Made by a program: the position numbers and the translations under genes
Source of the DNA: Acetobacteraceae bacterium
GTDB lineage: Bacteria > Pseudomonadota > Alphaproteobacteria > Acetobacterales > Acetobacteraceae
Direction of reading: 5' to 3'
DNA: 64,000 nt
Assembly: GCA_027487675.1 (NCBI GenBank)
Contig: JAIYDD010000192.1
Coordinates: forward strand, 1-64,000
Shown here: positions 1-64,000 of the stretch, in pieces
How the letters are laid out: every line of letters begins with the position of its first letter
Numbering within the stretch: position 1 is the first letter of the stretch
The notes under the pieces: generated by a model
Told to the model about the DNA's origin: nothing
Database searches by the model: none
The model's input: only the letters and a program-made list of their open reading frames with translations

Positions 1-5
1 GTGGC

Positions 6-1082
6 ATGAGCGGCGACACGCCGCCGGCGCTGAAGCTGCGCCGGCCCGTGCTGGTCACGGGCGGCGCGGGCTTCATCGGATCGAACCTCGCCGACCGGCT
101 GGCGCGCGATGGCCACGACGTGCTGGTCTACGACGCGCTGGCGCGGCCGGGCGTGGAACGCAACCTGGCCTGGCTGCGCGCGCGCCACCCGCGCCGCGTC
201 TCGGCGATCACCGCGGACATCCGCGACCAGGATGCGCTGCGCGCGGCGCTGCGCGACGCGCAGGCGGTGTTCCACCTGGCGGCGCAGGTCGCGGTGACCA
301 CGAGCCTGACCGATCCCGCGGAGGATTTCGGCGTCAACCTCGGCGGCACCTTCGCGCTGCTCGACCTGCTGCGGCGCCGGCCGGTGCCGCTGGTCTTCGC
401 CAGCACCAACAAGGTCTATGGCAACCTCGCCGGCGTGGCGCTGGACCGGCAGGGCGAGGCATGGCGCCCGCGGGCGCTGGACCTGGCGATGCACGGCGTG
501 GGCGAGACGCAGCCTCTCGACTTCCACGCGCCCTATGGCTGTTCCAAGGGGGCGGCGGACCAGTATGTGCTGGATTTCGCGCGCAGCCTGGGCGTGCCCG
601 GCACGGTGCTGCGGATGAGCTGCATCTATGGCGAGCGGCAGCTCGGCACGGAAGACCAGGGCTGGGTCGCGCATTTCCTGCGCCAGGCGCTGCGCGGCGA
701 GCCCATCACCATCTACGGCGACGGCAGCCAGGTGCGCGACGTGCTGCATGTGGACGACGCCGTGGACGCCTATCTGGCGGCCTGGGGGCGGATCGGCCGT
801 GTGGCCGGCCGGGCCTACAATCTCGGCGGCGGCCCATCCAATGCCGTCAGCCTGCGCGAGCTGCTGCGCGAGGCGGAGCAGCTGGTCGGCCGCCCGATCG
901 AGCTGCGCTTCGCGGATTGGCGCGCCGGCGACCAGCGCTGGTTCGTGGCCGACACGCGCCGCGCGCGGGCGGAGCTGGGGCTGGCGCCGCCGCTGCCCTG
1001 GCGCGCCGGCATCCGCCAGCTGCTGGGCTGGCTGCAGGAGGAGATGGGGGAGGGCGCCGGCGCGGCGCGGCGCGCGCGGTGA
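6..1082 (+). CDS. NAD-dependent epimerase/dehydratase (extended SDR)
   Basis: This 358-aa protein looks like a nucleotide-sugar epimerase or dehydratase that would supply an activated sugar to the glycosyltransferases downstream. The N-terminus carries the NAD-binding loop VTGGAGFIGS at about residues 17-26. An active-site YGCSK (Y-x-x-x-K) lies near residue 178, and the C-terminal half has the sugar-nucleotide-binding pattern of the extended SDR family (YGDGSQVRD, YNLGGG). The closest family look is CDP-paratose 2-epimerase or UDP-glucose 4-epimerase, but the substrate cannot be read from sequence. It is the first visible gene of a six-gene operon; its stop overlaps the GTG start of the next gene (GTGA). 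The window begins 5 bases before the ATG, so the promoter is not seen. Confidence 0.9.
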   Translation: MSGDTPPALKLRRPVLVTGGAGFIGSNLADRLARDGHDVLVYDALARPGVERNLAWLRARHPRRVSAITADIRDQDALRAALRDAQAVFHLAAQVAVTTSLTDPAEDFGVNLGGTFALLDLLRRRPVPLVFASTNKVYGNLAGVALDRQGEAWRPRALDLAMHGVGETQPLDFHAPYGCSKGAADQYVLDFARSLGVPGTVLRMSCIYGERQLGTEDQGWVAHFLRQALRGEPITIYGDGSQVRDVLHVDDAVDAYLAAWGRIGRVAGRAYNLGGGPSNAVSLRELLREAEQLVGRPIELRFADWRAGDQRWFVADTRRARAELGLAPPLPWRAGIRQLLGWLQEEMGEGAGAARRAR

Positions 1083-2368
1083 AGGTGGCGCTGGTCAACC
1101 CGCCCTGGCGCTTCGACGGCAGCATCTATTTCGGCTGCCGGGAGCCGCACCTGCCGCTGGAACTCGGCTACGCGAAGGCGCTGCTGGAGGCGGCGGGCCA
1201 TGAGGCGCTGCTGGTCGATGCGCATCTCTGCGACCTGACGCAGGCCGAGGCCGCGGATGCCGTCGCCGCCTTCGCGCCGGCGATGACGGTCGTCACCACC
1301 GCGCCGACCTACCTGTTCTGGCGCTGCCCGCCGCCCGAGCTCGGCATCCCGCGCGGCTTCCTCGCGGCGCTCGGCGCGCGCGGCGGGCGCACGGTGGCGG
1401 TCGGCCCGCACGGCACGGCCACGCCGGGCGCGGCGCTGCGCAAGCTCGGCTGCGACATCGTGCTGCGTGGGGAGTGCGAGGAAGCGGTGCTTGCGCTGGC
1501 TGAGGCGGCGGACCCGGCCGAGGTGCAGGGCGTCGCCATGCTGCGGGACGGGTCGCCGCGCCTGACGGGCGCGCCCCGCGCGGCGGCGATGCAATCCCTT
1601 CCCGCGCTGCGCTGGCCCGATGCCTGGGTGCGGCGACACCGCCACCACCACCACCGCTTCGACGCCGCGCCCGATGGCCCGGGCGCCGAGGTCGAGGCCT
1701 CGCGCGGCTGCCCCTACAATTGCAGCTTCTGCGCCAAGATCGACTTCCGCGACGCCTATCGCCGCCGCGACCTGGCGACGCTGCTGGCGGAGATCGACGG
1801 GCTACGCGCGCAGGGCGTGCGCTACCTCTACTTCATCGACGAGATCTTCCTGCCTTGGCGGGCGCTGCTGGATGCTCTGCTGCCGCGCGGGCTCGCCTTC
1901 GGCATCCAGACGCGCATCGACCTGTGGAAGCCGGAGATGCTGGAACTGCTCGGCCGCGCCGGCTGCGTCTCGATCGAGGCGGGGGTGGAGAGCGTGACGC
2001 CGGAAGGCCGCGCCGCGCTCGACAAGGATTGCCGCGCCGACACCGACGACCTCGCGGCGCGCCTGCTGCATGCGCGCCGCCACGTGCCCTTCGTGCAGGC
2101 CAACCTGATCCGCAGCGGCGCCGACGATCCGGCGCTGGTCGATGCCTTCCGCGAGAGGCTGCGCCGCGGCGGCGTCTGGGCGAACGACCCGGTGCCGCTC
2201 TTTCCCTATCCGTCCTCGCCGGACTACCGGCGGCTGTGGGGCGCGCCGGACGATGCGGCCTGGGAACGCGCGCATGCGCATTACCTTGCGCAGTTCGACG
2301 CGTTCAGCGACATCCAGGAATCGCGCCCGCTGCCCCTTCCGATGCTGGAGGCGCGATGCACGGCTTGA
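1079..2368 (+). CDS. B12-binding-domain radical SAM protein
   Basis: This 429-aa protein is probably a cobalamin-type radical SAM enzyme acting on a glycan or sugar intermediate. The start is GTG at 1079, overlapping the upstream stop by GTGA; it gives a protein opening with KVALVNPPW, the usual start of the B12-binding fold in this family. The [4Fe-4S]/SAM motif CPYNCSFC is at about residues 215-222. A run of histidines precedes it (HRHHHHRF). The open frame extends further upstream, but that part overlaps the epimerase and is rejected. I recall similar proteins next to CgeB-like glycosyltransferases in other alphaproteobacteria (an oligosaccharide-associated B12/radical SAM family). The reaction is unknown; methylation or ring rearrangement are both possible. 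Confidence 0.85.
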   Translation: MKVALVNPPWRFDGSIYFGCREPHLPLELGYAKALLEAAGHEALLVDAHLCDLTQAEAADAVAAFAPAMTVVTTAPTYLFWRCPPPELGIPRGFLAALGARGGRTVAVGPHGTATPGAALRKLGCDIVLRGECEEAVLALAEAADPAEVQGVAMLRDGSPRLTGAPRAAAMQSLPALRWPDAWVRRHRHHHHRFDAAPDGPGAEVEASRGCPYNCSFCAKIDFRDAYRRRDLATLLAEIDGLRAQGVRYLYFIDEIFLPWRALLDALLPRGLAFGIQTRIDLWKPEMLELLGRAGCVSIEAGVESVTPEGRAALDKDCRADTDDLAARLLHARRHVPFVQANLIRSGADDPALVDAFRERLRRGGVWANDPVPLFPYPSSPDYRRLWGAPDDAAWERAHAHYLAQFDAFSDIQESRPLPLPMLEARCTA

Positions 2369-3468
2369 CCGCGCCGCCCTTCCGGCACGTGCTGGTCACG
2401 GCCGATGCGGTGGGCGGCGTCTGGACGCAGGCGCTCGACCTCGCGCGCGGGCTGGTCATGCGCGGCGGTCGCGTCACGCTGGCGGTGCTCGGTCCGGCTG
2501 CCTCCGCCGCGCAGCGCCGGGACGCCGCCGCGATCCCCGGCCTCGTGCTGCGCGAAACCGCCCTGCCGCTGGACTGGCTGGCATCGCGAGAGGAGCAGCT
2601 CGCCGAGGCCGGCGCCGCCCTGGCGGAACTGGCGCGCGCGACGGAGGCGGAGGCGCTGCAGCTGCACGCGCCCGCGCTCGCCGCCGCGACGCGCTTCCCG
2701 TGTCCGGTTGTGGGCGTGGCGCATTCCTGCCTCGCCACCTGGTGGCGGGCCGTGCATCGCGACGCGCCGCCCGGGGATTTCGGGTGGCGTACGGCCTGGC
2801 TTGCGCGCGGCTACCGTGCGGTTGACGCGTTGCTGGCGCCGACGCGTGCCTATGCGGCGGCAACGGCGGCCGCGCACGGCCTTGCCACGCCGCCCACAGT
2901 GGTGCGCAACGGCTGCGCGCCTGGCGCGCGCGGCGAGAGCCAGGGCCGCTTCGTGCTGACCGCCGGCCGTCTTTGGGACGAGGGCAAGAACCTCGCCGCG
3001 CTCGACCGCGCCGCCGCCAGGCTTGACGCGCCGGTGCTGGCGGCCGGCCCGGTGCAGGGGCCGAATGGCGCGGCCTTCGCGCCGCGGCGCGTGCGACTGC
3101 TCGGCACGCTGGACCGCGAAGCGCTGCGCGGCTGGATGCTGCGCGGTCCGGTCTTCGCCTCGGTCGCCCTCTACGAACCTTTCGGGCTGGCCGTGCTCGA
3201 AGCCGCGCAGGCCGGCTGTCCGCTGGTGCTGTCCGACATTCCGACCTTCCGCGAGCTGTGGGACGGCGCGGCCATCTTCGTCCCGCCGCGCGACGACGCG
3301 GCGCTTGCCGCCGTGCTCGCAGGACTGCTGGGCGACGAGGCCCGGCGCCGCGCACTTTCCGACGCGGCGGCGCGCCGCGCCCGCGCCTGCACGGCCGATG
3401 CGATGACCGAAGGGGTGCTGCGCATCCATGCCCTGCTGCGCGCGCGCCAGAGGGTGGCCGCGGCATGA
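2356..3468 (+). CDS. Glycosyltransferase family 4 (GT-B fold)
   Basis: This 370-aa protein is a retaining GT4-type glycosyltransferase. The N-terminal acceptor domain starts with HVLVTADAVGGVW, an opening typical of glycogen-synthase-like and GT4 enzymes. The C-terminal donor domain contains the E-x7-E region (YEPFGLAVLEA) that contacts the nucleotide sugar, followed by CPLVLSDIPTFRELW. The ATG at 2356 overlaps the radical SAM gene by 13 bases, so the two are probably translationally coupled. It should act in the cytoplasm, adding one sugar to a lipid- or protein-linked glycan made by this operon; donor and acceptor are unknown. Confidence 0.85.
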   Translation: MHGLTAPPFRHVLVTADAVGGVWTQALDLARGLVMRGGRVTLAVLGPAASAAQRRDAAAIPGLVLRETALPLDWLASREEQLAEAGAALAELARATEAEALQLHAPALAAATRFPCPVVGVAHSCLATWWRAVHRDAPPGDFGWRTAWLARGYRAVDALLAPTRAYAAATAAAHGLATPPTVVRNGCAPGARGESQGRFVLTAGRLWDEGKNLAALDRAAARLDAPVLAAGPVQGPNGAAFAPRRVRLLGTLDREALRGWMLRGPVFASVALYEPFGLAVLEAAQAGCPLVLSDIPTFRELWDGAAIFVPPRDDAALAAVLAGLLGDEARRRALSDAAARRARACTADAMTEGVLRIHALLRARQRVAAA

Positions 3469-4580
3469 GGCTGGTTGCCTTCACGCATTCGCTCCGCTCC
3501 TGCTGGAACCACGGCAATGCGCATTTCCTGCGCGGGGTGCTGGCCGAGCTGTCCGCGCGCGGCGTCGATGTCCTGGCCGCGGAGCCGGCGGACAGCTGGA
3601 GCCTGTCGAACCTGCTGCGCGATCATGGCGAGGCGGCGCTCGCCGCCTTCGGTCGCGTCTATCCTGGACTGCGCATCGCGACCCATGCGACGGCGGAGGC
3701 GGCGGCGGAGCTGGCGGCGGGCGCCGACGTGGTGCTCGTGCACGAATGGAACCCGCCGGCGCTGGTCGCGGCGCTGGGCCGTGCGCGCCGGCGCGGCGCG
3801 CGCTTCACGCTGCTGTTCCACGACACGCACCACCGCGCGGTGAGCGATCCGGGCGCGATCCGCGCCTTCGATCTCGATGGCTATGACGGCGTGCTGGCCT
3901 TCGGCGCGGCACTGGCGGACATCTATCGTCGCTGGGGCTGGGGTCGGCGCGCCTTCGTCTGGCACGAGGCCGCCGACACGCGGCTGTTCCGTCCGCCTGC
4001 AGCGCCGACGCGGCGCGAGGGCCTCGTCTGGATCGGCAACTGGGGCGATGGCGAGCGCGGCGCGGAACTGGCTGAGTTCCTGCTGCGCCCTGCGGCCGAG
4101 GCTTCGCTTCCTCTCGACGTGCATGGCGTGCGCTACCCGCCGGAGGCGCTGGAGGCGCTCGCCGTGCACGGTGCGCGTTGGCGCGGCTGGCTGCCGAACG
4201 CCGAGGCGCCGCAGGTCTTCGCGCGGCATCTTGCCACGGTGCATGTGCCGCGGCGCCACTACGTCTCGCTGCTGCCCGGCATCCCCACCATCCGCGTCTT
4301 CGAGGCGCTGGCCTGCGGCATCCCGCTTGCGTGCGCGCCCTGGCACGACGCGGAAGGTCTGTTCGCGCCCGGCGAGGATTTCCTGGTCGCGCATGACGGT
4401 GCGGAGATGGCACGCCATCTGCGCGCCTTGGCAGCGGATGCGGATCTGCGCGCGGCACTGTCGCGCCGCGGGCTCGCCACGATCCGGGCGCGGCATTCCT
4501 GCGCGCATCGCGCCGACGAGCTGCTGGGCATCCTCGCGACGCTGCGCGACCAGCCTGTCCTGCCGGAGCCTGCCGCATGA
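3465..4580 (+). CDS. CgeB-like glycosyltransferase (first of three)
   Basis: A 371-aa protein with the CgeB / Glyco_trans_1_2 pattern in its C-terminal third: the short donor-site segment PTIRVFEALACGIPLACAPW, then GEDFLVAHDGAEMARHL and a terminal helix with ARHSCAHRADELL. The N-terminus (MRLVAFTHSLRSCWNHGNAHFLRG) is shared in style with the next two genes, which suggests the three are diverged paralogues. The ATG at 3465 overlaps the GT4 stop by four bases (ATGA), and the 3' end overlaps the next gene the same way. It probably adds a sugar to the same glycan; the linkage is unknown. Confidence 0.8.
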   Translation: MRLVAFTHSLRSCWNHGNAHFLRGVLAELSARGVDVLAAEPADSWSLSNLLRDHGEAALAAFGRVYPGLRIATHATAEAAAELAAGADVVLVHEWNPPALVAALGRARRRGARFTLLFHDTHHRAVSDPGAIRAFDLDGYDGVLAFGAALADIYRRWGWGRRAFVWHEAADTRLFRPPAAPTRREGLVWIGNWGDGERGAELAEFLLRPAAEASLPLDVHGVRYPPEALEALAVHGARWRGWLPNAEAPQVFARHLATVHVPRRHYVSLLPGIPTIRVFEALACGIPLACAPWHDAEGLFAPGEDFLVAHDGAEMARHLRALAADADLRAALSRRGLATIRARHSCAHRADELLGILATLRDQPVLPEPAA

Positions 4581-5671
4581 GGATCGCCTTCTACGGCTCG
4601 TCGCTGCTCTCCTCCTACTGGAACGGCGCGGCGACCTACTATCGCGGCATCCTGCGGGATCTCGCCGCGCGCGGCTACGAGACGACCTTCCTGGAGCCCG
4701 ACGCCTTCGGCCGCCAGCAGAACCGCGACATCGATCCGCCGGATTGGTGCGCGGTGCAGGTCTGGCCGCCGACCGAGGCCGGGCTTCGCCAGGCGCTGGA
4801 CGTCGCCGCTCAGGCCGACATCGTGGTGAAGGCAAGCGGCGTCGGCGTCTTCGACGACGCGCTGCTGGCCGGCATGGTGCGCACGGCGCGCCCCGACGCG
4901 CTGCGGATCTTCTGGGACGTCGACGCGCCCGCGACGCTCGCCGATATGCGAGCGCTGCCCGAGCACCCGTTGCGCGCCGCGCTGCCGCAGATCGACTGCG
5001 TGCTGACCTATGGCGGCGGACCGCCGGTGGTCGAGGCGTACCGCGAACTCGGTGCGCGCCGCTGCGTCACGGTCTACAACGCGCTCGATCCGGACACGCA
5101 CCATCCCGTACCGCCCGATCCCGTCCTTGCCGCCGACCTGTCCTTCCTCGCGAACCGCCTCCCGGACCGGGAGGCGCGGGTGGAAGCCTTCTTCCTGCGC
5201 GCGGCGGAGCTGGCGCCAGGGCTGCGCTTCCTGCTCGGCGGAAGTGGCTGGGCGGGGAAGCCGATGCCGCCGAACGTCCGGGCCATCGGCCATGTCCCGA
5301 CGGCCAGCCACAACGCCTTCAACGCATCCGCGCGCGCCGTGCTGAACGTCGCGCGCGACAGCATGGCGAAGACCGGGTTCTCCCCCGCCACCCGTGTCTT
5401 CGAAGCCGCGGGCGCGGGCGCCTGCCTCATCACCGACGCCTGGACCGGGCTCGATCTCTTCCTGAAGCCCCATGCGGAGGTGCTGGTGGCGAGGGACGGC
5501 GCCGACGTCGCCGCCCACCTGGCCGCCCTGACGCCCGAGCGTGCGCGCGCCATAGGCGCAGCGGCACGGTCGCGCGTGCTTGCCGAGCACAGCTATGCCC
5601 AGCGCGGGGCCGCGCTGGACGGCGTGCTGCGCGCGGAGCTCAGCCGGCGGCGCGATCGGAGCGCCGCATGA
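4577..5671 (+). CDS. CgeB-like glycosyltransferase (second of three)
   Basis: A 364-aa protein of the CgeB family. It opens with MRIAFYGSSLLSSYWNGAAT, close to the opening of the third copy. Mid-protein motifs include DIDPPDW and a DVDAPATLADM segment near residue 115. The C-terminal donor-binding part reads TRVFEAAGAGACLITDAW, followed by VARDGADVAAHL and LAEHSYAQR. CgeB proteins were named from Bacillus spore-surface maturation genes; in proteobacteria they are usually uncharacterised glycosyltransferases in surface-glycan loci. Four-base ATGA overlaps on both sides show tight translational coupling. Confidence 0.82.
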   Translation: MRIAFYGSSLLSSYWNGAATYYRGILRDLAARGYETTFLEPDAFGRQQNRDIDPPDWCAVQVWPPTEAGLRQALDVAAQADIVVKASGVGVFDDALLAGMVRTARPDALRIFWDVDAPATLADMRALPEHPLRAALPQIDCVLTYGGGPPVVEAYRELGARRCVTVYNALDPDTHHPVPPDPVLAADLSFLANRLPDREARVEAFFLRAAELAPGLRFLLGGSGWAGKPMPPNVRAIGHVPTASHNAFNASARAVLNVARDSMAKTGFSPATRVFEAAGAGACLITDAWTGLDLFLKPHAEVLVARDGADVAAHLAALTPERARAIGAAARSRVLAEHSYAQRGAALDGVLRAELSRRRDRSAA

Positions 5672-6762
5672 GCATCGCGGCGCGTCCAATGCGGATCGTC
5701 GTGCTTGGCCTCTCGCTCTCGTCCTCGTGGGGCAACGGGCATGCGACGACATGGCGCGCCCTGCTGCGCGCCCTCGGCGCACGTGGGCATGACGTGCTGT
5801 TCCTGGAACGCGACGTGCCATGGTATGCGGCGCATCGCGACCTTGCCGAGCCGGGGTTCTGCCGCCTGGCACTCTATGGCGACCTTGACGAGCTGCGCCG
5901 CTTCGCTCCTGAAGTGGGCGCGGCCGATGCGGTGATCGTCGGCTCCTTCGTGCCGGACGGCGCGGCGGTCGGGCGATGGGCGCAGCGGACGGCGCGCGGG
6001 GTCGTGGCCTTCTACGACATCGACACGCCGGTGACGCTCGCCCGGCTTGCGCGCGGTGAACACGACTACATCGCGCCGGATGTGATGCGCGGCTATGGGC
6101 TCTATCTCTCCTTCACCGGCGGGCCCGTGCTGCGCGAGCTGGAAGCCCGGCACGGCGTGGCGGCCGCGCGTGTCCTGTACTGCTCCGTCGACCCGGAGGC
6201 ATATCCGCCGCGCCCGCAGCCGCTGCGCTGGGACCTGAGCTATATCGGCACCTACAGCGAGGACCGCCAGCCCGTGCTGGAATCGCTGCTGATCGAGCCG
6301 GCGCGCAGGGCGCCGCATCTGTGCTTCGTCGTGGCCGGCCCGCAGTACCCGGCCGGCATCGCCTGGCCCGCGAATGTCGAGCGCATCGAGCATGTGCCGC
6401 CCGCCGACCATCCAGCCTTCTACGGCAGCAGCCGCTTCACGCTGAACGTCACGCGGTCCGACATGGCGCGCGCCGGCTGGAGCCCGAGCGTGCGGCTGTT
6501 CGAGGCGGCGGCGTGCGGCACGCCCGTGATCTCCGACCGCTGGGACGGACTGGAGGAACTGCTCGAGCCAGGGCGCGAGATGCTGCCGGCCGCATCGCCC
6601 GCGGACGTGCTGGCGGTGCTCGAAGGGTGCGACGAGCGGCTCCGCCTCGCCATCGCGGCGGCCGCGCGCAACCGCGTGCTGTCGGCGCACACCGCAGCGC
6701 ATCGCGCGGCGGAGCTGGAGGCGCATCTCCACGACGCCGCGGCGCGGCTCGCCACGCGCTAG
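5668..6762 (+). CDS. CgeB-like glycosyltransferase (third of three)
   Basis: A 364-aa protein of the same family and length as its neighbour. The start at 5668 overlaps the preceding stop (ATGA); an in-frame ATG seven codons on (MRIVVLGLSL) is the alternative. Landmarks are SSWGNGHATTW near the N-terminus, DIDTPVTLARL in the middle, LSYIGTYSEDRQPVLESLL, and the C-terminal donor segment SVRLFEAAACGTPVISDRW. This is the last gene of the operon and is followed by a hairpin. The paired DVDAP and DIDTP motifs of the second and third copies suggest a shared and possibly catalytic feature. Confidence 0.82.
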   Translation: MSIAARPMRIVVLGLSLSSSWGNGHATTWRALLRALGARGHDVLFLERDVPWYAAHRDLAEPGFCRLALYGDLDELRRFAPEVGAADAVIVGSFVPDGAAVGRWAQRTARGVVAFYDIDTPVTLARLARGEHDYIAPDVMRGYGLYLSFTGGPVLRELEARHGVAAARVLYCSVDPEAYPPRPQPLRWDLSYIGTYSEDRQPVLESLLIEPARRAPHLCFVVAGPQYPAGIAWPANVERIEHVPPADHPAFYGSSRFTLNVTRSDMARAGWSPSVRLFEAAACGTPVISDRWDGLEELLEPGREMLPAASPADVLAVLEGCDERLRLAIAAAARNRVLSAHTAAHRAAELEAHLHDAAARLATR

Positions 6763-6768
6763 TGTCGC

Positions 6769-6788
6769 GGCCGCACGGTCCTGCGGCC
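6769..6788 (+). terminator. Hairpin after the glycan operon
   Basis: Seven bases after the stop codon lies a perfect 7-bp stem GGCCGCA / TGCGGCC with a 6-base loop. It is followed only by TT, so it is a weak or Rho-assisted terminator candidate. It sits between convergent genes. Confidence 0.45.
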
Positions 6789-6878
6789 TTGCGGCGGCGT
6801 GGCGCCAGGCGTTCGCATCTTCGGCCTGCTTATCGCTTCCCTGCGCCGGCAGTGCCGATGGACGTCACGCGCCCGGCG

Positions 6879-7799
6879 CTACGTCGCTGCCTTGCGCAGC
6901 GCTTCGGCCACGCGTCGTACCACGCCTTCCCAGTCCCCTGCGGCAGTCTGGCGGAAGAGACGCATGGTCGGGTACCACGGGCTGTCGTCACGATCCTCCA
7001 TCCAGCGCCAGTCCGCATCCGCGGCGAGCAGCGTCCAGACGGGCCTACCGAGCGCGCCCGCGAGGTGGGCCGGCATGGAGTCGGCGGAGATGACGAGGTC
7101 GAGCGCCGCGATCCGGCTCGCCGCGACGAGCGGGTCGTCGGAGCCTGCGACGATCCCGAGGCCGGGCGGCATCGCGGCCAGGGCCGGGCCGCGTTGCAGG
7201 ATGTTGAGCGTGACGCCGGGAAGCCGGGCGAGCGGCCGTAGCAGCGTCGGCGGTATCGAGCGGTGCGGTGCCCAGTCGCCCGCCTGCCAGGCCAGCCCAA
7301 CCTGCAGGCCAGGTCCAGCGGGGCGTTCGGCCTGCGGCGGGTGCAGGTAGGGGACGCGCGCGGGCAGCGTCGCGGCCGACACGCGAAGGATGTGCGGCAA
7401 CTCCATGATCTCGGCCTCGGCATCCCATTCGCCGGCAGGCGTGCCGTCATGCAGGGGCAGCAGCCTTGGGGGATCCCGCAGCGTCGCCAGCAGCGGGATG
7501 AGCGGCGCCTGGCTCCAGAGCGTCACCTCCGCCGCGACCGCCTGCACGGCGGGCAGGAACCTGGCGAACTGGATGGTGTCGCCGAGGCCATGGTAGCAGC
7601 TGACGAGGACGCGCCTGCCCGCCAGCGCGGTGCCGTCCCAGACCGGCTGCAGGTGGCGCGGCGCCGACCAGTCGCGGCGGCCGCCGCGCGCGGCGAGTGC
7701 CGCGTCCGAGAGGCGCCATGCGGCGTCCCAATCGCCGCGGCGCATCGCGCGCATCCAGGCCAGGCCAGCATCCGGCAAGACGTCGGGTGATGCGTGCAT
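6879..7799 (-). CDS. GT9-like glycosyltransferase domain protein
   Basis: A 306-aa protein resembling the catalytic domain of ADP-heptose:LPS heptosyltransferase-like (GT9) proteins often found at the end of TPR proteins. Motifs are VLVSCYHGLGDTIQFARFLP at about residues 54-73, LQVGLAWQAGDW and RSIPPTLLRPL in the middle, and the nucleotide-sugar segment LDLVISADSMPAHLAGALGRPVW (about residues 225-250). The start at 7799 (MHASPD) was chosen because the upstream extension is low-complexity Arg/Ala sequence that overlaps the preceding gene. It may contribute to the same surface glycan as the operon at 6-6762, from which it is convergent. Confidence 0.75.
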   Translation of the reverse strand: MHASPDVLPDAGLAWMRAMRRGDWDAAWRLSDAALAARGGRRDWSAPRHLQPVWDGTALAGRRVLVSCYHGLGDTIQFARFLPAVQAVAAEVTLWSQAPLIPLLATLRDPPRLLPLHDGTPAGEWDAEAEIMELPHILRVSAATLPARVPYLHPPQAERPAGPGLQVGLAWQAGDWAPHRSIPPTLLRPLARLPGVTLNILQRGPALAAMPPGLGIVAGSDDPLVAASRIAALDLVISADSMPAHLAGALGRPVWTLLAADADWRWMEDRDDSPWYPTMRLFRQTAAGDWEGVVRRVAEALRKAAT

Positions 7800-7860
7800 G
7801 CGCGGTGCGTCCCTGCCGGTCTCGCCGCGCGCAACGCCGCAGGCGCGGCGCCGTTCGCCT

Positions 7861-8880
7861 TCACGCCGCGCCGGAAGCCGGCCCGGGCAGGAGCGCCGCC
7901 AGCAGGTCCTCGAGCAGTTCCGGCAGCGCCAGCGGCGTGGCCCCGCCGCCGCCGCGGCCGAAGACGCCGGTGGCGGCCCTCTCCGTCGTCCCGAGCCGTG
8001 CCGCCAGGCGCGCCAGCGCTGCCTGGCACTGCGCGCGCGTCGGCAGCGCCTCGATGCGCAGCGCCGGCGGCAGCAGGTCGTTGGCACCGACCAGCGGCAG
8101 GCGCTCGGCGCCGCAGCGGCAGCTCGCCCGCACGCCATGCGTGGCACGTTCCTGCTTCGCCACGACGAAGGAGCGATGCGTCAGGCCGGGCGCCACCCAG
8201 GAGATGCGGGCATCGTAGAGGCCGCCGAAGCGCAGCAATGCACGCGCCACCTGGTCCGACATGGCGTTGTGCATCCCGACATAGGCGCGCTTCTCCGCCG
8301 GCCCCCAGGCCCAGCGGGTCGCGGAGACGCGCGTCGCGGTGCAGTCCCCGCGCCAGGGCGGGACGGCGTTGCCTCGCTCCTCGAACAGGCCGGGATCGTC
8401 ATACTGCACGGCCGGCGAGGTGCCGCCGGGAAAGGCCAGCATGTGCTCGTAGGGCACCAGGCCGAGTGGTTCGGAGATCACGGCGCGATGGATCAGCACG
8501 CCCGCGGGATGCAGCAGCGGCGCCAGGCTGAGCAGCGCGGGATCGGCATCCTCCGTGGCCAGCAGCGGATCGGCGGGCGCTGTCGGGCGGAAGCCGGCCG
8601 CCAGCAGCGCTGCGTTGATCCGCCGATGCTCGGTCGAGAGGATGTAGGGCTTGGTCGCCGTGCAGGGCAGCAGCAGCAGGATGCGCCGCGTCGCGGCCGG
8701 CAGCACCGGCGCGTAGTCGGCCTGGATGAAGCCGAACCAGGCGCGGATCGCGGGATGCTCCAGCGCATCGAGGTTGTCCTGCGGCGAGTAGAGCGCCAGC
8801 GTGGGATCGAGGGTGAAGGGAGGGCGGTACTTCCGCGCGGATTCGACCAGGCGCTGCGTGCGGTCCTCGGTGCTGACCAT
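7861..8880 (-). CDS. DUF5591-like protein (archaeosine-synthase-type domain)
   Basis: A 339-aa protein. Near residue 70 it has LLLLPCTATKPY followed by ILSTEHRR, which closely matches the P-C-x-x-x-K-P-Y-x-x-S signature I associate with the DUF5591 domain of archaeosine synthase/TGT-like proteins. A second conserved-looking stretch is EPLGLVPYE, also typical of that domain. In archaea the domain belongs to tRNA 7-deazaguanine modification enzymes; a bacterial role is not established. The C-terminus has a Gly-rich linker (GRGGGGA). It starts three bases after the stop of the upstream decarboxylase-like gene on the same strand, so it is probably co-transcribed with the catabolic set. The family call is from memory of the motif. 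Confidence 0.5.
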   Translation of the reverse strand: MVSTEDRTQRLVESARKYRPPFTLDPTLALYSPQDNLDALEHPAIRAWFGFIQADYAPVLPAATRRILLLLPCTATKPYILSTEHRRINAALLAAGFRPTAPADPLLATEDADPALLSLAPLLHPAGVLIHRAVISEPLGLVPYEHMLAFPGGTSPAVQYDDPGLFEERGNAVPPWRGDCTATRVSATRWAWGPAEKRAYVGMHNAMSDQVARALLRFGGLYDARISWVAPGLTHRSFVVAKQERATHGVRASCRCGAERLPLVGANDLLPPALRIEALPTRAQCQAALARLAARLGTTERAATGVFGRGGGGATPLALPELLEDLLAALLPGPASGAA

Positions 8881-8883
8881 CGC

Positions 8884-9861
8884 TCAGGTTTCCAGCAGCG
8901 CGGCGGGGAAGAGATCCTCCGGCGCCAGCGCGCGCCGCAGCAGGCCTTCGGCGCGCATGTGGCGGATCAGGGTGGCGAACATCGCGCGGTTGGCCCGGAA
9001 GCCGGTGGACCAGAAATCGGCGCCGAGCAGTTGTTCCGTCTCCTCGATGTGCTTGGCGAGCCAGGGCAGGCCGACGGCCAGCGTCGCGCTGTCGTGCAGC
9101 CGCAGCCGCGCCAGGCGCTGGCTTTCCGCGAAGGCCGTGTAGAGCGCCATCGGCAGCCAGGGGTTGTCGCGCGCGATCGCGGCCTTCACCGCGACCAGGT
9201 GCATCGGCGGATAGATGCCGGTCGCGCGGAAATACGCCAGCTCCGCCGCCATCGGGTCGGCGAACAGCCGCCCCACCTTGTCGGGCGCGCTGAAGAAGCT
9301 GTCGGGGGCGCGCGCGGTGTAGAGCGCATCGATCTCGCCCTCGGCCAGCATGTCCGACAGCGACCGGTCCGTGACATGCTCCACCCGCACGCCGGGCGGG
9401 TAGTATTGCGCATGGTCCTCGCCGGCGCGCGGCTCGTTTAGGCCGGCATTGACGTAGACCGGCGCGTCGAAGGGCAGGCCATGATGCTCGGCGAAGATGC
9501 CGCGCAGCCAGACCGCGGCGGCCATGTCCCAGACCATCGTGCCGACGCGCCTGCCCGCCAGGTCCGCGGGCTTCGTCAGGCCCTTCGCCTTGTTGACGAA
9601 GACGCAGGAGAAGCGGAAGTGGCGCGAGGGGAAGACCGGGATGCCGACATAGTCCTGCGCATCCCGGTCGAAATGCCGCAGCCAGGTGGCGATCGGGAAT
9701 TCGCAGCAGTCGAAGCGATGCGAGGTCATCTGCAGGTTGAACAGCGCCTGCAAGGGCATGACGGTGGTCTCGGCGGCGACGCCCTCGATCGCGACGCGGC
9801 CTTCGGCCAGGGCGCGAAGCCGGTCGCAGTCGGACGCGCCGATGGTGAGGGCAAGCGGCAT
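8884..9861 (-). CDS. 4,5-dihydroxyphthalate decarboxylase-like protein
   Basis: A 325-aa protein resembling Pht5-type 4,5-dihydroxyphthalate decarboxylases. These share a periplasmic-binding-protein-like fold with NMT1/ABC substrate-binding proteins. It has PADLAGRRVGTMVWDMAAAVW near residue 100 and the family-like IYPPMHLVAVK near residue 220. No signal peptide is visible, so it is probably an enzyme rather than a transport protein. The start at 9861 (MPLALTIGASD) was preferred because family members begin with a similar strand and a GGAG precedes it; an in-frame ATG at 9909 would add 16 residues. It lies after the amidase and monooxygenase genes on the same strand, consistent with an aromatic-acid or related pathway. 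Confidence 0.7.
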   Translation of the reverse strand: MPLALTIGASDCDRLRALAEGRVAIEGVAAETTVMPLQALFNLQMTSHRFDCCEFPIATWLRHFDRDAQDYVGIPVFPSRHFRFSCVFVNKAKGLTKPADLAGRRVGTMVWDMAAAVWLRGIFAEHHGLPFDAPVYVNAGLNEPRAGEDHAQYYPPGVRVEHVTDRSLSDMLAEGEIDALYTARAPDSFFSAPDKVGRLFADPMAAELAYFRATGIYPPMHLVAVKAAIARDNPWLPMALYTAFAESQRLARLRLHDSATLAVGLPWLAKHIEETEQLLGADFWSTGFRANRAMFATLIRHMRAEGLLRRALAPEDLFPAALLET

Positions 9862-9978
9862 GCGGCGCGGGCTCCGGTCAGTATGCGCGAGGACATCGTG
9901 CGTGGGCATCGTTGCCCGCCGGCATCCCTGGCATTGGCCTGCGGATGGCGGTTCGGGCGGGCATGGATCGAGCGGTTC

Positions 9979-11148
9979 TCAGGCCAGCGCGGGGGCCAGC
10001 GCCTCGGCGGCCGCCAGCAGCCGCGCATCGCGGTGCGGCGGGCCGATCAGCGACAGGCCGATGGGCACGCCATGCAGCGTGCCGGCGGGCAGGTTCACCT
10101 GCGGCATGCGGCAGAGGCTCGCCACGGAAGTCAGCGCCAGCGTGCGGTCGCGGAAGGCGATCTGCGCCTCGACCGGCGCGCCGCGGCGCGGCGGCAGGTC
10201 ATGCGCGGTCGGGATCACCAGCAGGCCGTCATGGCCGAGCAGTTCGGCGACGCGCCGCGCTAGGTTCTCGCGCCGCACCCAGGCCGCGGCGATCGCGGCC
10301 TGGGGCACGGCGGCGGCCAGGACAAGGCGCTCACGCACCGCCTGGCTCAGCAACCGGCCCGGCTGCGCGGCCCAGGTGCCGTGCGTGGCGTGCAGTTCGC
10401 CGAGCTGCAGCGGCCGGAAGGTGTCCAGCCAGTGCGGCACGCCTTCCGCGTAGAGCGTGACGGGCGTCGCCGGCCCGAGCCGGGCGGCCGCGGCGCGCAG
10501 CGCCTGGCCGAGTTCCGGCACCGGGATGGCGAAGGCGTCCTCCGCCACCAGCAGCCGCATCGCCCCCGCGCGCGGATCGCCGAAGAAGGCGTTGCCGACG
10601 CGCCGCAGCAGCGCCGCGTCGCGCGCGAACCAGCCCACCGTGTCGAAGCTCGGCGCCATCGGCATCAGGCCGGCGGTGGAGATGCGGCCATGCGTGGTGC
10701 GGATGCCGTAGAGGCCGCAGAAGCTGGCCGGGACGCGCACCGACCCGCCGGTGTCCGTGCCGAAGGCGAAGTCGCAGAGCCCGGCTGCCACGGCGGCGGC
10801 GGAACCGGAGGAGGAGCCGCCGGGCACGCGGTCCGGCGCGGCGGGGTTGATCGGCGGGCCGTAATGCGGGTTCTCGCCGAACATCCCGCTGGCGAGCTCA
10901 TCCGTGTGCGTCTTGCCGATCAGCGTGGCGCCGGCGGCGAGCGCGGGCAGCAATGCGCTGGCGGTCGTCTGCGCGACGGGCGCTTCGGCCAGCCGGTCGG
11001 GGTTGCCCCAGCCCGACTTCGTGCCGGCGACGTCGAACAGGTCCTTCGCGGCGAAGGTCAGGCCGGCGAGCGGGCCTTCGGACGCGCCGGCGAGCGTGAC
11101 ATCGCCATGCGCGACGAAGGCGCTGGCGCGGATCGCCTCGGGCGTCAT
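9979..11148 (-). CDS. Amidase signature family hydrolase
   Basis: A 389-aa amidase-signature enzyme, somewhat shorter than the usual 450-500 aa. The Ser-cisSer-Lys triad is readable: Lys in TFAAKDLFDVAG (about residue 35), the Gly/Ser loop PGGSSSGSAAAVAAG, and the nucleophile segment GTDTGGSVRVPAS. It would hydrolyse an amide to acid plus ammonia. GatA is unlikely because no gatB/gatC partners are present and the length is short. The ATG at 11148 overlaps the stop of the HpaB-type gene by four bases, so the product may feed or follow the hydroxylation step encoded upstream. Confidence 0.88.
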   Translation of the reverse strand: MTPEAIRASAFVAHGDVTLAGASEGPLAGLTFAAKDLFDVAGTKSGWGNPDRLAEAPVAQTTASALLPALAAGATLIGKTHTDELASGMFGENPHYGPPINPAAPDRVPGGSSSGSAAAVAAGLCDFAFGTDTGGSVRVPASFCGLYGIRTTHGRISTAGLMPMAPSFDTVGWFARDAALLRRVGNAFFGDPRAGAMRLLVAEDAFAIPVPELGQALRAAAARLGPATPVTLYAEGVPHWLDTFRPLQLGELHATHGTWAAQPGRLLSQAVRERLVLAAAVPQAAIAAAWVRRENLARRVAELLGHDGLLVIPTAHDLPPRRGAPVEAQIAFRDRTLALTSVASLCRMPQVNLPAGTLHGVPIGLSLIGPPHRDARLLAAAEALAPALA

Positions 11149-12614
11149 TCGGCAGCCTCGCGGCCGGCGTCCCGCGGCAGCGCGTAGCCGCGCAGGAAGT
11201 CGTCCACCATGCCGATCGGCGCCGACCAGTCCTGGAAGCGGTAGGAATTGGCGCGGATCACGTGCGGCGCGCCGGAATAGAACATCTCGTATTGCAGGTG
11301 GCGCGATCCGAATTCGCTGCCGACCGCGTCCCAGGCCAGCTTCATCAGCTTCACCCGGCCTTCGGAATCGGTGGCGGGCGAGCGCTGCGCGGCCAGGATC
11401 ATCCGCTCGATCTCGCCGCCGTCGAAATCCGCGGCCGAGGAGGGCACCATGATCATCCCGCCGCCCGACAGGCCGCGGATCGCGTCCACGAACTCCGGAT
11501 AGGTCGTCTGCGCCAGCACCTGCGCGGTGACCAGCAGCCGCCGGTCGGGCGTGAAGACGCCTTGGAAGTCGGACCCTGCGGCTTCCATCGCCACCAGCAG
11601 GCCCTCGATGGCGGAGGCCTTGGCGGCCAGCATCCCAAGCGTCTCGCGCGTCTGCGGGAAGCCCAATATGCCGTTCACCTCCGCGACCTTGTGCGCGACG
11701 CCCAGCAGGAAGCGCAGCTTCACCGCGAGCCGCACGATGCACTGGTGGTTCTGGAAGACATGCGCGCGCGTCTCGTGCCATTGCGCCTGCATCATGCGCA
11801 GGTCGCGATGCACGAAGACGCGGTCCCAGGGGATCTTCACGTCGTCGAAGACCGCGACGGCATCCGTCTCGTCGAAGCGGGCGGAAAGCGGGTAGTCGAA
11901 TGCGTGGTCCACCGCGGCTTCGTAGCTGCGGCGCGCATGCAGCTTCAGGCCCCTGGTCGCGATGGGCGTCACCGCGGTGAAGGCCATCGCCTCGTCGCCC
12001 GGCTGCAACGGCACGATGCAGGAGATCATGATCTCGTTCGCCATCACGCCCGCGGTCGCCAGCATCTTGGCGCCGCGGATGGTGATGCCGCCGGCATCCT
12101 CGTCCACGATGCGCGCCACAAGGTCGCCGCCCGGCTGCCCGGCGGCTGGCCTCGACTTGTCGGCCTGCGGATTGATGATGACGTAGGCGAGCCAGAGGTC
12201 GTTGTCCCGCGCGTGCCGGAAATAATCCGCCAGCGCCGATCCGCGTTCCGGCCCGTATGCGTGCAGTCCCGCCATGAAGCCGACGAAGGTGGAAGCCACA
12301 TGGTCCGGCGACCGGCCGAGCATGCCGCAGCTCGATGCCGCGATCGCCTCCATCGCGCGGCGCCGCGCCACCAGCTCGGCATGCGTGCGCGGCAGGTGCC
12401 AATGCAGCCCGACGCGGCGGCCCGGCGCATCGGGGCTTTCGAAGGTCATCGCGGCCGGGTCGCGCGCCTGCAGGTCGTAGATCGCGCAGGCCGAGGCGAC
12501 GGCGCCGCGGAAGGCGCGGTCCGTCGTGGCATCCGCCACGCGCCGGCCTTCCAAGTAGACCGCGCGGCTGTCCCTCAGGCTGGCCAGATGCGTCGCGCCG
12601 TCCTTGACCATCAC
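11145..12614 (-). CDS. 4-hydroxyphenylacetate 3-monooxygenase family (HpaB-like) oxygenase
   Basis: A 489-aa protein matching the HpaB / PvcC class of FADH2-dependent aromatic hydroxylases in length and layout. It has N-terminal DSRAVYLEGRRVADATT, then LHWHLPRTHAELVARRRA, the flavin/substrate segment AYVIINPQADKSRP, and KIPWDRVFVHRD in the middle. These enzymes need a flavin reductase (HpaC-type); none is visible nearby, so reduced flavin must come from elsewhere. Four-base overlaps with the genes on both sides place it in one operon with the FMO-like protein and the amidase. The substrate is probably a phenolic compound. Confidence 0.88.
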   Translation of the reverse strand: MMVKDGATHLASLRDSRAVYLEGRRVADATTDRAFRGAVASACAIYDLQARDPAAMTFESPDAPGRRVGLHWHLPRTHAELVARRRAMEAIAASSCGMLGRSPDHVASTFVGFMAGLHAYGPERGSALADYFRHARDNDLWLAYVIINPQADKSRPAAGQPGGDLVARIVDEDAGGITIRGAKMLATAGVMANEIMISCIVPLQPGDEAMAFTAVTPIATRGLKLHARRSYEAAVDHAFDYPLSARFDETDAVAVFDDVKIPWDRVFVHRDLRMMQAQWHETRAHVFQNHQCIVRLAVKLRFLLGVAHKVAEVNGILGFPQTRETLGMLAAKASAIEGLLVAMEAAGSDFQGVFTPDRRLLVTAQVLAQTTYPEFVDAIRGLSGGGMIMVPSSAADFDGGEIERMILAAQRSPATDSEGRVKLMKLAWDAVGSEFGSRHLQYEMFYSGAPHVIRANSYRFQDWSAPIGMVDDFLRGYALPRDAGREAAE

Positions 12615-14086
12615 GCGGACCCTCCGTCCGAGGCGAGGCGTGTCGAGACAAGCTCCCGCTCATCATAGGCGCGCAGCGAGGCCAGATCGTCCTCCGCCTG
12701 TTCCAGGAACACGTCGCGCACGATGTCGCCCGCCATCCGCTCCACGGTCGGCCGCAGCATGGAGATCCCGGCCGAGGACGCCACCGAAACCATCGCGCCG
12801 AAGCCGCAGCAGCGCAAGCGCGAGAGCCAGGGCGCGCGGCCCGGCACGCGCTCGGTGAAGGCAAGCCCCGGCGTCAGGTAGGGAAAGCCGCCGAGCACCG
12901 CATCTTCGTCGCCCGGCGGCGGCGCGAAGCGGTCGCGCCACAGCGCGGCCTCCGCGGCCACCGCGGCCAGTTCCGGCCGCCGCGCGAGGTCCACCACCAG
13001 CCCGGTGCCGAGGATCAGGAAATCGGCGTCGAAGCGGCCGCGCGGGGTGGCGATGGCGATGGCGGCGTCCTGCATCGCCACCGCCTCGACCGGCGCACCG
13101 GCATGGACCGCGAAGCCCGGATGCGCCGCGCAGCGGTCCCAGCTTTCCTGCGGCGGCGACTGGCTGCGTGCGAAGAGGTCGCGCATGAAGCGCCACTTCT
13201 GCGCATCCGGCAGATCCGCGAAATGGTTGAGGAAGCCCGTGCGCTCCATCCAGCGGTTCGGGTTGACGCGTGGCAGTTCGGCGCGGCGGACCAGCATCTC
13301 GACGCGCGCCGCGCCGGCTTCCAGCGCCATCGCGGCATTGTCGAAGGCCGACGCGCCGGCACCCACCACCACCACGCGGCGGCCGGACAGCCGTGCGAAG
13401 TCGATCGCCTCCGTCGTGTGCGCCCAGGCCTCGCGCGGCAGCGCGCGCGTGATGGCCTCCGGCGCGGTCCAGGCGCCGGTGCCGTCCATGCCGGTCGCCA
13501 GCACGACATGGCGGGCCAGGATGCGGCGGCGCGCGCCATCTTCCTGCTCGGCCTGCAGCGCGATCACCTGCGCGTCGAGCGGTGCAATCCCCGTCACGCG
13601 CCAGCCATGCCGCACGCCGAGGCCCAGCTGCGCCTCCAGCCAGAGCAGGTAGTCGTGCCAATCCTCCCGCGGCAGCTTGCCGAGCGCGGCCCAGCCGGCC
13701 TCGCCATGCCGCGCCTCGAACCAGGCGCGCACGGACAGCGAGGGGAAGCCCAGCTCCGGCCCCGTCACGTGCTTCGGCGTGCGCAGCGTGCGCATCCGGG
13801 CGAAGCGGCGCCAGATGCCGGCCTCGCCGGGCGAGGCTTCCTCCAGCACCACCACGTCGGCGATGGCGGCGCGGCGCAGGGCGAAGGCAGTGGCGATGCC
13901 GTGCTGGCCGGCGCCCACCACGACCACGTCATGCACATGGCCAGCCGCGCGCGTCACCGGCCGCACCCAGGGCTTGGCGGGGTAGGCCAGGACCTCCAGC
14001 TCCCAGGCAGCACGGGCTTCCAGGGCCGCCAGGCGCTGAGGCGCGTCGGGCAGCGGCGGCAGGCGAAGCGGCGGCAGCGCGTCCAT
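12611..14086 (-). CDS. FAD/NAD(P)-binding monooxygenase-like flavoprotein
   Basis: A 491-aa flavoprotein with two dinucleotide-binding motifs: VVVVGAGQHG near residue 55 for FAD and VVVVGAGASA near residue 210 for NAD(P)H. An ATGMDG motif lies between them. The layout matches class B flavin monooxygenases (FMO / Baeyer-Villiger type), although the classical FMO fingerprint is not obvious. It is the first gene of the operon at 14086-9979 and overlaps the HpaB-type gene by four bases. Acting alone it would oxygenate a substrate with NADPH; it might instead help supply reduced flavin to the HpaB-like enzyme, which is speculation. Confidence 0.8.
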   Translation of the reverse strand: MDALPPLRLPPLPDAPQRLAALEARAAWELEVLAYPAKPWVRPVTRAAGHVHDVVVVGAGQHGIATAFALRRAAIADVVVLEEASPGEAGIWRRFARMRTLRTPKHVTGPELGFPSLSVRAWFEARHGEAGWAALGKLPREDWHDYLLWLEAQLGLGVRHGWRVTGIAPLDAQVIALQAEQEDGARRRILARHVVLATGMDGTGAWTAPEAITRALPREAWAHTTEAIDFARLSGRRVVVVGAGASAFDNAAMALEAGAARVEMLVRRAELPRVNPNRWMERTGFLNHFADLPDAQKWRFMRDLFARSQSPPQESWDRCAAHPGFAVHAGAPVEAVAMQDAAIAIATPRGRFDADFLILGTGLVVDLARRPELAAVAAEAALWRDRFAPPPGDEDAVLGGFPYLTPGLAFTERVPGRAPWLSRLRCCGFGAMVSVASSAGISMLRPTVERMAGDIVRDVFLEQAEDDLASLRAYDERELVSTRLASDGGSA

Positions 14087-14302
14087 GCGTCAGGCGGGGC
14101 GGTGGCGACGGGGCATGCGGCGTCCTCGGCCGGGCGCGACAGTGTCCGCCGACAGGCGCGGGGCGACAACGTGCCGCGGACGCGGACCGTCGTTCGGCCG
14201 GGCGAGGCCTGCCGGGTTGGTGGGCAGGCAAGGGGATCGGTGCGCGTTGGGTGGGCAGCGCGAGGAGATCGAGGGGCGCCGACCCCCGATCACATCGGCA
14301 AG

Positions 14303-14330
14303 GGGCAGCGGCCGCATGCGACCGCTGCCC
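14303..14330 (-). terminator. Hairpin after the VOC gene
   Basis: A perfect 9-bp stem GGGCAGCGG / CCGCTGCCC with a 10-base loop lies 11 bases beyond the stop of the VOC gene. No T-run follows on the minus strand, so it is only a weak intrinsic-terminator candidate. The remaining 255 bases between the VOC and FMO genes presumably hold the promoter of the FMO-HpaB-amidase operon. Confidence 0.4.
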
Positions 14331-14341
14331 TCGGCGCCCGG

Positions 14342-14857
14342 CTACGCGGCTTCGGCCAGCAGGGCGCGGACGTCCAGGCGGCGCGTGAGCATCGCCAGCC
14401 CGCCCTGCGCGTCGCGCGGCCATTCCTCGAGCGGGCGGTCGCGGTACAGCTCCACGCCGTTGCCGTCCGGGTCGCGGAGATACAGCGCCTCCGACACGCC
14501 GTGGTCGGAGGCGCCGTCCAGCGGCCAGCCGGCCTGCACCAGCCGCGCCAGCGCCTGCGCGAGCGCCCGCCGGTCCGGGTAGAGCAGCGCGACGTGATAC
14601 AGCCCCGTCGTGCCCGGCGCCGGCGGCTGGCCGCCCGCACTCTCCCAGGTGTTGAGGGCGATGTGGTGGTGGTAGCCGTCCACCGAGAGGAAGGCGGCCT
14701 GGCTGCCCATCCGCTGCTGCACCTGCAGCCCGATGATGTCGCGCCAGAAGCGCAGCGCGCGCTCGATGTCCGCGACCTTCAGGTGGACATGGCCGATGCG
14801 GGTGCCGCTTGGTGCGACAAAGGCCGGCGTTTCGAGGACGGGAAGGCTGTCGGGCAT
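14342..14857 (-). CDS. VOC (glyoxalase/bleomycin resistance/dioxygenase) family protein
   Basis: A 171-aa single-domain vicinal-oxygen-chelate protein. The metal-ligand pattern is visible: His in GHVHLKVADIERALRFW (about residue 23), His residues in SVDGYHHHIALNTW, His in GLYHVALLYPD, and Glu in DPDGNGVELYRDRP. This strand order and YHHHIALNTW match catechol-2,3-dioxygenase-like or glyoxalase-like members. The start at 14857 is preceded by AGGAG about 10 bases upstream. It may belong functionally with the aromatic catabolic genes next door, but it is a separate transcription unit by spacing. Confidence 0.85.
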   Translation of the reverse strand: MPDSLPVLETPAFVAPSGTRIGHVHLKVADIERALRFWRDIIGLQVQQRMGSQAAFLSVDGYHHHIALNTWESAGGQPPAPGTTGLYHVALLYPDRRALAQALARLVQAGWPLDGASDHGVSEALYLRDPDGNGVELYRDRPLEEWPRDAQGGLAMLTRRLDVRALLAEAA

Positions 14858-14965
14858 GGTGCGTGGCTCCTGCGTTGGGCCGCAGGATGCGCCGCGCCCA
14901 GCCGCCCGGTCCAATGGTCCGGCCGCATGCGCCTCATTGCCGGGGCCGATGACCATGGCCCGGAC

Positions 14966-14999
14966 AAGAAAAGGGCCGCCGGCCTCAGGGCCGGCGGCC
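14966..14999 (-). terminator. Intrinsic terminator of rpoH
   Basis: A perfect 11-bp GC stem GGCCGCCGGCC / GGCCGGCGGCC with a 4-base loop (14974-14999) is followed on the minus strand by CTTTTCTTG. It lies 66 bases past the rpoH stop and is a convincing Rho-independent terminator. Confidence 0.8.
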
Positions 15000-15065
15000 T
15001 CGAAGACCGCGCGCCCGGCGAGGCCGGGCGGCGTGGTCAGTGCCCGGCGACGCCGGGCGGATGGA

Positions 15066-15947
15066 TCAGCCGACCGCCAGGCGGCGCTCGGTGATCTGGG
15101 TCTTCATCGACTTCTGCAGCTTCTCGAAGGCGCGCACCTCGATCTGGCGCACGCGCTCGCGGCTGATGTTGTACTGCTGCGACAGCTCTTCGAGCGTCGT
15201 CGGCTCGTCCTTCAGGCGCCGCTCGATCAGGATGTGGCGTTCCCGGTCGTTCAGCGTCTTCAGCGCCTCGCCGAGCAGCTCGCGGCGGTTGGACATGTCC
15301 TGGCGTTCCGCCAGCTCGGTCTCCTGCGTCTCGCTCTCATCGACCAGCCAGTCCTGCCACTCGCCCTCGCTGTCGGCGCGGACGGGAGCATTCAGGCTGT
15401 TGTCGGGCGAGGCGAGGCGGCGGTTCATGCTCACCACGTCCTGCTCGGGGACCTGGAGGGCCTTGGCGATCTTCTCGACCTGCTCGGGCTTCAGGTCGCC
15501 GTCCTCGAGGGCGGACATCTGGCCCTTCAGCCGGCGCAGGTTGAAGAACAGCTTCTTCTGCGCCGCGGTCGTGCCCATCTTCACGAGTGACCAGCTGTGC
15601 AGGATATATTCCTGGATGGCGGCACGGATCCACCACATGGCGTAGGTCGCCAGGCGGAAGCCGCGATCCGGGTCGAAGCGCTTGACGGCCTGCATCATGC
15701 CGACATTGCCTTCGGAGATCAGCTCGCCGACCGGCAGGCCATAGCCCCGGTAGCCCATGGCGATCTTGGCGACGAGGCGAAGGTGCGAGGTGACCAGCTT
15801 GTGCGCGGCCTGCTCGTCTTCCTGCTCGCGCCAGCGCTTGGCGAGGTTGTATTCCTCCTCCGCCGACAGCATCGGGAACTTGCGGATCTCCTGGAGGTAA
15901 CGGGCGAGGTTGCCCTCCGGTGCGATCGGAATCGACATGGAAGCCAT
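15066..15947 (-). CDS. rpoH: RNA polymerase sigma-32 factor RpoH
   Basis: A 293-aa heat-shock sigma factor. Region 2 is complete: [34 protein letters not shown], and [22 protein letters not shown], the core-binding and -10 recognition helices. The RpoH-specific box around [12 protein letters not shown] follows near residue 130. Region 4 is [20 protein letters not shown], the -35 HTH. The start at 15947 (MASMSIP) has AGGAGG 11 bases upstream; an ATG three codons later is the alternative. It directs core RNA polymerase to heat-shock promoters. It is separated from rluD by a terminator, so its promoter lies in 15948-16170. Confidence 0.97.
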
Positions 15948-16170
15948 GGTCGGAACTGCCTCCTGGGCCGCCCCCGGCCCCCCGTGACGGCGGGGCTGTG
16001 GACGGACGTGCGATGCGCCAACGTCAGGCGGGCCCTCCCGTGGCGCGCGTGGCCCGGTCACGACGGGGCGAGCAGCGGCGGGGCGGTCTTGAAGGCGGGT
16101 CGCCTGGAACGCAGCGGCACCCACCCTTGGCTGGCGAGACGCGTTGTAGGCGATTCCAGGGCGGCGGTCC

Positions 16171-16197
16171 AGAAAAACCGACCTGCAAACTCGGTTT
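16171..16197 (-). terminator. Intrinsic terminator of rluD
   Basis: Nine bases after the rluD stop, the minus strand reads AAACCGA, a 9-base loop, TCGGTTT, then TTTCT: a 7-bp stem running into a U-tract. It isolates rpoH transcription from rluD. Confidence 0.75.
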
Positions 16198-16205
16198 ACG
16201 GGCGG

Positions 16206-17228
16206 TTACCGGCGAGCAACATGGGCGTCCATTTGCGCGAGCAGACCGGCCATGTCGGCCGGCAAAGGCGCCTCGAACCGCAGGGGCCTTCCGTCCACCG
16301 GATGGCGGAAGCCAAGCGTAGCGGCGTGCAGCGCCTGGCGCGGGAAGGCCAGCAGCGCGTCCCGCAGCGGCTCCGCCAGCAGCCGGGCGGCGGCGGGGAC
16401 GCGCCGAAGATAGAGGGCATCTCCTACCAAAGGGTTACCGAGATGCGCCATATGCACGCGGATCTGGTGCGTCCGCCCCGTCGCCAGCCGGCAGCGCAAC
16501 AGGCTGGCCGCCGCGCCGAAGCCGCGGTCGAGCGTCCAGTGCGTCAGCGCCGCCTTCCCCCCCTTCGCGACCACCGCCATCCGCTTGCGGTCACCGGGAT
16601 GGCGGCCGATCGGCGCCTCTACCTGGCCCGACGCCGTCGCCGGCAGGCCCCAGGCCAGCGCCAGGTATTCGCGGTCGAGGTCGCGTTCCGCAAACGCCGC
16701 CGACAGCCCGGCATGGGCGCGCGCCGACTTGGCCACGACCATGACGCCGGAGGTGTCCTTGTCCAGCCGGTGCACGATGCCCGGCCGCGCTTCCCCGCCG
16801 ATGCCGGTCAGGTCCTCGGCCGCATGCGCCAGCACGGCATTGACCAGCGTACCGTCCAGGTTGCCGGGCGCGGGGTGCACGACGAGCCCGGCCGGCTTGT
16901 CGATCACGATCAGGTCGCGGTCCTCGTAGAGGATTGCCAGCGGGATGGCCTGGGGCAGCGGCGTGGCGGGCGCGGGCGGCGGCACCTCGACCCGGTAGAG
17001 CGCGCCGGCGCGGACGGCCTCCGCCGGGTCGGTCAGCTTGTGGCCGTCGCGCGTCACCTGGCCGGCCTCGATCAGCGCCTTGACCCGGGACCGCGACAGG
17101 CCGCCTATCGCCTCCGCAAGGAAGCGGTCGGCGCGCGTGCCGGCCGCCGCCTTCGGCGCGACGGCCTGCTGGGGGCCGGCGGCGGCCGGGGGAGGGGTTT
17201 GACCGGGGGTGGGTGTGGCGGCGCTCAA
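16206..17228 (-). CDS. rluD: Ribosomal large subunit pseudouridine synthase, RluA/RluD family
   Basis: A pseudouridine synthase of about 340 aa. An S4 domain comes first ([23 protein letters not shown]), then the catalytic domain with the hallmark [20 protein letters not shown], whose Asp is the nucleophile. [20 protein letters not shown] and [20 protein letters not shown] are typical of RluD. It would modify uridines in helix 69 of 23S rRNA. No ATG fits: the best start is TTG at 17228, which overlaps the divergent DUF6476 gene by 20 bases. The start is less certain than the function. Confidence 0.9.
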
Positions 17229-17493
17229 GTGGCTTGTCGGGGTGATGGGGGTGCTGATCGTGGCCGGCACCGTGGCCCTTGCCGTGGTGATCGTCCAGCG
17301 GCTGGGCGCCGCGGACCGCGAGGCGACGCTCGGCGTCCAGCATATGGGGCAGCCGGCGGGCACGCGCATCCTCTCCGTCGCGCCGGTCGAGGGGCGGCTG
17401 GCGGTGCTGGTGGCGCGCCCCGACGGCGAGCGCGTGCTGATCATCGAGCCCCGCCGCGGCCGCGTGCTGGGCGAGCTGCGCGCCGCCGAATGA
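17209..17493 (+). CDS. DUF6476 family small membrane protein
   Basis: A 94-aa protein with one N-terminal transmembrane segment ([20 protein letters not shown], about residues 6-25) and a short soluble C-terminal domain ([20 protein letters not shown]). It matches the DUF6476 proteins often encoded next to rluD in alphaproteobacteria. The start is GTG at 17209 behind GGAGGGG; a second in-frame GTG at 17215 is possible. It is divergent from and overlaps rluD, and its stop overlaps the ATG of the DUF2256 gene. The function is unknown. Confidence 0.75.
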
Positions 17494-17702
17494 GCCGCGG
17501 CGGCGGGGGCGGCGCGAAGGGCGGCGGGCACGGCAAGGCGACGCTGCCGGAGAAGACCTGCGCGGCCTGCGGCCGGCCCTTCGCGTGGCGGAAGAAATGG
17601 GCGCGGGACTGGGACCAGGTGCGGTTCTGCTCGGACGCCTGCCGGACGGGGCGGTATGCGCGCGCCAAGGCGGCGCTTGATCCCGGGCGCCCGGGGGGCT
17701 AA
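17490..17702 (+). CDS. DUF2256 zinc-ribbon-like small protein
   Basis: A 70-aa basic protein with a compact four-Cys motif, [14 protein letters not shown] followed by VRFCSDACR, diagnostic of DUF2256. The Cys pairs probably bind zinc. The N-terminus is Gly-rich and probably disordered. The ATG at 17490 overlaps the upstream stop by four bases. The function is not established. Confidence 0.85.
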
Positions 17703-17743
17703 GACCCGCGCCTCGCCGCCGGGGGACTGGCGGCAGGCCTTGA

Positions 17744-17819
17744 GTCCCATTCGTCTAGAGGCCTAGGACACCGCCCTCTCACGGCGGCAACAGGGGTTCG
17801 AATCCCCTATGGGACGCCA
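17744..17819 (+). tRNA. tRNA-Glu (anticodon CTC)
   Basis: A complete 76-nt cloverleaf. The acceptor stem pairs GTCCCAT with ATGGGAC, then discriminator G and an encoded CCA (17817-17819). The anticodon arm is CCGCC-CTCTCAC-GGCGG, giving anticodon CTC at 17778-17780. The T-arm is AGGGGTTCGAATCCCCT. The gene is intact because the integrated element restored its 3' half. The 3' part from 17772 is the attachment site shared with two integrative elements. Confidence 0.97.
17772..17819 (+). repeat. Left attachment site, 48-bp repeat in tRNA-Glu
   Basis: The 48 bases from the anticodon stem to the CCA end are repeated perfectly at 28307-28354, and the last 15 are repeated at 36604-36618. This is the attL of element A. 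A repeat starting at the anticodon stem is a known pattern for tRNA-targeting tyrosine integrases. Confidence 0.9.
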
Positions 17820-18316
17820 GTATTTTCAAGCGGTTAGCTTGGCGCTGGCCCGGCTTCTCCAACAATCTGCCCAATACCGCCCCTCAGCGCCGCTCTCGCG
17901 CTCCCCGTCCGCGCCCTGGGCCGAGCCCTCGCGCAGGTCCGCGCGCGTCCGCGCCTCCGCGGGCGAGGGGGGGGCGGGCCTGCGGCTGGCCTGCCGGCAG
18001 GCGTGGCGCCCGGCGCCAAGCGGGCGAGGCAGGGGGGGCAGGCGCGCCGCCGGGAAGGGGGGCCGGGGGTGGGGGGGGCCGATTTTGCCCGCGACGCGAG
18101 TGCGGGGGCGGGTCGCCCGCACGCCTAACCCCGGCGGGAAGGTGCCACCGGTTTTCCCCGGCAGTCGGGAAGGTTGCGGCACCGCTCCGGTCTCGGCTAC
18201 AGGATGGGGACCGGCGCAGGCCGGCGCATCCCGGACGGCTCCCCGCACGCCGTGTTCCCGAGATGGCGGATCGTGGCAAGGCGCGGGGCGGGACCATCCA
18301 CAACCAGGAGGTCTCC
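17820..18316. other. Left end of element A, no gene seen
   Basis: This 497-base stretch is very GC-rich with G-runs. Open frames across it have no recognisable content. It presumably includes the left recombination arm of element A and the promoter for the small gene at 18317. Confidence 0.5.
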
Positions 18317-18499
18317 ATGACCAACGCGACGACGCTGCGTGCTGCCCGCCGGCTTGCTGCCCGGAAGGGCTTGGTTCTCAGGAAACTGCGCGGCGGGGAA
18401 GCCTTCGCGCTGGCGCACTCCGCGCCGCGCCGCGTTCCCCTGCCGCCGCTGATCTTCGACACGCTGTCGGAGGTGCTGGACGAGATCCGCATGCGCTGA
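18317..18499 (+). CDS. Small basic protein of element A
   Basis: A 60-aa basic protein starting MTNATTLRAARRLAARKGL, with an ideal AGGAGG five bases before the ATG at 18317. It has no recognised domain. The sequence RRLAARKGLVLRKLRGGEAFAL is amphipathic and could be nucleic-acid binding. It is one of only two plus-strand genes in element A and is followed by a strong hairpin. Small proteins of this composition are common in alphaproteobacterial accessory regions; the role is unknown. Confidence 0.6.
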   Translation: MTNATTLRAARRLAARKGLVLRKLRGGEAFALAHSAPRRVPLPPLIFDTLSEVLDEIRMR

Positions 18500-18504
18500 G
18501 ACGG

Positions 18505-18537
18505 AAGCCCGGCGCCGGCATGGCCCGCGCCGGGCTT
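18505..18537 (+). terminator. Terminator after the 60-aa gene
   Basis: A perfect 11-bp stem AAGCCCGGCGC / GCGCCGGGCTT with an 11-base loop starts six bases after the stop codon at 18499. The stem ends in TT with CT following, so it is a plausible intrinsic terminator. Confidence 0.6.
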
Positions 18538-18618
18538 CTGGTGGGTGCTGGCGCTACTCGTCGGTTTGTGGCGAGATGCAACCGCAGGCGCAATTATCTA
18601 CACTGCGCGGGAGGCGGG

Positions 18619-18954
18619 ATGCGCTACTGGCCGTGCTTGGTCTTGTGCGGTGCGCTCATGCTCTCGGGCTGTTCTGTCACGCTGGCAGTCCGAGGCCAGG
18701 TGGACGCGCGGCGGGAGATGTTCGTCGGGACAGTTGTGGCGCAGATAAATGCGGGCGGGACGATTTCGGTTACCAGCGACAAGGGCGCGGTGTGCCAGGG
18801 CGAATACGTCGTCCTCACGGCGCGGGAGGGCCGCGGAACGCTCACGTGCCAGGACGGGCGCAGCGGCCCCTTCGAGTTCGTCACGACGGGCCGGCGTGGG
18901 ACAGGTTACGGGCGCCTCGGCGGAGACGCCTTCACTTTCACCTTCGCGCCGTAG
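18619..18954 (+). CDS. Putative lipoprotein of element A
   Basis: A 111-aa protein with a lipoprotein signal: MRYWPCLVLCGALMLSGC, where LSGC is the lipobox and Cys18 the lipidation site. The mature part is rich in Thr/Gly and small beta strands (GTISVTSDKGAVCQGEYVVLTAR) and has two further Cys. GGAGGCGGG precedes the ATG at 18619. It is transcribed opposite to the rest of the element, near the left attachment site. Element B carries a lipoprotein gene in the equivalent place. Surface lipoproteins in phages and satellites can act in superinfection exclusion; that role is inference. Confidence 0.7.
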   Translation: MRYWPCLVLCGALMLSGCSVTLAVRGQVDARREMFVGTVVAQINAGGTISVTSDKGAVCQGEYVVLTAREGRGTLTCQDGRSGPFEFVTTGRRGTGYGRLGGDAFTFTFAP

Positions 18955-18997
18955 GGCAGCCTCGGCCGGTCCTCCGCGCCGCGGCTGGGGCGACCGG

Positions 18998-19612
18998 TCA
19001 ATCGCCCGGCTCGCCCAGGATCGCCGCCCGCGCGGGGGGCCGGAACAGCACCACCTCCGCCTCGTCGCGGTCGGTGCACATGAACGCCACGCTTGATCGG
19101 CGAACCTTGGCCGTCAGGACCGCCGGGCGCCGGTGGCGGATGCCACGATGGCCTTGCGCGAATTCTTCCGCCACCTCCCACCGAAGTGTCCAGGCAAGGC
19201 CGAGCGGGGCATCGGCATCCTGTCCGCGGTAGATCCTCACCAGCGGAGGCAGCGCATCGAAGGCAGCACGGTCCTGCGCGTCCATCCCCGCGGGCGTCCA
19301 TGCCGCCCGGTAACGGCGGAACGCTGCGGCGAAGGCGCGCTGCGGGATCGCGTCGAAGCCCGACCACAGCGCCGCCACCATGCACCAGAAGCCGGCGCCG
19401 TCTCCGCCTCCAATTGCCCCGTAGAGGCCAAGGAAGGCATGCGGGCGCTCCTCCGAGCCGGCCCAGCGGTAAAGGAAGCCCGGGATGCGAGACGGATCGC
19501 GCCCCGCCAGCAGATTGCGCAGGTCGGCATCGCGCGCTGTGGCGCGGGCCTCAAGCAAGGAGGCAAGCTCGGCCTCGGTAAGCGGTCGTGCGTCTGACGG
19601 GAGGAAGCTCAT
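18998..19612 (-). CDS. ADP-ribosyltransferase-like protein of element A
   Basis: A 204-aa protein of no named family. Its C-terminal half has the three landmarks of the R-S-E class of ADP-ribosyltransferases in order: LVRIYRG at residues 124-130 (Arg), GLAWTLRWEVAEEFA at 138-152 (the SxS/SWT-like strand and helix), and DRDEAEVVL at 181-189 (Glu-x-Glu-like). VAFMCTDRDEAEVV resembles the ART E-loop. If active it would transfer ADP-ribose from NAD to a protein or nucleic acid. The N-terminus (residues 1-115) is helical and of unknown role. Its ATG overlaps the stop of an 81-aa gene upstream. The fold call is by eye and could be wrong. Confidence 0.5.
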   Translation of the reverse strand: MSFLPSDARPLTEAELASLLEARATARDADLRNLLAGRDPSRIPGFLYRWAGSEERPHAFLGLYGAIGGGDGAGFWCMVAALWSGFDAIPQRAFAAAFRRYRAAWTPAGMDAQDRAAFDALPPLVRIYRGQDADAPLGLAWTLRWEVAEEFAQGHRGIRHRRPAVLTAKVRRSSVAFMCTDRDEAEVVLFRPPARAAILGEPGD

Positions 19613-19854
19613 GCGGCGCCGCTCCGCGCCTTGTGGCGCCGCTCGGCTGCCAGCACCGCCACTCGCAGCGCGGCGATCTGAAAGCGGTCGAGCGTGCGCG
19701 GCTCGCGCCCGCCGACCTGCAACTCGATCGCCCCGGACGGCGTGAGGCGCAGCCGGATCGGCGTTCCATCGGCTGCCGTGAAGGTGGCGAATGGCGGGAC
19801 TTCATGATCCCGCGGTGGAGGCGCGGCTGCGGTGGTATGATCGGAGGAAGCCAT
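19609..19854 (-). CDS. Small protein upstream of the ART-like gene
   Basis: An 81-aa protein with a short beta-rich core, FATFTAADGTPIRLRLTPSG and IELQVGGREPRTLDRFQ, and a helical tail AALRVAVLAAERRHKA. No family is recognised. It overlaps the ART-like gene by four bases (ATGA), so the two are translationally coupled. A protective or activating partner is possible but not shown. Confidence 0.55.
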   Translation of the reverse strand: MASSDHTTAAAPPPRDHEVPPFATFTAADGTPIRLRLTPSGAIELQVGGREPRTLDRFQIAALRVAVLAAERRHKARSGAA

Positions 19855-20168
19855 GGGGCGAAGCCTCTCGCGTCATGGACAGGCCGGGCGGCGGCGTTGG
19901 CGCGCCCCGTCCGGCCGCACATGCCGGGGGCCGCCCGGCGCGGTGGGGGACACGATGCGCGGAACCCTCCGCATCGCGCCGGACCCCACCGGCGCATCCA
20001 CCCCGACACTGCGCCCGGGCGGGCGACCCGTTCGGCTTCCGCCGCCAGGACCACCCATCAACCTTCGCACATAGCCCGGAACGATGCAATATCGCCGGGA
20101 TGACGCGCGCAAATAATACCTGGGGTAGTCATGCAGCTACTGCCTGTATTCTTCCCATCGCCGTGGCG
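19855..20168. promoter_or_regulatory. Intergenic region with an imperfect dyad
   Basis: This 314-base gap is the likely promoter region for the 81-aa and ART-like genes on the minus strand. It is less GC-rich around 20090-20160. An imperfect inverted repeat spans about 20116-20151 (AATACCTGGGGTAG against CTACTGCCTGTATT, 10 of 14 pairs) and might be a repressor site. No coding region is seen. Confidence 0.35.
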
Positions 20169-20375
20169 TCACTGGTCGGCCCGCTTCGGTTCCAGGCCAA
20201 GCGCGGCCAGCAGCCCGGCCGACAGTTCGCCGGCCGCATGAAGCCGGCGCGCGCAGTCCTGCCAGTCGGCCGCGCCGGCGCAGATGGCGCGGCGCCGGGC
20301 CTCCTCCTCCCGCCAGCGGGCGGCGCGGTCGCGGCGCTCGGCCTCGACGTCGGGCTGTGGCGGGTCTGTCGTCAT
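20169..20375 (-). CDS. Small charged protein of element A
   Basis: A 68-aa Arg/Glu-rich protein beginning MTTDPPQPDVEAERRDRAAR, with a probable helix-rich body RWREEEARRRAICAGAADW and a C-terminal helix ELSAGLLAALGL. It has no recognised family. The start at 20375 overlaps the stop of the GcrA-like gene by four bases, so it is part of the same minus-strand unit. Confidence 0.55.
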   Translation of the reverse strand: MTTDPPQPDVEAERRDRAARWREEEARRRAICAGAADWQDCARRLHAAGELSAGLLAALGLEPKRADQ

Positions 20376-20836
20376 GCCGCTTCCAGCAGCCGCGCCAGTA
20401 GCGTCGGGGGCGGCAGCCGGCGCCACGGGCCGCCGGGCGCCCGGCGGGACAGGTCACGATGCACGTCGCAGTAAGCCGAGCCCGGGACGGTCGGCGCGTC
20501 GCAGAACCGCGGCGGGTGCGGCGCGCGGGTCCAGTCGGGCCACGTCGGCCAGCGGCAGCCGCATGGCGGCAGCGGGTCCAGAAGGCGCAGGGCGGGCGCG
20601 GCGGGTTCGGGGGCGGCATCGGTGCCCGCCAGCGCGGGGAAGCCGCCAGGCATCCGCCGGACGCGCCCCGCGCTCCCGCCCTGCCGCGTGCGCCGCGCCA
20701 GCCCGAGCCGGCTCGCCATCGCGCAGGCCGCAGCAGGCGAGACCCCCAGCCGGCCCGCGATGGCGTCGGCGGGGATGTCGCGATCGGGCCAGAGGGTCCG
20801 CAGCGTCGCCAGCATGGCCGGTGTCCAGGCGGTCAT
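20372..20836 (-). CDS. GcrA-like cell-cycle regulator of element A
   Basis: A 154-aa protein with the two conserved ends of GcrA. The N-terminal HTH is AWTPAMLATLRTLWPD, then DAIAGRLGVSPAAACAMASR and LGLARR (residues 3-50). The C-terminal sigma-binding part is CGCRWPTWPDW, then RFCDAPTVPGSAYCDVHRDL with the usual Cys/His spacing. The middle is a Pro/Ala-rich linker. In Caulobacter, GcrA binds RNA polymerase and activates methylated promoters. A copy inside a mobile element could tune its own or host transcription to the cell cycle. Four-base overlaps join it to both neighbours. Confidence 0.75.
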   Translation of the reverse strand: MTAWTPAMLATLRTLWPDRDIPADAIAGRLGVSPAAACAMASRLGLARRTRQGGSAGRVRRMPGGFPALAGTDAAPEPAAPALRLLDPLPPCGCRWPTWPDWTRAPHPPRFCDAPTVPGSAYCDVHRDLSRRAPGGPWRRLPPPTLLARLLEAA

Positions 20837-21054
20837 GCGGCCTCCCCGGGCAGCTTCGCATGGCGCGGCGCGATGCAGAGGTGATGCGTCACACCATCCG
20901 CATCCGCCCGCCGCCGTTCCAGCACCAGCACCAGGCGGCCGGCAGCGTCGCGGCCGGCGAGGAAGGCGAGGCCGGAGCGCGAGAGTTGCGGCCGCAGCCG
21001 CACCGCCACCGGCAGCCGCCCGCTCTCCGGCATGTCGCGCGGGCGCGCCGTCAT
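20833..21054 (-). CDS. Small hypothetical protein of element A
   Basis: A 73-aa protein, MTARPRDMPESGRLPVAV onward, with a probable beta-hairpin core (GLAFLAGRDAAGRLVLVLER) ending in HLCIAPRHAKLPGEAA. No family is recognised. ATGA overlaps at both ends show it belongs to the minus-strand operon running from the terminase-like gene to the 68-aa gene. Confidence 0.55.
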   Translation of the reverse strand: MTARPRDMPESGRLPVAVRLRPQLSRSGLAFLAGRDAAGRLVLVLERRRADADGVTHHLCIAPRHAKLPGEAA

Positions 21055-21848
21055 CGCCGCGACTGTCCCTGCATCCGCCGGCCGGCGTCGGCCAGCAGTT
21101 GCATCACCTTCGGGTGGTTCGAGACGGGGCTTTCCAGCAGGTGCGCGCGCGCGGCCGGCGGCAGGCGCTGCACCGCGGCCTTGGCCGCGTCGAGGTTGCG
21201 CTGGTAGTCCGACCCCCACGCGCGCCGGAGCGCCGCCTCCGCCGTCGCCGGCGTGAAGGCGTCCGGCTGGCGCAGCACATCCGACGCGGCTGCGGCGAAA
21301 TGCGCCGCCTCGCCGTGCGTGGCGCCGAGCGCGGCCAGCCCGTCGCGCGCCGTGGTGCGGAACAGCGCCCGATCTTCGTCGCCGGCATCGTCGGGGAACC
21401 GCACGCGCTCTATCGTGAGCGCGTCGAGTTCCGCCCGCGTCGCCGGCGGGCTGGCGGCGGGTGTCGCATCGGGCGCGGGGTGCGCGGCGCTGTAGAGTTG
21501 ATCCATCTCGGCGCGCGCCTGCGGGTCGCCGGAGAAGTAGCGACCCATGAACCCGCGATCCGCGCGCAATGCGTTGATGCGCTCCTGCGCCGCCGCCGGG
21601 CCGGTCGGCGCCGGCGCCTGGACTTCGCTCGGGTAGCCCATGTCGTAGAGGCGGCGCATCTCCGCGCGCGCCACGTGGTCGCCCTCCATGTAGCGGTTCA
21701 TGAAGGCCGCATTCGAGCGGCGTGCCGCGATTTCCAGCTTCGCCCCATCGGGCGTCAGCGTCGGCGCCGTGGACGCGCCGGGCTGCGCTGCGGGCGCCGT
21801 GCTCGGGAAGTCGGCGCCGGGCCCGGGCGCGAGGGGATGGGTCGTCAT
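21051..21848 (-). CDS. Phage-type protein with an internal duplication
   Basis: A 265-aa protein. Residues about 38-68 and 92-122 are two copies of a module: AAFMNRYMEGDHVARAEMRR with LYD, and GFMGRYFSGDPQARAEMDQL with YS. The C-terminal WGSDYQRNLDAAKAAVQRLP resembles the tails of phage capsid-assembly (scaffolding-type) proteins, in which a tryptophan-glycine-x-x-Y motif precedes a helix. It may therefore bind a helper capsid, which is inference. It ends in a basic stretch (GRRMQGQSRR). It is part of the packaging-like gene block of element A. Confidence 0.5.
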   Translation of the reverse strand: MTTHPLAPGPGADFPSTAPAAQPGASTAPTLTPDGAKLEIAARRSNAAFMNRYMEGDHVARAEMRRLYDMGYPSEVQAPAPTGPAAAQERINALRADRGFMGRYFSGDPQARAEMDQLYSAAHPAPDATPAASPPATRAELDALTIERVRFPDDAGDEDRALFRTTARDGLAALGATHGEAAHFAAAASDVLRQPDAFTPATAEAALRRAWGSDYQRNLDAAKAAVQRLPPAARAHLLESPVSNHPKVMQLLADAGRRMQGQSRR

Positions 21849-21852
21849 CGCG

Positions 21853-22167
21853 CTACTCCGCCAGCGTGACGGTGATGCGCTCGCCGGCGCTCTCGGTCGT
21901 GACTACGGCCGGAACCACCGTCAGCGCATCCGCCGCGCTCGCCGTGATCGCGAAGACGCGGCTGTTCCGGGGCGAACCCCGCACCTCCACCCGCTGTCCC
22001 ACCACGAACCCAGCCAGGCCATTCCCGCTGTCCGCGATCGTGCCCGGGTTCGTGAAGCTGATCGTCGTGGCCGTCAGGACCACACCGCCGGGGTCACGCT
22101 CCGTGCGGCTCTGCGCCCGCCGGTCCCGGGTCGCGTTCGCGCGCCCGCTCGTCCGCCGCGTGCTCAT
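21853..22167 (-). CDS. Small beta-rich phage-type protein
   Basis: A 104-aa protein. The N-terminal 35 residues are basic (MSTRRTSGRANATRDRRAQS) and the remainder is a compact beta domain: TISFTNPGTIADSGNGLAGF, VVGQRVEVRGSP, then repeated short Ala/Val/Thr strands. It looks like small virion-associated or decoration-type proteins of phages but matches no family I can name. The start at 22167 overlaps the upstream stop by four bases. Confidence 0.55.
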   Translation of the reverse strand: MSTRRTSGRANATRDRRAQSRTERDPGGVVLTATTISFTNPGTIADSGNGLAGFVVGQRVEVRGSPRNSRVFAITASAADALTVVPAVVTTESAGERITVTLAE

Positions 22168-22778
22168 GCCACCGCCTCCGTCGTCGCATCGCCGTCCGGA
22201 TCGCGCGGCACCGGCAGGCGGACCTCCAGGTGCCGGCGCTGTTCCGCCGGCCACAGGGCGCGCGCCGCCGCGTCGCGGTGTCCGATGACGCGGCCGATCG
22301 CCGCGGGCACGTGGGCAGGCCACGCCGCGCCGAGTTGGTTCGCCGCGCTGGTCATGGCACCCGCGATCCAACTGCTGTCGATCGCACGCTCTCGGCGGCC
22401 GATCTCCACCAGCACTTCGGCGAAGCGGTCGAGCGCGGCCATGTGCGCCTCCATCCCCGCATGGAGGTCGGCGGCTGCGCGCTCGAAGTCGGCATGGAGG
22501 GCGAGCAGTTCCGCGCGCCGCTTCCGGATGCGCGCGCGCTCGGCCTCAGCCTCCACCGCCGCGGCGGCAGCCTCCGCCTCCTCCCGGGCGAGGCGCGCGC
22601 GATCCTCGGCGAGCTCGGCCTCGTCGCGCGCCTTCGCGATCGCCGACGCGCCCGGCGCGCCGTCGCCACCACGCGCGCGCGCCAGCCGCAGCGCGACCAC
22701 GCGATCCTGCGCGGCCTGCCACGCCTCGCGCGCTCGCTCGGCCAGGCTGCGCCGGGCCGTCACGTCAGTCGGTTCCAT
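22164..22778 (-). CDS. Coiled-coil protein of element A
   Basis: A 204-aa protein dominated by a long heptad-rich helix (AKARDEAELAEDRARLAREE and AVEAEAERARIRKRRAELLA, about residues 45-95), then a second helical part and a basic C-terminus. AAGGAGAG precedes the ATG at 22778, which lies 14 bases inside the upstream terminase-like gene. Long coiled coils next to a terminase small subunit recall phage scaffolding or head-morphogenesis factors, but no family is recognised. Confidence 0.55.
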   Translation of the reverse strand: MEPTDVTARRSLAERAREAWQAAQDRVVALRLARARGGDGAPGASAIAKARDEAELAEDRARLAREEAEAAAAAVEAEAERARIRKRRAELLALHADFERAAADLHAGMEAHMAALDRFAEVLVEIGRRERAIDSSWIAGAMTSAANQLGAAWPAHVPAAIGRVIGHRDAAARALWPAEQRRHLEVRLPVPRDPDGDATTEAVA

Positions 22779-23448
22779 GTGCCTCTCCTTCGTGGTCGAT
22801 GAGACGCACCGCGGGCTGCGGCGCGCCGGTGCGGATGGTGATGGTGTCGTGCGCCGTGCCCGAAAGCGCGGCCGCGGTGCCAGGCAAGTGCAGGTTGATG
22901 ACCAGCCCCGGCCCGGCCGCAGGATCAGCAGACGGCGCGGCGCCCCACTCAGCGCGCGATGCGGGATCGCGCTCGAGCAGCGCGCGGGTTGCCCCAACGT
23001 CGCCGCGTGCGCTCGCCTTCTCCAGATGCCCGATGCGACGCCACGTCTTCGTCGCCTCTGCCTGCCGGATCAGCGTCGCGAAGGTCTCGTCATCGGCCAG
23101 CCAGTCGCGGAACGTCTGGTCGGCCACGCCAGCCAGGCCGGCCGCCACCGTCCGCGTCGCGCCCTCGGCGATGGCGTCGAGGATCTCACGCATCCTCGGC
23201 AGCGTGCGCTTGCCTTCGCTCGCCAGCCGATGATCCGCCGGCGTTTCCGGCGACAGGATGCGCCGTGCGGTCGTCGTCGTGGCGAGCAGCGCGCCGTCCC
23301 CGTCGCCCCGCGTCCAGCCCGCTTTCACGGCCATCTTCTGCACAGCTTGCGGCGAGACGCCCTGCCTGCGCGCGATGGCCCCGAAGCTCTCGCCCGCTTC
23401 GAATTCCAGGCGCGCGCGCTCCCGGTCGATCTTCCGTCGCGCCGGCAT
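22765..23448 (-). CDS. Terminase-small-subunit-like HTH protein
   Basis: A 227-aa protein with two DNA-binding segments. The N-terminal HTH is FEAGESFGAIARRQGVSPQA (about residues 15-34). A second, typical of phage TerS proteins, is AGLAGVADQTFRDWLADDET followed by KTWRRIGHLEKASARGDVGA and TRALLERDPASRAEWG. That closing stretch (E-K-A-x-x-G-D ... L-L-E-R ... E-W) is the best family clue. TerS recognises pac or cos DNA and loads the large terminase. The start at 23448 is set by the TGATG junction with the 62-aa gene upstream. A site-specific regulator is the alternative. Confidence 0.65.
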   Translation of the reverse strand: MPARRKIDRERARLEFEAGESFGAIARRQGVSPQAVQKMAVKAGWTRGDGDGALLATTTTARRILSPETPADHRLASEGKRTLPRMREILDAIAEGATRTVAAGLAGVADQTFRDWLADDETFATLIRQAEATKTWRRIGHLEKASARGDVGATRALLERDPASRAEWGAAPSADPAAGPGLVINLHLPGTAAALSGTAHDTITIRTGAPQPAVRLIDHEGEAHGTD

Positions 23449-23636
23449 CAGCAGCACCCCTCGCCAGAAGCCGCAGGGATGGCCGCTGGCGGCGTCGCGC
23501 CGCTCGCCGCACCACCCACACCAGCCGGCGCGCCAGACGCCGCAGGCGGCGCGCTGGGGCCGTCCGGCAGGTCGGTCGGCATGATGGTCTGGCCGAGCAG
23601 CGTCGCGCCCAGGCAGCCGGGGGGAAGTCCGGTCAT
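23448..23636 (-). CDS. Small Pro/Ala-rich protein
   Basis: A 62-aa protein (MTGLPPGCLGATLLGQTIMP, then Ala/Gly/Pro-rich sequence, ending GEGCC). GGAGG precedes the ATG at 23636 by about eight bases, and its TGA shares a base with the ATG of the terminase-like gene (TGATG). The tight coupling supports translation, although the sequence has no recognisable domain. It may serve mainly to couple translation. Confidence 0.45.
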   Translation of the reverse strand: MTGLPPGCLGATLLGQTIMPTDLPDGPSAPPAASGAPAGVGGAASGATPPAAIPAASGEGCC

Positions 23637-23823
23637 CGTGTCACCTCCAAGGGTGCCGCGGGTTGAAGTCGGAACCTCGGCCGAAGCCGGGTGGCGGGCG
23701 CGCATCTCGCGCGAGCGACCGCGCCGCGAAGGGTGCGGCAACGATCGGCTGGCGGCGTGCGGCGGCGGGGGAGAGGAAAACCACCACACTTCCGGCCGCT
23801 CTCCGGCCGCTTGGGCGGGGAGG

Positions 23824-23932
23824 TGCTCCCGTGCTCCCTGCTCCCCCACCCTTAAGGGTGGTGGGGAGCAAGGGGAGCAGGGGAGCAGTTGCTCCCAAAA
23901 TCGGGGAGCAGATTGGGGAGCAGCGGGGAGCA
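23824..23932. repeat. GGGGAGCA repeat cluster, candidate replication origin of element A
   Basis: In the 302-base gap after the ATPase gene there are six direct copies of GGGGAGCA (starting 23863, 23872, 23880, 23903, 23915, 23925) and four inverted TGCTCCC copies (starting 23824, 23832, 23839, 23890). The region around 23839-23870 forms a large perfect dyad centred on CCCTTAAGGG. Iterated short repeats beside a RepA-like helicase gene suggest an origin of replication; a strong transcription terminator or pac site are alternatives. Confidence 0.55.
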
Positions 23933-23938
23933 GCGCCA

Positions 23939-25153
23939 TCACGCGAGCCACACCGCATCGCGGTTGAAGCCCGCGAGGCCCCTCAATTTCAGCGTGTTGA
24001 GTGCCTTGTTCTCGGCCCGGTAGCCGCTGCGCGTCGGCTTCTCCGAGCCGGGGAGCACGGCGGAGATTTGGTCGGGAGCGAACCATCCGACCCGGATCAG
24101 GCGAGCGCGGAGCACGTCGCGGGGGATCGCGCGCACCATGGGCATCCCGGGCTCAGGCTTCGTCATCTCGCCGGCGCCGTCCGCGGCGAGGCCGGTAAGC
24201 TCCCTGAGCAGCAGCGCGGCAGCCTCCGGCAGCTTCGGCGCTGCCTTCCGCGGGCTGGTCGCCGCGCCCTCCTCCGCCTCCACCGCCACCGGCGCCGTGA
24301 TGGGGTCGCCGTCATCGTCGGTTCCCAGGCTTTCGGCCCGGATCGTGAAGGCGAGCGTGCCGAGCGCGGAGCCGGAGCGGTTCTTGCCGATGCGGGTGGT
24401 CCGCAGGCCACCGCCCTCGGCAGTCTCGATCAGCAGGGTAGTGTCGGCGTCGCCTTCCAGGCGCCCGTGGCCGCGCGGGGTGGTCCCGCCGCCCTTCGCG
24501 GCGTGGTGCACCAGCACGACAGCCGCGCCGCTCTCCGCGAGGAAGCGCGCGACGCGCACGACATGATCCATGGCGTCGGGCTCATTCTCCCGGAGCCCCG
24601 GGAAGGCGGCGGCCACCGTGTCGAGCACGATCAGCCCGGCGCGAAAGTGCTCCGCCACCGCGCGGAGATCCTGCGCGTCGCGCGGCATCTGGCTGTTGTC
24701 GGGTGCGGCCGGCGGGAGCGTCATCAGGTTGAGCGGCTGCGGGATCAGCAGCAGGCCGGGGGCATCGCCATAGGCGTGCCGCAGGGCGGCGCCGCGGAGG
24801 ATCATGCCGGGGCCGTCCTCTGGGCTCGCGTAGATCACCGGCATCTGCCGCACGCGGCGGCCGAAGATCGTCCGGCCGGTGGCGATGGCATGTGCGAGGT
24901 AGGGAGCGAGCACGCTCTTTCCGGCGCCGGGCGGGCCGAACAGGATCACCACGTCGCCGGGCCGGACGAGCCCCTTCACCAGGTAGGGGATCGGGCGCGC
25001 GGCGGAGCACTCGGCCAGCGTCATCACGCGCAGGCGTGTCGGCGGCCCGCCGCGGGCTGGCGTTTCGGCCGGCCGGTGCGACCCGTTCGGTCGCGCGATC
25101 GCCATGGTGCGCGCGCCCTTCGCGGACAGCAGTTGTTCCGGGCTGGCCGTCAT
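23939..25153 (-). CDS. RepA-like AAA/RecA-fold replication ATPase
   Basis: A 404-aa ATPase of the RepA/DnaB-like hexameric helicase group. Walker A GPPGAGKS is at residues 73-80, and the Walker B region is LIVLDTVAAAFPG. HHAAKGGGTTPRGHGRLEGD is the sensor/H-motif part typical of RSF1010 RepA-like and phage AAA_25 proteins. The C-terminus contains a winged-helix-like part (RAIPRDVLRARLIRVGWFAP). The start at 25153 overlaps the primase stop by four bases; an upstream ATG would lie inside the primase gene. It should unwind DNA at an origin, probably the repeats just downstream. Confidence 0.8.
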   Translation of the reverse strand: MTASPEQLLSAKGARTMAIARPNGSHRPAETPARGGPPTRLRVMTLAECSAARPIPYLVKGLVRPGDVVILFGPPGAGKSVLAPYLAHAIATGRTIFGRRVRQMPVIYASPEDGPGMILRGAALRHAYGDAPGLLLIPQPLNLMTLPPAAPDNSQMPRDAQDLRAVAEHFRAGLIVLDTVAAAFPGLRENEPDAMDHVVRVARFLAESGAAVVLVHHAAKGGGTTPRGHGRLEGDADTTLLIETAEGGGLRTTRIGKNRSGSALGTLAFTIRAESLGTDDDGDPITAPVAVEAEEGAATSPRKAAPKLPEAAALLLRELTGLAADGAGEMTKPEPGMPMVRAIPRDVLRARLIRVGWFAPDQISAVLPGSEKPTRSGYRAENKALNTLKLRGLAGFNRDAVWLA

Positions 25154-26091
25154 CCGTGCACCAGGTCGTTGAAGTCGCCGGAGGGCGGGGCGCAGATGCG
25201 CGCTTCCCGCCCCGCCTCGGCCCATCGTTCCGCGCAGGCTTCCGCGGCGCGCAGTCCGGCGCCGTCAGGGTCGGCGAAGATCGTCAAGGCGCCGATGCCG
25301 GGCAGCAGCGGGAACCGCGCGATGGCGCCGGCGGAGGTCGCGGCCCAGATCGGCCGCCAGTCAAAGCCCTGCATCACCGCAAGCGAAGTCTCGATACCCT
25401 CGGCGATGCCGAGCCCGGCGGTCACGTCCTCATCCGGCGTGAGGCGGATGCAGCCGGCGTTGCCGAGCATGATCTTCTGCCGCTCGCCCGCGGCCTTCCC
25501 GCTGCCGTCCGGCCGCAGGTAGGTGACATGCACGCCGCAGGGGGCGTTGCCGTCCGGCGTGGTCATCAGCGCCACCATGGCGGACCCTGCCGGGCCGAAC
25601 GCGGGGTTGCGCCAGGCGCGCGGATGGAACCGCAGCGGCGCGCCGTCCTCCAGCCGCAGCCCGCGCGCGGCGAGGTAGGCTTCCACCGGCGTCCCGGCCG
25701 CGGGCACCGCCTCGCGCCACAGGTCGCGGGCGAGGTCGAGCGTCGCGGGCGGGGATACCTCGCGCGGCGGCTCCGGCGCGCGTTGGCGGGCCTGCGGCGC
25801 CGGCGGCGGCGATGCCCCGCCATCCATGCTCAGCCATGCCAGCGCCCAGCCATAGGCGGCGCCCATGGGCTCCCGCCGGAGATGCGCCACCAGCGCCAGC
25901 GCGTCGCCACCCTCGCCGGCTTCGTGGTCGTGCCAGCTTCCGCGCTTCGGCCCGGCCACCACCACCGCGAGGGAGCCGCGGGCACGGAAGCGCCAGGTCT
26001 CCCGGCCGCGGTGCGAGGGCTCGCCGGCCACATCGCGGGCCAGGTCGGGCATGCGCTCCGCCAGGCGGGCGGCCACCTCGGCGGCCATCAT
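25150..26091 (-). CDS. Toprim-domain DNA primase-like protein
   Basis: A 313-aa protein. The C-terminal half is a Toprim domain: GIAEGIETSLAV carries the conserved Glu, and LTIFADPDGAGLRAA carries the D-x-D metal motif. The N-terminal half has GSWHDHEAGEGGDALALVAH, the zinc-free primase-associated segment seen in phage and plasmid primases (DUF7146/Toprim_3 style). It would synthesise primers for element replication together with the adjacent ATPase. The ATG at 26091 overlaps the upstream stop. Confidence 0.82.
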   Translation of the reverse strand: MMAAEVAARLAERMPDLARDVAGEPSHRGRETWRFRARGSLAVVVAGPKRGSWHDHEAGEGGDALALVAHLRREPMGAAYGWALAWLSMDGGASPPPAPQARQRAPEPPREVSPPATLDLARDLWREAVPAAGTPVEAYLAARGLRLEDGAPLRFHPRAWRNPAFGPAGSAMVALMTTPDGNAPCGVHVTYLRPDGSGKAAGERQKIMLGNAGCIRLTPDEDVTAGLGIAEGIETSLAVMQGFDWRPIWAATSAGAIARFPLLPGIGALTIFADPDGAGLRAAEACAERWAEAGREARICAPPSGDFNDLVHG

Positions 26092-26405
26092 CGCGGCACC
26101 TCGAACAGATCAGGGGCGAAGTGCCGGCCGCGCGCATAGCGGGCCTGGACGGCGCGCAGGGTGGCGGGGTGCAGCCGCAGCCACGGGGCGAGCCGGGCGA
26201 GCAGCGCGTCCGGCCCCTCCGGCGCGGCGAGGTCGGCGAGCAACTCGGCCAGCGCGCGCGGGCCGAGCGCGTGCAGATGTTCGGCGGCGCGCGCGAGGCG
26301 CGGGGACGTGTCGGCGTGACAAGCGGGACCGGTGCGCACTTGGATCGCGGCGTGCGCCGCGACAGCCCCAGGACCATCCCCGCCGTGCTGGCGGGGGGCT
26401 CGCAT
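26088..26405 (-). CDS. Hypothetical protein between xis and primase
   Basis: A 105-aa protein starting MRAPRQHGGDGPGAVAAHAA, with a helical second half (LARAAEHLHALGPRALAELL and RLHPATLRAVQARYARGRHF). No family is recognised. It overlaps the primase gene by four bases and starts just after the AlpA-like gene stop, so it belongs to the early replication operon. Confidence 0.55.
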   Translation of the reverse strand: MRAPRQHGGDGPGAVAAHAAIQVRTGPACHADTSPRLARAAEHLHALGPRALAELLADLAAPEGPDALLARLAPWLRLHPATLRAVQARYARGRHFAPDLFEVPR

Positions 26406-26406
26406 G

Positions 26407-26655
26407 TCAGGCGGCGCGGCGGTTGGCGCCGATCTGCGCGGGAGGCAGGTTCGCGACCAGCGCGGCGAGGCTTGCCCCGTCAACGATCGTGGTGCGCCCA
26501 GACTTGCGCAGAAGGAGCTGCCCCGCGGCGGCGGCGCGGTAGATCGCACTTCGCGATAGGCCGGACCACTCGACGGCGGCGCGGATTGTGAAGCCGGCGC
26601 GGGTGTCCGGCGGACGGTGCGCGTGCTTCGCCGCGGTCAGGTGTCTTGCGTGCAT
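26407..26655 (-). CDS. AlpA/excisionase-like HTH protein of element A
   Basis: An 82-aa DNA-binding protein. The HTH of the MerR-like excisionase fold is FTIRAAVEWSGLSRSAIYRA followed by the wing LLLRKSGRTTIVDG and ASLAALVANLP. AGGAGAGG precedes the ATG at 26655. In satellites and prophages such proteins (AlpA, Xis) direct excision and often activate the replication operon. The position directly before the replication genes and next to the integrase fits. Confidence 0.75.
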   Translation of the reverse strand: MHARHLTAAKHAHRPPDTRAGFTIRAAVEWSGLSRSAIYRAAAAGQLLLRKSGRTTIVDGASLAALVANLPPAQIGANRRAA

Positions 26656-26798
26656 GTCGCCTCTCCTGATTGGCGCGAAAGCGCCGGGCGACACTCCAAC
26701 TCTACAGAACACTTCTCACGGTCAAGAGAAATCTAGCGGGACGTGGGGGCACGCTGCGCAGGCGCCAAAAAGGGCAACGCCCTCAGATGCTCGCGGCC

Positions 26799-28181
26799 CT
26801 ACGCCCCGCGCCGTTCCCGCGCGGCCGCCAAACTGCGCACCTCGGCAGGCGGGGCCGGCGCCAGCGGCACCACCGCACGGCGCAACAGGTCTTCCGTGGC
26901 GTCCACGATGAAGGCGCCGTAGTGCTTTTCGATCATGGCAACGCTGGTGTCATGAACGGCGGCAACCAGCCGCACCGGCAGCCCGGCGCGCAGCCCTCGC
27001 ACGATGGACGAATGGCGAAGGCAGTAGGGCACAAGGTCGCCCGGCAGCTTCGCCGCCGCGACGGCGGCGCGCCACGGGCGGGTCATCTCTGCCGCATCGC
27101 CCCATGCCTTCCGTTCCGTCCGCACCCACCGCGGCAGCCGCCCGGCGGCCCGGTCGCCGGCTTCCTGCAGGTGGTGCCAGCGGGTCAGCAGCGGTTCATG
27201 CCCAGCCCGGCCAGCCGCCAGCGGGCGGAGCCGCGCCACCACGTCATCTGGCAGCGGCACCGCCACCACCGATTGCGCCTTGCTCCCGCGGCCCTTGCGC
27301 GACACCGGCACCATGATCCGGCGCTGTCCCGCCTGGAAGTCGGCCACCGTGGCGCGGGCGATCTGGTCAAATCGGGCGCCGGTCGCGGCCAGCACCAGCA
27401 CGAGCGCGCCGAAGTCGTCATCCTGCGCGGCGGCAGCCTCAACCAGCCGGCGCACGTCCGCATCGGCCAGAACCTGCTTGGCGCGGGGGCGGCTGGCGTC
27501 CTCCGGGCGGGCGCAGCCCTCCTTGATCGTCACCAGCACATCGGCCGGTAGCCGCGCCTTGGCGACGCCAGCCCGGAGCGCGGCGCGCAGGTCGTTGAAC
27601 AGCCGGGCGAGCGTGCCGGCGGCGAGGGGAGGGGCCTCCTTGCGCTCGCCTCGCCCGCCGCGCCGCAGCCCGTCGCGCCACGTGGCGAAGTGCTGATCCG
27701 TGAGGGCGGACAGGGCGACATCGGCCAGCGGCGCCCCCAGGACGTGATGCGTGAGCCGCAACTCGGCATCGGCGCCGGCCGCCGCGTCACGCGCCTTTCG
27801 GGCCGCGATGTAGGCTTCAACGGCGCGGCGCACCGTGGGGACGTTGGCCGCGGTCTTCTCCGCCCGCTCCGCCGCCATCTGGCCGTCCGCCCATGCGAGG
27901 GCGGCCCGCTGCGCCTGGTCGAAGTCCAGAACGGCCTTGCCGTCCGCCGGAAGGCGGGGGTCGTCGTCGGCGGTCCCCAGCGCCGCCGTTCCGTATCGCT
28001 GTTCCCCGAGATAGCGGCGCGCAATCCAGGTGCCCGGCCGGCCATCCGCCTGCCGGTAGTAGCCGAGATGGACCGGGAACGCCCCGGCGCGGGCGAGGCG
28101 GAAATAGGGCTTCGGCCGGCGCTTCAGCTTCGCCCGCGCCGTCCGGGTGTTGAGCGTCGCCTCGGGGGTGGTGCGGGGCAT
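26799..28181 (-). CDS. Tyrosine site-specific integrase of element A
   Basis: A 460-aa tyrosine recombinase. Catalytic residues are readable: Arg in [14 protein letters not shown], the R-H-x-x-R box in [12 protein letters not shown], and the nucleophile Tyr in IEKHYGAF (about residue 421). The N-terminal arm-binding part ([20 protein letters not shown]) and a SAM-like core-binding domain precede it. The start at 28181 has GGAGAGG eight bases upstream. The gene lies 125 bases from the right attachment repeat, as expected for the enzyme that inserted element A into tRNA-Glu. Confidence 0.92.
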
Positions 28182-28306
28182 CGGGGAAGCCTCTCCAACA
28201 GCATCTCCAATATCCCATTGGAGACGCCCGGGGATCAAGGGGGACACCGCGCCCTTGCGAAATAGGTAGTTAAGGCGTCCTCGGGCATCCCCCATTGTCG
28301 CCAATA

Positions 28307-28354
28307 CGCCCTCTCACGGCGGCAACAGGGGTTCGAATCCCCTATGGGACGCCA
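28307..28354 (+). repeat. Junction attachment site between elements A and B
   Basis: This is a perfect 48-bp copy of the 3' half of tRNA-Glu (17772-17819), including the T-arm and CCA. The 5' half is missing, so it is not a functional tRNA. It is attR of element A and, in its last 15 bases, attL of element B. Confidence 0.92.
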
Positions 28355-28511
28355 TACCCCCGCCGTAGAGCGTTGTTTTCGCGACAGTTTGTCGTGGCGC
28401 GTTCTACCTACCCCCATCCTTACCCCCATTCGGCGCGGGCATTGGCATAGACGCGGGCAGATGCGCGTCGCCCGAACCGCCGCGCGCGGAGCGGCAGGGG
28501 CAGCCGCCGCC

Positions 28512-28964
28512 CTAGATTGCCTCCTCCTCCGCCCCGGCGAACATGTGCGGGTCCGGCTCCAACACCTTCGGCGGCTGCCAACCCGGCGGCAACAGGAAGT
28601 AGTCATCGCCCCGCACCGCATACGCCAGCCCGCGCGCGGCGGCCTCGGGCATCGTCTCGCCGGGCAGCGGCGCCGCGATGGCAGAGACGACACACTCGGC
28701 GGCCCAGGTGGCGAGGCCCAATGCCTCCCGGCTTACTTCCTCAACTGGCACCCGCCCGCCCCGGCGCTGCGCGCGGGCGAAAGCGTCAACGCCAGCCGAG
28801 ACGACGCGGGCCAGCGCAACCCCGCCGCCCGGTGCGGCAGGCAATCGGCCGTCCGCCTTCCGGCCGGCAATCACGCGCTCAGACTTGCCGAGCAGCCGGG
28901 CAAGCTGCCCGGTCGTGCAGGTTTCGGGGAGCGGAGGGGCGGGCAGCATCGGCATGGGCGGCAT
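28512..28964 (-). CDS. HTH protein, Nu1/terminase-small-subunit-like
   Basis: A 150-aa protein whose N-terminal HTH, CTTGQLARLLGKSERVIAGR followed by KADGRLPA (about residues 16-43), resembles the winged HTH of lambda Nu1-type terminase small subunits and related phage DNA-packaging proteins. The rest is helical with a conserved-looking AVRGDDYFLLPPGW near the C-terminus. A good -10 box lies just upstream. It occupies the left end of element B, the position of packaging genes in satellites. A transcriptional repressor is the main alternative. Confidence 0.5.
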   Translation of the reverse strand: MPPMPMLPAPPLPETCTTGQLARLLGKSERVIAGRKADGRLPAAPGGGVALARVVSAGVDAFARAQRRGGRVPVEEVSREALGLATWAAECVVSAIAAPLPGETMPEAAARGLAYAVRGDDYFLLPPGWQPPKVLEPDPHMFAGAEEEAI

Positions 28965-28982
28965 CCGGCTAGGTGATGCTAC

Positions 28983-28988
28983 ATTATA
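28983..28988 (-). promoter_or_regulatory. -10 box of the Nu1-like gene
   Basis: On the minus strand a perfect TATAAT lies about 19 bases before the ATG at 28964, inside an unusually AT-rich patch flanked by CTAGG and CCTAG half-sites (28970-29004). No clear -35 box is seen, so a regulator may bind the flanking dyad. The remaining 280 bases up to 29268 hold no recognisable gene. Confidence 0.5.
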
Positions 28989-29268
28989 ACATACCTGATC
29001 CTAGGGCGCCGCTGCCGCCCGAACCGCTGCGGCGCAGTTAGCCCACCAGGGACCCGGCCGCCGGCATCGGCAGTCCCCCCAAAGCGGCAAAGGTTGTGCA
29101 TGGCGATGGCGGGACCGGTCCCCGGCGATGGCGCCCCAGGGTTTTGAAGCCCCCCACGGCGGGCAGCGATCCGGCCCGCCCCCCCCGGCCAACGGGCGGC
29201 GGCGCTGGCGAATCGACAGACCGCCTGTCATTGTAAGTTCGCAAGAAATATGGCGAGGTATTCGCGGC

Positions 29269-29805
29269 ATGCGTGGCGCAATTTGGGCGGTCCTCGCCCT
29301 GCCCTTCCTAGCCGGATGCGACACTTACGCAGCAAGCCGCTACGCGATAAGCGCGGACAACGTGGTCGCGCTTCGCCAGTTCAGCGGTCGCACCGCGACC
29401 GTTGGAGCGTTCACGGCGGGAACGCCCGGCCAGTCAGAGATGGTCTGCCGCGCGGTAGGGCCAATCAAGACGCCTGATGGAGAGCCTTTCAGCGAATACG
29501 TTCGAAAGGCACTAATCGATGAAATGCGAATTGCCGGGATCTACGATCCAGCATCTCCTGTTTCGATAACGGGGCGTCTTGAGCAAATCGAGTTGAGTTC
29601 TGTATCTGGTAGTTGGCGTTTGGCACTAACCGCTAGCACAAGCAGCGGCGCCAGCTTTGCTGTGACCGAAGTATACAGCTTCACGAGTTCGTTTGCCGCA
29701 GTCACCGCGTGCAGGGAGGCGGCCAACGCCCTCATGCCGGCCGTTCAAAATTTGGTCGGACGCATCGTGAGAAACCCAGAGTTCGCGCGGATGATTAGAG
29801 GGTAG
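29269..29805 (+). CDS. Putative lipoprotein of element B
   Basis: A 178-aa protein with a lipoprotein signal, MRGAIWAVLALPFLAGC, with LAGC as lipobox. The mature part is a mixed alpha/beta domain: ADNVVALRQFSGRTATVGAF, SEYVRKALIDEMRIAGIYD, VSITGRLEQIELSSVSGSW, and YSFTSSFAAVTACREAANAL. This pattern resembles envelope lipoproteins with a YajG- or LptE-like strand-helix arrangement, but no family is assigned. Codon use is clearly less GC-rich than its neighbours, with many third-position A/T codons, indicating separate acquisition. It faces opposite to the rest of element B. It may be cargo acting at the outer membrane. Confidence 0.72.
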   Translation: MRGAIWAVLALPFLAGCDTYAASRYAISADNVVALRQFSGRTATVGAFTAGTPGQSEMVCRAVGPIKTPDGEPFSEYVRKALIDEMRIAGIYDPASPVSITGRLEQIELSSVSGSWRLALTASTSSGASFAVTEVYSFTSSFAAVTACREAANALMPAVQNLVGRIVRNPEFARMIRG

Positions 29806-30216
29806 GCCGCGTTTATTGGCATCGGCCCTTCCTTGCCTCCTAGGGGGGGCCATTTCTTCACTTGCCGCCACCGTGAAACCGCATCCGGCAGCACGCGCAC
29901 ATCGCGGAGCTTTGCTGATTGTTCCTCTTATCGCCCGACGCGGCGCGCCCGGTAGGCAGCCCACCCCGGCGCGGCGGCGAGGCCCGGCACCGGCAGGTGC
30001 CAGAGGCCCAGGCGCAGGGCGCGCGCGCAGAGGCGCACAAGCCGCATCTCCGCGATGCCCCTCTGACTACGCCCGCCGTGCCGGTGGTTGCCGTGCCGGC
30101 GGCGGCGCGGTGGTGGCGCGGCGAGGTCGCGGGCGGCCAGGTAGCCCGCCCATCCGCCGGGGGCGTTGCTGCCCTCGCGCGGCGCAGGGCGGCACCGGCC
30201 AAGCGGGCGGGGCGAG
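29806..30216. other. Gap after the lipoprotein gene, no clear gene
   Basis: This 411-base stretch holds no gene I can defend. The minus strand has an Arg/Pro-rich frame (29928-30278) with an internal segment MRLVRLCARALRLGLWHLPV that could be a short membrane peptide, but it overlaps the next gene and lacks a good ribosome-binding site. Confidence 0.4.
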
Positions 30217-30483
30217 CTACGCGGCATCGGTGCCGGCGGGGAACAGCGCCGCCCCCAGGTCCGCCACGGCACGGGCACCGGTCAGGAATTGCGCGACGGC
30301 GCAGGCCACCGCGTAGGGGTCGCGGTCGCCACGCGGCAGCAGCCCCAGGCGTTCCAGCCCATGCACGTCGCCGGGCTGCACCTCGATAGACACCACCAAG
30401 GCGCCCCGGCGGCGGCGATCCCGGTATTCCTGACTGCGGCGGCGGGCGGCCTCGCGTCGGGCATCGGCGGGGGTGGTGGTCAT
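30217..30483 (-). CDS. Small protein of element B
   Basis: An 88-aa protein: a basic N-terminal helix (ARREAARRRSQEYRDRRRRG), then VVSIEVQPGDVHGLERLGLL and a helical tail AVACAVAQFLTGARAVADLG. Similar short basic proteins occur beside primase genes in alphaproteobacterial islands, but no family name applies. It lies 24 bases after the preceding small gene on the same strand. Confidence 0.6.
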   Translation of the reverse strand: MTTTPADARREAARRRSQEYRDRRRRGALVVSIEVQPGDVHGLERLGLLPRGDRDPYAVACAVAQFLTGARAVADLGAALFPAGTDAA

Positions 30484-30507
30484 GGCGTCGCGGTTCTCCG
30501 CTCGAAA

Positions 30508-30759
30508 TCAGGTTTTCCCAGGTGACGTGTCGCGCCGGTGGTCGCGCCAGCCGCGCAGCAGCCCATCCCGTAACGGGTCCGGGTCGCCGGGCTGGTAGGT
30601 GCGCCCCACGCCCCCACCGCCCGCCAGCGCCGCGCGCTCGGCGGCCTCGATAGGGTCCAGCACGCACCCGGCTAGTTGCGCCGGCAGCAGCCGGGCGGCG
30701 GCGCGCGCCTCGGGGCCGGAGGAGGTCGCGGGGGCTGCGCGATGGCTGCACCTCATCAT
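30508..30759 (-). CDS. Small hypothetical protein of element B
   Basis: An 83-aa protein starting MMRCSHRAAPATSSGPEARA, with a helix EARAAARLLPAQLAGCVLDP, IEAAERAALAGGGG, and a tail rich in Asp/Arg/Pro (YQPGDPDPLRDGLLRGWRDH). No family is recognised and no strong ribosome-binding site is seen, so confidence is modest. It starts just beside the repeat cluster. Confidence 0.45.
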   Translation of the reverse strand: MMRCSHRAAPATSSGPEARAAARLLPAQLAGCVLDPIEAAERAALAGGGGVGRTYQPGDPDPLRDGLLRGWRDHRRDTSPGKT

Positions 30760-30782
30760 TTCGCCAGAGGGGGGCCGCGGAG

Positions 30783-30912
30783 CCGTTACGCCGTTACAAT
30801 CCAGGTTTTCCGCGGGTTTGGCGCGATCCGGGGCCGTTACGCGCCGGCCGGGCGTAACGGGGCAGAAGCGGCCGAAAATGGCGGTTTTCCGCGGGTTGTA
30901 ACGGCGTAACGG
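30783..30912. repeat. CCGTTAC / GTAACGG repeat cluster, candidate origin of element B
   Basis: Three direct CCGTTAC copies (30783, 30791, 30834) face three inverted GTAACGG copies (30854, 30898, 30906). A 15-bp direct repeat, GGTTTTCCGCGGGTT, occurs at 30804 and 30883. The symmetric layout of short iterons immediately after the stop of the DUF3631 ATPase gene suggests an origin of replication. An operator or a terminator region are alternatives. Confidence 0.55.
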
Positions 30913-30926
30913 CATCCGAGCCCCCC

Positions 30927-32249
30927 TTACACCGCAGAGGGGGGAGGCGGGGGCAGATACCGGGTCCAGGCGTCCTCAAACGCCTCCCGATAGTAGCCCT
31001 TCACCGGGTTGCCCGCGGGCGGGCGGATGGTCGTCGGGCGGACGCCGAACGGGGCGAGCGCGCTCGCCAACTGCGGCGGCGTGATGGGCTTCCCGGCCTT
31101 CCACTCCGGCCACGGGCGTTCCTCCATCTCGGCCAGCCGCGCGACGATGTCGGCGGAGGGCAGGCGCGTGGCGGACATGCCCTGGAACAGCAGCCGGATA
31201 TCCGCCAGCAAGAGCGCGCCGGCCTCTGCGTTGCCCTCTGCCCGGTTGCGCAGCCCGAACACGTCGAGCAGCGCCCGCCGCGCCCGCGCCGGCCAGTCCG
31301 CGCCGGCATCGTCCGCGATGGACAGCAGCGGAATGGAGATGTCGCCTTCCCGGTCGCCCATCGCGTCCGGCACGGCAGGGTCTAGGTGGAGGTGGTCCAT
31401 GCGGTCGGCGGCCCACCGGGCGAGGCAGCGCGCAGCCTTGTGCAGCGCGTCGCGGGCGCCAGGCGCGCGCAACTTCGTCACCGTCTCCGCCGCCGCCTTC
31501 CGTTGCAGCGTGATCGGCACGCCGCGGTCCGCCAGCGTGTCGGGCAGCTTACCGATGCCGGCGAGCGCGACAGGGCAAAAGGTGGCGAAGCGGACCGGGA
31601 CAAACTCGCCCTTCAACTCCACCACGCGCACCACCTCGCCGGACCGCTCGAAACCGCTGTTGAGGATGCCGCGCAGTTCTTCGTTGTCGCCCACGAAGCT
31701 GTCGGCTTCGTCCACCAGCAGCGTAAGCCCGCCCTCCTCGCGCAGCGCCTCCACCGTGCGGAACACGCCGCTGGCCGAGATGTTGTCCGCCTTGAGCGGC
31801 CGGCGGCAGGTGGCGCGCAGCACGTCGAGCAATGTGGACTTGCCGCACCGCTTGGCCGGCGAGCCGATGATGAGCCGGGGCGTATGCTGGAAACGCTCCG
31901 CCACCCATGTGTGCGCAATCCAGAGCGCCACGGCATCGGCGGCGCTGGCGGGCAGGATCACATGCTTGCGGATGGTGCGGGCCAGCGCGTCGAGCAGTAG
32001 GCCGGCGGGCACCGGCTCCGGCCACGGTTCCACCTTGCCGAGTGAGACGCCGCGCGCCTCGGCCTCCGGCTTCGGGCGCAACGGCTCTACCAGCTTGTCG
32101 AGCGCGCCGACGCGCACGCCGAGCCGCGTCGCGGCGGCTTCACGCTCGCGCTCATAGGCGAGCGGATCGAGGTTTGCGAGCCGGGCGAGTTCGGCCGCAT
32201 CCTCGGCAGCGCGGCCGAACCCGGCGCCATCGTCCAGGGGCGGGGTCAT
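30927..32249 (-). CDS. DUF3631-domain replication ATPase
   Basis: A 440-aa protein with the DUF3631 signature. A P-loop-like SPAKRCGKSTLLDVL (about residues 130-144) is followed by ISASGVFRTVE, the Walker-B-like LLVDEADSFV, ELRGILNSGFERSG, and FCPVALAGIGKLPDTLADRG. The C-terminal DUF3631 part includes GREAFEDAWTRYL-type ends (YYREAFEDAWTRYL). Such proteins are C-terminal helicase/primase components of phages and integrative elements. The start at 32249 overlaps the primase gene stop by four bases. Confidence 0.85.
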   Translation of the reverse strand: MTPPLDDGAGFGRAAEDAAELARLANLDPLAYEREREAAATRLGVRVGALDKLVEPLRPKPEAEARGVSLGKVEPWPEPVPAGLLLDALARTIRKHVILPASAADAVALWIAHTWVAERFQHTPRLIIGSPAKRCGKSTLLDVLRATCRRPLKADNISASGVFRTVEALREEGGLTLLVDEADSFVGDNEELRGILNSGFERSGEVVRVVELKGEFVPVRFATFCPVALAGIGKLPDTLADRGVPITLQRKAAAETVTKLRAPGARDALHKAARCLARWAADRMDHLHLDPAVPDAMGDREGDISIPLLSIADDAGADWPARARRALLDVFGLRNRAEGNAEAGALLLADIRLLFQGMSATRLPSADIVARLAEMEERPWPEWKAGKPITPPQLASALAPFGVRPTTIRPPAGNPVKGYYREAFEDAWTRYLPPPPPSAV

Positions 32250-33235
32250 CGGCCTGCCTCCGCCGCGCCGCGCGTGATGCCGTCACGCGCCGTGCGCTCG
32301 GCCCGCTGCGCGTCTCTGCCGCCGCCTTCCATCGCGGCCTGCGCCAGAACCGCCGCCGCAGCGTCGGCACTCAACTCGCCGGCGGCGACCATCTCACCGG
32401 CGCGGCAAGCCGCCCAGAACAATGTCGGATGGCGCTGCCCCTCAGGCGCCCGCCGGACGGCGCAGAGCAGGCCGGCGAAGCGGGAGGCGGCGCTACCAGC
32501 GCGAAGCCCGCGCAAGCCGCCCAGGGGCCTTTCCTGGGCGATCCTGGGCGGGGTCGGCGGGGCGAACGCGGCGGGTGCCGGCGGGATGACGAAGGGGGCA
32601 CCGGACAGCCGCCCAAGCCGGCGCGGCAGCGGGTCCGACCATCCGACGAAGATCGGAGCCGCCGTGTAGTGCGGCTGCGCCGGCGAAAACAGAGTGCGGT
32701 CAACCGGCGACTGCGCCAGCCATCGCTTGCACTCCGCGTTGGTCAACGGGCGGCTGCACCAGAACCATAGGCGCAGCCGCGCCCCCGGCTTGATGCCGTG
32801 CGAGGTCGTGGCCTGCACGACGCAGGCCGCGCCGCGGAACGCCTCCGGCAATCGCGGCAGCACGCACCGGGCGCACGCCTCGATGTCGAGCCGGTCAATG
32901 CCTTGGTCGAGCGGGACGCTATCGAGGTCGAGCGCAAGCCAATGTCGCGGCGCCTCGTGCAGCGTCGGCTGCTCGCCCGTCTCGGGATCGGCGCGGCAGA
33001 GCCGGCGGACACCGATGGTGCGGGCGTGGTCAATGATCTCGCCGCGCACAAGGCAGCAGTCGCGGCGCGTGGCCAGTTCCCCCAACAGGCCGGCGAGGCT
33101 GTCCAGCCCCGCCAGTTCCACGGCGTGCAGGCTCATCGTTTTTGCGCTGTCGTAGGGCTCGGTCGTGAAGTCGGCATGGACCCGCTTGCAGAGCCGGCGC
33201 CCGGTCGCGCGCACGATGGTGGCGAAGTCAGTCAT
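32246..33235 (-). CDS. Prim-pol (AEP)-like primase
   Basis: A 329-aa protein resembling the archaeo-eukaryotic primase domain found with DUF3631 helicases. HWLALDLDSVPLDQGI near residue 110 carries the metal-binding D-x-D, and VVQATTSHGIKPGARLRLWF carries the conserved Ser/His segment. A basic C-terminal region (RTARDGITRGAAEAGR) follows. It would make primers for element B. The start at 33235 (MTDFATIV) overlaps the winged-helix gene by four bases. The family call is by motif only. Confidence 0.65.
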   Translation of the reverse strand: MTDFATIVRATGRRLCKRVHADFTTEPYDSAKTMSLHAVELAGLDSLAGLLGELATRRDCCLVRGEIIDHARTIGVRRLCRADPETGEQPTLHEAPRHWLALDLDSVPLDQGIDRLDIEACARCVLPRLPEAFRGAACVVQATTSHGIKPGARLRLWFWCSRPLTNAECKRWLAQSPVDRTLFSPAQPHYTAAPIFVGWSDPLPRRLGRLSGAPFVIPPAPAAFAPPTPPRIAQERPLGGLRGLRAGSAASRFAGLLCAVRRAPEGQRHPTLFWAACRAGEMVAAGELSADAAAAVLAQAAMEGGGRDAQRAERTARDGITRGAAEAGR

Positions 33236-33609
33236 CGCGCGCCCTCCCGGTCCTGGGGCCACGGCTCGCGCGTGATCTGGATATCGCCGGCCAGGCGGTA
33301 GCGGACGAAGCGCACCGGCTTGCCGGCGGCATCGGTGCCGACAAGCTGCACGCTTTCAATCGGGGCACCGGCCTTGCGGAGCCGGCAGACATAGCCCGGC
33401 GCGCCGAGCGCCAGGCCGGGCGGCGCGGCGCGCAGCATGTCGAGCCGGGACATACCTTCGGGCACGGCCAGCAGCAGATGGGCGAGGCTCGCCTCGCGCC
33501 TGCCGATGGGCGTGGTGCAGCCGCCCGCGTGCAGCAGGATGCGCGGGGGGGGCCGGCGGACTTCGGCGGCTTGTTGAGGGTCGCGCGGGGAGCGCGGGGA
33601 GAACGTCAT
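33232..33609 (-). CDS. Winged helix-turn-helix protein
   Basis: A 125-aa protein. LLLAVPEGMSRLDMLRAAPP and GYVCRLRKAGAPIESVQL form a winged-HTH-like core (about residues 46-90), followed by a beta tail (VRFVRYRLAGDIQIT). Comparable small wHTH proteins precede primases in alphaproteobacterial prophages and may bind the origin or regulate the operon. It overlaps the primase gene by four bases. Confidence 0.6.
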   Translation of the reverse strand: MTFSPRSPRDPQQAAEVRRPPPRILLHAGGCTTPIGRREASLAHLLLAVPEGMSRLDMLRAAPPGLALGAPGYVCRLRKAGAPIESVQLVGTDAAGKPVRFVRYRLAGDIQITREPWPQDREGAR

Positions 33610-33697
33610 GCGTGCAGCCTTTCGAGGCTGCGCGCCCGTGGAACCGATGGACCAAATGCGCTACATGACCGGTGCCGCAGTCACTACGCATTCGGAG

Positions 33698-33729
33698 CCC
33701 CGCCGGCCCTTACGGGTCGCGCGGGGTTT
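33698..33729. terminator. Strong hairpin between xis and replication genes
   Basis: A stem of about 12 pairs (CCCCGC/GCGGGG plus inner CGGCCC/GGGTCG, loop TTAC) is followed on the plus strand by TTTC. On the minus strand it lies just after the stop of a 28-codon ORF. It may be a terminator or attenuator separating the excisionase unit from the replication operon, or the end of a short plus-strand RNA. Confidence 0.45.
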
Positions 33730-33816
33730 CTACTGGATGTGGAGCAGCCGCAGCGCGCCGAGCAGCGCGAGCAACAGGGCGGGGCCGGCGAGCGGCGACA
33801 GGATCGCGGCGCGCAT
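33730..33816 (-). CDS. Tiny 28-aa hydrophobic protein
   Basis: This ORF starts at the TGATG junction with the excisionase gene stop and encodes MRAAILSPLAGPALLLALLG followed by ALRLLHIQ, which is a single membrane-spanning helix. Translational coupling supports expression. It has no homologue I can name; it could be a small membrane effector or only a coupling leader. Confidence 0.4.
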   Translation of the reverse strand: MRAAILSPLAGPALLLALLGALRLLHIQ

Positions 33817-34043
33817 CACGCGGCGGCCTGCCCGGCGAGCAGGCCGCGAAGGCTGGCAGCGCAAACCAGCGTCCGCCCGCCGACCTTGAAGAACCGCAGC
33901 CGCCCGGCTTTCTCGTGGCGGCGTAGCGTCGCGACACTCAGGCCGGTAGCGCCGGCAGCGGCGGACAGCGTGTAAGAGAGGCGTTCAAGCGAAGCAGTCG
34001 GAAGCGGCGGCTTCGCCGGCATCGCCGTGTTGAGAGAGGGCAT
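33816..34043 (-). CDS. AlpA/excisionase-like HTH protein of element B
   Basis: A 75-aa protein with a MerR/excisionase-type HTH: AAAGATGLSVATLRRHEKAG, then the wing LRFFKVGGRTLV and ASLRGLLAGQ. AAAGGTGA precedes the ATG at 34043; an upstream ATG at 34061 is less well placed. It would direct excision or activate the replication genes of element B, as the equivalent gene does in PICIs. Confidence 0.72.
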   Translation of the reverse strand: MPSLNTAMPAKPPLPTASLERLSYTLSAAAGATGLSVATLRRHEKAGRLRFFKVGGRTLVCAASLRGLLAGQAAA

Positions 34044-34098
34044 CGCGTCACCTTTCTGCATGGCGCGTCATGGCGCGTGCAGAGGTGTGGCGATGGAC

Positions 34099-34902
34099 TT
34101 ACCCTAGGAACAATCGGCCCGTTTCGAGGTCGGTTTGTAGGGATCGCCAGCCTCGCCAGCCGAAGCCCTCACGCTCAAGGCGTTCGATCCGCTTCTCCAC
34201 TTGTTCCGGCGATAGCCTCTTGCCGTCGGGCAGCCGTGCGCTGCGATACAGGTCCGCGAGGAAGGCGGCGGCGACCGGCCTTAGCGGCTTGCCACCGCGC
34301 GGCGTGCCGTTGCGCGCGCGCGGCGAGCCGGTCGCGATCCGCGCCGCCATGCACGCGCCGAACAGCACCGCGGTATCCCACTCTGGGAGCCGGCTGCGTT
34401 GCCCCTCCATGATCGCCTTTGGAAGATGGAACGGGCCGTAAATGAAGTGATGCGCCTGCCCGCCGAATACATACTTCGGGTGTGAGGGGATTTTCTTCTC
34501 CATCTCGCGGAGGAGGAATGCAAGCGCGGCAACCGGGTCAGTTGTCCCTTCGGCTGTTCGCGGCCAGAAAACATGAGCGTCAAATTGTTCTTCGGTGGCC
34601 TTCACCGCCCTGAGGACAGCAAGGAAAAAGCTGTCGGATATGTCACCGCCCTCCAATTCCGCGGCGAGGTCGGAAGCGAGTTTACGGGCGCGCGCAAGCC
34701 TGTCGCGCAACGTCCGCTCCGCTGCCCGATTGCTCTCGAATGGGCAGAGGCATTCTTTTTCGCGCCACGCGAGCGCCCTCGGAGCGTCTGCCATGAGCAA
34801 CCCCAGGACATGGGCAGCCTGGTGGCGCGTAACCTCGCCGCGCCGAGTGGCGCGGTCCAACGCGTCTCGGGTCCGGCTGTAAACGATAGCCTTGACGGCC
34901 AT
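34099..34902 (-). CDS. Hypothetical protein of element B
   Basis: A 267-aa protein with no family I recognise. It has an N-terminal helical part (AIVYSRTRDALDRATRRGEV), a charged middle (RDRLARARKLASDLAAELEG), and a C-terminal part with PVAAALAFLLREMEKKIPSH, KPLRPVAAAFLADLYRSARL, and SPEQVEKRIERLEREGFGWR. There are no membrane segments. GC content is slightly lower than flanking genes. It sits between the integrase and excisionase genes, a position often held by regulators or defence cargo in satellites. Confidence 0.6.
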   Translation of the reverse strand: MAVKAIVYSRTRDALDRATRRGEVTRHQAAHVLGLLMADAPRALAWREKECLCPFESNRAAERTLRDRLARARKLASDLAAELEGGDISDSFFLAVLRAVKATEEQFDAHVFWPRTAEGTTDPVAALAFLLREMEKKIPSHPKYVFGGQAHHFIYGPFHLPKAIMEGQRSRLPEWDTAVLFGACMAARIATGSPRARNGTPRGGKPLRPVAAAFLADLYRSARLPDGKRLSPEQVEKRIERLEREGFGWRGWRSLQTDLETGRLFLG

Positions 34903-35035
34903 GCACGCGCCTCCGCGCGCTCCGCGATGCAGGTCGGCGGGGCAGCCCGGCGCGGAGGGTCCGGGCGTTCGGGGGCCAGCCTAGCCCCGCCGATGTCGAG
35001 AATAGCCGTTAGGAAGCCGTAAGGTTCGCGTCTCG

Positions 35036-36415
35036 TCAGCCGGCCTTGCGGCGGCGCAGCGGCACCGGAGCCGCCTTGTGAGGAGCGGCGAAGCAATGGC
35101 CTGCCCAAGCCTCCATAAGAGGCCGGCGGCGCTCCAAGAGGTCGGACCGGCGATAAGCGGCGGACACCTTGTTGCCGACTTCATGCGCGAGCGCCCGCTC
35201 TGCGGCCTCCCGTTCGGTCGGGCGGGTGTCGTCAACCCAGGTGGAGAATGTGGCGCGGAAGCCGTGCGGCACGGCGCCCCGCCCGTCCGGGTCGCGCCAG
35301 GGCAGCGGCGCGCCGTCCAGCCGGGCTTCGTTCATGCGCCGGATGACGGCGGACAACGCCATGTCCGACAGAGGCGTTGTTAGGGTCGCACTCGGGAAGA
35401 TCAGCGCATCGCCGCGCAGCGCAGCACGGCGGGGAAGTTCCTCCGCGGTCACGTCCTGCCCGGTGGTCAGCTTGTAGGCTTGCACCAGCACGGCCAGCGC
35501 CGCGTCGGACAGCGGGACACGATGCGGTTCCACGTCCGCCGCCTTCTTCGCCTTCATGCGCTCGCCCGGGACCGTCCAGACCGCGCCGCCGTCGAAGCTG
35601 AGTTCGGACCACCGCGCGCAGCGGACTTCGTTGGAGCGCAGCGCCGTGAGAATGGCAAAGCGCAACGCCAGCGGCGCGAGGCCGGGCATCTTGTCGAGCG
35701 CCACCATGAAGGCGGGCATCTTCTGCCAGGGCAGGGAGGGTTGCTTGCGTCCGCCTGGAAGGCGCGGCAGCCCGGCATGGCGCAGCATCCGCGCGTCGGC
35801 GGGGTTGTCATTGGCCCGCATGCCATGCGCGGCGGCATAGCGGAGTATCGTGCCGATCCGGCGCAACACCTTCCGCCCCGTCGCCGGGCGCGATTGCCAA
35901 ACCCCTTGAATGGCCCGCATGACCGCGGCGCGGTCTATTTCCGCGACGGGCATGTTGCCGAGTGTCGGATGCGCGTGAACGTCGAGCGAGGTGCGCCAGA
36001 GGTCCGCCGTCCGATCGCTTTTCCACTCAGGCGACAGGGCCTTGATGCATGCTTCCGACACGGCGCGGAACGTGCGGGCCTTGGCTTCCTCCGCCGCGCG
36101 CGCCTCGGCCTCGCGTGCGGCCTTCCGGGCGGCAGCCTCGGCCTCGCGCGCGGCAATGGGGTCCGTGCCGCGTTCGGCCAGCTTACGGGCGGCTTCTGCC
36201 CGCTCACGGGCTTCCTTCAAGCTGACGGTCGGATAGCCGCCCAGCCCCATGTCTCGACGCTTGCCGTCCACCGTCAGGCGGCAAAGCCAAATTTTCGCGC
36301 CGGAGGGCTTCACCTCCAACAGCAGTCCACCGCCGTCTGACACGCGATAGGGCGCGCCGCGGGGCTTCAAGGCGTCAATCGTCTTTACGTCGAGCGAGTT
36401 GCCCTTGCGCGGCAT
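35036..36415 (-). CDS. P4-type tyrosine integrase of element B
   Basis: A 459-aa integrase of the P4/DUF4102 class. The N-terminal arm-binding domain is LDVKTIDALKPRGAPYRVSD with GGLLLEVKPSGAKIWLCR and GLGGYPTVSLKEARERAE. Catalytic residues are Arg in LTALRSNEVRCARW, the HGFR box in VPHGFRATFSTW, and Tyr in KVSAAYRRSD (about residue 421). The start at 36415 has GGAG seven bases upstream. It differs completely from the integrase of element A but targets the same tRNA-Glu. Confidence 0.92.
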   Translation of the reverse strand: MPRKGNSLDVKTIDALKPRGAPYRVSDGGGLLLEVKPSGAKIWLCRLTVDGKRRDMGLGGYPTVSLKEARERAEAARKLAERGTDPIAAREAEAAARKAAREAEARAAEEAKARTFRAVSEACIKALSPEWKSDRTADLWRTSLDVHAHPTLGNMPVAEIDRAAVMRAIQGVWQSRPATGRKVLRRIGTILRYAAAHGMRANDNPADARMLRHAGLPRLPGGRKQPSLPWQKMPAFMVALDKMPGLAPLALRFAILTALRSNEVRCARWSELSFDGGAVWTVPGERMKAKKAADVEPHRVPLSDAALAVLVQAYKLTTGQDVTAEELPRRAALRGDALIFPSATLTTPLSDMALSAVIRRMNEARLDGAPLPWRDPDGRGAVPHGFRATFSTWVDDTRPTEREAAERALAHEVGNKVSAAYRRSDLLERRRPLMEAWAGHCFAAPHKAAPVPLRRRKAG

Positions 36416-36446
36416 GGGGGCTCCGGAGGCGGGGGCGGCTGGCGTT

Positions 36447-36483
36447 GTGGGGTCTAGGAAGTGGCCCCCACAATAGACCCCAC
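36447..36483. promoter_or_regulatory. Inverted repeat upstream of the element B integrase
   Basis: A perfect 10-bp inverted repeat, GTGGGGTCTA / TAGACCCCAC, with a 17-base spacer lies 31 bases before the integrase start. It is a candidate operator or integrase/Xis arm-binding site in the right recombination arm. Confidence 0.5.
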
Positions 36484-36598
36484 ACTCAACATGCGCCAGC
36501 CTGAAACATCCTGCGCCGCAATGATCAGTAGGCCGTTGACAAACAACAGCGTATCCCAGCCTGAGGGTCCAACGTGACGCAACCTGAAAGGGGGTAAT

Positions 36599-36618
36599 GG
36601 CGTCCCTATGGGACGCCA
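36599..36618 (+). repeat. Right attachment site of element B
   Basis: Positions 36604-36618 match the last 15 bases of tRNA-Glu (acceptor strand plus CCA). The site sits in a perfect palindrome GGCGTCCC-TAT-GGGACGCC (36599-36617). The short match fits a crossover at the very 3' end of the tRNA, unlike element A. Confidence 0.7.
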
Positions 36619-36630
36619 CTTCCACTTGTT

Positions 36631-37164
36631 CTAACCTGTCTTGCCGCACGGCTGCCGCGCCGTTAGGCGCAGGGTGTCCGCCAGGTGGAGCCGCTCGAGC
36701 AGCATCGGGATGGCGGTGATCTCGTTGCTCTTGCTGCCGACCGTCTGCTGGCCGAGCACCAGGCGCTGGCGGGTGGCCCAGGCGCTGACCGCATGCAGCG
36801 GGTGATCCTCGCCGCGACGGGCCCGGCGCGAGGTCTTGCCGTCGATGGCGACGCTGTCGGGTTCGTCCTCGCGCAGGCCCTCGACCCAGGTGGCGAAGCA
36901 GGCGCCGAAGATGTCCGGATCGAGCGCGTTGATGACATCGTTCAGCGTGTCATGCGAGGGGATGCCGCGGCGGCACGGCAGCAGGGTGCGAAGGAACTCC
37001 AGCTTCTGCCGGCCCCACAGCCGCATCTCCACGAAGTCCTCCGCGCCAGCCAGCGTCGCACACAGCACCAGCAGCATCGCCTCCGGCAGCGGATACAGCA
37101 CCTTGCCCGCCTGCCGCGGATCGTCGAGCGCCGAAACGTGGTCGGACAGGGCCAGCCCAGCCAT
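36631..37164 (-). pseudogene. Truncated ISAs1-family transposase
   Basis: A 177-codon fragment of an ISAs1-type DDE transposase. The N-terminal DUF4372-like part is intact (DDPRQAGKVLYPLPEAMLLV, GIPSHDTLNDVINALDP), followed by the first catalytic region AIDGKTSRRA and HAVSAWATRQRLVLGQQTVG. Similarity stops after AIPMLLERL; the rest of the roughly 370-aa enzyme, with the other catalytic residues, is missing. The fragment ends 13 bases from the attachment site of element B. The remnant is inactive, and no intact terminal inverted repeats were found. Confidence 0.8.
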
Positions 37165-37387
37165 CGGAACACCTCATTCACCAAGGCGTCCCATGAATCA
37201 GACTTCCGGACGCGCCGGAATCCCACAGGCGTCCAGGCGATCGCCCTGGGGTGAGCCTGGGGGTTGTTGCGCGGCGACCACTTATCTTCGTATACGATGA
37301 TATCCAGGTGTATGCTCGCGGGAGTTGCCCTTCCACCGGGTGTTCCACCCTCGATCCCCCCGCCACCCGGCAAATCGAGGGAACGTC

Positions 37388-38788
37388 ATGAGCACCACCT
37401 ACGCCACCGATCATACCGCCTCAGAATCTAATTCCGGCATCTCGGCCGAGACCATGGCGCCGGAGGCGATGCCCGATCCGGGCGCCGCCGAGGCCGGTGT
37501 CGAGAGCGGGCCGTCGGATGCCGGCATCAACGACCGCCTGGGCCACGAGCGCATGGCCAATACCGGCGGCCCGGGGGCCGTCGCCGCCGCCGACGAGGGG
37601 GGTACCGATTCCGAGAGCGGAGACGAGGCCGGAGCGGAATCCGACTTCGAGAGCGGCACGGATTGGAGCCCCGACGGCCGCTTCCCGACCGAGAGCGCGG
37701 CCGAGGAGGCGGTGGTGGACGCCTACTTCGCGGAAGCGGCGACGAGCCCCGAGGAGATGTCGGAGTTCTTCCCGCTGATCGCGGCGCTGATCCCGGTGAT
37801 CAAGGCGGCGGTGCCGACGCTGATCGGGGCGCTCGCGCAGCAGGGCGCTTCCGCCGCGACCCGGGCCGTCGCCGGCGCGGCCCAGCGCGCCGGAGCGGCC
37901 GCCGTCCAGGGCGCGGTCCGCGCGGCTGTGCCACGCGCCGGGCAGGCGCTCGTGCAGATGCAGCAGGCGGCCCGGCAGATGCTCGCGTTGCCCGGCGTGC
38001 CGGCGCAGCTCAAGCCGCTGCTGCAGCAGATCGTCGCGCGGCGCGAATTCGGCGACGGAAGCGAGGCCGAGGGCATCGAGGCGGATCCCGACGCCCTGGC
38101 GCGCGCGCTGCAGGTGGCGGAGGTGGTGCTGGGCGTGGACGACCGGCGCCGCGTGACCCCTGCCAGCGCCGCGCCATGGAACCGGATCTGCCACCTGCGC
38201 ATCCGTGCAGCGAACGGGCAGCTGTTCCTTGGCACCGGCTTCTTCGTGAACCGCCGCACGGTGATCACCGCCGGGCACTGCGTCTTCATGCCGAGCCAGG
38301 GCGGCTGGCCGCGGGAGATCCAGGTGAGCCAGGGCCGCGACGACGGCAGCACGCCGTTCGGCACCGTCACCGCGACCAGCTTCCGCACGGTGCGTGGCTG
38401 GGCGATCAACCGGCGACGCGAATACGACTATGGCGCGATCATCCTGCCGCGCACCTACGTGCAGCGCGCCGCCTCCTTCGCCTTCGCCGCACGCGGCGAC
38501 GTGGAGCTGAAGGGGCGCAAGCTGAACCTGGCCGGCTACCCTGGCGACAAGCCGCCGGGGACCATGTGGTACCATGGCCGCGTCTCCACCGGCGTCTCGT
38601 CGCGCGTCATCACCTATGACATCGACACGGCAGGCGGGCAGTCCGGCTCGCCGGTCTGGCAGCGGCAGGGCGCGCAGCGCACCGTGGTGGGCATCCACAC
38701 CAACGGCGCGCAGTCCGGCAACTCCGCCACGCGGATCACGCAGCCGGTCTTCGCCAACCTGATGGCGTGGCGCCAGGAAGGGGAGTGA
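37388..38788 (+). CDS. Trypsin-like serine protease with N-terminal acidic and hydrophobic modules
   Basis: A 466-aa protein. The C-terminal 200 residues are a chymotrypsin/V8-like protease domain with a full triad: His297 in TAGHC, Asp347 in YDYGAIIL, and Ser419 in GGQSGSPVW. The N-terminal 115 residues are acidic and disordered (ESGDEAGAESDFESGTDW). Then comes EFFPLIAALIPVIKAAVPTL, followed by an Ala-rich amphipathic stretch to residue 210. No signal peptide is seen, so export would need another route. It lies five bases upstream of the next gene. The N-terminal layout recalls modular effector-like or carrier-associated proteins, which is inference. The promoter region 37165-37387 contains TTCCGG-ACGCG-CCGGAA at 37204. 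Confidence 0.85.
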   Translation: MSTTYATDHTASESNSGISAETMAPEAMPDPGAAEAGVESGPSDAGINDRLGHERMANTGGPGAVAAADEGGTDSESGDEAGAESDFESGTDWSPDGRFPTESAAEEAVVDAYFAEAATSPEEMSEFFPLIAALIPVIKAAVPTLIGALAQQGASAATRAVAGAAQRAGAAAVQGAVRAAVPRAGQALVQMQQAARQMLALPGVPAQLKPLLQQIVARREFGDGSEAEGIEADPDALARALQVAEVVLGVDDRRRVTPASAAPWNRICHLRIRAANGQLFLGTGFFVNRRTVITAGHCVFMPSQGGWPREIQVSQGRDDGSTPFGTVTATSFRTVRGWAINRRREYDYGAIILPRTYVQRAASFAFAARGDVELKGRKLNLAGYPGDKPPGTMWYHGRVSTGVSSRVITYDIDTAGGQSGSPVWQRQGAQRTVVGIHTNGAQSGNSATRITQPVFANLMAWRQEGE

Positions 38789-38792
38789 CGGC

Positions 38793-39278
38793 GTGTCCGG
38801 CGCCCGACGTGCGACGAGTGGCCCGCGGCGTCCCGCCGCGGGCCGGGCAGCGGCCAATGACGAGCCCGAGATCCGCAGCGGCCGCCTGGAAGGCCGTGTG
38901 GTGGATGCAGAGGGGCAGCCGGTGCCGGGTGCGCAGGTCCTGATCGCCTCCGGGCCGGCGCATGCCGACATCGCGATGGAAACCGGGCCGGGTGGCTGCT
39001 TCGACTACGGTCTCCTGGAGGCGGGACGCTATCTGCTGACCGTCTATGCCACGGGATACCAGCCGCGCAGCGCCGATGTGCGGGTGGTGCCCGGGCTGCG
39101 GGCGGACACGCTGCTCGTGCTGCGGCGGGCGGATCGCCCGCGGCAGCGCGGCCCGGAGCCGGCCCCCGTGCCGCCCTCGCGCCGTGGCGCACCAGGCGGC
39201 GGCGACCAGACGCCGGGTGGCGGCTGGTTCGCCCCCGAAGCGCCGCCCGATCCCGAGGATGAGGGGTGGGAGCGCTGA
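38793..39278 (+). CDS. Carboxypeptidase-regulatory-like domain protein
   Basis: A 161-aa protein with one CarboxypepD_reg-like beta-sandwich: LEGRVVDAEGQPVPGAQVLI near residue 33, GCFDYGLLEAGRYLLTVYATGY near residue 80. The C-terminal 55 residues are Pro/Gly-rich and disordered (GGGDQTPGGGWFAPEAPPDP). The start is GTG at 38793. It is next to the protease gene and probably co-transcribed. The beta-sandwich may be a binding or stalk module. There is no signal peptide. Confidence 0.75.
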   Translation: MSGARRATSGPRRPAAGRAAANDEPEIRSGRLEGRVVDAEGQPVPGAQVLIASGPAHADIAMETGPGGCFDYGLLEAGRYLLTVYATGYQPRSADVRVVPGLRADTLLVLRRADRPRQRGPEPAPVPPSRRGAPGGGDQTPGGGWFAPEAPPDPEDEGWER

Positions 39279-39684
39279 GACCCGATCCGCGGGGGGCAAG
39301 CTTCAGGGCGCTCCGCGCGGAGCCTCGGCGGCGGGAGGCGCGCGAAGGGCCGGATCCCCGCCCGGCGCGGGCCTCCTGCGCGAGCAGGAGATCGGAAAGC
39401 CAACCGGCATCGTCGAGCGGCTCTCGGCGCATCGCGTCCAGCGGCTTGCCGCGTCCGACCAGGCAGGCGGCGCGGGCGGGAACGCCCCGCCGGGCCGCTG
39501 CGCTTCGCGGGCATGGGGCATGCGGACCCGCCGGCGCCATGCCGGGCGGCGTCCGCGGTGCCGCGGCATCACGCCGCTGGCAATCGCCGTCGTCCCGGGC
39601 GCGGTGCTCCTGGCGCGCATATGGGGCTTGCCTAAAGAAGCCTTTCCGCGAAGATTTTGTCTCCAAGGACAGGGAGACGCTTCG
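39279..39684. other. Gap before the TctC gene, no gene seen
   Basis: This 406-base stretch has no recognisable gene. It should hold the promoter of the TctC-type receptor; a less GC-rich patch around 39630-39665 (AAAGAAGCC, GAAGATTTTG) is the most likely place. Confidence 0.45.
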
Positions 39685-40662
39685 ATGATGACCCTCACCC
39701 GCCGCAGCCTTGCGGCCCTGCCGCTGGCCGGCCTCGCCGCGCCCGCGCTGGCGCAGGGCAACTACCCGACCCGGCCGCCGCGCTGGATCGTGCCCTGGGC
39801 TGCCGGCGGCTCCTCGGACTTCGTCGCGCGCCTCGTCGCCCAGGGCATCAGCGGCCCGCTCGGCCAGAACATCGTGGTCGAGAACCGCGCCGGCGGCGCC
39901 ACCATCCCGGCGACCGAGACCTTCGTGCGCGCGCCGGCCGACGGCTACACCCTGTTCTCGGCCGACCTGACGGGCCTCGTCTTCATCCCGGCCATGTCGC
40001 AGCGCATCCCCTACGACCCGCAGCGCGACATCCGCATCGTGCACGGCATGGGTCGCTTCCCCTACATGCTGCTCGTCCACCCCTCCTTCCCGGCGAACAC
40101 GCTGCAGGAGTTCATCGCGCAGTGCCGCGCGCGGCCGGGCCAGGTCTCCGTCTCCCATGCCGGCGTCGGCTCGCCGAACCATCTCGGGATCGAGCGGCTG
40201 GTCCGCGCGGCGCGGATCGAGGTGAACCAGGTCTCCTACCGCGGCGGCGCGCCGGCGCTGCAGGACACCATCGCGGGCGTGGTGAATGGCTGCTTCAGCG
40301 ACGTCGCGGTCGCGGTCCAGGCGATCCAGACCGGCCAGGTCAAGGCGCTCGGCACCTCGATGCCGGCGCGCGTCGGCACCTTCCCGAACGTGCCGACCTT
40401 CGATGAGCAGGGCGTGCAGAACGCGCAGATCTACGCCTGGAACAGCGTGGCCGTGCATGCGAACACGCCCGAGCCGATCGTCCGCCGGCTGGAGGCGGAG
40501 GTGCGACGCATCGTGCAGGGCGAGGACTTCATCACCCGCCTGCGCGGCCTGGCGCTCGAGCCGAACAACCTCGGCACCGACCAGATGCTCGCGCTGGTGC
40601 GCCAGGAAGTCGCGACCTGGCAGCCGCTGATCCGCGAACTCGGCATCAGCCTCGACAGCTGA
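39685..40662 (+). CDS. TctC/Bug-family tripartite tricarboxylate transporter receptor
   Basis: A 325-aa periplasmic substrate-binding protein. The leader MMTLTRRSLAALPLAGLAAP has a twin-arginine-like pair and a cleavage site near LAQG. The mature protein has the Bug pattern: YPTRPPRWIVPWAAGGSSD, IVVENRAGGATIPATE, and SPNHLGIERLVRAARIEVNQ. No tctA/tctB genes are next to it, as is common for orphan Bug proteins. It should bind a carboxylate or amino-acid-like ligand for the catabolic region downstream. GGAG precedes the ATG at 39685. Confidence 0.9.
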   Translation: MMTLTRRSLAALPLAGLAAPALAQGNYPTRPPRWIVPWAAGGSSDFVARLVAQGISGPLGQNIVVENRAGGATIPATETFVRAPADGYTLFSADLTGLVFIPAMSQRIPYDPQRDIRIVHGMGRFPYMLLVHPSFPANTLQEFIAQCRARPGQVSVSHAGVGSPNHLGIERLVRAARIEVNQVSYRGGAPALQDTIAGVVNGCFSDVAVAVQAIQTGQVKALGTSMPARVGTFPNVPTFDEQGVQNAQIYAWNSVAVHANTPEPIVRRLEAEVRRIVQGEDFITRLRGLALEPNNLGTDQMLALVRQEVATWQPLIRELGISLDS

Positions 40663-40819
40663 GCGGATGCGCGAGGGCGGCCTTCCCCTGCCGGGGGGCC
40701 GCCCCATGCGGCGCGCGCCGGCCCCGGCTTTCCGGGGTGGTGCGGTGGCGCCGCTTCCGCATAGGATGGACGCAGCGCGATCCGGTGTTCGGATCGCGCA
40801 CAAATCTGCGTCGGGACGG

Positions 40820-41971
40820 ATGCGCCGGGAAGGTCGAGGCCAGAAGCTCGGGGTGGTGGTGAACCCGGTCGCCGGGCTCGGCGGTGCCGTCGGCCTGAAG
40901 GGCACGGACGGGCCGGAGACGCTCGCGCGCGCGGTTGCCCTCGGCGCCGTGCCGGCCGCCGGGCTGCGCTGTGCGCTGGCCCTGCGGGCCTTGCTGCCGC
41001 TTGCCGACCGCATCGAGGTCCTCGTGCCGCCCGGCGCGATGGGGGAGGAAGCCGCCCTTGCCGCCGGCCTTCGCCCACGGATCCTCGCCGGCCTGCCGCC
41101 GCCGGTGGGCGACGGCACGGACACGCGCCGCGCCGCCGCCCGGCTGCTCGCGGAACAGGTCGATTTGCTGCTCTTCGCCGGCGGGGACGGCACGGCGCGC
41201 GACGTGGTGGCGGTGCTCGGCACGGGGGTCCCGATCCTCGGCGTGCCGACTGGCGTGAAGATGCATTCCGCCGTCTTCGGCACCAGCCCGCGCGCGGCCG
41301 GGCAGACCGCCGCGCGCCTGCTCGGCGGCGAGCCCGGCATCCGGCTGCGCGAGGCGGAGGTGATGGACCTCGACGAGGCGGCGCTGCGGCAGGGCCGGGT
41401 CGGCGCCAGCCTGTACGGCATCGCCCGCGTGCCGCATGCGCGCGGGCTGGTGCAGGCCTGCAAGGCGGGCGCGCGCCCGGACGACGAGGCGGCGCTGGAC
41501 GCGCTGGCGCGCGTCATCGCGCGCGACTGGCCGGCGGACCGGCTGATGATCCTCGGCTGCGGCACCACGACGCGGCGGATCAAGCGCGCCATGGGTTTCG
41601 AAGGCACGCTGCTCGGCGTGGACGTGGCACTCGGCGGCCGGCTGATCGCGGCGGATGCGAACGAGGCGCAGCTGCTGCGCCTGCTGGAGCGCGCCGGCGC
41701 GGGCGGGGCGGGCATCGTCGCCTCGGTCACCGGCGGGCAGGGATTCCTGTTCGGCCGCGGCAACCAGCAGATCAGCGCCGAGGTAATCCGCCGCGTCGGG
41801 CGCGACGACATCATGGTCGTGACGGGGGCGGCGAAGCTCGCGACGCTCGACCCGGCACTGCTGCACGTGGACACCGGCGATGCCGGGGTGGACGCGATGC
41901 TGGCGGGCTACATGAAGATCCACACGGCGCCGGGCCAGCGCATGGTGATGCGCGTCGGCGCGGCGGCATGA
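40820..41971 (+). CDS. ATP-NAD kinase family (AcoX-like) protein
   Basis: A 383-aa protein of the ATP-NAD/AcoX kinase family. NPVAGLGGAVGLKGTDG is near the N-terminus, and the diagnostic LLLFAGGDGTARDV near residue 110 corresponds to the GGDGT motif of NAD kinases. GVPTGVKMHSAVFGTSP and SVTGGQGFLFGRGNQQISAE follow. The family is larger than housekeeping NAD kinase and of unclear substrate. The start at 40820 is the best of several; ATG at 40766 would add 18 residues. It lies just upstream of gcvPA/gcvPB and is probably in the same operon. Confidence 0.8.
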   Translation: MRREGRGQKLGVVVNPVAGLGGAVGLKGTDGPETLARAVALGAVPAAGLRCALALRALLPLADRIEVLVPPGAMGEEAALAAGLRPRILAGLPPPVGDGTDTRRAAARLLAEQVDLLLFAGGDGTARDVVAVLGTGVPILGVPTGVKMHSAVFGTSPRAAGQTAARLLGGEPGIRLREAEVMDLDEAALRQGRVGASLYGIARVPHARGLVQACKAGARPDDEAALDALARVIARDWPADRLMILGCGTTTRRIKRAMGFEGTLLGVDVALGGRLIAADANEAQLLRLLERAGAGGAGIVASVTGGQGFLFGRGNQQISAEVIRRVGRDDIMVVTGAAKLATLDPALLHVDTGDAGVDAMLAGYMKIHTAPGQRMVMRVGAAA

Positions 41972-41984
41972 CGGGGAAGAGCGG

Positions 41985-43394
41985 ATGACGGCTGAGGGCG
42001 GGGTCGCGCACCCCTGGATGGCGAACTCCACGCCGGAGGCGAAGGCGGCCATGCTGCGCGCGATCGGCGCGCCCAGCATCGCGAGCCTCTTCGACCAGAT
42101 CCCGGCGGATCACCGCTTCCGCGGCCAGCTCGACCTGCCGCCGGCGCTGGCCAGCGAGGTCGCGCTGAAGCGCCACATGCTGGGGCTGCTGAAGAAGAAC
42201 CAGGATTGCGAGGGCAATCTCTCCTTCCTCGGCGGCGGCATCTGGCAGCACCACGTGCCCGCGATCGTCGACGAGGTGGTCGGCCGCACCGAGTTCCTGA
42301 CCAGCGTCTGGGGCACGCCGTCATCCGACCATGGGCGCAACCAGGCCTGGTTCGAGTTCTGCTCCATGCTCGGCGAGCTGGTGGGCATGGAGTTCGTCGG
42401 CCTGCCCGTCTATTCCTGGGGCTGCGCGATCGGCAATGCGGTGCGCATGGCCTCGCGCCTGAACGGACGGCGCGAGGTGCTGGTGCCGGCGGGCATGTGC
42501 CCCGAGCGGCTGGCGGTGCTGCGCCAGTATTGCGAGCCGGAGGGCAGCGGCGGCCACATCGCGGTCGTGCCCGTGGCCTTCGAGCCGGCGAGCGGCATGC
42601 TGGACCTCGGCGACCTCAAGGCGAAGCTGTCGGCGCGCACGGCGGCGGTCTACATTGAGAACCCGGGCTTCCTCGGCGTGATCGAGGCGCGCGGGGCGGA
42701 GATCGGCCGGCTTGCCCATGCCGCGGGCGCGGAGTTCATCGTGGGCGTCGATCCGATCTCGCTCGGCGTGCTGGCGCCGCCCGCCGACTACGGCGCGGAC
42801 ATCGTGATCGGCACCATCCAGACGCTGGGCGCGCACATGTCCGCCGGCGGCGGGGCGGGCGGGTTCATCGCCAGCCGCGACGAGGAACGCTATGCGCGCG
42901 AATACCCGACGCTGAACATCTCCATCGCGCCGACCGACCGGCCCGGCGAGCACGGCTTCGCGCTGAGCCTGGCGCACCAGTCGAGCTACGGCATGCGCGA
43001 GGAAGGCAAGGACTGGACCGGCAACTCGGTCTACCTCACCACCATCGGCTGCGCCGCCTACATGGCGCTGATGGGACCGCAGGGCTTTGCCGAGATCGGC
43101 GAGGTGATCATCCGGCGCAGCCACCACGCGGCGAAGGTGCTGTCCGGGATCGAGGGCCTGCGCATCGCCTTCCCCTGCGGCTTCTTCAAGGAATTCGTCG
43201 TCAACTTCGACGGCACGGGCAGGACCGTGGCGCAGGTCAACGACGCGCTGCGCACGCGCGGCATCTTCGGCGGCCAGGACCTCTCGGCCGACTTCCCCGC
43301 GCTCGGCCAGAGCGCGCTCTACGCCGTGACCGAAATCCACACCGCGGACGACATCGCGCGGCTCGCCGGCGCGCTGCAGGAGATCGTGGCATGA
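41985..43394 (+). CDS. gcvPA: Glycine dehydrogenase (aminomethyl-transferring) subunit 1
   Basis: A 469-aa GcvPA homologue. Typical stretches are SLFDQIPADHRF, FLGGGIWQHHVPAIVDEVVG, EFCSMLGELVGMEFVGLPVY, YIENPGFLGVIEARGAEIGR, and GGGAGGFIASRDEERYAREY. With GcvPB it forms the P-protein that decarboxylates glycine and loads the aminomethyl group onto lipoyl GcvH. No gcvH or gcvT is nearby, so this copy may serve a specialised pathway or depend on unlinked partners. Its stop overlaps gcvPB by four bases. Confidence 0.9.
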   Translation: MTAEGGVAHPWMANSTPEAKAAMLRAIGAPSIASLFDQIPADHRFRGQLDLPPALASEVALKRHMLGLLKKNQDCEGNLSFLGGGIWQHHVPAIVDEVVGRTEFLTSVWGTPSSDHGRNQAWFEFCSMLGELVGMEFVGLPVYSWGCAIGNAVRMASRLNGRREVLVPAGMCPERLAVLRQYCEPEGSGGHIAVVPVAFEPASGMLDLGDLKAKLSARTAAVYIENPGFLGVIEARGAEIGRLAHAAGAEFIVGVDPISLGVLAPPADYGADIVIGTIQTLGAHMSAGGGAGGFIASRDEERYAREYPTLNISIAPTDRPGEHGFALSLAHQSSYGMREEGKDWTGNSVYLTTIGCAAYMALMGPQGFAEIGEVIIRRSHHAAKVLSGIEGLRIAFPCGFFKEFVVNFDGTGRTVAQVNDALRTRGIFGGQDLSADFPALGQSALYAVTEIHTADDIARLAGALQEIVA

Positions 43395-44950
43395 CCGAAC
43401 CACGCGCCTACCGCCAGGCAAGCTGGAACGAGCCGGTGGCGATGGAGCTCGGCGCGCCCGGCCGCCGCGGCCTGACCTTCGCCGCGCCCGAGGCCGAGGT
43501 GGCCGCCATCGGCGCCGCCGAGGACCTTCTGCCGCCCGCGATGCGGCGCCGTTCGCGGCCCGCCCTGCCCGAGATGACCGAGCACGACACGCTGCGCCAC
43601 TACGTCCGGCTGTCGCAGCAGGTGCTCGGCATGGTCGGCATCAGCCTCTTCGGCACCTGCACGATGAAGTACAACCCGCGGGTCAGCGAGGCGCTGGGCC
43701 TCCGGCCGCAGACGGCGGAGCTGCACCCGCTGCAGCACCCGTCCACGCTGCAGGGCCTGCTGGAGATCGTCTGGAACTTCGAGCGGATCCTGAAGGCGCT
43801 GTCCGGCATGGACCGCTTCACCTTCCAGGCGGCCGGCGGCGCGGATGCCGCCTACGCCCATGTCTGCGTCACGCGCGGCTGGCTGGAGGCGACGGGGCAG
43901 CTCGGGGTGCGCGACGAGATCGTCACCTCGATCCAGGCGCATCCCTGCAACCCCGCCACCGCCGCCGCGGGCGGCTTCAAGGTGGTCACGCTGCCGCTCG
44001 AGGAAGGCGGCTATCCCTCGGTCGAGGCGCTGAAGGCCGCGCTCGGCCCGCGCACGGCGGCGCTGATGATCAACAACCCCGACGACATGGGGATCTACAA
44101 CCCGCACATGAAGGAATGGGTGCGGCTGGTGAAGGAAGCCGGCGCGCTCGCCTTCTACGACCACGCCAACTTCAACGGCGTGATGGGCAAGATCCGCGCG
44201 CGCGACCTGGGCTTCGACGCCTGCATGTTCATGCTGCACAAGACCTTCGGCGGCCCGAAGGGCGGCGGCGGGCCGGCGGTCGGCGCCTATGGCTGCACCG
44301 AGGAACTATCCCGGTTCCTGCCGAAGCCGATGGTGAACAAGACCGCCTCGGGCTTCACGCTGGACATCCCGGAGAACTCCGTCGGCAAGGTGCGCGAGTT
44401 CATGGGCAACCTGCACATCGTCATGCGCGCCTATGCCTGGGCGCGCGGCATGGGCGCCGAGGGGATCAACGAGGCCTCCGACATCTCCGTGCTTGCGAAC
44501 AACTACATGGAGAAGGGCCTGCTCGCGATCCGCGGCGTGACGAAAAGCCACCCTGACATCGACGGGCCGCGCATGGAGATGACGCGCTACTCGCTCGGCA
44601 CGCTGAAGGAGGAGACGGGGATCGGCGTCGGCGAGGTCGCGAACCGCATGACCGACTACGGCGTGGACGCGCCCTGGCTCGCGCATGAGCCCTGGCACTT
44701 CCCCGAGCCCTTCACGCCGGAAGCCGGCGAGCTGTGGTCGAAGGAGGACATCGACACCTGGGTCGCCGTGGTCCGCAAGGTCTGCGAGGAAGCCTACGCG
44801 AATCCGGAGATCGTCAAGTCGGCGCCCCACAACGCCGCCATCGCGAAGGTCCAGGCCGAGGGCTGCGAGGACCCGGCGCGCTGGGCGACCACCTGGCGCG
44901 CCTATCTGCGCAAGCATCGCGGCGGCGCGCGGCAGCAGGCGGCGGAGTGA
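43391..44950 (+). CDS. gcvPB: Glycine dehydrogenase (aminomethyl-transferring) subunit 2
   Basis: A 519-aa GcvPB homologue, the PLP-binding subunit. The PLP lysine lies in MLHKTFGGPKGGGGPAVGAY (about residues 283-300). Other typical stretches are GTCTMKYNPRVSEALGLRP, TSIQAHPCNPATAAAGGFK, and YDHANFNGVMGKIRARDLGF. It pairs with GcvPA, with which it overlaps by ATGA. Its own stop overlaps the GTG start of the flavoprotein gene, linking glycine cleavage to an amine-oxidising complex. Confidence 0.92.
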   Translation: MTEPRAYRQASWNEPVAMELGAPGRRGLTFAAPEAEVAAIGAAEDLLPPAMRRRSRPALPEMTEHDTLRHYVRLSQQVLGMVGISLFGTCTMKYNPRVSEALGLRPQTAELHPLQHPSTLQGLLEIVWNFERILKALSGMDRFTFQAAGGADAAYAHVCVTRGWLEATGQLGVRDEIVTSIQAHPCNPATAAAGGFKVVTLPLEEGGYPSVEALKAALGPRTAALMINNPDDMGIYNPHMKEWVRLVKEAGALAFYDHANFNGVMGKIRARDLGFDACMFMLHKTFGGPKGGGGPAVGAYGCTEELSRFLPKPMVNKTASGFTLDIPENSVGKVREFMGNLHIVMRAYAWARGMGAEGINEASDISVLANNYMEKGLLAIRGVTKSHPDIDGPRMEMTRYSLGTLKEETGIGVGEVANRMTDYGVDAPWLAHEPWHFPEPFTPEAGELWSKEDIDTWVAVVRKVCEEAYANPEIVKSAPHNAAIAKVQAEGCEDPARWATTWRAYLRKHRGGARQQAAE

Positions 44951-46650
44951 CCCAGCCCAGCCTGAGCTGGCAGGACGCGGCGGGCGACTCGCGCGAGATC
45001 GGCTTCCGTCCCGGTCAGAGCATCGCCGCCGCGTTGACGGCGGCGGGCGTGCGGGAATTGCGCGCGACGCGCCGCGGCCTGGATGGCGAAGGCCGCGGCC
45101 TGCATTGCGGGATGGGCGTCTGCCAGGACTGCCTGGTCGAGGTGGATGGCGAGCCCAACACGCGCGCCTGCGTGACGAAGGCCCGCCTTGGCATGCGGCT
45201 GCGCCACCAGGACTTCCCCGGCGTCGCGCGGCTGCTGGACGGGCCCGTACCGGTGCCCGACGACAGCCCGCTGCCGGCGCCGCAGGTGGTGGACCTGCTG
45301 GTCCTGGGCGGCGGCGCGGCCGGGCTCTCGGCCGCCATCGCGGCGCGGCGCTGCGGGCTGGACGTGCTGGTGGTGGAGGAGCGCGGCGCGCTCGGCGGGC
45401 AGTACTACAAGCAGCCGGCGCCGGGCCTCGACGCGTCGGCGCTCGATGCGCAGCAGGCGGAAGGCGGTGCGCTGGCCGCCGCCGCTGAGGCCTCCGGCGC
45501 GCGCATCCTGCGCGGGGCGGAGCTCTGGGGCGCCTTCGACTTGGACCGGCTTGCGATCTTCGACGGCACGCGCACGCGCCTCGTCGCGCCGCGCGCCGTC
45601 ATCGTCGCCGCCGGCGCCTACGAAAGGCCGCATGTCGTCCCCGGCTGGACGCTGCCCGGCGTGATGACCACCGGCGCCGCGCAGACGTTGTGGCGCAGCC
45701 ATCGCGTGCTGCCGGGCCGCCGGGTGCTGGTCGCGGGCAACGGCCCGCTCAACATGCAGGTCGCCTGCGAGTTGGCGGAGGGCGGCGCGCAGGTGGTGGC
45801 CGTCGCGGAGGCCGCGCCGCATCCGGCGCGGCGCCCGCTTGCCGCGGTTGCGCTGGCCGCGGCCGATCCGGTGCTGGCGGCCAAGGGCGTGCGCTACCTG
45901 GCCGCGCTGGCGCGGCGGCGCGTGCCGCTCCTGCACGACACCGTGCTGCGTGCGGTCGCCCGCGCGCCGTCCGGCGCGCTTCAGGCGACGCTGACCGGCG
46001 GGGCGGCGTTCGAGGCCGATGCCGTCCTGCTCGGCTACGGCTTCCTGCCGAGCCACGAGACGCTGCGCGCGCTGGGCGCCGAATGCGCCTTCGACGCGGC
46101 GCGCGCGCAGTTCGTACCGCTGCGCGACGACGACGCGATGACGACGGTGCCCGGCCTCTTTGCCGTCGGCGATTGCGCCGGCCTCGGCGGCGCCCCGGCG
46201 GCGCGGGAGGAGGGGGTGATCGCCGCCGTCGCCGTCGCGCTGCGGCTCGACCGCGAGGTGCCCGTGGCGATGCTGGAGGCGCGCACGGCGGCGCGGCTGC
46301 GCCTCGCCCGGCATCGTCGTTTCCAGGATGCGCTCTGGGCGCTGTTCGCCGCGCCGCGCGCCGGCCTCTCCCTGGCGGAAGCGACCACCGTGGTCTGCCG
46401 CTGCGAGGAGGTGACGAAGGGCGAGATCGACGCCGCGCTGGCGGATGGCGCGCCCGCCCTCGGCGAGGTCAAGCGCCGCACGCGCTGCGGCATGGGGCGC
46501 TGCCAGGGGCGCTATTGCGGCCAGCTCCTCGCCGAGCACCTGGCGGCGACGCAGGGGCGCCCCCTCGACAATCTCGCGCTGTTCGCGCCGCGCGCGCCGG
46601 TCAAGCCGATCGCGATCGCCGACATCGTGGCGCTGGACCGCGCGCCGTGA
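44947..46650 (+). CDS. Fused 2Fe-2S / FAD / BFD-like oxidoreductase (HcnA-HcnB-like)
   Basis: A 567-aa fusion. Residues 1-95 are a 2Fe-2S domain with CGMGVCQDCLVEVDG, corresponding to HcnA or the sarcosine-oxidase alpha N-terminus. Residues from about 115 form an FAD/NAD(P) pyridine-nucleotide oxidoreductase (DLLVLGGGAAGLSAAIAARR, VLVAGNGPLNMQVA). The C-terminus has a Cys cluster (VCRCEEVTKGEIDAAL, RCGMGRCQGRYCG) of the Fer2_BFD type. Start GTG at 44947 overlaps the gcvPB stop (GTGA). With the next gene it should form an HcnABC / opine- or hydroxyproline-dehydrogenase-like membrane-linked dehydrogenase. Confidence 0.88.
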   Translation: MTQPSLSWQDAAGDSREIGFRPGQSIAAALTAAGVRELRATRRGLDGEGRGLHCGMGVCQDCLVEVDGEPNTRACVTKARLGMRLRHQDFPGVARLLDGPVPVPDDSPLPAPQVVDLLVLGGGAAGLSAAIAARRCGLDVLVVEERGALGGQYYKQPAPGLDASALDAQQAEGGALAAAAEASGARILRGAELWGAFDLDRLAIFDGTRTRLVAPRAVIVAAGAYERPHVVPGWTLPGVMTTGAAQTLWRSHRVLPGRRVLVAGNGPLNMQVACELAEGGAQVVAVAEAAPHPARRPLAAVALAAADPVLAAKGVRYLAALARRRVPLLHDTVLRAVARAPSGALQATLTGGAAFEADAVLLGYGFLPSHETLRALGAECAFDAARAQFVPLRDDDAMTTVPGLFAVGDCAGLGGAPAAREEGVIAAVAVALRLDREVPVAMLEARTAARLRLARHRRFQDALWALFAAPRAGLSLAEATTVVCRCEEVTKGEIDAALADGAPALGEVKRRTRCGMGRCQGRYCGQLLAEHLAATQGRPLDNLALFAPRAPVKPIAIADIVALDRAP

Positions 46651-47813
46651 CCCCGCCGCGCGAGGTCGCGGTCGCGATCGTGGGCGGCGGCATCGTCGGG
46701 CTCTGCACCGCGCTCGAGCTCGCGCGCGCGGGCACGGAGGTGCTGGTGCTGGACGATGCCGCGCGGCTCGGCGGCACCACCGCGAATGCGGGCAGCCTGC
46801 ATGTGCAGATGCAGAGTCGCTTCATCCGCATGTACCCCGAGCAGGTGCCGGGCCTGGAGCGGTCGCTGCCGCTCTACACCGCGGCCGCGCGCCGCTGGAC
46901 GGAGCTGGAGCGCGAGCTCGGCACGAGCATCGAGCTGAAGCCCTCGGGCGGGCTGATGGTGGCGGAGACCACCGAATCCTACGAATTCCTCGCGCGCAAA
47001 TGCGAGCGCGAGAAGCGTCTCGGCCTGCGGGTCGAGATGCTCGGCCGCGCCGAGCTGGCGCGCATCGCGCCCTATCTCGGCGAGGCGGTGGTCGGCGCCG
47101 AGTTCTGCGCGGAGGAAGGCAAGCTCAACCCCCTGCTGGCCAACCAGGCCGTGCGGCGCGCGGTCCTGGCGGAAGGCGGAGCCATCCTGCCGGAGACGCG
47201 CGTCGAGCATCTGGCGCCCGACCCGCGCGGCGGCTGGGTGCTGCGCAGCGCTTCGGGCGAGCTGCGCGCCGGCCGCGTCGTGCTGGCCGCGGGCGCCGGC
47301 ACCGGCGGGCTGCTCGCGCCGCTCGGCCTGCGCGTTCCCACGGTCGCCGAGCCGCTGCACATGAACGTCACCGAGGCCACCGCGCCGCTGATCTCCCACC
47401 TGGTGCAGCATGCCGAGCGGATGATCACGCTGAAGCAGCTGGCCGCCGGGCAGGTGGTGGTCGGCGGCGGCTGGCCCGCGCGCCTGCATGGCGAGCGCCA
47501 GCACCCGACGGTCGAGGCGTCGAGCCTGATCGGCAACCTCCGCCTGGCCAGCCACATCGTGCCGCGGCTCGCCCGGCTGCGCCTGATCCGCAGCTGGGCC
47601 GGGGTCAACACCACGGTGGACGGCCAGTGCGTACTGGGCGAGGTGCCGGGCCGGCCCGGCCTGTTCACCGCCGTGCCCGGCGATGCGGGCTACACGCTCG
47701 GCCCGCTCGTCGGGCGGCTGGCCGCGGGGGCGGTGCTCGGGCGGCGCGACCTCGACTTCGACATCCGGCCCTTCTCGCCGGGCCGCTTCGCCGGCGCGGC
47801 GGCGCTGGCCTGA
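46647..47813 (+). CDS. FAD-dependent amine/amino-acid oxidoreductase (DAO family, HcnC-like)
   Basis: A 388-aa DAO-family flavoprotein. The FAD Rossmann motif VAIVGGGIVGLCTALELARA is at the N-terminus, followed by GGTTANAGSLHVQMQSRF, and the C-terminal FAD-contact region is AVPGDAGYTLGPLVG. It is the size of the beta subunit in HcnABC, opine oxidase and D-hydroxyproline dehydrogenase complexes. Start GTG at 46647 overlaps the partner gene (GTGA). It probably oxidises a glycine-like or cyclic imino acid and passes electrons to the fusion partner. The gene is the last of the operon; a T-run (47897-47903) in the 103-base gap to the convergent IclR gene may mark termination. Confidence 0.87.
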   Translation: MTPPREVAVAIVGGGIVGLCTALELARAGTEVLVLDDAARLGGTTANAGSLHVQMQSRFIRMYPEQVPGLERSLPLYTAAARRWTELERELGTSIELKPSGGLMVAETTESYEFLARKCEREKRLGLRVEMLGRAELARIAPYLGEAVVGAEFCAEEGKLNPLLANQAVRRAVLAEGGAILPETRVEHLAPDPRGGWVLRSASGELRAGRVVLAAGAGTGGLLAPLGLRVPTVAEPLHMNVTEATAPLISHLVQHAERMITLKQLAAGQVVVGGGWPARLHGERQHPTVEASSLIGNLRLASHIVPRLARLRLIRSWAGVNTTVDGQCVLGEVPGRPGLFTAVPGDAGYTLGPLVGRLAAGAVLGRRDLDFDIRPFSPGRFAGAAALA

Positions 47814-47916
47814 GAGCTTGTGGATCGATGCCGGAAAGCGCCGACCCCGCCAGACAGAAGCTGGCGATATCAACGTGCACTGATGCTCAAGCTCGATTTT
47901 TTTGACGCGCTCTGAG

Positions 47917-48756
47917 CTATTCCAGCGCCGCCTGGATGCGCGCGGCGGCCGCCAGCAACTCGCCCAGGAAGCGCGTGCGCAATTCCTCGAGCGACACGCG
48001 CGAGGTCGGGCCGCAGATGTTCAGCGCCCCCAGCGTCATGCCGCCACGCCCGCGCAGCGGAACGGAGAGCGAGCGCAGCCCCAGCTCCAGCTCCTCGTCC
48101 ACGATCGCCCAGCCCGTCTCGCGCGCCTGGTCCACCGCGGCCCGCAGCGTCGCGCGGCCGGTCACGGTCTTCGGCGTGCGCGGCTCCGGCCGCGACGCGG
48201 CGATGACGCGCTCGGCCGCTTCCGGCACCAGCCCGGCCAGCAGCACGCGGCCGACGGAGGTGCAATAGGCCGGCGTGCGGCTGCCGACGCGCAGATCCAC
48301 GTTGATCAGGTGCCGCGCGCTCGGGATGTGCAGCACGTAGAGCACCTCGGTCCCGTCCAGCACCGCGCCGTAGCAGGATTCGCCGAGCCGCCCGGACAGG
48401 TCCGCCAGCACCGGCCGCGTGATGTCCCAGACCGAGGAGGTCGCCATCACCGCATGGCCGAGCTCCAGCAGGCGCGGCGTCAGCGCGAAGCGCTTGCCAT
48501 CGGTCTCCGCATAGCCGGCATGGACGAGGGTGAGCAGGAAGCGCCGCGCGCTGGCGCGCGTCAGGCCGGTGTGTTCCGCGACCTCGCTCAGCGTCATGCG
48601 CGGCCGGTCGCGCCGGAACGCCTTCAGCACCTCGAACAGCCGCAGCGCCGAATGGACCAGCTCGCGCTCCGCGCCCGTGCGCGCGGCGGCGTCGTCGGGA
48701 TGCATCAGGTCGTCGACGCGCGATCCGTCGCCCGGTGCAGCGTCGTCGAGGATCAT
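47917..48756 (-). CDS. IclR-family transcriptional regulator
   Basis: A 279-aa regulator. The N-terminal winged HTH is LVHSALRLFEVLKAFRR, TLSEVAEHTGLTRASARRFL, and YAETDGKRFALTPRLLELGH. The C-terminal IclR effector domain contains VLYVLHIPSARHLINVDLRV, RTPAYCTSVGRVLLAGL, and GWAIVDEELELGLRSLSVPL. The start at 48756 has a GGAAGG ribosome-binding site. It resembles PcaR/PobR-type regulators of aromatic or organic-acid catabolism. It is divergent from the DapA-family operon and convergent with the flavoprotein operon. Confidence 0.9.
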   Translation of the reverse strand: MILDDAAPGDGSRVDDLMHPDDAAARTGAERELVHSALRLFEVLKAFRRDRPRMTLSEVAEHTGLTRASARRFLLTLVHAGYAETDGKRFALTPRLLELGHAVMATSSVWDITRPVLADLSGRLGESCYGAVLDGTEVLYVLHIPSARHLINVDLRVGSRTPAYCTSVGRVLLAGLVPEAAERVIAASRPEPRTPKTVTGRATLRAAVDQARETGWAIVDEELELGLRSLSVPLRGRGGMTLGALNICGPTSRVSLEELRTRFLGELLAAAARIQAALE

Positions 48757-48795
48757 GTCCTGCCTTCCCCCGGTCACGGTTGGAGCCTGCCGCGC

Positions 48796-48810
48796 GTTCG
48801 CGCTGCGAAC
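48796..48810. promoter_or_regulatory. Candidate IclR operator
   Basis: A perfect 6-bp dyad, GTTCGC-GCT-GCGAAC, sits 40 bases upstream of the IclR start in the 246-base divergent region. Some IclR-family operators have this GTTCG/CGAAC symmetry. A half-site TGTTCGCA occurs at 48887. It could regulate both the regulator gene and the operon at 49003. Confidence 0.5.
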
Positions 48811-49002
48811 AAGAGGGGCCTGCATGTGCGCATGGCGGGTGACCCCTTGATGGCGCTGCGGCAATCCTGTTCACTCCGCGAGAGCCTGTTCGCATGACAG
48901 CCAGGTCCACGCAGGCGGACCGTGAGGGGGAGCGCGGGATCGCGCCAGGGCCGCGGCCCTTGCGCCGCGCGCCCGCCCGAGACCGCGGAGGAACGCACGC
49001 CG

Positions 49003-49908
49003 ATGGACCGCAACAGCGTCGACTGGGCGGGGCCGATGCCCGCGGTCACCACCCCCTTCGACGCCGAGGGCCGCGTGGACGGCGCCGGCTTCCGCGCCAA
49101 CATCTCGCGGCTGATCGACGCTGGCGCGACCGGCCTTGTCGCCTGCGGCTGCACCGGCGAGTTCTGGAGCCTGTCGCTGGCCGAGCGCAAGGCGCTCTAC
49201 GCCGAGGCCGTGGCCGGCGCCGCGGGCCGCGGCACGGTGATCGTCGGCACGGGCTGCGTCGGCGCCGCCGACACGATCGAGCTGGCGCATGCCGCGAAGG
49301 CCGCCGGCGCCGACGGCATCCTCGTGCTGCCGCCCTACTTCGTGAAGCTGACGGATGACGAGATCTTCGCGCATTACGAAACGGTCTCGGCGGCCTCGCC
49401 GCTGCCGATCGTCGTCTACAACATCCCCGGCAATGCGGTGAACGCGATCTCGCCGGCGCTCGCCTCGCGCCTCGCCGACCTCGACAAGGTGGTGGCGATC
49501 AAGGAGAGCAGCGGCGACTGGAACAATTTCTACGCCACGCTGCTGGCGGTGAAGGACCGCATCCGCGTCTTCTGCGGTCCGTCCTCGGTGTTCGGCGTGC
49601 CGGCGGTCCATGCCGGGGCGGACGGCACGGTCGATTGCTTCCCCAATGTGTGGGCCGGGACGCTCGATCTCTGGTACGCCGCGCGCGATCCGGCGCGTCT
49701 GGCGGAGGCGGAAGCGCTGCAGGCGACGGCGCGCAAGCTGACGGACCTCTTCGTCACCGGCGGCCGCACGCTGTATCCGGCCACCAAGGCGGCGATGGAC
49801 CATCTGGGCTTCCCCGGCGGCGGCACGCCGCGCATGCCGCTGCAGAAGCTGACGGGCGCGCCGCTGGAAGGCCTCAAGCGCGGCCTGGCCGAGCTCGGGG
49901 TCGGCTGA
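49003..49908 (+). CDS. DapA-family aldolase/lyase (first of two)
   Basis: A 301-aa TIM-barrel protein of the dihydrodipicolinate synthase / N-acetylneuraminate lyase family. The Schiff-base Lys is in VVAIKESSGDW, the catalytic Tyr in PIVVYNIPGNAVN, and GCTGEFWSLSLAERKALYAE matches the GTTGE loop with Thr-Thr replaced by Cys-Thr. It is unlikely to be the lysine-biosynthesis enzyme given the catabolic context and IclR control. Candidates are keto-deoxy-sugar-acid dehydratases or a hydroxyproline-pathway deaminase. The start at 49003 follows GGAGGAA. Confidence 0.88.
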   Translation: MDRNSVDWAGPMPAVTTPFDAEGRVDGAGFRANISRLIDAGATGLVACGCTGEFWSLSLAERKALYAEAVAGAAGRGTVIVGTGCVGAADTIELAHAAKAAGADGILVLPPYFVKLTDDEIFAHYETVSAASPLPIVVYNIPGNAVNAISPALASRLADLDKVVAIKESSGDWNNFYATLLAVKDRIRVFCGPSSVFGVPAVHAGADGTVDCFPNVWAGTLDLWYAARDPARLAEAEALQATARKLTDLFVTGGRTLYPATKAAMDHLGFPGGGTPRMPLQKLTGAPLEGLKRGLAELGVG

Positions 49909-49909
49909 G

Positions 49910-50692
49910 ATGGACCTCGGCATCCGCGGACGCCACGCGATCGTCTGCGCGGCGAGCAAGGGCCTGGGCCGCGCCTGCGCCGAAAGCCTGGCGCGCGAGG
50001 GCTGCGACCTGACCATCATGGCGCGCACGCCCGGTCCGCTGGAGGAGACGGCGGAGGCGATCCGGCGCGCGCATGGCGTGCGCGTCACAGCCGTCGCGGG
50101 GGACGTCAACAGCGAGGCGGGGCGCGACGCGCTGCTCGCGGCCTGCCCGGCGCCCGACATCCTCGTCACCAGCCCCGGCACGCGGCAGGTGCCCGGCGAC
50201 TTCCGCTCCTGGGACCGCGCGGAGTGGCAGCGCTGGTGGAACGAGCATTTCTACACCGCGGTCGAGCTGATCCGCATGACCGCGCCCGGCATGTGCGACC
50301 GCCGCTTCGGCCGCATCGTCAACATCAGCGTGTCCTTCATCAAGTTCCCGCAGGTGGGCTTCGCGCACAGCCATTCGGCGCGGGCGGGGCTGGCGGCGGC
50401 GATCGCGTCCATGGCGCGGGAACTGATCCCGCACAACGTCACGGTGAACAGCGTCTGCCCCGGCCTGTTCGACACCGAGGCGCTGCGCGTGAACCTGCAC
50501 GGCCATGCGAAGCGGCTGAACACCACCTATGAGGCGATGGTGGAAGACCGGCTGCGCACCTGCCCGGCCGGGCGCTTCGCCGATCCGGCGGAATGCGGCG
50601 ACCTGGTCGCCTTCCTGTGCAGCGCGCAGGCTGGCTTCATGACGGCGCAGAACATCGTCAACGACGGCGGCTTCTACCAGGGCCTGTTCTGA
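49910..50692 (+). CDS. SDR-fold protein with altered active-site motif
   Basis: A 260-aa short-chain dehydrogenase/reductase-fold protein. The Rossmann motif is atypical but present (AIVCAASKGLGRACAESLAR), the NNAG-equivalent is VTSPGTRQ, and the catalytic Ser region is IVNISVSFIKFPQ. Where the Y-x-x-x-K motif is expected the sequence reads AHSHSARAGL, so Tyr and Lys appear replaced by Ser and Arg. A recognised SDR subgroup has an S-N-A-A-R variant, so the loss may be ancestral. Activity as a normal reductase is doubtful. It starts two bases after the DapA-family gene. Confidence 0.8.
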   Translation: MDLGIRGRHAIVCAASKGLGRACAESLAREGCDLTIMARTPGPLEETAEAIRRAHGVRVTAVAGDVNSEAGRDALLAACPAPDILVTSPGTRQVPGDFRSWDRAEWQRWWNEHFYTAVELIRMTAPGMCDRRFGRIVNISVSFIKFPQVGFAHSHSARAGLAAAIASMARELIPHNVTVNSVCPGLFDTEALRVNLHGHAKRLNTTYEAMVEDRLRTCPAGRFADPAECGDLVAFLCSAQAGFMTAQNIVNDGGFYQGLF

Positions 50693-51432
50693 TGGAGGCG
50701 GGCGCGCTGCTGCCGGCCGCGGGTCGCGTGGCCGCGATCTCCGGCGCCGGGCGCGGGCTCGGCGCGGCGATCGCGCGGCGCCTGCACGCGGAAGGTTTTG
50801 CGTTGGCGCTCGGCGTGCGCGATCCGGGGCGCGCGGCCGCGCAGCTCGCGCTGAAGCCGGACGGGCCGCGCGTCACCTGGCATCGCTACGACGCCGAGCG
50901 GCCCGACACCGCCGCATCCTGGATCGCGGAGGCGGTCGCGGCGCATGGCAGGCTGGATGCGCTGGTGAACAATGCCGGCATCCTGAAGCGCGTGACCTTC
51001 GAGGAAGGCTCGGAAGACGACCTCGACGCGATGTGGGAGGTGAACGTCAAGGGCCCGTTCCGCGCCATCCGCGCCGCGCTGCCGCATCTGCGCGCGGCCG
51101 GGCATGGGCGGCTGGTCAACATCGCTTCCACCGACGGCAAGCGCATCCGCGATCCCTCCGCGCCGCTCGGCTATGCGATGACGAAGCACGCGCTGATGGC
51201 GCTGACCCATGCGGCGCGCTTCGCCGGCCATGCGGACGGGCTGCGCGCCACCGCGCTCTGTCCCGGCGCCATCGACACGGAGCTGATCGCCGGCCTGGTC
51301 GGCGCCACGCCGGCGGCGGGGCGGCTGAAGCCGGAGACGGTGGCGGAGATTGTCTGCCTGCTGCTGCGCCTGCCGGACCAGGCGAATGTCGCGGAGCTGG
51401 TGGTCAACACGCGGCTCGAGGCGATGCTGTGA
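50692..51432 (+). CDS. SDR family oxidoreductase
   Basis: A 246-aa classical SDR. AAISGAGRGLGAAIARRL is the NAD(P) loop, LDALVNNAGILKRVTF the NNAG motif, LVNIASTDGKRI contains the catalytic Ser, and GYAMTKHALMALTH contains Y-x-x-x-K. It is coupled to the preceding SDR gene by TGATG. It probably oxidises or reduces a hydroxy-acid or sugar-acid intermediate. Having an intact and an altered SDR side by side suggests either sequential steps or a heteromeric enzyme. Confidence 0.85.
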   Translation: MEAGALLPAAGRVAAISGAGRGLGAAIARRLHAEGFALALGVRDPGRAAAQLALKPDGPRVTWHRYDAERPDTAASWIAEAVAAHGRLDALVNNAGILKRVTFEEGSEDDLDAMWEVNVKGPFRAIRAALPHLRAAGHGRLVNIASTDGKRIRDPSAPLGYAMTKHALMALTHAARFAGHADGLRATALCPGAIDTELIAGLVGATPAAGRLKPETVAEIVCLLLRLPDQANVAELVVNTRLEAML

Positions 51433-51437
51433 GCCGC

Positions 51438-52595
51438 TCAGGCGAGGGCGCCGGGCGCGAAGCCGGCGATCTCCGGGTCCCCCGGCCGGCGCCGGCCGAG
51501 CGCGAGTTCCGCGATGACGCGCGCCACATGCGGGCCGGCGGTGAAGCCCATCCAGGGGAAGAAGCACAGGAACACGCCGTCCGCGCCCGGCAACTCGCCG
51601 AGGATCGGCCGCCAATCCTGCGTGCCGTTGACGATCGCGGCCCAGCTGCGCACCACGCGCATCCGCGCCACCGCCGGCACCGCGGCGATCGCCAGCCGCA
51701 GGTTGGGGATCAGCGAGTCCTCGCTGACCACCGGCAGGCCGGTGACGGGGTGCAGCCGCGCCGGCCAGCCGCCGCCGATGATCACGCTGCCCTGCGCGGT
51801 CTGCTTCAGCGAAAGCCGGTCGGCTGCCGAATAGACCAGATGCGGCACCAGCGGCGCGACGCGCTCCGTCACCGTCACCTGGATCGGATGCGCCTCGATC
51901 GGCAGGTCGAGGCCGAGCCAGGAGGCGACCTCGCCTGCCGCGGCGCCGGCGCAGTTCACCACGCGGCGCGCGCGCACCACGCCGGCGGTCGTCGCGACCA
52001 GCCAGGCATCGCCGTCGCGCGTCAGGCCGGTCGCCCTGGTGCGGCGCAGGATGCGCACGCCGTGGCGCTGCGCGGCGCGGGCGAAGGCGAAGGTCGCCAT
52101 CAGCGGGTTCGCCTTGCCCTCGATCGGGCAGAAGGTGCCGCCGATGGACTCGGGCGCGAGATAGGGCGCGAGGGCGAGCAGCTCGCCGCGGTCCAGCAGC
52201 CGCACATCCAGGCCTTCCCGCCGCTCGATCGCGGATTTCCGCCGCAGCATCTCGAGCTCCGCGGGACGGCGCGCGACCATCATCCCGCCCTTCGCGGCCA
52301 CCTCCAGCTCCGGCGCGGCGAGCTCCTCGGGCAGTTCCATCCAGCGGGCGATGCCGGCCATCATCAGGTGCAGCGTCGGCGCGAATCGCCGCGCCCAGCC
52401 CTCGCCCTGGTTCAAGAAGGGCTCGACGGGGATCTGCGCGTGGAAGCTGCCCGAGTTGTTGCCCGACGCGGCGGCGTTCAGCTCGCCCTGTTCCAGCAGC
52501 AGAACCTCGGCGCCGCCGTCGCGCGCCAGGTGATACGCCACCGCGCAGCCGGCGAGCCCGCCGCCGACCACGACATAATCCGCGTGCCGTCGCAC
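51438..52595 (-). CDS. DAO-family FAD-dependent oxidoreductase
   Basis: A 385-aa flavoprotein of the D-amino-acid/glycine oxidase family. YVVVGGGLAGCAVAYHLARD is the FAD motif, followed by AAASGNNSGSFHAQIP, and GKANPLMATFAFARAAQRHG and SLKQTAQGSVIIGGGWPARL are shared with the HcnC-like gene at 46647, so the two are paralogues. The start is set at GTG 52595, giving the usual length. The frame continues upstream to an ATG at 52718, but that part is made of 24-bp tandem repeats encoding VRRHADDG units and overlaps the start of the divergent gene. It converges with the SDR gene five bases away. Confidence 0.82.
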   Translation of the reverse strand: MRRHADYVVVGGGLAGCAVAYHLARDGGAEVLLLEQGELNAAASGNNSGSFHAQIPVEPFLNQGEGWARRFAPTLHLMMAGIARWMELPEELAAPELEVAAKGGMMVARRPAELEMLRRKSAIERREGLDVRLLDRGELLALAPYLAPESIGGTFCPIEGKANPLMATFAFARAAQRHGVRILRRTRATGLTRDGDAWLVATTAGVVRARRVVNCAGAAAGEVASWLGLDLPIEAHPIQVTVTERVAPLVPHLVYSAADRLSLKQTAQGSVIIGGGWPARLHPVTGLPVVSEDSLIPNLRLAIAAVPAVARMRVVRSWAAIVNGTQDWRPILGELPGADGVFLCFFPWMGFTAGPHVARVIAELALGRRRPGDPEIAGFAPGALA

Positions 52596-52692
52596 GTCTC
52601 CGTCCGCGCGCCTTCGCACGCCGTCATCCGCGTGCCTTCGCACGCCGTCATCCGCGTGCCTTCGCACGCCGTCATCCGCGTGCCTTCGCACG
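52583..52692. repeat. Array of five 24-bp repeats, each with a dyad
   Basis: Five units at exact 24-bp spacing (dyads starting 52583, 52607, 52631, 52655, 52679) lie at the divergent 5' ends of the oxidoreductase and isomerase genes. Three units are identical in the core CGTGC-CTTC-GCACG; the first has CGTC as loop and the second has one changed base in the left arm. They may be a multi-site operator or RNA hairpins. As codons they would read VRRHADDG. Confidence 0.75.
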
Positions 52693-52716
52693 ACTTCCGC
52701 AGAGGAATCACCCGCC

Positions 52717-53565
52717 ATGGCTGAGTTTCGCGTCGCCGCCTCGACCTTCCCGTTCCTCTATTCGCATTCGGGACCTGGTGCGCTCAAGCACCTCGCCGCG
52801 CAGGGCTACACGAACTTCGAACTGATGATCTTCCCGCCGCATCTCTGGCCGTCCTCCATGACGCCGGCGGAGAAGGCGGAGTTGAAGGCCTGGCTCGGCG
52901 GCAACGGCTTCCACATCACCAGCTTCTGCTACCCGCTGCTCGACAACAACCCGAACAGCACCTGCCCGATCATGCGGCGCTACACGCTCGACCGCTACAA
53001 GGAAGCCGTGGACTTGGCGGACTATCTGGACTGTCCCTATGTCTGCGCCATCCCGGGCCCGGTGAACTCGCTGATCAACCCGCCCGTGCCCTGGATGCGC
53101 GACTGGTTCGTACAGGGAATGCAGGAGCTGGTGGCGCACGCCAAGGGCAGCCGCACCGAGATCATCCTGGAGAACGTCCCCTTCACCTTCCTGCCCACGG
53201 CGCAGGACATGCTGGACGTGGCGAACGACATCGACCCCTCCGTCGGCATCAACTTCGACGTCTGCAACAGCGCCTACATCAAGGAGGACCCGGCCGAGGC
53301 CATCCGGATGCTGGGCGCGCGCGTGAAGAACGTGCACATCAGCGACAGCGGCTACGAGGTGTTCAAGCATGACCGCCTCGGCACCGGCATGGTGCAGCCC
53401 GGCCCCGCGGCGGCCGCGCTGCACGACATCGGCTACACCGGCCTGACGGTGCTCGAGATCATCACCGATGCCTGCCAGCCCGGCACCGATCCCGATGGCG
53501 ACCTCGCCGTCAGCCACGACATCCTGGCCGCGCATGGCTGGGAACAGCGCCCGTCCAGGCAGTGA
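52717..53565 (+). CDS. Sugar phosphate isomerase/epimerase-like TIM barrel
   Basis: A 282-aa protein of the AP-endonuclease-2 / xylose-isomerase-like barrel family. Metal-binding Glu and His candidates are in EIILENVPFTFL, INFDVCNSAYI, VKNVHISDSGYEVF, and LTVLEIITDACQPG. Members isomerise sugars or sugar acids (IolE, hydroxypyruvate isomerase type). The ATG at 52717 lies after the 24-bp repeat array, with AGAGGAA upstream. It is followed by the second DapA-family gene and is likely to be co-transcribed with it. Confidence 0.85.
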   Translation: MAEFRVAASTFPFLYSHSGPGALKHLAAQGYTNFELMIFPPHLWPSSMTPAEKAELKAWLGGNGFHITSFCYPLLDNNPNSTCPIMRRYTLDRYKEAVDLADYLDCPYVCAIPGPVNSLINPPVPWMRDWFVQGMQELVAHAKGSRTEIILENVPFTFLPTAQDMLDVANDIDPSVGINFDVCNSAYIKEDPAEAIRMLGARVKNVHISDSGYEVFKHDRLGTGMVQPGPAAAALHDIGYTGLTVLEIITDACQPGTDPDGDLAVSHDILAAHGWEQRPSRQ

Positions 53566-53638
53566 CGCGGCCCGATGACCGGCGGGCCGAAGGCCCGAAG
53601 GTCCGAACCGGACCGCAACAACAGGGAGACCGACACCC

Positions 53639-54583
53639 ATGCCCACGCAGTTCCGCGGCTGTCACACCGTCACCGTGACACCCTTCACCGAGGACGGCAG
53701 CGCGCTCGACATCCCGGCGCTGAAGCGCTTCCTCGACTGGCAGCACGCAAGCGGCGTGCCCGGCGTGATCATCCTCGGCACCACCGGCGAGTTCCTCACG
53801 GTCTCCGACGCCGAGCGCGAGCAATACGTGGCGGAGACCGTCGCCCATTGCCGCGGCAGGATGACCGTAATGGTGGGCGCCACCAACGCCCACACGCCGA
53901 CCGCGGTGCGCTACGCGCGCATGGCCGAACGCCTCGGCGCCGACGGGCTGATGATCGCCCCGCCCTACTACTACACCGTCACCGAGGACGAGATCTTCGC
54001 CTACTACGCCGCGATCAGCGAGGCAGTCACGATCCCCATCATGCTCTACAACAACCCCTTCACGACGCATGTGGACATCAAGCCGCACCTGGTCGCGAAG
54101 CTGACGAAGCACCTGCCGAACATCCGCTACATCAAGGAAGCCAGCATGGATGTCGGCCGCGTCTTCGACATCGTCGAGGCGACGGATGGCGTGATGAACG
54201 TCTTCGCCGGTGAACGCGTGGTCGAGAGCTTCAAGCTCGGCGCCGTCGGCTATGTGGACCCCTATGGCAACTATGCGCCGCGCGCCTCGACCGCCCTGTT
54301 CCCGCTGCTGGAAGCCGGGCGCGGGCGCGAAGCCGCCGCGATCCAGCACGTGCTGGACGAGATGACGAACATCATCAAGGAAGGCCATCCGCTCTATGGC
54401 CACCAGTGCTATTCCAAGGCGCTGGCGGCGGCGGCGGGCTATCCGGTCGGCGACGTGCGTCCGCCGATCACCACCTTCGTCTCGCTCGGCGAGGAAGGGC
54501 GGCAGAAGGTCAAGGTGCTGCACGCGCTGATGCAGAAGCTGGACCGCATGATGGACGAGGCCACGGCCGCCAAGGCGGCCTGA
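53639..54583 (+). CDS. DapA-family aldolase/lyase (second of two)
   Basis: A 314-aa DHDPS/NAL-family TIM barrel. GTTGEFLTVSDAEREQYVAE is the conserved phosphate/carboxylate loop, PIMLYNNPFTTHVDIKPH carries the catalytic Tyr, and IRYIKEASMDVGRV carries the Schiff-base Lys. The intact GTTGE distinguishes it from the first copy. AGGGAGA precedes the ATG at 53639. The pairing with a sugar isomerase points to a keto-acid or sugar-acid catabolic step. The exact substrate is unknown. Confidence 0.88.
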   Translation: MPTQFRGCHTVTVTPFTEDGSALDIPALKRFLDWQHASGVPGVIILGTTGEFLTVSDAEREQYVAETVAHCRGRMTVMVGATNAHTPTAVRYARMAERLGADGLMIAPPYYYTVTEDEIFAYYAAISEAVTIPIMLYNNPFTTHVDIKPHLVAKLTKHLPNIRYIKEASMDVGRVFDIVEATDGVMNVFAGERVVESFKLGAVGYVDPYGNYAPRASTALFPLLEAGRGREAAAIQHVLDEMTNIIKEGHPLYGHQCYSKALAAAAGYPVGDVRPPITTFVSLGEEGRQKVKVLHALMQKLDRMMDEATAAKAA

Positions 54584-54590
54584 GCGCGCC

Positions 54591-55355
54591 TCAGCGCAGA
54601 TAGGTGGCGCCGTTCACGTCGAGCGTGGCGCCGCTCAGGTGCCGCACGCGCCCGGTGGCGAGGAAGGCGACTAGCTCCGCCAGTTCCTCGGGCGGCACCC
54701 ATTCGCCCATGGCGAGGCCGGCGGTGACCTTGTCCTCGCCGCCGGCGATCGCGGCGGCGTCCACGCTCATCTGCGTCCGCACCACGCCGGGCGCCACGAT
54801 GTAGGACAGCACGCCGGCGCGGGCGTAGTGCCGCGCGACGGTCTGCGCTGCGGCCTTCACAGCCGCCTTGGTCGCGGCATAGGCGATGGTGGCCTGGCTG
54901 CCGGCGCCGCGCTGCCCCGCCCAGGACGACAGGGTGACCAGCACGCCGCCGCCCTGCGCGACGAAGTGGTTCACCGCATGCTTCATCAGCCGCGTGGGCG
55001 ACGCGACATTGACGCGCCACTGCGTGTCCCAGGCGCGTTCCCACGACTCCATGCCATCCTCGATGCCGCCTTCGGCAATGAAGATCGCGGCGTTGAGGAC
55101 CACGGCATCGATTCGCGGCGCCAGGCGCAGCGCCTGCGCCCAGAGATCGTCCATCGCCGCAGGATCGCCCTGGTCGGCCGTCAGGACATGGCCGCGCCCC
55201 GGCGGAAGATCGGCCAGCGCCGCGCGGGCGCCGGCCACATCGGTGTTGCAGTGGGCGATGACGGTCGCTCCGTCCGCGCCGAGCCGGCGCGCGATGGCGG
55301 CGCCGATCCCCTTGGAGGCGCCGGTCACCAGAATCGTCCTGCCCGTGAGCTGCAC
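54591..55355 (-). CDS. SDR family oxidoreductase (FabG-like)
   Basis: A 254-aa classical SDR. ILVTGASKGIGAAIARRLGA is the cofactor loop, AVVLNAAIFIAEGG the NNAG equivalent, LVTLSSWAGQRG holds the catalytic Ser, and AYAATKAAVKAAAQTVARHY holds Y-x-x-x-K. The start is GTG at 55355 behind GGGAGG. It converges with the DapA-family gene at 54583. A keto-acid or 3-oxoacyl substrate is likely. Confidence 0.87.
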   Translation of the reverse strand: MQLTGRTILVTGASKGIGAAIARRLGADGATVIAHCNTDVAGARAALADLPPGRGHVLTADQGDPAAMDDLWAQALRLAPRIDAVVLNAAIFIAEGGIEDGMESWERAWDTQWRVNVASPTRLMKHAVNHFVAQGGGVLVTLSSWAGQRGAGSQATIAYAATKAAVKAAAQTVARHYARAGVLSYIVAPGVVRTQMSVDAAAIAGGEDKVTAGLAMGEWVPPEELAELVAFLATGRVRHLSGATLDVNGATYLR

Positions 55356-55873
55356 GCCCGTCCTCCCGTCTTGGCCGCGTGCGCGTCGCGGGCGTGCGGC
55401 CCTCGCCCGCCTCGCCATCCTGGCGCCTGCCGGAACCCGCGCGCCAGGGGGGCGCCGTCGCTTGCCAGCGCGGCCGGCGGTTCCGCGCGATGACGGTCGT
55501 CGTCCGCGGCGTGCCGTGGCGGGACGCGACGCGCCTGTGCCTCGGCGTGGACCCTGGCTCCGTCTCGATTCGCATGTTTGTCAGGCGACGGTGGCGCCGC
55601 AGTGTGCCGAGCGAGCGGCGGGCAGGCGCCTGCCCGGACCCAGCCAGGCGACGGACGAGGGCCGCCTGCGACGGCGGGAGGCCACGCAGGCGATCCGCGG
55701 CATGGCGACGACCGGCACGCCCACCAACCAGATCGTCCAATGCGCCGGCCGCCGCGGAAAGCTGGTCCCGGCCGTCCTGCGCGGGCGCGCCGAGTGAAGC
55801 GCTGACCATGGTCCGGGCTTCCGGTGTGTGCGTGCGTCAGGCGACCGGCGTCCCGCTGTCCGCCGACCGCGTG
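55356..55873. other. 518-base gap, no defensible gene
   Basis: Between the divergently oriented neighbours (the SDR start at 55355 and the glycogen operon end at 55874) no recognisable gene is seen. Open frames are Arg/Pro-rich with no domain, and a 31-codon frame starting MATTGTPTNQ near 55703 has no supporting ribosome-binding site. The promoter of the SDR gene should lie near 55360-55420. Confidence 0.5.
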
Positions 55874-58800
55874 CTACCCACGCGCCGCGCGCAGCGCCTC
55901 CAGGATGGCCCGCGCCCGCGGCAGCGCCGCCAGGGCCTCGGCCGGCACCGGCAGGCGTCGGCGCCAATTCGGCCTTTCCCGGTCGGTCCCCGGCAGGTTC
56001 ACCGCGACGCGCTCGCCGGCCAGGTCCTCCAGCTGTGCCAGCAGCAGCGAGGACGGCACGCGCGCCACCAGCGCGTGCACCGCGGCAGCCAGCGCATCGT
56101 CGAGCGGCGCCTCGGGCCCGGCGCCCGGCGGCAGCAGCCCCTCCGCCGCCAGCAGCGCGCAGAGCGCCGCGCGGTCCGCGGCGCGCCCCGCCATCGCCGC
56201 CGCGGCGTCGCCGGTCAGCCCGAGCGATGCGCGCTCCGCGATGTCGGCACCTTCCCAGAAGCCCGCCAGCGTCGGCAGGTCATGCGTCGAGACGCAGGCC
56301 GCCGCGCGCGCCGGCCAGGCTTCGGGCGGGGTGAAGGCGCCGTCGCGCTGCTCGAACCATAGCACGCGATAGGACAGCACCGCGGCCGATTGCAGCGCCT
56401 CGCCCATGCCTTCGGGAACGGTGCCAAGATCCTCGCCCACCACCAGGCAGCGGGCGCGGTGCGATTCCAGCGCGAGCTGCCCGAGCATCGCCTCGAAGGG
56501 GTAGTGCAGATAGGCGCCGTCGCGGCCGCGCGCGCCTTCGGGCACCAGGAACAGCCGCCGCAGGCCCAGCACGTGGTCGATCCGCAGCGCCGCGGCGTGG
56601 CGCATGTTGGCGCGCAGCAGGCCGGCGAAGGCGGCGTGGCCATCTTCCAGCGCGGCGCGCGGATCGGGCGGCGGCAGGCCCCAGACCTGGCCCTCGGCGG
56701 CGAAGGGATCGGGCGGCGCGCCGACCGAAAAGCCGGGCAGGAAGCGCGCATCGCCCGACCAGGGCTCCGCCCCGTCCGGCGCCGCGCCCACCGCGAGGTC
56801 GCGGTAGAGCCCCGCGCCGGCCGCGGCCGCATCGCGCAGCTGCATGTCGGCCAGCATCTGCTGGAAGGCGATGCCGCCGATGGCGTCCTCATGCCGCGCC
56901 GCGAAGGCCGCGACGCCCGCATCGCCGCCATGGCGCAGCCCTTCGGGCCAGTTGCGCGCATCCGGGTGGCCGACCTGTTCGCTGATGGCGGTGAAGGTCG
57001 CGAAGCGTTCGAGCGCCACGCCGCCCTGCGCGCGGAAGGCCGACAGCGCGTCGCGCGCCCCATGCGCGGCCGGCAGCGCCTGCCAGGCGGCATCCAGCAC
57101 CGCGCGCTTCACCGCCCAGGCGCCGGCATGGTCGACAATCGGCGCGGCGGCCAGCGCCGCGATCGCGCCTGCCTGCGCGTCCAGCGCCGCGCGCACCGGA
57201 GGCAAGTCGGCCACCAGCGGCAGCGCGGCGACGTCGAGGAAGATCGGGTCGAGGAAGCGCCGGTCCGACGGGTGGTAGGGGCTGGCGCGCGCGCGATCCG
57301 TGACGAACAGCGCATGCGGCGGGCTGAGGCCGAGCAGCGCGGCGCCTTCCGCCCGCGCCATCCGCGCCGCCTCCGCCACCGCGCGGAAATCGCCGATGCC
57401 CTGGTCCCCATCGCGGCGCAGCGCGTAGATCTGCGCGGCGAGCCCGAAGCGCCGCGCGCCGGCGGCGATGTCCTCGGGCAGGAAGCAGCGCGCGGGTGCG
57501 ACCGTGAGGTGGCAGCGCGTGTCCGGCGCATCGGCATCCAGCAGCGCGTGGCGCCCCGCGGGCAGCGCGGGCAGCCGCACCAGGCGCCGCGCCGCGGCGG
57601 TGCCGTCGGGCATGGCAAGTCGTTGCGTGACGCCATCGCCGGGCGCGATGTCGAGCGCGACGCTCGACCCGTCCTCGCGCCGCAGCAGCAGCCGCCGCGC
57701 ACGCGACGCCAGCGGCAATGGCAGGTCGTGCGGCCCGTCGCCGCGCAGGGTCAGCGAGGGCGGCAGGGCAGGGACCACGGACAGGCTCCGCAGCGTCTCC
57801 CGCGCCTCCGCCGCCGTCGTCGCCGGCAGGCGCAGCGCGCCGAGCAGCGCGCGCAGCGTCGGCGCCGGCACCTCGTGCCGCGCGCCGCCGATCTCGTGCC
57901 ATTCGGTGGCGATGCCCGCCGCCGCGGCCAGGCGTTCCAGCGCCGCGGTGTCGGCGCGCGCGCCGCCATGCCGCCGCTCGGCCAGAAGCAGCACGGCTCG
58001 GGCGGGCAGGGTGGCGGGTGGCGCGCCCTCCCGCGCCGGGTCGCTGCTGTCGGCGAGCAGCACCCAGCGATGGCCCGGGCGCGGCGCGGGCAGCTGCAGC
58101 GGGATCGCGTCCCAGCCGGCATTCAGCGCGACCAGGCAGCCATCGCCACCGGCGCGCAGCAGCGCCAGCAGCGCGCGGTTCTCCGCGCGCGTCCAGTCGT
58201 CATGGCCCATCGCCGCGCCGTCCGGGCGCAGCCACGTCACGTCGCGCAGGCCAGCGGCATCCGCAGCACCCGTCAGCGGCGTGGCATCCGTCAGCGCCGG
58301 ATGCGCGCGCCGCGCCGCGACCAGCCGCTGCGCGAAGGCCAGCAGCCCTTCGTCCATCGCGCCCCAGTCGAGCGGCATGTCCTGGCAATAGGCGTTGTTG
58401 TTGCCGCCCTGGCTGCGCCCGGCCTCGTCGCCCATGCCGAGCATCGGCGTGCCGCGCGCGACCAGCAGCGTGGCCAGCAGCGCGCGGATGTCGGCAGCGC
58501 GGCGCGCCCGCACGCCGGCATCGTCGCTCGGCCCTTCCGCGCCGTTGTTCCAGCTGTGGTTGGCCGCGGTCCCGTCGCGGTTCTCCTCGCCATTCGCGTG
58601 GTTGCGGCGTTCGGTGAAGGAAACCAGGTCCGCCAGCGTGAAGCCGTCATGCGCCGCGACGAAATTCACGCTGTCGGTCGAAGGCCGCGCGCCGAAGGCG
58701 TCCGTCGAGCCCGCCAGCCGCGTGGCCAGCGCGCCGACCATGCCCTTGTCGCCGCGCCAGAAGCGGCGGACGTCGTCGCGGAAGCGGTCGTTCCACTCGC

Positions 58801-59959
58801 CCCAGCCGGCGGGGAAGGCGCCGAGCCGATAGCCGTCCGGCCCGATGTCCCAGGGCTCCGCGATGATGATCCGCCCGCGCAGCAGCGGGTCCTGGCGCAT
58901 CGCCTGGATCAGCGGCGCATCCGCGTCGAAGCCGCCGGCGCGGCGCGCCAGCGTGGTCGCGAGATCCAGCCGGAAGCCCGCGACGCCGGCTGCCGCCCAG
59001 TGGCGCAGCGCATCCATCGCCAGCCGCAGCGGCCAGGGCCGGTCGAGCGCCAGCGTGTTGCCGCAGCCCGCATCGTCGCGGTAGCGCCGCGCATCGTCCG
59101 CGCGCAGCCGCAGCCAGGCGGCGTTGCCCAGCCCTTTCAGCGACAGCGTCGGGCCGAGGTGATCGCCCTCGCCATCGTGGTTCAGCACCACGTCGAGGAT
59201 CACGCCGATGCCGGCCGCACGCAGCGCCGCGACGGCGTCGCGCAGCTCCGCCATCCCGCCCGGCGCCAGGCGGGGATCAGGGGCCAGGAAGGCCACCGGG
59301 TTGTAGCCCCAATGATTGCGCAGCCCGAGCGGCGGCAGATGCCGCTCGTCGATCCAGGCCGCGCAGGGCAGCAGCTCGAGCAGCGTCACGCCAAGCCCCT
59401 GCAGATGCGCGATCGCCGCCGGATGGGCGAGGCCCGCGAAGGTGCCGCGCAGGCCCTGCGGGATGGCAGGATGCGCGGCGGTGAAGCCGCGCACCGAGGC
59501 TTCGTAGACCAGCTGCGGCCCGGCCGGCACGAAGGCCGGGGCCGCCGGCGGCGCGGCGCGCAGCACGGCCTTCGGCAGGTGCGGCGCGCTGTCCGTGCCA
59601 TCCGGCGCGTCGCCGGTGTCGAACAGCGCGGGATGCAGCGCGAAGGGCCGGTCGAGCTCCACCGCCCAGGGATCGACCAGCAGCTTTTGCGGGTTGAAGC
59701 GATGCCCGCGCGCCGGATCCCACGGCCCCGCGACGCGCAGCCCGTAGCGCGTGCCCTCGGCGATGCCCTCGGCATGCCCGTGATGCACGTCGCCGGTGCG
59801 GCCGGGCAGGCGGAGGCGCGCAACCTCCCGGTCGTTCTCGTCGAAGATGCAGACGCAGACGGCGTCCGCGCCAGGCGCCGGCCAGGCGAAGTTCGCGCCC
59901 GTCGCGGTCAGCGTCGCGCCGAGCGGCTCGCAGCGCCCGGGCGCGGCCTCAGCCCGCAT
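55874..59959 (-). CDS. glgX-malQ: Glycogen debranching enzyme / 4-alpha-glucanotransferase fusion
   Basis: A 1361-aa two-enzyme fusion. Residues 1 to about 660 are GlgX: a CBM48-like N-terminus, then a GH13 barrel with nucleophile Asp in FRLDLATT (about 329), acid Glu in IIAEPWD (about 367) and Asp in AAHDGF (about 436). Residues from about 665 are MalQ (GH77): HPSDRRFLDPIFLDV, nucleophile Asp in RIDHVLGL (about 1126), Glu in VGEDLGTVP (about 1176) and Asp in STHDLPTL (about 1226). Both catalytic sets look intact. The start at 59959 overlaps glgA by 11 bases. It would remove alpha-1,6 branches and recycle the released maltooligosaccharides. Confidence 0.93.
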   Translation of the reverse strand: MRAEAAPGRCEPLGATLTATGANFAWPAPGADAVCVCIFDENDREVARLRLPGRTGDVHHGHAEGIAEGTRYGLRVAGPWDPARGHRFNPQKLLVDPWAVELDRPFALHPALFDTGDAPDGTDSAPHLPKAVLRAAPPAAPAFVPAGPQLVYEASVRGFTAAHPAIPQGLRGTFAGLAHPAAIAHLQGLGVTLLELLPCAAWIDERHLPPLGLRNHWGYNPVAFLAPDPRLAPGGMAELRDAVAALRAAGIGVILDVVLNHDGEGDHLGPTLSLKGLGNAAWLRLRADDARRYRDDAGCGNTLALDRPWPLRLAMDALRHWAAAGVAGFRLDLATTLARRAGGFDADAPLIQAMRQDPLLRGRIIIAEPWDIGPDGYRLGAFPAGWGEWNDRFRDDVRRFWRGDKGMVGALATRLAGSTDAFGARPSTDSVNFVAAHDGFTLADLVSFTERRNHANGEENRDGTAANHSWNNGAEGPSDDAGVRARRAADIRALLATLLVARGTPMLGMGDEAGRSQGGNNNAYCQDMPLDWGAMDEGLLAFAQRLVAARRAHPALTDATPLTGAADAAGLRDVTWLRPDGAAMGHDDWTRAENRALLALLRAGGDGCLVALNAGWDAIPLQLPAPRPGHRWVLLADSSDPAREGAPPATLPARAVLLLAERRHGGARADTAALERLAAAAGIATEWHEIGGARHEVPAPTLRALLGALRLPATTAAEARETLRSLSVVPALPPSLTLRGDGPHDLPLPLASRARRLLLRREDGSSVALDIAPGDGVTQRLAMPDGTAAARRLVRLPALPAGRHALLDADAPDTRCHLTVAPARCFLPEDIAAGARRFGLAAQIYALRRDGDQGIGDFRAVAEAARMARAEGAALLGLSPPHALFVTDRARASPYHPSDRRFLDPIFLDVAALPLVADLPPVRAALDAQAGAIAALAAAPIVDHAGAWAVKRAVLDAAWQALPAAHGARDALSAFRAQGGVALERFATFTAISEQVGHPDARNWPEGLRHGGDAGVAAFAARHEDAIGGIAFQQMLADMQLRDAAAAGAGLYRDLAVGAAPDGAEPWSGDARFLPGFSVGAPPDPFAAEGQVWGLPPPDPRAALEDGHAAFAGLLRANMRHAAALRIDHVLGLRRLFLVPEGARGRDGAYLHYPFEAMLGQLALESHRARCLVVGEDLGTVPEGMGEALQSAAVLSYRVLWFEQRDGAFTPPEAWPARAAACVSTHDLPTLAGFWEGADIAERASLGLTGDAAAAMAGRAADRAALCALLAAEGLLPPGAGPEAPLDDALAAAVHALVARVPSSLLLAQLEDLAGERVAVNLPGTDRERPNWRRRLPVPAEALAALPRARAILEALRAARG

Positions 59960-61406
59960 GCGCCGCCGTGTCGCGGAACAGCGCCGCATAGGCAGCGGCG
60001 GAGCGGCGCCAGGACACGTCGGTCGCCATCGCATTCACCTGCAGCCGCGCCCAGGCCGGCTTGTCGCGCCACAGCTGCGCGGCGCGGCCGATCGCGCTTT
60101 CCAGCATCTCCCGCGTCACCGGCGAGAAATGCAGGCCGGTGCCGATGCCTGCGGCCAGCGCCATCTCGTTCGCGTCGATCACGCTGTCCGCCAGCCCGCC
60201 GACATGCGCCACGAGCGGCAGCGCGCCGTAGCGCAGCGCGCAGAGCTGAGCGAGGCCCGAGGGCTCGAAGCGGCTCGGCACCAGGATCACGTCCGCGCCC
60301 GCATAGAACAGCCGCGCCAGCCCCTCGTCGAAGCCGATCTGCGCGCCGACGCGCCCCTGGTTCGCCCAGGCCGCGCCGCGGCAGCCTTCCTCCAGCCCCC
60401 ATTCGCCGGTGCCGAGCAGCGCGAGCTGCGCGTCCGCGCCCAGCACCGCCGGCAGCGCGCCGAGCACCAGGTCCACGCCCTTCTGCCAGGCCAGCCGCCC
60501 GACGAAGCCGAACAGCAGCGCGCCCGGGTCGGGGTGCAATCCCATGCGCTCCTGCAGCGCCCGCTTGTTCGCCGCGCGCGGCGCGACATCCACCGCCGAG
60601 AAAGCCGCCGGCAGATCCGCATCCGTCGCCGGGTCCCAGTCCCGCGTGTCGAGCCCGTTCAGGATGCCCGACAGCGCGCCGCCGCGCCCGCGCAGCAACC
60701 CATCGAGGCCCATGCCGGCCTCCGGCGTGCGGATCTCCGCGGCGTAGGTGGGCGAGACGGTGGTGATGCGGTCGGCATACCACAGCCCCGCCTTCAGGTA
60801 GCCGATGGCGCCATAGTATTCGATGCCGTCGGTGGACATCGCCTGCGGCGGCAGGCCGAGGCGCGGGAAGATCGCCGGGTCGAACTTGCCCTGGAAGGCC
60901 AGGTTGTGGACGGTGAAGACGCTCGGCACGCGGCGCGCGCCGGCGCCGAAGCGCAGATAGGCCGGCGCCAGCCCCGCCTGCCAATCATGCGCATGCAGCA
61001 GGTCGAAGCCCGGCGCCCCGCCCGCGCCCTCGCGCGCCACCAGCGCCGCGACGGCGCCGAGCGCGGCGAAGCGGATCGCGTTGTCGCCCCATTCGCCACC
61101 CTGCGGCGAGAGATACGGGTTGCCCGGCCGGTCGTAGAGATGCGGCGCGTCCAGCGCCAGCACATCCAGCCCCGCCGCCTGGCCGCGCAGCAGCCGCGCC
61201 GGGCCGCCGAACAGATCCTCGAAGCGCCGCAGCGGCACGGCATCGGGCAGCGCCGCCAGCACCTTCGGATAGGCCGGCAGCAGCGTGGTGATCGCGACGC
61301 CTTCCGGCGCCAGCGCATGCGGCAGCGCGCCGGCGACATCCGCGAGCCCGCCCGTCTTCACCAGCGGCACGCATTCGGACGCGACGGAGAGGACACGCAG
61401 GCTCAT
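59949..61406 (-). CDS. glgA: Glycogen synthase
   Basis: A 485-aa GT5 glycogen synthase. The N-terminal ADP-glucose motif [13 protein letters not shown] (residues 17-29), [26 protein letters not shown], and the C-terminal donor-site Glu region in [19 protein letters not shown] are all present. It transfers glucose from ADP-glucose to the growing alpha-1,4 chain. The ATG at 61406 overlaps the glgC stop by ATGA. The length is normal for the family. Confidence 0.96.
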
Positions 61407-62674
61407 GCGGAAAGGCGGTCGATCATCGCCTGGGTCACCAGGCAGATGCCCTTGTCGGTGCGGCGGAAGCGTTTCGCGTCCAGCTCCGGATCCTCGCCGA
61501 TGACGAGGCCTTCGGGGATGCGCACGCCGCGGTCCACGACGACGTTGGTCAGCCGCGCATGCCGCCCGATATCGACATAGGGCAGCACCACCGCGCCCTC
61601 GCACTTGGCGAAGGAATGCACGTGCACGCCCGTGTGCAGCAGCGAATGCCGCACCAGCCCGCCCGAGACGATGCAGCCGCCCGAGACGAGGGAAGCGATC
61701 GCCTCGCCGCGCCGCCCGTCCAGATCGTGCACGAACTTCGCCGGCGGCACGACCTCGGCATAGGTCCAGATCGGCCAGTCGCGGTCGAACAGGTCGAGTT
61801 CCGGCACCACGTCGGTCAGGTCGACGCTGGCTTCCCAATAGGCGTCCACCGTGCCGACGTCGCGCCAATACGGCGCGGCCTCGGCCGAGGAGCGCACGCA
61901 GGACGCCTCGAAGCGGTGCGCCACCGCCTTCCCGTGCTGCACCAGGTAGGGGATGATGTCGCGCCCGAAGTCGCGGTTGCTGCCGGGCGTCGCGGCATCG
62001 CGCCGCAGCTGGTCGAACAGCAGCTTCGTCTCGAAGACGTAGATGCCCATGGAGGCGAGCGCCAGGTCCTCACGGCCCGGGATGCCGGGCGGGTCCTTCG
62101 GCTTTTCCAGGAACTGCACGATGCGGCCCTGCTCGTCCACATGCATCACGCCGAAGGCGGTGGCTTCCAGGCGCGGCACGGAGACGCAGCCGACGGTAAC
62201 GTCCGCGCCGCTTTCGACATGCTGGGCCAGCATGTGCTCGTAGTCCATCTTGTAGATGTGGTCGCCGGCCAGGATGACCATGTGCTTCGGCGCCAGGTCG
62301 TCGATGATGTCGATGTTCTGGTACACCGCATCGGCCGTGCCCTCGTACCAGGCGGTCTCGCTGGTGCGCTGGCTGGCGGGCAGGATGTCGAAGCTCTCGT
62401 TGCGTTCGGGGCGCAGGAAGTTCCAGCCGCGCTGCAGATGGCGGATCAGGCTGTGCGCCTTGTACTGCGTCGCGACCGCGATGCGCCGGATGCCGGAATT
62501 GGTGGCGTTGGACAGCGCGAAGTCGATGATGCGCGACTTGCCGCCGAAGAAGACCGCCGGCTTGGCGCGGCGGTCCGTCAGCTCCATCAGCCGGCTGCCG
62601 CGGCCGCCGGCGAGGACGAAGGCCATCGCCGACCGCGCGAGCGGGGCACCGGCCGGTTCATAGCGACGCGCCAT
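61403..62674 (-). CDS. glgC: Glucose-1-phosphate adenylyltransferase
   Basis: A 423-aa ADP-glucose pyrophosphorylase. [20 protein letters not shown] is the nucleotide-binding signature, [20 protein letters not shown] follows, GTADAVYQN and [16 protein letters not shown] are active-site segments, and FLEKPKDPP is the glucose-1-phosphate site. The C-terminal left-handed beta-helix is [27 protein letters not shown] precedes the ATG at 62674. It makes ADP-glucose for GlgA and is usually the allosteric control point. It overlaps glgB by 17 bases. Confidence 0.96.
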
Positions 62675-64000
62675 CCGTCTCCTCCCCCGGGTCTTCCTCG
62701 GCCGCCGGTTCGGCCACCAGCCAGATGGTGGCCAGCGGTGGCAGCACCAACTCGGCCGAGGCCGGAAAGCCACGATGCGGCACCGCCTGCGCCTCGACCA
62801 CCCCCAGATTGCCGACGCCCGATCCACCATAGGCTGCGGCGTCGGTGTTCAGCACCTCCCGCCAGCGTCCCGCATGCGGCAGGCCGACACGGTAGCCGAG
62901 GCGCACCACCGGCGTGAAGTTGGACAGCACCGCGACCGGCGCGCCGCCTTCCCCGTCCATGCGCAGCCAGGCGAAGGCGGAGTGGTCGGCGTCGTCGGGT
63001 TCCAGCCAGCGGAAGCCCTCCGGCTCGCAGTCGCGCGCATGCAGCGCGGGGATCGTGCGGTAGAGGCGGTTCAGGTCGCGCAGCAGCGCGTGGACGCCCT
63101 GGTGCGGGGTGTGGGCAAGCAGCCACCAATCCAGCTCCCGCGCCTCGGACCATTCGCGCCACTGGCCGAACTCGCCGCCCATGAACAGCAGCTTCTTGCC
63201 GGGATGCCCCCACATGAAGCCGACATAGGCGCGCAGCGTGGCGAAGCGCTGCCAGTCGTCGCCCGGCAGCCGCGACAGCAGCGTGCCCTTGCCATGCACC
63301 ACCTCGTCATGGCTGAGCGCGAGGACGAAATCCTCGGTGAAGGCGTACATCAGCCCGAAGGTGACCAGGTGGTGGTGCCAGCGGCGATGGATCGGGTCGA
63401 GCGCCACGTAGCGCAGCGTGTCGTTCATCCACCCCATGTTCCACTTGTAGCGGAAGCCGAGGCCGCCCTGCGCCACGGGATGCGTCACGCCGGGCCAGGA
63501 TGTCGCTTCCTCGGCGATGGTGGCGGCGCCGGGGTGGTGCTGCTCCACCAACTCGTTCACGCGGCGCAGGAAGGCGATCGCCTCGTGGTTCTCGGTGCTG
63601 CCGTCCTCGTTCGGGTACCATTCGCCCGGGCTTCGGCCATGGTCGTGCCAGACCATGAAGGACACGGCATCCACGCGCAGCCCGTCGGCGTGGAAGCGGT
63701 CCATCCAGTGCAGCGCGTTGCTCGCCAGGAAGCCCGCGACTTCCCGCCGGCCGTAGTCGAAGACCGCCGTGCCCCATTCGCGATGGCTGCCGCGGCGCGC
63801 GTCCGGGTGTTCGTAGAGCGTCGCGCCATCGAAGCGCGCCAGCCCGTGCGCGTCGCGCGGGAAATGGGCGGGGACCCAGTCCAGGATCACGCCGATGCCG
63901 GCGGCATGCGCGGCGTCGATGAAGCGCATCAGCCCGCGCGGATCGCCCATGCGGGCGGTCGGCGCGTGCAGCCCGATCGGCTGGTAGCCCCAGCTGGCAT
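62658..64000 (-). CDS. glgB: 1,4-alpha-glucan branching enzyme (5' end beyond window)
   Basis: This is the C-terminal 447 residues or so of GlgB; the frame is open to the window end ([19 protein letters not shown]). The GH13 active site is present: nucleophile Asp in [13 protein letters not shown], acid Glu in [14 protein letters not shown], and Asp in [29 protein letters not shown] and the C-terminal beta domain follow. It introduces alpha-1,6 branches. It is the most upstream visible gene of the glgB-glgC-glgA-glgX::malQ operon. Confidence 0.95.

Follow-up and report, generated by a model that had tools for sequence, protein, structure and literature searches.

What is a tandem array of small hairpins doing at the point where two divergent genes of an Acetobacteraceae bacterium share their start codons? 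In the window that was analyzed, a 64,000-nucleotide stretch of a draft genome (5.18 Mb in 288 contigs), the strongest tandem repeat is located at positions 52578-52692, with a Tandem Repeats Finder (TRF) score of 188 compared to 90 for the next best array. Its homology amounts to 4.8 copies of 24 bp with 91% matches (4.8-5 units; consensus ATCCGCGTGCCTTCGCACGCCGTC). As the strongest head-to-tail repetition of the window, the array represents tandem copies beyond what chance would provide. A preliminary description of this DNA, made from the sequence letters alone, proposed either a cooperative multi-site operator or a repeat expansion that tunes the start of translation.

Each unit carries a small dyad with a stem of 5-6 bp and a loop of 4 nt. 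The five dyads are located at 52583-52596, 52607-52620, 52631-52644, 52655-52668 and 52679-52692, a step of exactly 24 bp, and their 5-bp arms are intact in four of the five units. Three units, at 52631-52692, have identical dyads that read CGTGC-CTTC-GCACG (starting at 52631, 52655 and 52679). The dyad at 52607-52620 reads CGCGC-CTTC-GCACG, and its one changed arm base can still form a G-U pair in minus-strand RNA. The dyad nearest the oxidoreductase core, at 52583-52596, carries a changed loop base and abuts the conserved fold, as does the single unit found in relatives. Neither the array nor its dyads are assigned to a strand. RNA transcribed from the array folds somewhat better than shuffled sequences on both strands (z scores of -1.87 and -2.28), which is expected of any repeat composed of dyads.

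These data confirm the positions of the five CGTGC-4 nt-GCACG dyads and their exact spacing as given in the preliminary description. The extent reported there, 52583-52692, holds for the dyads, and the tandem homology begins slightly earlier, at 52578. Likewise, the single unit with a changed base corresponds to the arm change at 52607, to which the loop change at 52583 must be added. The array was also correctly judged not to be a CRISPR array: its 24-bp units are contiguous, and no unique spacers separate them.

The array had been placed between two divergent genes, and it is instead located inside the longest oxidoreductase reading frame. This frame, at 51438-52718 on the minus strand, codes for a DAO-family FAD-dependent oxidoreductase of 426 amino acids in its longest ATG form. 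The repeat period of 24 bp is a multiple of three, and the frame is open through all units. Translation of the minus strand yields MAGDSSAEV-VRRHADDG-VRRHADDG-VRRHADDG-VRRRADGD-VRRHADY-VVVGGG, such that three units encode the anticipated VRRHADDG peptide and the other two encode variants of it. The FAD-binding DAO domain (Pfam) begins at residue 47, at the end of the array. A structure prediction had a mean pLDDT of 44.7 and was unusable for fold comparison.

On the plus strand, a xylose-isomerase-like TIM-barrel gene (AP_endonuc_2; 282 amino acids) occupies 52717-53565. It is preceded by the ribosome-binding-site-like sequence CAGAGGAAT (52700-52708, plus strand), which lies 8 nt before the ATG and scores -5.9 kcal/mol; random positions have a mean of -3.1 and a 10th percentile of -6.4. 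The divergent ATG codons overlap in the strandless tetranucleotide CATG at 52716-52719, and if the oxidoreductase begins at its upstream ATG, nothing separates the two genes. Loci L013-L015 have the same arrangement. By eye, it also appears in three Hyphomicrobiales loci (L022-L024, around 4890-5020), where an oxidoreductase with 56% identity is arranged head to head with a TIM-like gene.

The history of the array can be traced by comparing its locus among related species. The oxidoreductase has a match in six of the 15 genus genomes searched (its own included), and the head-to-head arrangement is found in four of these six, namely the array-bearing genome and the genomes G005, G007 and G014. 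Among named genomes, the best oxidoreductase matches are from Falsiroseomonas oryziterrae NPKOSM-4, Roseomonas sp. AR75 and Roseomonas sp. MO-31. The proteins from G005, G007 and G014 are 92, 89 and 87% identical to the oxidoreductase of the window, and each of these three loci carries one unit where five are present here. A dyad is present at all four head-to-head loci, and the single-unit versions read CGCGC-GAGA-GCGCG in G005, CGTGC-GCGG-GCACG in G007 and CGTGC-GAGA-GCACG in G014. The reading frame of the window has 48 residues before the conserved VV(I/V)GGG segment versus 17 in the three relatives, whose rows in the protein alignment begin one residue after Met. The net difference of 31 residues equals four units minus one linker residue.

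Because three relatives keep the head-to-head locus with only one unit, the expansion is best read as specific to the lineage examined here, and the dyad appears to be older than the array. To judge from these sequences, the ancestor of the four Roseomonas-type species likely carried a single unit at the oxidoreductase 5' end. A comparison of repeat number had been suggested among strains. Carried out between species, it revealed that the repeat array is absent from the three relatives and that the single dyad is kept. Thus, the part of the preliminary description that invoked a repeat expansion overlapping the oxidoreductase N-terminus is supported.

The single dyad has features of its own. 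Relative to G014, both arms have changed in G005 (T to C, A to G) such that pairing is kept while two amino acids are altered. This coupled change hints at a function for the single hairpin, as one event among four sequences. The RNAs of the three single-unit loci do not fold clearly better than shuffled sequences (z scores of 0.41, -1.15 and 0.10). In all six same-genus loci where no oxidoreductase intervenes, no such dyad is present in the 230 bases upstream of the TIM-barrel gene. By eye, the TIM-barrel gene follows the apparent end of an SDR gene in six genomes of the genus (G003, G004, G006, G009, G012 and G013). Since this run of genes reads as continuous in these genomes, the oxidoreductase appears to be an antisense gene that has become lodged within it. 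In the window, about 6 bp separate the stop codons of the oxidoreductase (51432-52719 with its margins) and the SDR gene, and the ATG of the former overlaps that of the TIM-barrel gene.

We therefore assign a probability of about 0.7 to the interpretation that a pre-existing 24-bp hairpin unit was expanded in frame in this lineage, in the manner of a minisatellite, by hairpin-assisted slippage at a tolerant gene end. The polymerase most likely would have paused at the small G+C-rich hairpin and slipped, so that the unit was first duplicated. Once two copies existed, further stepping by whole units could have followed, and the survivors would be those changes that keep the reading frame at a gene end tolerant of extra residues. 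The encoded protein would then probably be an oxidoreductase in which four additional 8-residue units (net 31 residues) precede the FAD-binding fold. Alternatively, the result would be a longer leader if translation starts at a GTG codon within the array. The array, the single unit of three relatives, the excess of arrays in the sampled stretches and the surplus of dyads over shuffled units were observed directly, whereas the slippage mechanism, the translated state of the units and the lack of a regulatory function are elements that we infer.

The unit itself seems to have no counterpart in the rest of the genome. When the array was compared to its own genome, the only other match was to a second 24-bp array on contig C164 (69% identity, E value of 5.8e-4). 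The 14-base dyad, searched with one mismatch allowed, has three matches elsewhere in the genome versus four forward and three reverse matches for a reversed control. Both the array search and these 14-base matches thus provided no second copy beyond chance. Five of the six other 24-bp units are no closer to the window unit than shuffled sequences are (15 to 151 of 200 shuffles reach the observed value). The unit of the sixth, the L108 array, is closer than expected, with 16 of 24 positions shared, a value reached by 1 of 200 shuffles. Plasmid records yielded no match, and a literature search by title found no publication naming repeats of this organism.

Arrays of a similar design are nevertheless common in the sampled parts of the same genome. 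We counted arrays in sampled stretches of this genome and of its relatives, using thresholds set after the first lists had been seen (TRF score of at least 100, period of 15-41 bp, and a dyad stem of at least 5 pairs). Over both rounds of sampling, 19 arrays with a period of 22-28 bp were found in 812 kb of the own genome compared to 3 in 1,133 kb of relatives. A dyad is present in the unit of 21 of the 28 own short arrays, which is more than in shuffled units.

The first round yielded 20 arrays across 523,630 bp of own-genome sequence versus 7 in 732,956 bp of six relatives (13 versus 2 for periods of 22-28 bp), although 206,772 bp of this own sample came from contigs encountered through motif or array hits (contig C1 apart). 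Its random part, 252,858 bp, holds 11 arrays, of which 6 have a period of 22-28 bp and 7 carry a dyad, with p values against the relatives of 0.0016, 0.0049 and 0.016, respectively. Only a fresh sample, examined with the same thresholds, is free of selection and threshold bias; two relatives, G007 and G009, contributed stretches to both rounds. This sample contains 8 arrays in 288,008 bp of the own genome versus 3 in 400,000 bp of four relatives (binomial p of 0.062). The corresponding counts are 6 versus 1 for periods of 22-28 bp (p of 0.024) and, likewise, 6 versus 1 for dyad-bearing arrays (p of 0.024).

Dyads with at least 5 pairs occur in 15 of the 20 own units of the first round and in 6 of the 8 units of the fresh sample. 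Shuffling of the own units gave a mean of 8.0 of 20 with a dyad in the first round (maximum of 13 in 300 trials), and random genomic stretches gave a mean of 6.4 with the same maximum in 300. In the fresh sample, shuffled units gave 3.1 of 8, and 26 of 1000 shuffles reached 6. The dyads are therefore not merely a consequence of base composition. Because the arrays of relatives carry dyads too (5 of 7 in the first round, 1 of 3 in the fresh sample), the genome is set apart by the number of its arrays and not by the dyad as such.

The arrays were also compared with the reading frame. Of the 20 own arrays of the first round, seven lie in reading frames whose codon signature is clearest (GC3 minus GC2 of at least 0.24, a limit set after the values had been seen), and all seven have a period that is a multiple of three, compared to 6 of the 13 others. 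The window array belongs to the group with the clearest signature and a multiple-of-three period. In the fresh sample, where seven of the eight own arrays were checked and a 15-bp array was left out, the period is a multiple of three in three of four signature arrays. The exception has a period of 34 bp and lies before the ATG of its gene, and one of the three multiple-of-three arrays lies upstream of a YebC family match. Three arrays with periods of 37, 32 and 28 bp (L104 9186-9362, L091 6832-6919 and L205 8220-8396) have strong hairpins of 7-10 bp in their units. With their weak codon signature, they are perhaps outside genes.

Several arrays reside in other genes. A 24-bp array of 6.6 units adds AERPTAHA-type repeats to the N-terminus of endonuclease III (TIGR01083; L090 6703-6860, contig C137), and one of 4.2 units adds SRVPDGTT-type repeats to the N-terminus of CheZ (PF04344; L111 1067-1168, contig C260). 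A 27-bp array of 3.7 units lies directly before the conserved part of RimM (TIGR02273; L200 4415-4514). Together with the oxidoreductase, at least four arrays would thus sit at a gene start and add 8- or 9-residue repeats, sometimes with extra in-frame start codons. The array on contig C164 (L003 1146-1356; TRF score of 296; dyad GCGCC-GCAA-GGCGC) instead adds 8.8 in-frame units of the APQGARSE type near the C-terminus of its host (L092 10645-10855). The sequence of this host reads as phosphatase-like; Pfam returned nothing for it, and NCBIfam gave only weak matches to models of hypothetical proteins.

As with the oxidoreductase, such arrays were not seen in the orthologs compared within the genus for three of these proteins (CheZ, endonuclease III and the phosphatase-like protein). 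Repeats are present in none of the 12 CheZ orthologs from the genus whose sequences were printed (L185-L196, leaving out the second CheZ-like copies L197-L199). They are also present in none of the 13 printed orthologs of the phosphatase-like protein (L155-L167, leaving out L168 from G011, which is 51% identical). For truncated loci (L155, L158, L184, L187 and L192), the absence of repeats was judged from the printed sequences. No array with a score of at least 100 was found within 300 bp of the endonuclease III match in any of 14 orthologs from the genus. Within the same distance, three relatives have weak repeats with periods of 24 bp (scores of 61 and 87) or 29 bp (score of 86), and further endonuclease III loci have weak repeats of shorter period.

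It thus seems that this genome makes such expansions unusually often and in mostly unrelated sequences. Given so many similar expansions in the sampled stretches, the array of the window looks more like the outcome of the genome's mutational habits than like a switch built for a purpose. A bolder proposal, which we advance tentatively, is that the species has an active genome-wide process that converts a single small hairpin plus a short spacer into a tandem array with a preferred step of about 23-28 bp. Such a process would add 8- or 9-residue repeats at gene starts, and might stem from a defect or factor, peculiar to the lineage, that affects how hairpins are processed. A model for sbcD gave weak matches in 14 of the 15 genus genomes and none over the cut-off in any of the 15, while 8 of 14 control genomes exceeded it. 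The Y1 transposase model (Y1_Tnp) matched in none of the 15 genus genomes and in 5 of the 14 controls. Neither gene thus separates this genome from its relatives.

Other explanations must be weighed against expansion by slippage. The array might tune initiation of oxidoreductase translation, such that copy number sets both the number of GTG starts and the length of the N-terminus, a prospect we consider doubtful even though several observations agree with it. Each of the five units offers an in-frame GTG on the minus strand (52691, 52667, 52643, 52619 and 52595), and a GTG is found at the start of the unit in three of the four orthologs, own included. The upstream ATG lacks a match resembling a ribosome-binding site (-2.1 kcal/mol; random mean of -3.1). 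Among the candidate starts, the best score, -5.1 kcal/mol, belongs to the last unit's GTG, and about a quarter of random positions do as well (25th percentile of -5.0). For relatives, only the rows for in-frame GTG codons were used in start-site scoring. Between CATG and fold, moreover, the changes that distinguish the Hyphomicrobiales loci L022 and L023 are, by eye, mostly nonsynonymous, as if the leader were noncoding, which suggests a late start in that group. However, the G005 unit has GCG in place of GTG, so the only remaining starts are the ATG of the CATG and a GTG located in the fold's first strand, and the GTG codons are a by-product of the CGTGC arm.

Alternatively, the dyad could serve as an operator or as a nascent-RNA hairpin that controls the overlapping divergent genes, and could have been multiplied here to strengthen or tune this control. 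We consider this unlikely, and the probability that we do grant it comes mainly from the conservation of the single dyad. The dyad is retained at all four head-to-head loci of the genus, including the one coupled change that keeps pairing, and is missing upstream of the TIM-barrel gene at the six same-genus loci where no oxidoreductase intervenes. In addition, 7 bp separate the closest copy from the ribosome-binding-site-like sequence of the plus-strand gene. A turn of the DNA helix takes 10.5 bp, so a step of 24 bp corresponds to about 2.3 turns and neighboring dyads face different sides of the helix. The units described earlier as phased are therefore regular in length but out of helical phase. 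The pattern CGTGCN4GCACG has 33 sites in the genome, four of them in the array, and the 29 others are no clear enrichment over the 21 sites of the reversed pattern. The window has no exact site outside the array, including around an IclR gene and its divergent neighbor, and its 17 sites with one mismatch match the chance expectation of 17.7. A scan of 52300-53000 that is weak for this kind of organism found no sigma-70-like promoter, and the same interval has no Rfam match at E values up to 1. The single-unit loci, as noted above, do not fold clearly better than shuffled RNAs, and similar arrays occur elsewhere in the sampled genome, some of them in unrelated coding genes without a regulatory role. 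With its spacing out of helical phase, its motif not clearly enriched and its likeness to arrays elsewhere, the cooperative multi-site operator initially envisioned is not supported. Such an operator would be expected to have its sites in helical phase and to recur at co-regulated promoters, whereas the step here is 24 bp, the window has no other exact site and the genome shows no clear enrichment.

It is very improbable that the array is a dispersed repetitive element, whether a REP, a CGTC-tagged REP or a Rickettsia-type palindromic element, that was inserted into the gene. A small palindrome in a coding position of an alphaproteobacterium would suit such elements, and some units read GCGTGC-CTTC-GCACGC followed by CGTC. 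However, searches of the genome gave no further copy of the unit above chance level, the Y1 transposase model has no match in the 15 genus genomes, and the single unit of relatives is ordinary gene sequence. We find it scarcely credible that the array is an assembly or library artefact of short reads in G+C-rich repeats. Its source is indeed a draft assembly of many contigs, but the units differ among themselves, the array sits inside a contig of 73.5 kb, and the fragmented assemblies of G005 and G014 have no such array in 206 kb sampled.

By kind, the window locus is nothing unusual, a coding minisatellite, and the more interesting observation is how many arrays of hairpin units the sampled parts of the genome contain. 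The locus illustrates how the mutational habit of a genome can give rise to a repeat that lies between divergent genes and looks regulatory, while relatives still display the single copy. Should the genome-wide excess prove real, this organism would be a natural case for studying why small hairpins expand in bacteria and in what way conserved proteins cope with abrupt repeat insertions at their termini.

Comparisons to known systems help to place the array. Like the GTAG- and CGTC-tagged REP elements (PMC3733652), the units are small palindromes of a kind that sometimes occurs in genes. Those elements are dispersed families, and the CGTC-tagged ones have a stem of 8-9 bp and a loop of 4-5 (PMC3733652), whereas the window unit has a shorter stem and no second copy above chance level, and no match to the Y1 transposase of GTAG REPs was found in the genus genomes. 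The tandem coding repeats with DNA dyad symmetry called PARCELs (PMC2996958) are similar in these two respects. However, PARCELs are a 25-residue amphipathic repeat family that has spread between genomes, and the unit described here has 8 residues and is confined to one gene, with five of the six other 24-bp arrays being no closer to it than shuffles. Slippage of a polymerase at hairpins flanked by direct repeats has been documented in vitro (PMC4134008), and the same combination of hairpin and direct repeats would have provoked misalignment here. The outcome described in that work is deletion, whereas we infer expansion.

The closest likeness is to the prokaryotic “satellites” or coding minisatellites, whose repeat length is described as a multiple of three (PMC6749651). 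The array of the window shares with them short head-to-tail coding repeats with a unit that is a multiple of three, and it has the tandem copies, open frame and copy number differing between relatives that are among the marks of an in-frame coding minisatellite. What differs is that most of the array units in this one genome contain a dyad, their lengths concentrate at 22-28 bp and their sequences are for the most part unrelated, and the single-copy state from which the window array probably grew can still be seen in living relatives.
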